Positions 1-14,665 of a stretch of 14,665 nucleotides of DNA are shown here, one piece after another. How positions within the stretch are numbered: position 1 is the stretch's first letter; the number at the start of each line of letters is the position of its first letter. The notes under the pieces were generated by a model. The model had not been told where the DNA came from, did no database searches, and saw only the letters and a list, made by a program, of their open reading frames with translations. This stretch comes from Fibrobacter sp. (lineage in GTDB: Bacteria; Fibrobacterota; Fibrobacteria; Fibrobacterales; Fibrobacteraceae): the NCBI GenBank assembly GCA_017520105.1, contig JAFWRL010000253.1, forward strand, positions 1-14,665, written 5' to 3'. Position numbers and translations under genes: made by a program.

Positions 1-31
1 CCACTGGATCGACGTAATAGGAGGACTCAAA

Positions 32-526
32 ATGAAAGATATCGCACATTCTATTAGCTTGTTAGTGGCAAACCGCCCGGGCGTGCTCGTGCGCATCGCT
101 CTCGTGTTCTCCCGTCGTGGTTACAACATCGATTCCCTCGTTGTCTCCCCCACGCTCGACCCGAACTTCAGCCGCATGAACATCATCGCTCACGGTAATC
201 CCGAAATCTTGATGCAAATCATCAAGCAGCTCGAAAAGCTCGTGGACGTGGTACAGGCGAAGGACCATACCGGTACGGACGCTGTCGAAAAGGAACTTGC
301 CCTTATCAAGGTTCGTTGCACTCCCGACCAGCGTACCGAAATTCTGCAGCTCTGCGACCATTTCCACGCCAATACCGTCGATATGACCGCCACTTCCATG
401 ATTATCCAGATTACGGGAAACAGCATGAAGGTCGATACCCTCAAGAGCTTGTTGCAGAAGTTCGAAATCGTCGAGTACATCCGCACGGGCAAGGTCATCA
501 TGCTCCGCGGCGAAGATAAGACATAG
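32..526 (+). CDS. ilvN: Acetolactate synthase small (regulatory) subunit
   Basis: This is the regulatory subunit of acetolactate (acetohydroxyacid) synthase, the first common enzyme of valine, leucine and isoleucine synthesis. It binds the catalytic subunit IlvB in the cytoplasm and confers feedback inhibition by valine. The 164 residues match the usual family length. The N-terminal ACT domain (about residues 7-80) carries the hallmark ISLLVANRPGVLVRIALVFS followed by RRGYNIDSL. The C-terminal half shows the family pattern ending in IVEYIRTGKV. The ATG at 32 is preceded by a strong AGGAGG at 19-24. An in-frame TAA at 15-17 in another frame may be the end of an upstream gene, plausibly ilvB, but too little is visible to say. 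The transcript should end at the terminator at 797-821. Confidence 0.97.
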   Translation: MKDIAHSISLLVANRPGVLVRIALVFSRRGYNIDSLVVSPTLDPNFSRMNIIAHGNPEILMQIIKQLEKLVDVVQAKDHTGTDAVEKELALIKVRCTPDQRTEILQLCDHFHANTVDMTATSMIIQITGNSMKVDTLKSLLQKFEIVEYIRTGKVIMLRGEDKT

Positions 527-549
527 CGGCTAGTCATTAGTCATTGTGC

Positions 550-658
550 GTCATTCTGAGGGCAAAGCCCGAAGAAACGAGAGCGAGGCGAATGAAGCAG
601 GTTGCTCGCAAACCTATTTCTGAGCCGAAGCCTCGGACGCGAAGCGTCGATCCAGTTA
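550..658 (+). repeat. GTCATYCTGA-family intergenic repeat, copy 1
   Basis: This copy starts GTCATTCTGA and ends GATCCAGTTA. It has the same layout as the copies at 669-782 and 4098-4217: the 10-base start, a short hairpin (GGGC-AAA-GCCC), GAAGA, a second hairpin (AGGTT/AACCT), GAGCCGAA, a third hairpin (GACGC-GAA-GCGTC) and ATCCAGT. It faces copy 2 head-on. The outer ends of the pair are GTCATTCTGA and its near-complement, and the inner ends form the 9-bp inverted repeat ATCCAGTTA (650-658) with TAACTGGAT (676-684). No reading frame is convincing. The element fills most of the 424-base gap between ilvN and the first lipoprotein gene. Confidence 0.75.
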
Positions 659-668
659 TATCTTGTAA

Positions 669-782
669 TAAAACTTAACTGGATGGGGCTACGCCCCAAC
701 TCTTTGGCTCGGTTATGCCCATGCAAGCATGGTCGCAACACTCGCCTTCTGAGTTGTCTTCCACCTTCGGTGTCAGGATGAC
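669..782 (-). repeat. GTCATYCTGA-family intergenic repeat, copy 2 (inverted)
   Basis: Read on the minus strand this begins GTCATCCTGA and runs to AAGTTTTA. It aligns along its whole length with the plus-strand copy at 4098-4217. Shared blocks are GGAAGAC, AAGGCGAGTGTTGC, ATAACCGAGCCAA and GCCCCATCCAGT. Between these blocks the bases differ, yet both copies can fold: CACC-GAA-GGTG here against CGGC-GCCA-GCCG there, and CCATG-CTTG-CATGG here against AAAAATGAG-TTCA-CTCATTTTT there. A third hairpin, GGGGC-GTA-GCCCC, is nearly constant. It encodes no plausible protein. Confidence 0.8.
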
Positions 783-796
783 AATTTTAATTATGA

Positions 797-821
797 CGTT
801 CGGGAAACCGAGCGTTTTTTT
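797..821 (+). terminator. Rho-independent terminator after ilvN
   Basis: The 7-bp stem CGTTCGG/CCGAGCG (with one G-T pair) closes a GAAA tetraloop and is followed by seven T residues at 815-821. It should end the ilv transcript and separate it from the lipoprotein genes. The remaining gap (822-950) is AT-rich. A weak promoter candidate (TTGCCT, 17 bases, TTTATA) lies near 849-877, but it matches the consensus poorly. Confidence 0.9.
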
Positions 822-950
822 GCATAAATCATTCGAAAGCTGTTGTTTTTGCCTCCTCAACGTAAAAATTATTTATAGCTCAAAATTCTACCCTAGCAGA
901 TCAAAAGTAAAGTATTTTATAAGAGGCGTAATGGGAGAAGGAGCTTTGTT

Positions 951-1607
951 TTGAATATCGAAAAGAAAAAAGTCGAGAGGCGCACAAAACTTTCGTCCAT
1001 CGCCAAAAAAGCAATCGCTACATCGCTTGGAATAGTTACATCGGTAACAATATTCGCTTGCGACGGGGATATGTCAACGGATCCCACGTCAGATACAGTA
1101 CCAAACGGCCCGACAAAAGAAAGCTCCGACAGCCAACAAAATTTTTCTTCTAGCAGCAAATACCTTGACATTTCACAAAGCCATGAAGCCATCAGCAGCG
1201 AAATTCTCGAAGCACTTTCGTCAGCAGCCGAACCCGCGAACAGTCCCGCAATAGTCCCAGCGTCTTCTGAAGCACAGCCCGCAAGCAGCTCCGCAAACGC
1301 CCTCTCCTCCGCCGAACAGCCCGCAAGTACCTCGGCCACCCCGGTTAGTTCCGCAACAGTTCCGCCAAACCTATCTTCAAGTTCTTTTAAATTTGGAGAC
1401 ACCCTCCCTGATTACCAAGAATGTCCTCCCCCATTCCCTTCTACCGATCCCTGCAAATGCGTTCCAGACGGAACCACAGTAAAGTATCAAACCGAATTCG
1501 GAGTTCAAGTCATCATATGCCCCCAATCGTCATCGAGCTATAGCGGCGACGGATTTACATTCAGCAATGTCACGACTTCGAACGCGACGAAATCATTGCT
1601 TAAATAG
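951..1607 (+). CDS. Serine-rich lipoprotein, candidate radical SAM substrate (paralog 1)
   Basis: I do not recognise a named family. The start is TTG at 951, supported by AGAAGGAG seven bases upstream and by alignment of its N-terminus with the next two genes. All three begin M-x-IEKK-x-V, have a long basic n-region, then a hydrophobic stretch ending in a lipobox. Here that is IFA-C37, so the protein should be lipidated and exported by Sec. After it comes a low-complexity Ser/Ala/Pro region (about 40-140) with the shared block DISQSHEAISSEILEALSSA. The C-terminal part differs from its paralogs. It holds four cysteines (ECPPP, CKC, IIC) and ends SNVTTSNATKSLLK, which keeps the VTT seen in the others. 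It lies upstream of two paralogs and a radical SAM gene on the same strand. Product localisation is fairly safe; the role as maturase substrate is inferred. Confidence 0.82.
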   Translation: MNIEKKKVERRTKLSSIAKKAIATSLGIVTSVTIFACDGDMSTDPTSDTVPNGPTKESSDSQQNFSSSSKYLDISQSHEAISSEILEALSSAAEPANSPAIVPASSEAQPASSSANALSSAEQPASTSATPVSSATVPPNLSSSSFKFGDTLPDYQECPPPFPSTDPCKCVPDGTTVKYQTEFGVQVIICPQSSSSYSGDGFTFSNVTTSNATKSLLK

Positions 1608-1613
1608 ACAAGA

Positions 1614-1639
1614 GAACGGGAAAAAAATGGTTCCTGTTC
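1614..1639 (+). other. Hairpin between lipoprotein genes 1 and 2
   Basis: GAACGGGAA and TTCCTGTTC can pair over 9 bp (one G-T) with an 8-base loop. It is followed by a C run rather than a T run, so it is not a standard terminator. It may protect the 3' end of the first message or attenuate it. The rest of the 163-base gap (1640-1770) is AT-rich just before gene 2, with TATATT and GATAAT possible -10 boxes but no good -35. Confidence 0.5.
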
Positions 1640-1770
1640 CCCCCATATTCTCTATATGCAACGCATGCAACAAAATCGTGCGGGCGGCTCACTTAAAACA
1701 AGCTAAAAAAGGTCTTTAAACTCCAAAACAATCTATATTGATAATATGTAGTGTTTTTGGAGGATTTTAT

Positions 1771-2436
1771 ATGAAAATAGAGAAAAAAAGGGTAACAAGC
1801 AACTTCAAATTTTCAAATGCGGCAAGAACCGCCATCGCAGCAGCTTTTGGAATAGCCGCAACCGCAGCCGTTAGCGGTTGTAGCGAAAACTCCGATAGCA
1901 TTGCAGGCCCCACACAAGACCCTGTTCCGGCAAGATCAAATACAGAAACCCAAACAGAATCAACTGTAGAACCCAACGAACTTAATGCGGACGCATCGAG
2001 TTCAAGTCAAATTGTCGATATTCCTTCAAGCCACGAAGCGGTCAGCAGTTCTGTCATCGAAGCCCTTTCTTCAGCGGCAGCACCGAGCAAAAAATATTCT
2101 TCATCTTACATATCCTCAGGCGTTTCATCCGCCAGAGCGCCGCAGCCCGTCTCTAGCAGTTCTTCTAACGTTCTTGCACAAGACACTACAAATAAATCGT
2201 CAGATATTACACCCAATTCCTCCAATTCCGGCGAATACCCTATTGTCTATCCCAGAGACTCAATAAATGTCAATCCAAGCATTTTCCCAATCGATACTCT
2301 ACCAACACCCAAAATCGATACGCTCAATGTGCATCTATGCAATGAAGTTCAAACAGATTCAACAGGTACAAAATGCTATAATATCCATGTCATGAGCATG
2401 GTGACCACATTTGAACTAGACGACATTACAGCATAA
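1771..2436 (+). CDS. Serine-rich lipoprotein, candidate radical SAM substrate (paralog 2)
   Basis: The protein has 221 residues. I chose the ATG at 1771 because GGAGG lies seven bases upstream (1759-1763) and because the protein then begins MKIEKKRV, matching its paralogs; the frame opens earlier, at 1738. The lipobox is VSG-C37. A Ser/Ala/Thr/Pro-rich middle carries the shared block IPSSHEAVSSSVIEALSSA. The last 45 residues hold two cysteines (HLC and KCYN, 11 residues between) and end SMVTTFELDDITA. That ending is nearly the same as in the third paralog, while the middle has diverged. This pattern suggests selection on the N-terminus (export or maturase recognition) and on the C-terminus (possible modification site). 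The stop is 8 bases before the next start, so the two genes are probably co-transcribed. Confidence 0.85.
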   Translation: MKIEKKRVTSNFKFSNAARTAIAAAFGIAATAAVSGCSENSDSIAGPTQDPVPARSNTETQTESTVEPNELNADASSSSQIVDIPSSHEAVSSSVIEALSSAAAPSKKYSSSYISSGVSSARAPQPVSSSSSNVLAQDTTNKSSDITPNSSNSGEYPIVYPRDSINVNPSIFPIDTLPTPKIDTLNVHLCNEVQTDSTGTKCYNIHVMSMVTTFELDDITA

Positions 2437-2444
2437 GAACATTT

Positions 2445-2999
2445 ATGAAAATCGAAAAGAAAAAAGTCATCGGAAGTTCAAATATTAGCAGCATCGCCAA
2501 AAGCGCGTTTGCTGTCGCTTTGGGGATTACAACTGTCAGCATGACCGCTTGCGAAGATCCCTCATCGGCTTTGCGTAACGATAACGAACCCGATATCAAC
2601 AATTCTAACGATACCGCTGTAAGCAGTTCTAGCGAGGAGCAGGCGCAGTCCAGTTCCAGCAAAGTTATCGACATACCCAAAAGCTATGAGCATTACAGCA
2701 GTTCCGCCATCGAAGCGCTTTCTTCGGCATCGCAACCAGTATCACGCCCTATCAGTTCTTCAATAATATCATCCGGCATACCTCACGTTTATTCATCACC
2801 AACCGTTCCGCCAAGCAGTTCAAGTGCCAACGACGAAATCATCAAGAATAATCCAGAAATTGATTTGACGCCTATCCCAACCGATTTCCCTGCAATCAAA
2901 GACTCGCTTATTCGCATTCACCTTTGTGAAGACCCCAACAGTCCGGGATGCCTCATCGAAAGCATGGTCACCACCTTAGAAACAAACGATATCGCATGA
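2445..2999 (+). CDS. Serine-rich lipoprotein, candidate radical SAM substrate (paralog 3)
   Basis: The protein has 184 residues and begins MKIEKKKV. The n-region shares SSIAK with paralog 1, the hydrophobic stretch is AFAVALGITTVSM, and the lipobox is MTA-C36. A Ser-rich linker contains IPKSYEHYSSSAIEALSSA, the block shared by all three. The C-terminus has two cysteines seven residues apart (HLC and GCL) and ends SMVTTLETNDIA. The stop codon TGA overlaps the ATG of the radical SAM gene as ATGA, so translation of the two is likely coupled. This is the strongest contextual link between these lipoproteins and the maturase. No strong ribosome site precedes the ATG at 2445, which starts 9 bases after the end of paralog 2. 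The function of the mature protein is unknown. Confidence 0.87.
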   Translation: MKIEKKKVIGSSNISSIAKSAFAVALGITTVSMTACEDPSSALRNDNEPDINNSNDTAVSSSSEEQAQSSSSKVIDIPKSYEHYSSSAIEALSSASQPVSRPISSSIISSGIPHVYSSPTVPPSSSSANDEIIKNNPEIDLTPIPTDFPAIKDSLIRIHLCEDPNSPGCLIESMVTTLETNDIA

Positions 3000-4093
3000 A
3001 CCTAGTCCTTTGCCTTACAGAACAGTGTAATTTACGCTGCACTTACTGCTATTACAAAGAGACGCAGGCTGACCGCAAAACGGTCATGGATGATGCTACG
3101 CTCGAACAGGCGATTCGTATCGCGCTCAAACGCACGATTTACTTTAAACAACAGTATCTGAACATCACGTTCTTTGGGGGGGAGCCGCTTTTGCGAAGAG
3201 ACGCCATTTATAAAGGTGTCGAATTCGCAAAGGCGGTTGTCGATGAAGCCATAGACGAAGGCAAAATTTCAAAAAATTTCAAGTTGCAGTTTGCCGTCAA
3301 TACGAACGGCACGCTATTCGACGATGAATTTTTCGATTTTTGCGAAAAGGAACATTTCTGCATTTACCTTTCGCTCGACGGCCCGGAACATCACCACGAC
3401 ATCGCCCGCCGAACTGTAAGCGGGACTGGCAGTTTCAAGGCCATCGAAAAGAACATTCCTCGTTTTGTAAAACTCGGCGCGGTAGCATTAAGCACAATTA
3501 CGCGTCCACATATCGAAACTGTTTTCGAGAGCGTCAAATGGCTGCACGAACAAGGATTCCAGAGCCTTACCACAAGCGTCGATTTTGATGGCAAATGGAG
3601 CGGAGACGATTTTGACAGGCTTGCCTTGCAATACCAGAAAATGGCAAAATATTGGAAGGAATGCCGCGAAAAAGGCGATAAAGTCTTTATCGGAACGATT
3701 CATGACAAGGTAAAGCTGGCTCTTATAAATTCGCGTTACAGGCTCTATTCTTGTCACGTCTATAATGGAGCGGTCGGCGTAGCCACAAATGGAAACATTT
3801 TCCCCTGCACGCGATTTATCACCTCAAACTCAAACACCCGTTACGTGCAGGGGAATGTCTTTACCGGATTTGATGAAGCTGCTTGCGAAGAAATCCGTGA
3901 ATTTTTGGATAGCGACAAAAAAGAATGCGAAGGTTGCGATATCCGTTACCGTTGCTGTGCGCATGAATGCGCCTGCACATCGTTCTATACGACAGGCAGT
4001 ATCGAAGGCGTTTCGCCCGAAGTCTGCACGCACGAACGCATGCTGAGCGAAATCTGCGATACGCTACTGGAGCGTTTAGATAGTAGAACTTAG
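2996..4093 (+). CDS. Radical SAM/SPASM peptide maturase
   Basis: This is a radical S-adenosylmethionine enzyme of the SPASM subfamily, the group that holds anaerobic sulfatase maturases and RiPP maturases. The 365-residue protein opens with the 4Fe-4S site C11-x3-C15-x2-C18 within LTEQCNLRCTYCYY, then GGEP at 61-64, which contacts SAM. The C-terminal SPASM region has C253, G266-x4-C271, then C311-EG-C314-DIRYR-C320-C321-AHE-C325 and C344, enough ligands for two auxiliary clusters. The ATG at 2996 overlaps the preceding lipoprotein stop. The frame extends upstream to 2948, but that would lie inside the neighbour and before the conserved start. The substrate is inferred to be the three lipoproteins just upstream. 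An anaerobic sulfatase maturase is the main alternative, but no sulfatase is nearby. The stop codon lies inside a 9-bp direct repeat that brackets the following repeat element. Confidence 0.93.
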   Translation: MNLVLCLTEQCNLRCTYCYYKETQADRKTVMDDATLEQAIRIALKRTIYFKQQYLNITFFGGEPLLRRDAIYKGVEFAKAVVDEAIDEGKISKNFKLQFAVNTNGTLFDDEFFDFCEKEHFCIYLSLDGPEHHHDIARRTVSGTGSFKAIEKNIPRFVKLGAVALSTITRPHIETVFESVKWLHEQGFQSLTTSVDFDGKWSGDDFDRLALQYQKMAKYWKECREKGDKVFIGTIHDKVKLALINSRYRLYSCHVYNGAVGVATNGNIFPCTRFITSNSNTRYVQGNVFTGFDEAACEEIREFLDSDKKECEGCDIRYRCCAHECACTSFYTTGSIEGVSPEVCTHERMLSEICDTLLERLDSRT

Positions 4094-4232
4094 GGACGTC
4101 ATCCTGAACGGCGCCAGCCGGAAGACTACTCAAAAGGCGAGTGTTGCAAAAATGAGTTCACTCATTTTTATAACCGAGCCAAGGAGTAGGGGCTTTGCCC
4201 CATCCAGTGAAGTTTTAGTCGGCAGAACTTAG
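4085..4232. repeat. 9-bp direct repeat bracketing repeat copy 3
   Basis: AGAACTTAG occurs at 4085-4093 and again at 4224-4232, on either side of the repeat element. The first copy contains the last codons and TAG stop of the radical SAM gene. This is what a target-site duplication would look like, although nine bases is short and chance cannot be excluded. Confidence 0.5.
4098..4217 (+). repeat. GTCATYCTGA-family intergenic repeat, copy 3
   Basis: This copy starts GTCATCCTGA and ends with ATCCAGT, AAGTTTTA. It matches the minus-strand copy at 669-782 in all conserved blocks. Its variable hairpins are CGGC-GCCA-GCCG, AAAAATGAG-TTCA-CTCATTTTT and GGGGC-TTT-GCCCC. It is a single, unpaired copy placed five bases after the radical SAM stop codon. 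The second hairpin ends in a T run and could act as a weak terminator for that gene. Confidence 0.82.
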
Positions 4233-4253
4233 AATTAAAATTTGTTGTTAGGA

Positions 4254-4299
4254 GAAAAAGCGCCTAGACCCTTAAGGAGGGAGGGAGGGGTCTAGGCGC
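4254..4299 (-). terminator. Rho-independent terminator of the GH8 gene
   Basis: A perfect 12-bp stem pairs GCGCCTAGACCC (4260-4271) with GGGTCTAGGCGC (4288-4299). On the minus strand it is followed by TTTTT. It begins 14 bases beyond the GH8 stop codon. The 16-base loop is unusual: on the plus strand it is a run of G blocks (GGAGGGAGGGAGGGG including part of the stem), C-rich in the transcript. Confidence 0.92.
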
Positions 4300-4312
4300 A
4301 TCCATGTGAAGA

Positions 4313-5890
4313 TTATCGCACGGATATTTTACGTGAATAAACGCGATTGCGGGAAGCCGCTTTCACAATATAAATTCCACTTTGTCCACGCGTTTTCCAA
4401 AGGAAATCTTTACCGGCAAACTGGGCTACCATTTGCCCGTTCAAGTCGAAAATGCTCCAGTTTGCATTCTCAGGAACAGACATCAAAACGGCTCCGTCCA
4501 AGTGATTGACTTTCAAACCCGCAACCGTAGCGAAGCGGCCAACAGAAATCCTTGAAGGAGTCAGTGACGATGAATCGCCAACGGTCGCCGCCTTCGGATT
4601 GTCAATGGCGTCGATAACGTTCACAAAAGCACCGCTCATCATTGAGGTTCCGAACCAAGCGAGGAACTGATCGAAATACATTTCGTTGTGGAGCGTATCT
4701 TCAAGCGCACCGGATTCGTCCTTTGCTTTTCCAAAGTAATCGCGGCCTTCGTAGAACTTGCCCATTTCTTCGCTGAATGCGATACGGTCTGCTTTCTCGC
4801 CCACCGCCATCGCGGCAGTCGCCCACATGCCGATTGTCAAATGGCTATGTTCGCGGCGATAGCGCCATGTCGTCGTATCCTTCGAGTTGTTAAAATCATA
4901 CCATTTGTCATCGGCCGGCAAAAGTTCGCCTGCGTTCTCTATTTGGTAGAAGTTCGCCGCTTTCGCTCCACCCTTGGAATTAATGAATGTCAGCGCATTC
5001 TTGAGGAACGACTTTGCCCGTTGTTCATCGAACCAGATAGCATCAATCGCGACACGCCACAAGATGCGAATGGCATCCTTGTAAAAGCCCTTGCTTTCGA
5101 AATAAGCGTTGTAACCAAGACCAGCCGAACCAACCCAGCCGCCTCCGGGCGTCATCCAGTCCGGCACCATGCCCATGCTATAGCCGGGGCTTTTGGAAAT
5201 GATTTCGTAGGACTTATCGACAACCTTGTTCCAGCGGTCGCCATTGCTATCGAACTTGGCAAAAATCTTGTACCATGCCGGAGAAAAATATCCCGGATTC
5301 ACAAACGAGCGCCCGCCCCACCCTGCTCCCGGAGCGAGAATGCCGTCACTGGTCACCTGTTCGGAACTCCACATGCAATCGAGAATTTTCTGCGCATGGG
5401 TTTTGTAATCGTAACCGAATTTTGTGGAAGTATATGCTTTCCACTTGCCCGCTGATACAAGTTTGTCTGCAAAAATCAACGCAAGGGCGATATCTTCTTC
5501 GGCATCGGAGGCAGCGCCCATTCCAACAATTTTACCATCAACGGACATCTGCCAGTTGTAATAGCATTTTCCCCACATCGTGGAATTGGCCTCGTCCCAC
5601 ATCTTGTTGAAAGAGGCCTGGTCATTTGCATAAAGCGCGACAAGCATGCCGTATCCAACGCCTTCACTCACAGCATCGCCAGGAGCTTCGCTCTTGGGGC
5701 GGTGAATTAGGCCTACACCGGCACTATAGGGCTGGATATTTCGGCGAATAAGTCCTTGCCACGTGCTGTCAAGCGCGGCATTCCAATAAGCAGCATCCAC
5801 TTTGGGTTGCGCATTGGGCAAATCAAGAACTGCGAATGTTGTGGTAATTGCCGCTGCTACGCAGAAAGGCACAATACGAGAAATAAACAT
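4313..5890 (-). CDS. Secreted glycoside hydrolase family 8 (endoglucanase/xylanase type)
   Basis: This is a predicted secreted beta-glycanase of GH8, an inverting (alpha/alpha)6-barrel family active on cellulose, xylan, chitosan or mixed-linkage glucan. The ATG at 5890 has GGAGG five bases upstream; the frame extends to 5917 without a ribosome site. Residues 1-29 form a signal peptide. GH8 marks include VSEGVGYGM with the likely catalytic acid E76, and ASDAEEDIALAL with D129, close to the family signature. The catalytic domain runs to about residue 430. The last 80 or so residues form a beta-rich tail ending GIYIVKAASRNRVYSRKISVR, which resembles type IX secretion C-terminal sorting domains. 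The total of 525 residues fits GH8 plus such a tail. The exact substrate cannot be read from sequence. A 120-base gap separates it from the ABC gene upstream, with no terminator seen between them, so read-through is possible. Confidence 0.93.
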   Translation of the reverse strand: MFISRIVPFCVAAAITTTFAVLDLPNAQPKVDAAYWNAALDSTWQGLIRRNIQPYSAGVGLIHRPKSEAPGDAVSEGVGYGMLVALYANDQASFNKMWDEANSTMWGKCYYNWQMSVDGKIVGMGAASDAEEDIALALIFADKLVSAGKWKAYTSTKFGYDYKTHAQKILDCMWSSEQVTSDGILAPGAGWGGRSFVNPGYFSPAWYKIFAKFDSNGDRWNKVVDKSYEIISKSPGYSMGMVPDWMTPGGGWVGSAGLGYNAYFESKGFYKDAIRILWRVAIDAIWFDEQRAKSFLKNALTFINSKGGAKAANFYQIENAGELLPADDKWYDFNNSKDTTTWRYRREHSHLTIGMWATAAMAVGEKADRIAFSEEMGKFYEGRDYFGKAKDESGALEDTLHNEMYFDQFLAWFGTSMMSGAFVNVIDAIDNPKAATVGDSSSLTPSRISVGRFATVAGLKVNHLDGAVLMSVPENANWSIFDLNGQMVAQFAGKDFLWKTRGQSGIYIVKAASRNRVYSRKISVR

Positions 5891-6010
5891 ATAACCTCCA
5901 CACACCAACCTGTCCATGCGTATATTTAGAAATTTGGTATGTGAAAATCAAGTAAAAAAAGATTAGATATTGAATATGGCGGTAATGTAAAAAGAAAATT
6001 GTGACTACCG

Positions 6011-7660
6011 TTACAGACGAATGGTCTCGTCACAAATTGCACAAACCGCTGTGCGGTGCGTCACAAAAATCATCGTTTTTTCAGGGAATGCCGCAAACAA
6101 ACGTTTATACAGTTCCGTTTCGGTTCCCTCGTCCAACGAAGAACTGATTTCGTCGAAAAGCAAAATGTTTCCCGGACGTAAAAGACCGCGGGCAATCGCA
6201 ATGCGCTGGGCCTGTCCCTCACTCAAACCACGTGCGCGTTCGCCAAGTTCAAAATCAATTCCGCCGGCAAGGTCAAGTACGAAATCCGCACAGGCCACAT
6301 GCAACGCATTTTTCATTTCCGACTCGCTCGCTTCCGGATTTGCCAACAGCAGATTGTCACGGATGGAGCCGTTCATTAGAGTGTTCCCTTGCGGCACATA
6401 GACGAAATTCGGGCGGGTCGCTTCGGAAATTGCAACGTTCTTTCCATCAACGTCATCTTGAGAAACTTTGCGACCTGAATAAATCTGCATTTTCCCGGAG
6501 GCCGGTTCGACAAAGCCGAGCAAAAGCCTGAAGAGCGTCGTTTTCCCTTTGCCGGTCTCCCCCATGATGGCCGTTTTGCTAGCGGGCTTAAAGTCATGGG
6601 AAAAATCGGCGACAATTTCGCGGTCGCCATTGGCGTAAGCAAAGCGGACGTTTTCCAATTTCACGCCCAAACGACCGTCCAATACGACATCAGGAACGCG
6701 CTCACGGTTGCCGCACCCAGCTTCAAGTTCATCCAGGCGGTCGATACTCGCCGTTGAATGCACCAGTTGCGGGACCATCCCAAGCAAGGTAAGAATCGGA
6801 TGCTGGATTTGCCCCACCAGCTGCAAGAAAGATGACATCACGCCGAACGTAATCGTTCCGTCGCGGAGTCCTAGACCGCCCCATACAAAGGCAAGCAAAT
6901 AGCCAAGACCAAAAGCAGAACCAATCGCAAAACGGGCGACGGCGGTAAAGCGGGTACGGCGCAGCACCTCATGTTCAAGTTTGTCCTGTTTAAGGTTCAA
7001 ATGTTTTGTTACCCAGTTTTCGCTTTCAAGCGAACGCAACACCGCATTGAATTCGACGCCTTCCTGCACCTGCATCTGGATTTTGCTTTCGCTTTCACGG
7101 ATGGCAAGCGTCATCTTCCGCAACCTGCGCGAAATCAACTTGCCAATCACGACCATCACGGGTGTAATCAACAGCAGTGCCCACGCAAGGCGAGCATCAA
7201 ACCAGCGCATGAGCATGAACGCACCGACAAGCTGAATCATGGTCACGGCCATCTGCGGAATCGTATCCATCTCGGAGTTACTGATGTTTTCAATATCCTT
7301 GGATAGCCTTGACGTAACGTCGCCCGAATGGAGTTCGTGACCGTCAAAAAGTTGACGCCTGAACAACGTCTCAAAGTAGAATAACCTAAGAGCGTTCGAC
7401 TTTTTGACCGTGGCGGCATTCGTCATGTAATAATATACAAGCCGCAGAATAATCACCCCGACCACAGTCGAGACAAGCAACAATATCATACGAACAACAT
7501 CGTCCGATGAACCTGTGCGAATCGTCTCGTCGATAAAGCGCTTGCTCAGCCATATCATCAAAAGACCGAGCGCCACACGCCCAGTCCCTAACAGAACGCG
7601 GATTGCGATGTTTACACGGAACCCACGCGTTCCACGCCATAGCCAGGCGATATAGTTCAT
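6011..7660 (-). CDS. ABC transporter, fused membrane and ATPase domains (peptide exporter type)
   Basis: This is a half-size ABC-B-type exporter of 549 residues that should act as a homodimer in the inner membrane. The N-terminal 300 residues hold about six membrane segments. The ATPase domain shows Walker A GETGKGKTT (about 365-373), the signature LSEGQ (about 478), Walker B ILLFDE (about 499) and the H-loop THR (about 531). There is no N-terminal C39 peptidase domain, so leader removal must come from another protein. I chose the ATG at 7660 because it overlaps the upstream stop codon as ATGA. The frame extends to 7747, but that adds an unlikely Cys/Arg-rich stretch inside the neighbour. It is the last gene of the seven-gene peptide operon and most likely exports the mature product. 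Export of something else, such as a lipid, cannot be excluded. Confidence 0.93.
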   Translation of the reverse strand: MNYIAWLWRGTRGFRVNIAIRVLLGTGRVALGLLMIWLSKRFIDETIRTGSSDDVVRMILLLVSTVVGVIILRLVYYYMTNAATVKKSNALRLFYFETLFRRQLFDGHELHSGDVTSRLSKDIENISNSEMDTIPQMAVTMIQLVGAFMLMRWFDARLAWALLLITPVMVVIGKLISRRLRKMTLAIRESESKIQMQVQEGVEFNAVLRSLESENWVTKHLNLKQDKLEHEVLRRTRFTAVARFAIGSAFGLGYLLAFVWGGLGLRDGTITFGVMSSFLQLVGQIQHPILTLLGMVPQLVHSTASIDRLDELEAGCGNRERVPDVVLDGRLGVKLENVRFAYANGDREIVADFSHDFKPASKTAIMGETGKGKTTLFRLLLGFVEPASGKMQIYSGRKVSQDDVDGKNVAISEATRPNFVYVPQGNTLMNGSIRDNLLLANPEASESEMKNALHVACADFVLDLAGGIDFELGERARGLSEGQAQRIAIARGLLRPGNILLFDEISSSLDEGTETELYKRLFAAFPEKTMIFVTHRTAVCAICDETIRL

Positions 7661-7926
7661 TCGATCACGTTGACCTTTTGCCATTCGGCAACGATTGCGG
7701 CGACATCGGCTTTTGCCTGTTCCGCACAGACATCGTATTCGCCACACAAGGCTTCGGCCAGTTTATCGGCCGTAAAATCGCCCATGTCGCAAGCCTTTTG
7801 CCAAAGCCAGGCTGCGGTTTCGTTCAAGCAAAGGAGCTTGCCAAAATCAAGTGCACCGACACCTTCACCCATGATAACCTGTTCGCCGCACACTTCGCGC
7901 AACACAAATCCATTCTTTATACGCAT
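7657..7926 (-). CDS. PqqD-like peptide-recognition protein
   Basis: This small protein (89 residues) belongs to the PqqD family, which forms the RiPP recognition element that grips the leader of a precursor peptide and presents it to modifying enzymes. It shows the usual pattern: MRIKNGFVLREVCGE, then LNETAAWLWQ, a helix with a DFTADKLAEAL stretch, and a C-terminal helix ending in a short tail. The start at 7926 leaves one base after the upstream stop. The frame extends to 8097, but that part overlaps the peptidase gene and lacks family similarity. It overlaps the ABC gene by ATGA. In lasso-peptide clusters the equivalent B1 protein recognises a YxxP motif in the leader, and the 42-residue peptide at the head of this operon carries YQKPKM. 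The partnership is therefore inferred from context and motif. Confidence 0.88.
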   Translation of the reverse strand: MRIKNGFVLREVCGEQVIMGEGVGALDFGKLLCLNETAAWLWQKACDMGDFTADKLAEALCGEYDVCAEQAKADVAAIVAEWQKVNVIE

Positions 7927-7927
7927 A

Positions 7928-8389
7928 TTAATGAACCTTTCTATAAAGCCAAAGAAAATACCGTCTAAAAGGTAGCAAAGCAAACCAGATTTTTGCAGCC
8001 AAACGATATCCAAACGAGTTAATCGAGCACTTTTTGCCGTTTCCACGCACCACCTGAACGACCTTGGCAAAGACATCGACCTTATTACAATATTCACGTA
8101 AAGCCAAATTACCGTCGCCCATCAGAATCACGTGGTCGCCATCCAAAGAAAGTACTCGGTGTACAACATAGAACTTGTCTTTCGATTTTCCATTTTCGAC
8201 AAGGGCAAGAACAATGTCTCCCCTTCGTAAATCCGTCGGTTTTTCCAAAACCACGCTATCGCGGCCTCCGACAATGAACGGCAACATGCTTCTACCGTTT
8301 ACAGGGAACGTGACGCTTACACCATCCGAAACGAGCCGAATCGCTTCTGCTATAATGGCGCTGTCATCAATTTTTCGAGGGTCGCTCAT
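7928..8389 (-). CDS. S24/S26 signal-peptidase-like serine protease
   Basis: The 153-residue protein has the S24/S26 fold. Its marks are GRSMLPFI with the nucleophile S34, RGDIV at 56-60, VVHRV with H77, and MGDGN at 90-94. The position normally held by the general-base lysine of bacterial signal peptidase I is histidine here, as in the SipW/Sec11 type, so a Ser-His dyad is likely. A hydrophobic C-terminal segment (about 130-150) could associate with the membrane. Both ends fit the operon: the start overlaps the kinase stop by ATGA, and the stop is one base before the PqqD start. The probable job is to cleave the leader of the operon peptide, since the exporter lacks a peptidase domain. This is inference; the cleavage site is unknown. 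Confidence 0.85.
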   Translation of the reverse strand: MSDPRKIDDSAIIAEAIRLVSDGVSVTFPVNGRSMLPFIVGGRDSVVLEKPTDLRRGDIVLALVENGKSKDKFYVVHRVLSLDGDHVILMGDGNLALREYCNKVDVFAKVVQVVRGNGKKCSINSFGYRLAAKIWFALLPFRRYFLWLYRKVH

Positions 8390-9294
8390 TCAGCCACCGT
8401 CTTTAGGCAAAGTTTCGCGGCGGCCTCGTCAGGCAGACATTTTAAGTACCACACGGGAACATTTGCAGCAAGAGCATTCTCGGTATTGTGCAACCCGTCG
8501 GCAATAGAGCGTTCCCAACGCTTTCCAGAAATGCAAGGGAGAATTGCAGCATAAGCCTGCACCCCGCGCAAACGGGAAATTTCGTTAAAAGGAGCCTGGG
8601 AAAGCAGCACAAAACCACCTAGTTCACATTCCTCGTTTTTGTAACAGGGCGTCTTTCCACTCCAGGGCGAACCGAAAACTTTCGCAAAGCCCTTGCCGTC
8701 CGCCGTCCTGTAGCATCGGACTACAGGATTGTCATCGTTCAAAAGCGTCGAACCTTCATTGTACTTGAGCCAAAGCCTTGCATGCGTACTCTTGCCGGTT
8801 CCACTTTTTCCAAGGAACATGTAGCCGCGATCTTGATAGTTCACCACCGCCGCATGGAACAGCGCTGTATCAAATGGTGCCGTCGCAATCGCATATAGTA
8901 CCATCAGGGCGTTGTTCACCGCAAATTTGAGGTAAGATGTATTCTCGCTGTCTGGCACAAAAAGCTTTGCCGTTTTATAGTCTTTAGAGCAAACTAATGT
9001 TCCGACATATTTATCGAACAGATAAAATTCAAAGAGCGATTCTCCATGCTGCGTAATACCGCATACAATCCGCTGACCTTCCTCTTCTTGCCTAGTTTCT
9101 TCGACAAACACGGGAGCTTTTGCATCCGTGACAACATCCATCGAAAAAAGGCAATCGCATGCACTTACTGAAAAAGGGGCGTAGTTATCCGCATTTTTTT
9201 CAAAAAAATCATCGCTAAGCCCGGCATTTGCCGTTAGCGAAAACACATGGTCTGCAACCCTGTAATATCGGGTCTCTTGAACAGATAAACTCAT
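8386..9294 (-). CDS. HprK-like P-loop kinase associated with RiPP clusters
   Basis: This 302-residue protein is related to HPr kinase and PEP carboxykinase-type P-loop enzymes. It shows Walker A GKSGTGKST (162-170), LFHAAVV just before it (H148), LLNDDNPVV (D187, D188) and GSPWSGK (208-214), all family marks. The N-terminal 120 residues are a variable domain. True HPr kinases regulate carbon use, but this form sits in a peptide operon. Relatives in some lasso-peptide clusters (for example paeninodin) phosphorylate a serine of the peptide tail, which is the best guide to function here. The ribosome site AGGAAG lies eight bases before the ATG. The start overlaps the upstream nucleotidyltransferase stop, and the stop overlaps the peptidase start, each by ATGA. 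Candidate target residues in the operon peptide are S31 and S35. Confidence 0.87.
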   Translation of the reverse strand: MSLSVQETRYYRVADHVFSLTANAGLSDDFFEKNADNYAPFSVSACDCLFSMDVVTDAKAPVFVEETRQEEEGQRIVCGITQHGESLFEFYLFDKYVGTLVCSKDYKTAKLFVPDSENTSYLKFAVNNALMVLYAIATAPFDTALFHAAVVNYQDRGYMFLGKSGTGKSTHARLWLKYNEGSTLLNDDNPVVRCYRTADGKGFAKVFGSPWSGKTPCYKNEECELGGFVLLSQAPFNEISRLRGVQAYAAILPCISGKRWERSIADGLHNTENALAANVPVWYLKCLPDEAAAKLCLKTVAE

Positions 9295-10397
9295 AAAGCA
9301 ATCTTCCTACGTTTAATACGGAGCGGTATCACAGAAATAGTCGCCCGCCAATATTTTAATTCTTTAAATATTGCATTGATTGGGTCAAACGGAATCCAGC
9401 TTAACGCTCTTAGACGGTCCTTGAACCAACGGACAAAAACGTTGATGCGCGACTGGTGTTTCGGATCGTACTGACCAAAATTTCCGCCATCCAAAGCCAG
9501 TTTCATGAGCTTTTTCCCGCGCCAAGCATCTGGAGGGCAAAGCATCAAATCACGGTCGAGTCCAAAGATTTCTTCGAGCATCCACATGACGGCACTGCAA
9601 GCTTTGAGCATGTAAAGCGATTTCATTATATCGGCTACTTCACGTCGGTCGCTTTCTGAGGAATGCTTCAGCAAAATGAAGTAGTCCATGAATTGACGAA
9701 ATCCAAGACCCATGCTGTAAAAATGCTGCTGCAAATGCGAAAGCTGCATGACAAGGGCAAACTTGATAGTTGGCGAATAAAATCCTTCCGGGACGAGTTC
9801 CGAGTTCAGAATTTCCTTGTTCAAGTACTTTTGAAGTTCTCCGTTCTTGTACGGGTTCCCGGATGCCGGCTTATAGTGGATTTCCACAGTGACGCCATCC
9901 TCGTTCTTCGGCATATGAATATGATGACGACATGAAGTCTCTTCATGTTCCGGGATAAACTTCAGTTTTAGAAGCAATTCTTCGACACTTTTGAATCCAC
10001 CTTCAACCCAGAAATCGATGTCACCGCACTGGCGACTCAGCGGGTCTGGGTAAAGCCTAGCATTTGCAGCGCCCTTCAAGACTGCTGTACGCCGCCCTTC
10101 TTTACTAAAAATCTCGGTCAAGCGAGCCGCTTCCGCATTCATGCGTTTGTTCATGTCGCGGGTCGCTTCGGCATGGGCAGCCCAGTGCATCAGCAACGGC
10201 TTTGGCGGAAGATTTTCCTTGGGAAGCTTTTGAAAAACAGTAAAAACCACATCCAGAACAGACTGCCGTTTGGCCTCGAGGAAAAGCTTTTGCCATTCTA
10301 CAGGTGTCAGTTTTATGGTCGGAGTATCAACGCTCCCAACAGCACAGCGCAAAAAACTAAACAGAACTTTATAAACGGGATAAACTAAATCGGACAT
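9291..10397 (-). CDS. Nucleotidyltransferase family protein (second of a tandem pair)
   Basis: This 368-residue protein has the nucleotidyltransferase fold of the uncharacterised NTP_transf_5 type. Residues 104-134 hold TAVLKGAANARLYPDP and then CGDIDFWVEGG, with D126 and D128 as the metal-binding pair. VEIHYKP near 171-177 supplies the likely third acidic residue (E172). The C-terminal 170 residues are mainly helical and end in a basic stretch (LRIKRRKIAL). It aligns end to end with the upstream neighbour and is a diverged tandem duplicate. No clear ribosome site precedes the ATG. It overlaps the kinase start by ATGA. Proteins of this type accompany kinase-bearing lasso-peptide clusters, but the substrate is not settled; adding a nucleotide to a peptide or to a phosphorylated residue is a guess. 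Confidence 0.86.
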   Translation of the reverse strand: MSDLVYPVYKVLFSFLRCAVGSVDTPTIKLTPVEWQKLFLEAKRQSVLDVVFTVFQKLPKENLPPKPLLMHWAAHAEATRDMNKRMNAEAARLTEIFSKEGRRTAVLKGAANARLYPDPLSRQCGDIDFWVEGGFKSVEELLLKLKFIPEHEETSCRHHIHMPKNEDGVTVEIHYKPASGNPYKNGELQKYLNKEILNSELVPEGFYSPTIKFALVMQLSHLQQHFYSMGLGFRQFMDYFILLKHSSESDRREVADIMKSLYMLKACSAVMWMLEEIFGLDRDLMLCPPDAWRGKKLMKLALDGGNFGQYDPKHQSRINVFVRWFKDRLRALSWIPFDPINAIFKELKYWRATISVIPLRIKRRKIAL

Positions 10398-10423
10398 ATT
10401 GAAAAAATAGAAATTACGGTTTA

Positions 10424-11536
10424 TTATACGTTGCGAACAGAAAGTCGGCGGTACTTGATGCGGAGCGGCATGTAGCGCATAAAGCTTCTCCAGTAGTCAA
10501 TTTCATGCAGTATAGCCTCTATTGGAGAGAATGTAATCAAGCGAATCAAGCTATATCGGCGTTTTAGCCATGTTATAAAATGAGAAGTCTGTTTTTTGGG
10601 ATTGTATCCGAAATTTCCACCAGCATTTATTTCGGCAAGCATCATCTTGCCGCGGCGTTTGTCAGGCTTGACAAGCATTTTTTCGGGAGACAGTTCAAAG
10701 ACATATTCCATAATCCACATCACTGCACCACAAGACTTGTATAGTCCAAACGACTTAAGCTTGGATACGACTTCATTGCGGTCTTCGAGCGAAGAATTAC
10801 GCAAGAGAATGAAGTAGTCCACCAGCTGCTTGAATCCAATGCCGTCTTGAAAGAAATGTTTTTGGATATGTGAAAGCTGCATTATGAGCGCAAACTTCAT
10901 CGAAGGTACATAAAAGCCTTCGGAAGTAGGTTCCAAATTTAAAATTTCACGTTCAAGATAACTTAGCAAACGTTTTTTTGCGAATGGGTTGAAATTTCCA
11001 GACGACGGTCTGTGATGAACTTCTACAATAATTCCATTTTCGTCTGGTTCCAAGCAAATATGATGCTGTGCCCTAAGGCACCTGTCGCTTAAGGCGAAAT
11101 CCAATTCACCCAAAAGAGCAACAACGCTATCACGCCCGCCTTCGACCCAGAGGTCAATGTCGCCCGCCTGCCGCATATAAGGGTCTGGGTAAAGCCTTGC
11201 ATTGGCAGGTCCCTTGAGTACGGCGGTTTTGCGGTTATGTGCGGTAAAGAGCTGCGTGAGATGTGCAGACTTGCTGTTCAGTTGCTTGTTCTGGCCCTTG
11301 ATGACTTCCACTTCACTTGCCCATTGATAAATGAGCTCCATTGGCGGTTTCTGTTCCTTAGGCAAATGGCAAATTGCACGATACGCAACTCCAACCATAA
11401 GCTGCCTGAGACACTCCATATGGATGGTTTCCCATTCCGTTTCGTTCAGACGATACGGAAATAATGATGGCCTGCATTCAGGGTCAAGGGCCATTCGTAG
11501 GAGCGCGTATAATACTTTATTTTCGAAATTTGCCAT
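10424..11536 (-). CDS. Nucleotidyltransferase family protein (first of a tandem pair)
   Basis: The protein has 370 residues and the same layout as its downstream paralog. It shows TAVLKGPANARLYPDP then AGDIDLWVEGG with D126 and D128, and VEVHHRP near 171-177. Both copies keep every catalytic residue I can identify, so both are probably active rather than one being a relic. The ends are also alike (PLRIKYRRLSVRNV here). The start is 33 bases after the stop of the 42-residue peptide and lacks a clear Shine-Dalgarno site. An in-frame TAA lies shortly upstream, which fixes the ATG at 11536. The 26-base gap to the next gene is AT-rich and holds no obvious signal. The two copies may act on different residues or form a heterodimer; the sequence does not say which. 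Confidence 0.87.
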   Translation of the reverse strand: MANFENKVLYALLRMALDPECRPSLFPYRLNETEWETIHMECLRQLMVGVAYRAICHLPKEQKPPMELIYQWASEVEVIKGQNKQLNSKSAHLTQLFTAHNRKTAVLKGPANARLYPDPYMRQAGDIDLWVEGGRDSVVALLGELDFALSDRCLRAQHHICLEPDENGIIVEVHHRPSSGNFNPFAKKRLLSYLEREILNLEPTSEGFYVPSMKFALIMQLSHIQKHFFQDGIGFKQLVDYFILLRNSSLEDRNEVVSKLKSFGLYKSCGAVMWIMEYVFELSPEKMLVKPDKRRGKMMLAEINAGGNFGYNPKKQTSHFITWLKRRYSLIRLITFSPIEAILHEIDYWRSFMRYMPLRIKYRRLSVRNV

Positions 11537-11569
11537 TGTAGGGTGACAAGTCCGCTTTAAGGATTTTCA

Positions 11570-11698
11570 TCAGTTATCAATAACTATACCCATTGAATCC
11601 GGCAGACTCGTTGGCTGCATAAGCTTGGACTGAACCTTTAACGGATGAACCTTCATCTTGGGTTTCTGATAGCATTTTTTTTCGACTTTTTTAAGCAT
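11570..11698 (-). CDS. Candidate RiPP precursor peptide, 42 residues
   Basis: This short gene encodes a 42-residue peptide. It starts MLKKVEKKCYQKPKMKV, continues HPLKVQSKLMQ, and ends PTSLPDSMGIVIDN. The first 28 residues carry nine lysines and the pattern YxxPxM at 10-15, like the YxxP leader motif that PqqD-type proteins bind in lasso precursors. The remaining 14 residues are neutral to acidic and could be the core, with Thr30, Ser31 and Ser35 as possible modification sites. AAAGGA lies five bases before the ATG, and a near-consensus promoter lies about 40 bases upstream. It is the first gene of the operon, directly ahead of the nucleotidyltransferases. No homology test was possible, but ribosome site, promoter, position and motif agree. 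The cleavage site is not known; I place it near residue 28 only because charge and composition change there. Confidence 0.8.
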   Translation of the reverse strand: MLKKVEKKCYQKPKMKVHPLKVQSKLMQPTSLPDSMGIVIDN

Positions 11699-11738
11699 GT
11701 TTTTCCTTTGTTACCACAAGGGCCATAAAAACGAAACA

Positions 11739-11766
11739 ATTATAAAAAAAATAAGAAAAATGTCAA
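11739..11766 (-). promoter_or_regulatory. Sigma-70-type promoter of the peptide operon
   Basis: On the minus strand TTGACA (11766-11761) and TATAAT (11744-11739) are separated by 16 bases. Both boxes are perfect matches to the consensus. Transcription should start near 11732, leaving a leader of about 34 bases before the peptide start codon. It is by far the best promoter visible in the window, which implies strong basal expression unless a repressor acts. Confidence 0.87.
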
Positions 11767-11776
11767 CAAGCTGATC

Positions 11777-11880
11777 CCGGAACGGGGTCCGGGATGACAA
11801 CGCCGAAGACCGGGATGACAATGCTAGAGGCCGGGACAATGCCGAAGACCGCGATGACAACGCCGGATGCCGGGACGTGA
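11777..11880. repeat. Degenerate 21-bp tandem repeats and a GC-rich hairpin
   Basis: About four units of 18-21 bp lie head to tail at 11801-11821, 11822-11839, 11840-11860 and 11861-11880. The best preserved two are CGCCGAAGACCGGGATGACA and TGCCGAAGACCGCGATGACA. They adjoin the hairpin CCCGGA-acgggg-TCCGGG at 11777-11794. The array begins 10 bases upstream of the -35 box of the peptide operon promoter and ends 31 bases beyond the stop of the acidic protein gene. It is much richer in GC than its surroundings. It may be a dispersed intergenic repeat or a terminator region for the acidic protein gene; no T run supports the latter. Confidence 0.7.
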
Positions 11881-11911
11881 AAAGAAAGATAACGGTTCGC
11901 GAGACCGAAAA

Positions 11912-12325
11912 TTAGAAGCCGAGGACGGCTTCAGAGATTTCGTTCGCTTCATCAGAACCATCGTCGGCACGATCCGCGTTGAACTCGCCCCAGCCCTCGC
12001 TTGTACCGCAGCCAATCCCGACTTCCATCGTGGACCACTTGAACACGGCATAAACGCGCTCGAAGCGCTCCAAAATTTCCGTCAAGGTATCTTCGGGAGG
12101 TTCGTCTTCGACAAGGAACGTCCCGTCAATGGCTAGCAGTTCCGTCTCAGGCAATTCCTCGAACCGGCATTCGTATTCATCTGTCATTATTTCATCGACG
12201 GAATAGCATTCCCCCGAATCAACGCTGGGCAGTTCCGCATCCGGAAATTGCTCCATGAAATCCGACCACAAGGCATCCAAGTCCTCCTGAACGCCCACGA
12301 ACCGAACCAACACTCTACAATCCAT
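11912..12325 (-). CDS. Hypothetical acidic protein, 137 residues
   Basis: I do not recognise this protein. It has 38 Asp/Glu against 7 Lys/Arg in 137 residues, so it is very acidic, and it has no signal peptide or membrane segment. Predicted from pattern, it starts with a beta strand (CRVLVRFVGV) and an amphipathic helix (EDLDALWSDFMEQF). A second helix (TLTEILERFERVYAVF) leads into KWSTMEVGIGCGTSEGW. The ATG at 12325 has AGGAG five bases upstream. The gene starts 24 bases after the acyltransferase-like gene stops, so the two probably share a transcript. It is likely cytoplasmic. The base composition is ordinary for the window. A small acidic fold that binds a basic partner is possible but unsupported. 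Confidence 0.75.
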   Translation of the reverse strand: MDCRVLVRFVGVQEDLDALWSDFMEQFPDAELPSVDSGECYSVDEIMTDEYECRFEELPETELLAIDGTFLVEDEPPEDTLTEILERFERVYAVFKWSTMEVGIGCGTSEGWGEFNADRADDGSDEANEISEAVLGF

Positions 12326-12349
12326 ATCATCTCCTAACTGACTTGAATA

Positions 12350-13885
12350 TCACTCTTTTGTTCTCTGACGTTTTAGCTTGTTAAGCTTGATTTTGCGACG
12401 CCAGCCACGCCTTTGTCCAAACACGATGAACACCAGGGATATCAACGGATAAATCAAATTGAGAAGTCCGCCAATTTTTGAATAGACCGTTTCAGTCTGT
12501 TTCGTCGGGACTTCCGTGATTAAAATTTGGTCAAGCCCCAGTTGATCAATCTGAGCGAGGGAAACCTCCTTGCCAACCGAGTTGCTTACAAGCGACATTC
12601 CGTCGTTTGTCGTCATGACCAAGTTAACACCCATTTCGACCGAACGCACTCCAATGGTGCGGTAATGGAAATCGTTGATGGACTTCCAGTCCCAGCAAGG
12701 GTTGAAATAAAGCTGAGTCGTCGGATCCATATCACGGACGAATTCCGAGAAGTTTCCGTCATAGCAAATTGTAAACGACACCGCATACGAGGAATTGCCA
12801 AGGGAAAGAACTTTAGCAGGAATAGGCCCCTCGCCAACAACCGTAGAACCGACTTCTACAACAGGAAGTATATTGTGCTTAAGGTACTCCGCAAGAACTT
12901 CTCCATATTTGTCAATAAGAACAGCCTTGTTAATAAGCTTCCCTTCTTGGTTGTTGTCCATATCGACAACTTCAAGCGTCAAAAGAACAGGCAACGAGAA
13001 CTTTCTAGCCATTTCGCGGACATGTTCCATAAAACGCTGTTCATTAAGATCCTCAATTGTGAAAGCCTCCTCGCTAAACACGAGAATATCGGCCCCCTTT
13101 TCAAATGCGGCAATTGCAATTTTCTCGAAAGATTCCACGTTCCGCTCGTAAGTCAGGATTCCCCATTCGCTCTTGTCCTGGTCGAGCTTGGGCCCGATGG
13201 CCTGCGCCACTTTTACAGTAGATTGATCTTCATGCCATGTGCTGTAGCAGACGGCACCGCCTACATGCAGCAATATAAGGACACTCAAGGCGATTAGTCC
13301 AGCGCGTTTTCCCTCCGGTTTTTTCCAATGTTCAATGACATATACTGCAATGGAGGCCGCCCACGTAATCAAAAAAGTCAATCCGAACTCGCCAATCACC
13401 GAAGCTAGTTGCAAAAAGGGCTTGTTATCGTACTGCGCATAAGCCAAGCTGCAAATCGGAATAACGCTGCAAGCCGAAAGAATATAATTCATGGTGCAGA
13501 AAATGGCCGGGAATATAAGCGTATAGAGGAACGGACTCTCTTTGTGGCAATAAACCGAGTCCCACACAAAAGGAATCCAAAAGACGCATGATGTAAAGAC
13601 CATGAAGAGGCCGCCCGCTCCTTCAAAATCAGGGCCAAGCACACCATGAAAACGAATACTGAGACCAACAACTAAAAAAGCGAGTAGAACGGCCTGTGCA
13701 TAGCTCTTTTGGCTAAAGTGTGCATAGTACAAAAAACAGAACGGCCAAATCCAGACACTAAGAATATAAAGAAACTTTATGTTCGAGAAAAATGGCGGTG
13801 CCAATAAAAAGAAGCACCCAAGGATAATCATAAGAATAGGTTTGTTGCAACTAAGGAATTTGCAAAAACGTTTTAAATACTCCAT
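12350..13885 (-). CDS. Apolipoprotein N-acyltransferase-like protein (membrane nitrilase)
   Basis: The N-terminal 215 residues hold six or more hydrophobic segments, and the C-terminal half is a carbon-nitrogen hydrolase (nitrilase) domain. This is the Lnt layout. Lnt adds the third acyl chain to the N-terminal cysteine of lipoproteins on the outer face of the inner membrane. The catalytic triad is visible as E272 (FSEEAF), K336 (YLKHNILPVVE) and C374 (TICYDGNF). The 511-residue length fits Lnt. I chose the ATG at 13885 because AAGGAG lies eight bases upstream; an earlier GTG at 13894 overlaps that ribosome site. It is a divergent member, so another acyl or amide substrate remains possible. 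The protein ends in a basic tail after a final membrane segment. The downstream acidic gene is probably in the same operon. Confidence 0.87.
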   Translation of the reverse strand: MEYLKRFCKFLSCNKPILMIILGCFFLLAPPFFSNIKFLYILSVWIWPFCFLYYAHFSQKSYAQAVLLAFLVVGLSIRFHGVLGPDFEGAGGLFMVFTSCVFWIPFVWDSVYCHKESPFLYTLIFPAIFCTMNYILSACSVIPICSLAYAQYDNKPFLQLASVIGEFGLTFLITWAASIAVYVIEHWKKPEGKRAGLIALSVLILLHVGGAVCYSTWHEDQSTVKVAQAIGPKLDQDKSEWGILTYERNVESFEKIAIAAFEKGADILVFSEEAFTIEDLNEQRFMEHVREMARKFSLPVLLTLEVVDMDNNQEGKLINKAVLIDKYGEVLAEYLKHNILPVVEVGSTVVGEGPIPAKVLSLGNSSYAVSFTICYDGNFSEFVRDMDPTTQLYFNPCWDWKSINDFHYRTIGVRSVEMGVNLVMTTNDGMSLVSNSVGKEVSLAQIDQLGLDQILITEVPTKQTETVYSKIGGLLNLIYPLISLVFIVFGQRRGWRRKIKLNKLKRQRTKE

Positions 13886-13905
13886 ATGCGCCACTCCTTA
13901 TTGCT

Positions 13906-13922
13906 CTTCTTATAATAAGAAG
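13906..13922. promoter_or_regulatory. Perfect palindrome in the leader of the acyltransferase-like gene
   Basis: CTTCTTATAATAAGAAG is an 8-bp inverted repeat around a single central A. It sits 20 bases before the start codon at 13885 and just upstream of the ribosome site. The symmetry and position fit an operator for a dimeric regulator. As RNA it could only form a hairpin with a shortened stem, because one base is too small a loop. Confidence 0.45.
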
Positions 13923-13956
13923 TATAATTTTTTTTAGCACTATTAGGGATTGCAAA

Positions 13957-14015
13957 GAGGAAAAAAACAATAAAAGACCTCGCTTTTGTGATTTTTGCAC
14001 AAACCGAGCGGTCTT
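13957..14015 (-). terminator. Second rho-independent terminator after tmRNA
   Basis: On the minus strand the arms at 13998-14015 and 13974-13990 pair over AAGACC/GGTCTT, a CTCG/CGAG section and TTTGTG/CACAAA, with a short internal bulge. The sequence then runs TTTTATTGTTTTTTT. Together with the terminator at 14024-14055 it forms a tandem pair that insulates the acyltransferase-like gene from tmRNA. Confidence 0.75.
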
Positions 14016-14023
14016 GTTAAAAC

Positions 14024-14055
14024 AAAAAAGGACCCACATTGTGAGTCCCTTTTAT
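14024..14055 (-). terminator. Rho-independent terminator of tmRNA
   Basis: On the minus strand AAAGGGACTCAC pairs with GTGGGTCCTTT around an AAT loop, and the 3' arm runs into TTTTTTG. It starts five bases after the tmRNA 3' end. Confidence 0.88.
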
Positions 14056-14059
14056 TTTC

Positions 14060-14417
14060 TGGAGGTGAGGAGAGTCGAACTCCTGTCCAAAATCACGTCC
14101 ATGTACGTTCCTACAAGTGTTCCCTTCGAATTTAAGATCTCGTCTTATCCACGCCCAAGAAGGTCGGCGCGGAGTTTGACCAGCCTAGTAAATCTCGGGA
14201 GATGCCCCCAGGCATGACACTTCCCTATCCCATATTGCGTCCGGACGTACACCCCGATGGGAGCGAGATGAGGCCCGGCGTTGCCGTTAATTAGGCAGCG
14301 AGTGCGTAGTTTTCGTCAGCACTTATTTTTTTTCAGACTTTTTAACGAGTTGCCCTCGTCTGAGACCTCGACTTGCAACTAACACTTCGGTAACCCTGTC
14401 GAAACCAAGGCACCCCC
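14060..14417 (-). ncRNA. ssrA: Transfer-messenger RNA (tmRNA)
   Basis: tmRNA frees ribosomes stalled on messages without a stop codon and tags the unfinished protein for proteolysis, with SmpB as partner. The 5' end GGGGGTG (14417-14411) pairs perfectly (one G-T) with CACCTCC (14067-14061) to form the acceptor stem, followed by discriminator A at 14060. The CCA end is not encoded. The T-arm GGAGTTCGACTCTCC lies near the 3' end. The tag reading frame at 14320-14291 reads ADENYALAA and then TAATTAA. The length of 358 bases is normal for a one-piece tmRNA. The last 15 bases of a hairpin repeat overlap its 5' end. No clear promoter was found within the 248 bases upstream. Confidence 0.96.
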
Positions 14418-14517
14418 TTGTGTTCTACACAAGGGTGCTCGGTTGAGACAGGCCTGTCGATTAAATGCGAGCTAGCGAGCATTTAAGCTCTTGAGAACGC
14501 ATGCGTTCGAAAGACCC
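14403..14517. repeat. Multi-hairpin tandem element, copy 1 (overlaps tmRNA 5' end)
   Basis: Read on the plus strand, this holds a row of hairpins. The first has outer pair AACC/GGTT and inner stem CCCTTGTGT/ACACAAGGG. The second is the palindrome GACAGGCCTGTC. The third is TTAAATGC/GCATTTAA around GCTAGC. The fourth is GAACGC/GCGTTC inside CTT/AAG. In the second to fourth, the stem or palindrome is flanked by GA on both sides. It aligns with the copy at 14556-14665. The first 15 bases are shared with the 5' end of tmRNA on the other strand. A further hairpin (CAAAATT/AATTTTG with inner CTGC/GCAG) at 14523-14553 separates the two copies. Confidence 0.78.
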
Positions 14518-14555
14518 GGAGGGCAAAATTACTGCGAATAGCAGGAATTTTGGCA

Positions 14556-14665
14556 AACCAAAGCACCCCCGGTGCTTGCACCGGGGGCGCTCTGGTTGAG
14601 ACCCGTCGATTAAACGCGACCTTAAGGAGCGTTTAAGCCTTTGAGAGCGTAAGCTCGAAAAGCCC
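14556..14665. repeat. Multi-hairpin tandem element, copy 2 (runs to the window edge)
   Basis: This is the second copy of the same element. Its stems are AACCA/TGGTT, CCCCCGGTG/CACCGGGGG, TTAAACGC/GCGTTTAA around CTTAAG, and GAGC-GTAA-GCTC inside CTTT/AAAG. The stems differ in sequence from copy 1 but still pair, and the GA flanks are kept. The final stem closes a GTAA loop, a GNRA-type tetraloop if the plus strand is the RNA. Read on the minus strand it contains GGGGGTGCTTTGGTTT, nearly the first 16 bases of tmRNA. More copies may lie beyond the edge. Confidence 0.75.

Follow-up and report, generated by a model that had tools for sequence, protein, structure and literature searches.

Linear polyphosphorylated peptides (LPP), described by Popov et al. 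(2026), are said to be restricted to Bacillota, and both their phosphorylation and their S26-type cleavage have been demonstrated experimentally (PMC13381572). According to the same report, LppS requires residues S29, H68 and D93, residues N33 and D70 of LppB hold the YxxP leader, and the phosphate acceptor is core Ser3, located by the report's count 18 residues past the leader Tyr. LppK failed to phosphorylate an S3T mutant. By their own account, the discoverers do not know what LPP do biologically (PMC13381572). The gene set of the operon described here, which comes from Fibrobacter, a genus noted for rumen fibre breakdown (PMC6851124), is the LPP core set as given in that report. Like the lpp cluster of Paenibacillus alginolyticus, it encodes an S26/SipW-like peptidase with Ser-His-Asp residues, a discrete RRE, an HprK-like kinase, an NTP transferase and an MsbA-like exporter, and has no cyclase (PMC13381572). 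An earlier sequence-only reading had suggested a possible new RiPP class; since Popov et al. (2026) already describe LPP in Bacillota, class novelty is not supported.

The window (the whole analysed stretch of DNA, 14,665 nt) contains, by direct sequence reading, seven minus-strand genes with a promoter-like site in front, together spanning positions 6011–11766 (Table 1). ATGA overlaps join the NT2 and kinase genes (9291–9294), the kinase and S26 genes (8386–8389), and the PqqD and ABC genes (7657–7660), while a single base (7927) separates the S26 stop codon from the PqqD ATG. The automatic ORF list placed the ABC and PqqD starts too early; starts at 7660 and 7926 fit the operon. Between positions 5900 and 11900 there are 13 promoter-like sites with at least 9 of 12 hexamer matches (shuffle mean 7.3), and only the site at 11766–11739 matches at all 12. 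It is conserved in the related locus L021; in L024 the –35 hexamer alone is conserved. The head-to-tail layout of seven genes, with three ATGA overlaps, a one-base gap and a consensus promoter, was thus confirmed from the sequence as first read. The view of the locus as a RiPP-type cluster with a kinase, two nucleotidyltransferases, an RRE, an S26-type peptidase and an exporter, and without a cyclase, is in turn supported by Pfam, structure models and 41 genus genomes. No radical SAM or exosortase gene was found within the operon. A defence-system reading was dropped, as PADLOC gave no match for five operon proteins.

Table 1. Features of the operon in the window
Feature	Position	Strand	Basis
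Precursor peptide gene, 42 aa, MLKKVEKKCYQKPKMKVHPLKVQSKLMQPTSLPDSMGIVIDN	11570..11698	-	Family alignment A1; relatives in L021, L022, L024
Leader YxxP (Y10 to P13), to which the RRE is predicted to bind	11660..11671	-	A1
T30-S31, predicted phospho-acceptor, +20/+21 from Tyr	11606..11611	-	Inference from family conservation
NT1, nucleotidyltransferase PF14907	10424..11536	-	Pfam E 6.3e-43
NT2, nucleotidyltransferase PF14907	9291..10397	-	Pfam E 3.7e-45
HprK/PEPCK-type peptide kinase (predicted)	8386..9294	-	Invariant residues, structure model
S26B-type leader peptidase (predicted)	7928..8389	-	Invariant residues, structure model
PqqD-type RRE	7657..7926	-	PF05402 E 1.6e-11
ABC exporter, MsbA/type-I-like, without peptidase domain	6011..7660	-	PF00664 and PF00005 over cut-off
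Promoter-like site TTGACA-16-TATAAT	11739..11766	-	12/12 hexamer positions match, 16-nt spacer

Residues of catalytic type are conserved in the operon proteins. In the kinase, H147, K168, D187 and D188 are invariant in 26 sequences, and the match to the HprK Pfam family lies below cut-off (E 0.022). In the S26-like protein (S26 Pfam E 4e-4, also below cut-off), S34, H77, R78 and D92 are invariant in 19 sequences; S34, H77 and D92 can be compared with S29, H68 and D93 of LppS (PMC13381572). Residues N35 and D74 of the PqqD protein are invariant in 21/21 sequences and appear to be the counterparts of LppB N33 and D70, as judged by matching of the LNxT and DV motifs and not from the LppB sequence itself. 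Structures were predicted because PDB sequence searches were poor: the kinase profile retrieved nothing, and the best that the S26-like and PqqD proteins gave was LexA (E 0.02) and TfuB1 (E 0.019), respectively. In Foldseek the kinase model (pLDDT 91.7) retrieved PEPCK (E 6.6e-8) and HprK/P (E 6.6e-6), with TMq values of 0.3–0.5, which points to an HprK/PEPCK fold, and the S26-like model (pLDDT 81.8) retrieved LexA (E 8e-4) and human SPC-A (E 4.8e-3), pointing to an S26/LexA-type fold; whole-chain TM-scores are low in both cases. Kinase and PqqD families of the HprK_rel_A/PqqD and SynChlorMet ScmC/ScmD cassettes (TIGR04352, TIGR04249, TIGR04248) match the operon proteins weakly, at 12.6–16.9 bits versus cut-offs of 100–200. 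The two nucleotidyltransferases share 45% identity and received no NCBIfam family name. Of 37 sequences, 26 have a member of their cluster, the window being one of them. The loci read carry 0–2 copies; the stretches of L044–L046, L051, L053, L054 and some others showed no nucleotidyltransferase match. In the LPP system, deletion of lppN led to no detectable change (PMC13381572).

A kinase, a nucleotidyltransferase, a PqqD protein and an ABC exporter are also common to kinase-bearing lasso clusters (PMC9266682, PMC7533575), where the YxxP leader is likewise found (PMC12710340, PMC13381572), so the cyclase and transglutaminase-like protease of a lasso-peptide cluster might be encoded elsewhere in the genome. 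Paeninodin and pseudomycoidin, as described, share with the operon an HprK-like kinase with His-Lys-Asp-Asp, a nucleotidyltransferase, a PqqD-type B1 protein and an ABC exporter; in contrast to them, the operon has neither a macrolactam cyclase nor a transglutaminase-like B2, and the acceptor predicted in Fibrobacter lies near the leader end, whereas theirs is a C-terminal Ser (PMC9266682). The search for a lasso cyclase outside the operon, proposed along with the first reading, was run on 41 genus genomes other than the window's own assembly. The B2 leader protease family PF13471 was found in 0/41. Matches to PF00733 occur in 37/41, and all 55 listed cover at most 82 of its 354 positions. Cyclase and B2 protease are thus absent from these 41 related genomes. 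Inspection of Fibrobacter cores by eye revealed no Asp or Glu at a fixed distance, and a survey of 425 rumen genomes reported lasso clusters in Firmicutes only (PMC7533575). On the strength of the search in these 41 genomes we rejected the lasso reading as extremely improbable.

The 42-aa ORF looks like a real gene, judging by the RBS-like AAGGA that precedes it, its relatives (Table 1) and a family of such peptides spread across the genus. The Tyr and Pro of YxxP are invariant in all 28 rows of A1, but this invariance is partly built in, because 27 of the rows were picked with a pattern requiring [YF]xxP; A1 is without L025, which lies on the same contig as L022, and under the script filters a second L022 peptide is outside it as well. 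Ser or Thr occupies position +20 in 51 of 56 non-redundant precursors. Mean pairwise identity among 56 representatives is 0.43 in the leader (Y0–L17), 0.74 at position +20 and 0.08 in the core. The Fibrobacter consensus reads KKxYxxPx[ML]xVVxxxxQxxLLxxS, and the cores (median 18 residues counted from Ser onward, 110 sequences) are mostly acidic. One of 28 candidate rows, a 58-aa ORF at 778–954 on the plus strand of the window, was dropped from the precursor set as a chance occurrence.

LPP and Fibrobacter precursors have in common a YxxP leader, a conserved Ser after it and a variable C-terminal part (PMC13381572). Of the published LPP motif, YxxPxVLxHQxIxFETxxS, Fibrobacter precursors keep Y, P and the downstream Ser but not VL, HQ and FET; the window precursor carries Thr-Ser at the predicted acceptor positions, while LppK rejects the S3T change (PMC13381572). 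The hosts also differ: the operon belongs to Fibrobacterota and not to Bacillota, and LPP-like cassettes are present in two Bacteroidota records too, in disagreement with the reported restriction (PMC13381572). Because its working would be LPP-like and the published precursor motif is missing, we call the cluster an LPP variant, one that appears from its sequence to have a different precursor motif and comes from another phylum.

The kinase is present in 71 of 80 Fibrobacter genomes, in contrast to the patchy distribution of LPP (PMC13381572). Kinase and precursor occur together in 70 of these genomes, kinase only in 1, precursor only in 4 and neither in 5 (Fisher test, p 3e-5, kinship ignored; eight weak kinase matches and G032, E 1.6e-24, were scored absent in the Fisher tests, and unlisted genomes negative). 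G063 has a kinase and neither precursor nor tail, precursors without a kinase match are found in G019, G027, G126 and G141 (71–90% complete), and G015 and G127 are near-complete yet lack the system. Of 37 sequences (L022 and L025 being one contig), 27 carry the full set of kinase, S26, PqqD and ABC genes; L049 and L050 have the kinase alone, and L038–L041 only the kinase and S26. Beyond the genus, a search of the phylum turned up a single strong kinase, that of G165, a member of the same family, along with eight weak matches (E 1e-7 to 1e-13). The kinase-profile protein search was saturated, with at least 7999 of 8000 candidates passing and Fibrobacter as the organism in those few of the 120 listed matches for which one is named, and therefore says little on spread outside the genus.

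LPP clusters sit in capsule loci (PMC13381572), and the ABC protein matches many exporter models, MsbA included, below cut-off. Polysaccharide-type genes adjoin the operon in L047 (glycosyltransferase-, polymerase- and flippase-like genes ahead of it, by eye) and two divergent cassettes, L056 of G032 (a chain-length-determinant-like gene, by eye) and L131 of Butyrivibrio (pssD/pssE). Such a setting would suit an operon that modifies or exports a lipid or polysaccharide, with the kinase and nucleotidyltransferases acting on sugar and the small ORFs unrelated. Yet L047 is the only one of nine loci with inspected neighbours where polysaccharide-type genes lie next to the operon, and across genomes a precursor family with the leader/core pattern co-occurs with the kinase, which makes this explanation quite improbable.

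We consider it likely that the operon is an LPP-like system for maturation and export of its own precursor and, in relatives, of many remote ones. By analogy with LPP, PqqD would bind the YxxP leader, and the kinase would add one or more phosphates to the conserved Ser/Thr 20 residues past the Tyr, to which the nucleotidyltransferases, where present, may attach a nucleotide or sugar. The S26-type Ser-His-Asp peptidase, assisted by PqqD as in LPP, might cut near the LLxx/Ser junction, and the ABC pump is predicted to export a linear, mostly acidic core. For Fibrobacter we infer phosphorylation and RRE-assisted cleavage from the LPP precedent.

In relatives, up to 13 precursors are encoded per genome, mostly outside the operon and in many cases following a gene with a short T9SS-like tail, unlike what is described for LPP (PMC13381572). 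This layout suggests one maturase with many precursors, and off-operon precursors could be processed in trans by a single operon. The sequence-only reading held for the operon itself and missed these off-operon precursors, a large number of which follow genes for surface-type proteins. Genome mining by gene cluster would overlook precursors of this kind as well, because most lie off the operon.

The count used eight of 19 candidate genomes. In these eight, 54 of 67 precursors come immediately after a short T9SS-like protein tail, and a precursor lies at most 350 bases beyond 42 of the 56 tails. In G001 only three of eight tails are paired, as are four of ten precursors, and no tail protein precedes the operon precursor in the window or its nearest relative. 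In the tail alignment A4 (22 rows, trimmed by hand to 46–54 residues) G12, G25 and R26 are invariant, and D22, G36 and Y38 nearly so. The tails occupy the extreme C-terminus and show apparent motifs B (DLxGR), D (GxY) and E (basic C-terminus), as do short-CTD T9SS cargo proteins of Prevotella intermedia, with which they were matched by description, not sequence alignment (PMC11969387). In Fibrobacter an LPP-like precursor frequently comes after the tail gene, whereas the available text of the P. intermedia study mentions no such link (PMC11969387). Most neighbour proteins have signal-peptide-like N-termini, as judged by eye and not by a predictor. In the comparison of peptides with neighbour proteins, 8 of 20 stretches have no row under the script filters.

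Close spacing and frequent adjacency would also be expected if the ORFs behind tail genes were no RiPP precursors but helped the protein encoded upstream to be translated or secreted, and carried YxxP by chance. However, these ORFs have the leader and Ser of maturation-operon precursors and their presence follows the kinase, while the T9SS translocon protein SprA (TIGR04189) is over cut-off in 12/12 genomes tested, whether precursors are present or not; a helper role thus has little chance of being correct. Released antibacterial or signalling peptides, with neighbour proteins as receptors, immunity proteins or carriers and not decorated partners, would account for hypervariable cores, many paralogues per genome and absence from the near-complete G015 and G127. 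Against this, no small immunity-like gene family was noticed among the gene clusters, which were looked over without a dedicated search, and the partners are proteins of 287–2662 aa, with PF09479 repeats in 2 of 6 and GLUG in 1 of 6. We regard release as a rather unlikely alternative.

Since many precursor genes lie directly behind tail-protein genes, the exported peptide would probably act at the cell surface together with the neighbouring tail protein. Tentatively, many short-tail T9SS surface proteins of Fibrobacter may be paired with a dedicated small RiPP precursor, one operon phosphorylating, perhaps sugar- or nucleotide-tagging, trimming and exporting all these peptides, and the mature phosphopeptide serving as partner, linker or anchor for the surface protein next to it. 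If true, a RiPP would be part of cell-surface architecture and not a released natural product. New here are the wide presence of an LPP-like kinase in Fibrobacter, genomes with multiple precursors and the adjacency of precursor and tail genes. They extend LPP-like machinery past Bacillota, and retention of the kinase combined with surface-protein linkage offers a testable lead on the role of linear phosphopeptides.

Peptides and tails were also searched for in three plasmid-collection records of Bacteroidota and Bacillota, outside the Fibrobacter family, and the peptide–tail link was not found in these three. The Phocaeicola record has no peptide and no tail. In Butyrivibrio a 59-aa ORF with YVKPEL lies beside PqqD (E 0.037), with no tail. 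Prevotella oral taxon 299 has one peptide-like match (E 0.012) beside a lipoprotein-like, not short-tail, gene, and one weak tail match (E 3e-6) elsewhere in the record.

The seven-gene operon proposed in the sequence-only reading is present in the window sequence at the position it had been given. ATGA overlaps at three junctions and a one-base gap at another were confirmed, and the claimed consensus promoter was found as a sigma-70-type site (12/12 match) that ends 40 bases ahead of the precursor start codon. The nearest genome compared, G001, has 58% of words in common with the window. Kinase relatives at 93–95% identity occur at two loci (L021 and L022), both from Fibrobacter MAGs, the former from yak reticulum.

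Features of the window, with the operon genes in order of transcription
Feature	Position	Strand	Remarks
Precursor peptide	11570-11698	-	first in operon
NT1	10424-11536	-	second; nucleotidyltransferase, PF14907
NT2	9291-10397	-	third; nucleotidyltransferase, PF14907
Kinase	8386-9294	-	fourth; HprK C domain, weak by sequence
S26-like peptidase	7928-8389	-	fifth; conserved S34, H77-R78, D92 and model
PqqD	7657-7926	-	sixth; PF05402
ABC	6011-7660	-	last; no peptidase domain by Pfam
Ser-rich lipoprotein-like ORF	951-1607	+	start IEKKxV
Ser-rich lipoprotein-like ORF	1738-2436	+	start IEKKxV
Ser-rich lipoprotein-like ORF	2445-2999	+	start IEKKxV
Radical SAM/SPASM enzyme	2948-4093	+	downstream of the three ORFs
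GH8 glycoside hydrolase	4313-5917	-	PF01270
tmRNA gene	14060-14570	-	tag ADENYALAA

The window kinase matches the HprK C domain with an E-value of 0.022. Structural comparison of its predicted model (pLDDT 91.7) gives PEPCK at E 6.6e-8 and HprK/P at E 6.6e-6, with TMq 0.3–0.5; PEPCK and HprK have a common fold. Residues H147, K168, D187 and D188 are invariant across 26 aligned sequences and form an H-K-D-D set like the one named for lasso-peptide kinases in excerpts of an earlier study (PMC9266682). The peptidase residues listed in the table are kept in 19 aligned sequences, and the predicted structure of this protein (pLDDT 81.8) matches LexA (E 8e-4), with signal peptidases weaker. PqqD residues N35 and D74 are kept in 21 sequences. 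PF27840 is found on nearly all kinase relatives among the matches listed, and the window kinase is without it by local Pfam. Two relatives, P0001 (555 aa) and P0002 (567 aa), each carry both PF07475 and PF27840 and are perhaps tandem or fused kinases.

The absence of a cyclase, also claimed from the sequence, held when lasso genes were sought elsewhere in 41 genus genomes. The lasso leader protease profile PF13471, which matched 2 of 14 control genomes, had no match in any of the 41. PF00733 matched in 37 of them; however, none of the 55 matches listed extends over more than 82 of 354 positions. The frames that hold them measure 244–558 aa, and we infer ATP-binding-loop enzymes rather than Asn-synthetase-like cyclases. 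A RiPP class new to science, as the suggestion would have it, is not supported: according to excerpts of Popov et al. (May 2026), the same core gene set is known in Bacillota as linear polyphosphorylated peptides, LPP (PMC13381572). There, phosphates on core Ser3 depend on the kinase LppK, cleavage is by the S26-type LppS aided by the RRE, and the nucleotidyltransferase is without visible effect; the authors regard the role as unknown and consider the family to be confined to Bacillota (PMC13381572). The chemistry of the Fibrobacter operon is probably LPP-like, which is our best reading. Since the Fibrobacter precursors lack the published motif and the phylum is not Bacillota (PMC13381572), we set this system apart from LPP as a variant.

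Precursors were collected from 36 sequences (L025, the same contig as L022, was left out) by a small-ORF pattern, [YF]xxP with an RBS-like stretch. Without one chance match, the 28 resulting rows, plus one peptide from locus L035, gave an alignment of 28 precursors (A1). With the cut-off at E <= 0.01, its profile found precursors in 36 of 41 genomes; a single genome can have as many as 13, and they are spread over many contigs. From 143 unique sequences (A1 and the best 120 of 159 profile matches) we drew 56 representatives below 60% identity. Mean pairwise identity is 0.43 in the leader (Y0–L17) and 0.08 past position +20, while +20 itself reaches 0.74, with Ser in 48 and Thr in 3 of the 56. 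Part of the invariance of Y and P is owed to the search pattern itself; Ser, by contrast, was no requirement for A1. From Ser onward the cores are acidic (372 Asp/Glu versus 65 Lys/Arg among 2129 residues, 110 sequences). As judged from these alignments, the small peptides show the pattern of RiPP precursors: a conserved leader, a variable core and, where the two meet, a single retained Ser that resembles an acceptor.

What was not expected is the link of the precursors with large surface-type proteins. A family of such proteins (287–1284 aa, with signal-peptide-like N-termini by eye) lies near the operon in 20 of 37 sequences, and in 11 loci the large-protein stop is 0–19 bases ahead of the precursor start. 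Twenty further stretches from G001, G004, G006, G020 and G030 gave 15 precursor rows, 12 of them behind a large protein of 315–2662 aa; the other three are all from G001. What these neighbours have in common is a short C-terminal tail (alignment A4), laid out like the short T9SS signals that a published study reports from Prevotella intermedia (PMC11969387). Six tail proteins compared with Pfam showed adhesin-type repeats in two (PF09479 in two, GLUG in one). In a set of eight genomes, 42 of 56 tails are followed on their own strand by a precursor no more than 350 bases further on, the two profile matches lying 3–131 bases apart; conversely, 54 of 67 precursors are preceded by a tail. Most of the unpaired cases come from two genomes: G001, which is closest to the window (5 of 8 tails and 6 of 10 precursors), and G020 (5 of 13 tails and 3 of 13 precursors). 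The window precursor is preceded, 214 bases away, by an unrelated 137-aa gene. The tie may point to a partner, a linker, an anchor or a ligand, or to nothing more than shared expression. No publication on this tie surfaced in a literature search on T9SS, Fibrobacter and RiPP precursors that reached few subscription papers and no bioRxiv preprints; for the gene set in Bacteroidetes, it gave only a lasso survey. The GH8 protein of the window has a weak match to a longer, sorting-type C-terminal tail (PF18962, E 0.019), and the small-ORF pattern search gave no precursor row beside its gene.

Among 80 genus genomes, a strong kinase is present in 71, precursors (A1 profile, E <= 1e-4) in 74 and tails (E <= 1e-6) in 75. 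Kinase and precursor occur together in 70, kinase only in one (G063), precursor only in four (G019, G027, G126 and G141; completeness 71–90%) and neither in five, in tests that ignore kinship. Two genomes without kinase and precursor, G015 and G127, are both 99% complete; the only tail match in these two is a weak one in G015 (E 2.6e-6). These counts, with kinship ignored, indicate that precursors go with the operon and that short tails largely do so. The T9SS translocon gene SprA was found in 12 of 12 genomes tested, G015 and G127 included, and the T9SS as such is therefore independent of the operon. In the whole phylum the precursor profile (E <= 1e-4) matched 75 of 167 genomes, among them G165, from another genus of the same family. 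Three genomes of the family's genus g18 (G156, G157 and G158) have tails at E about 1e-12, with no kinase or precursor among the matches listed.

Kinase, S26 and PqqD cassettes at 27–37% identity occur in Prevotella oral taxon 299, Phocaeicola massiliensis and Butyrivibrio fibrisolvens; in the first (locus L129, 8863-10507) the order is kinase-S26-PqqD, as in Fibrobacter. Away from that cassette, the gene for a 65-aa peptide that contains YLAPTIAVFDIVENNYLLAAS adjoins a lipoprotein-like gene in Prevotella oral taxon 299 (L132, 1486-1683). The Fibrobacter genome G032, in which profile searches found no precursors or tails of the operon-linked families, has a different, partly masked cassette of NT-like (by eye), kinase, PqqD and S26 genes (L056, oriented 2221-9453), adjoining a chain-length-determinant-like gene (by eye). 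In the window, the best NCBIfam match of the radical SAM/SPASM enzyme is the PapB ranthipeptide maturase (214 bits, below the cut-off of 340). L021 and L022 have the whole block of this gene and the three lipoprotein-like ORFs, L024 a part of it; the block possibly forms another RiPP-type system, separate from the operon, whose targets would be surface lipoproteins.
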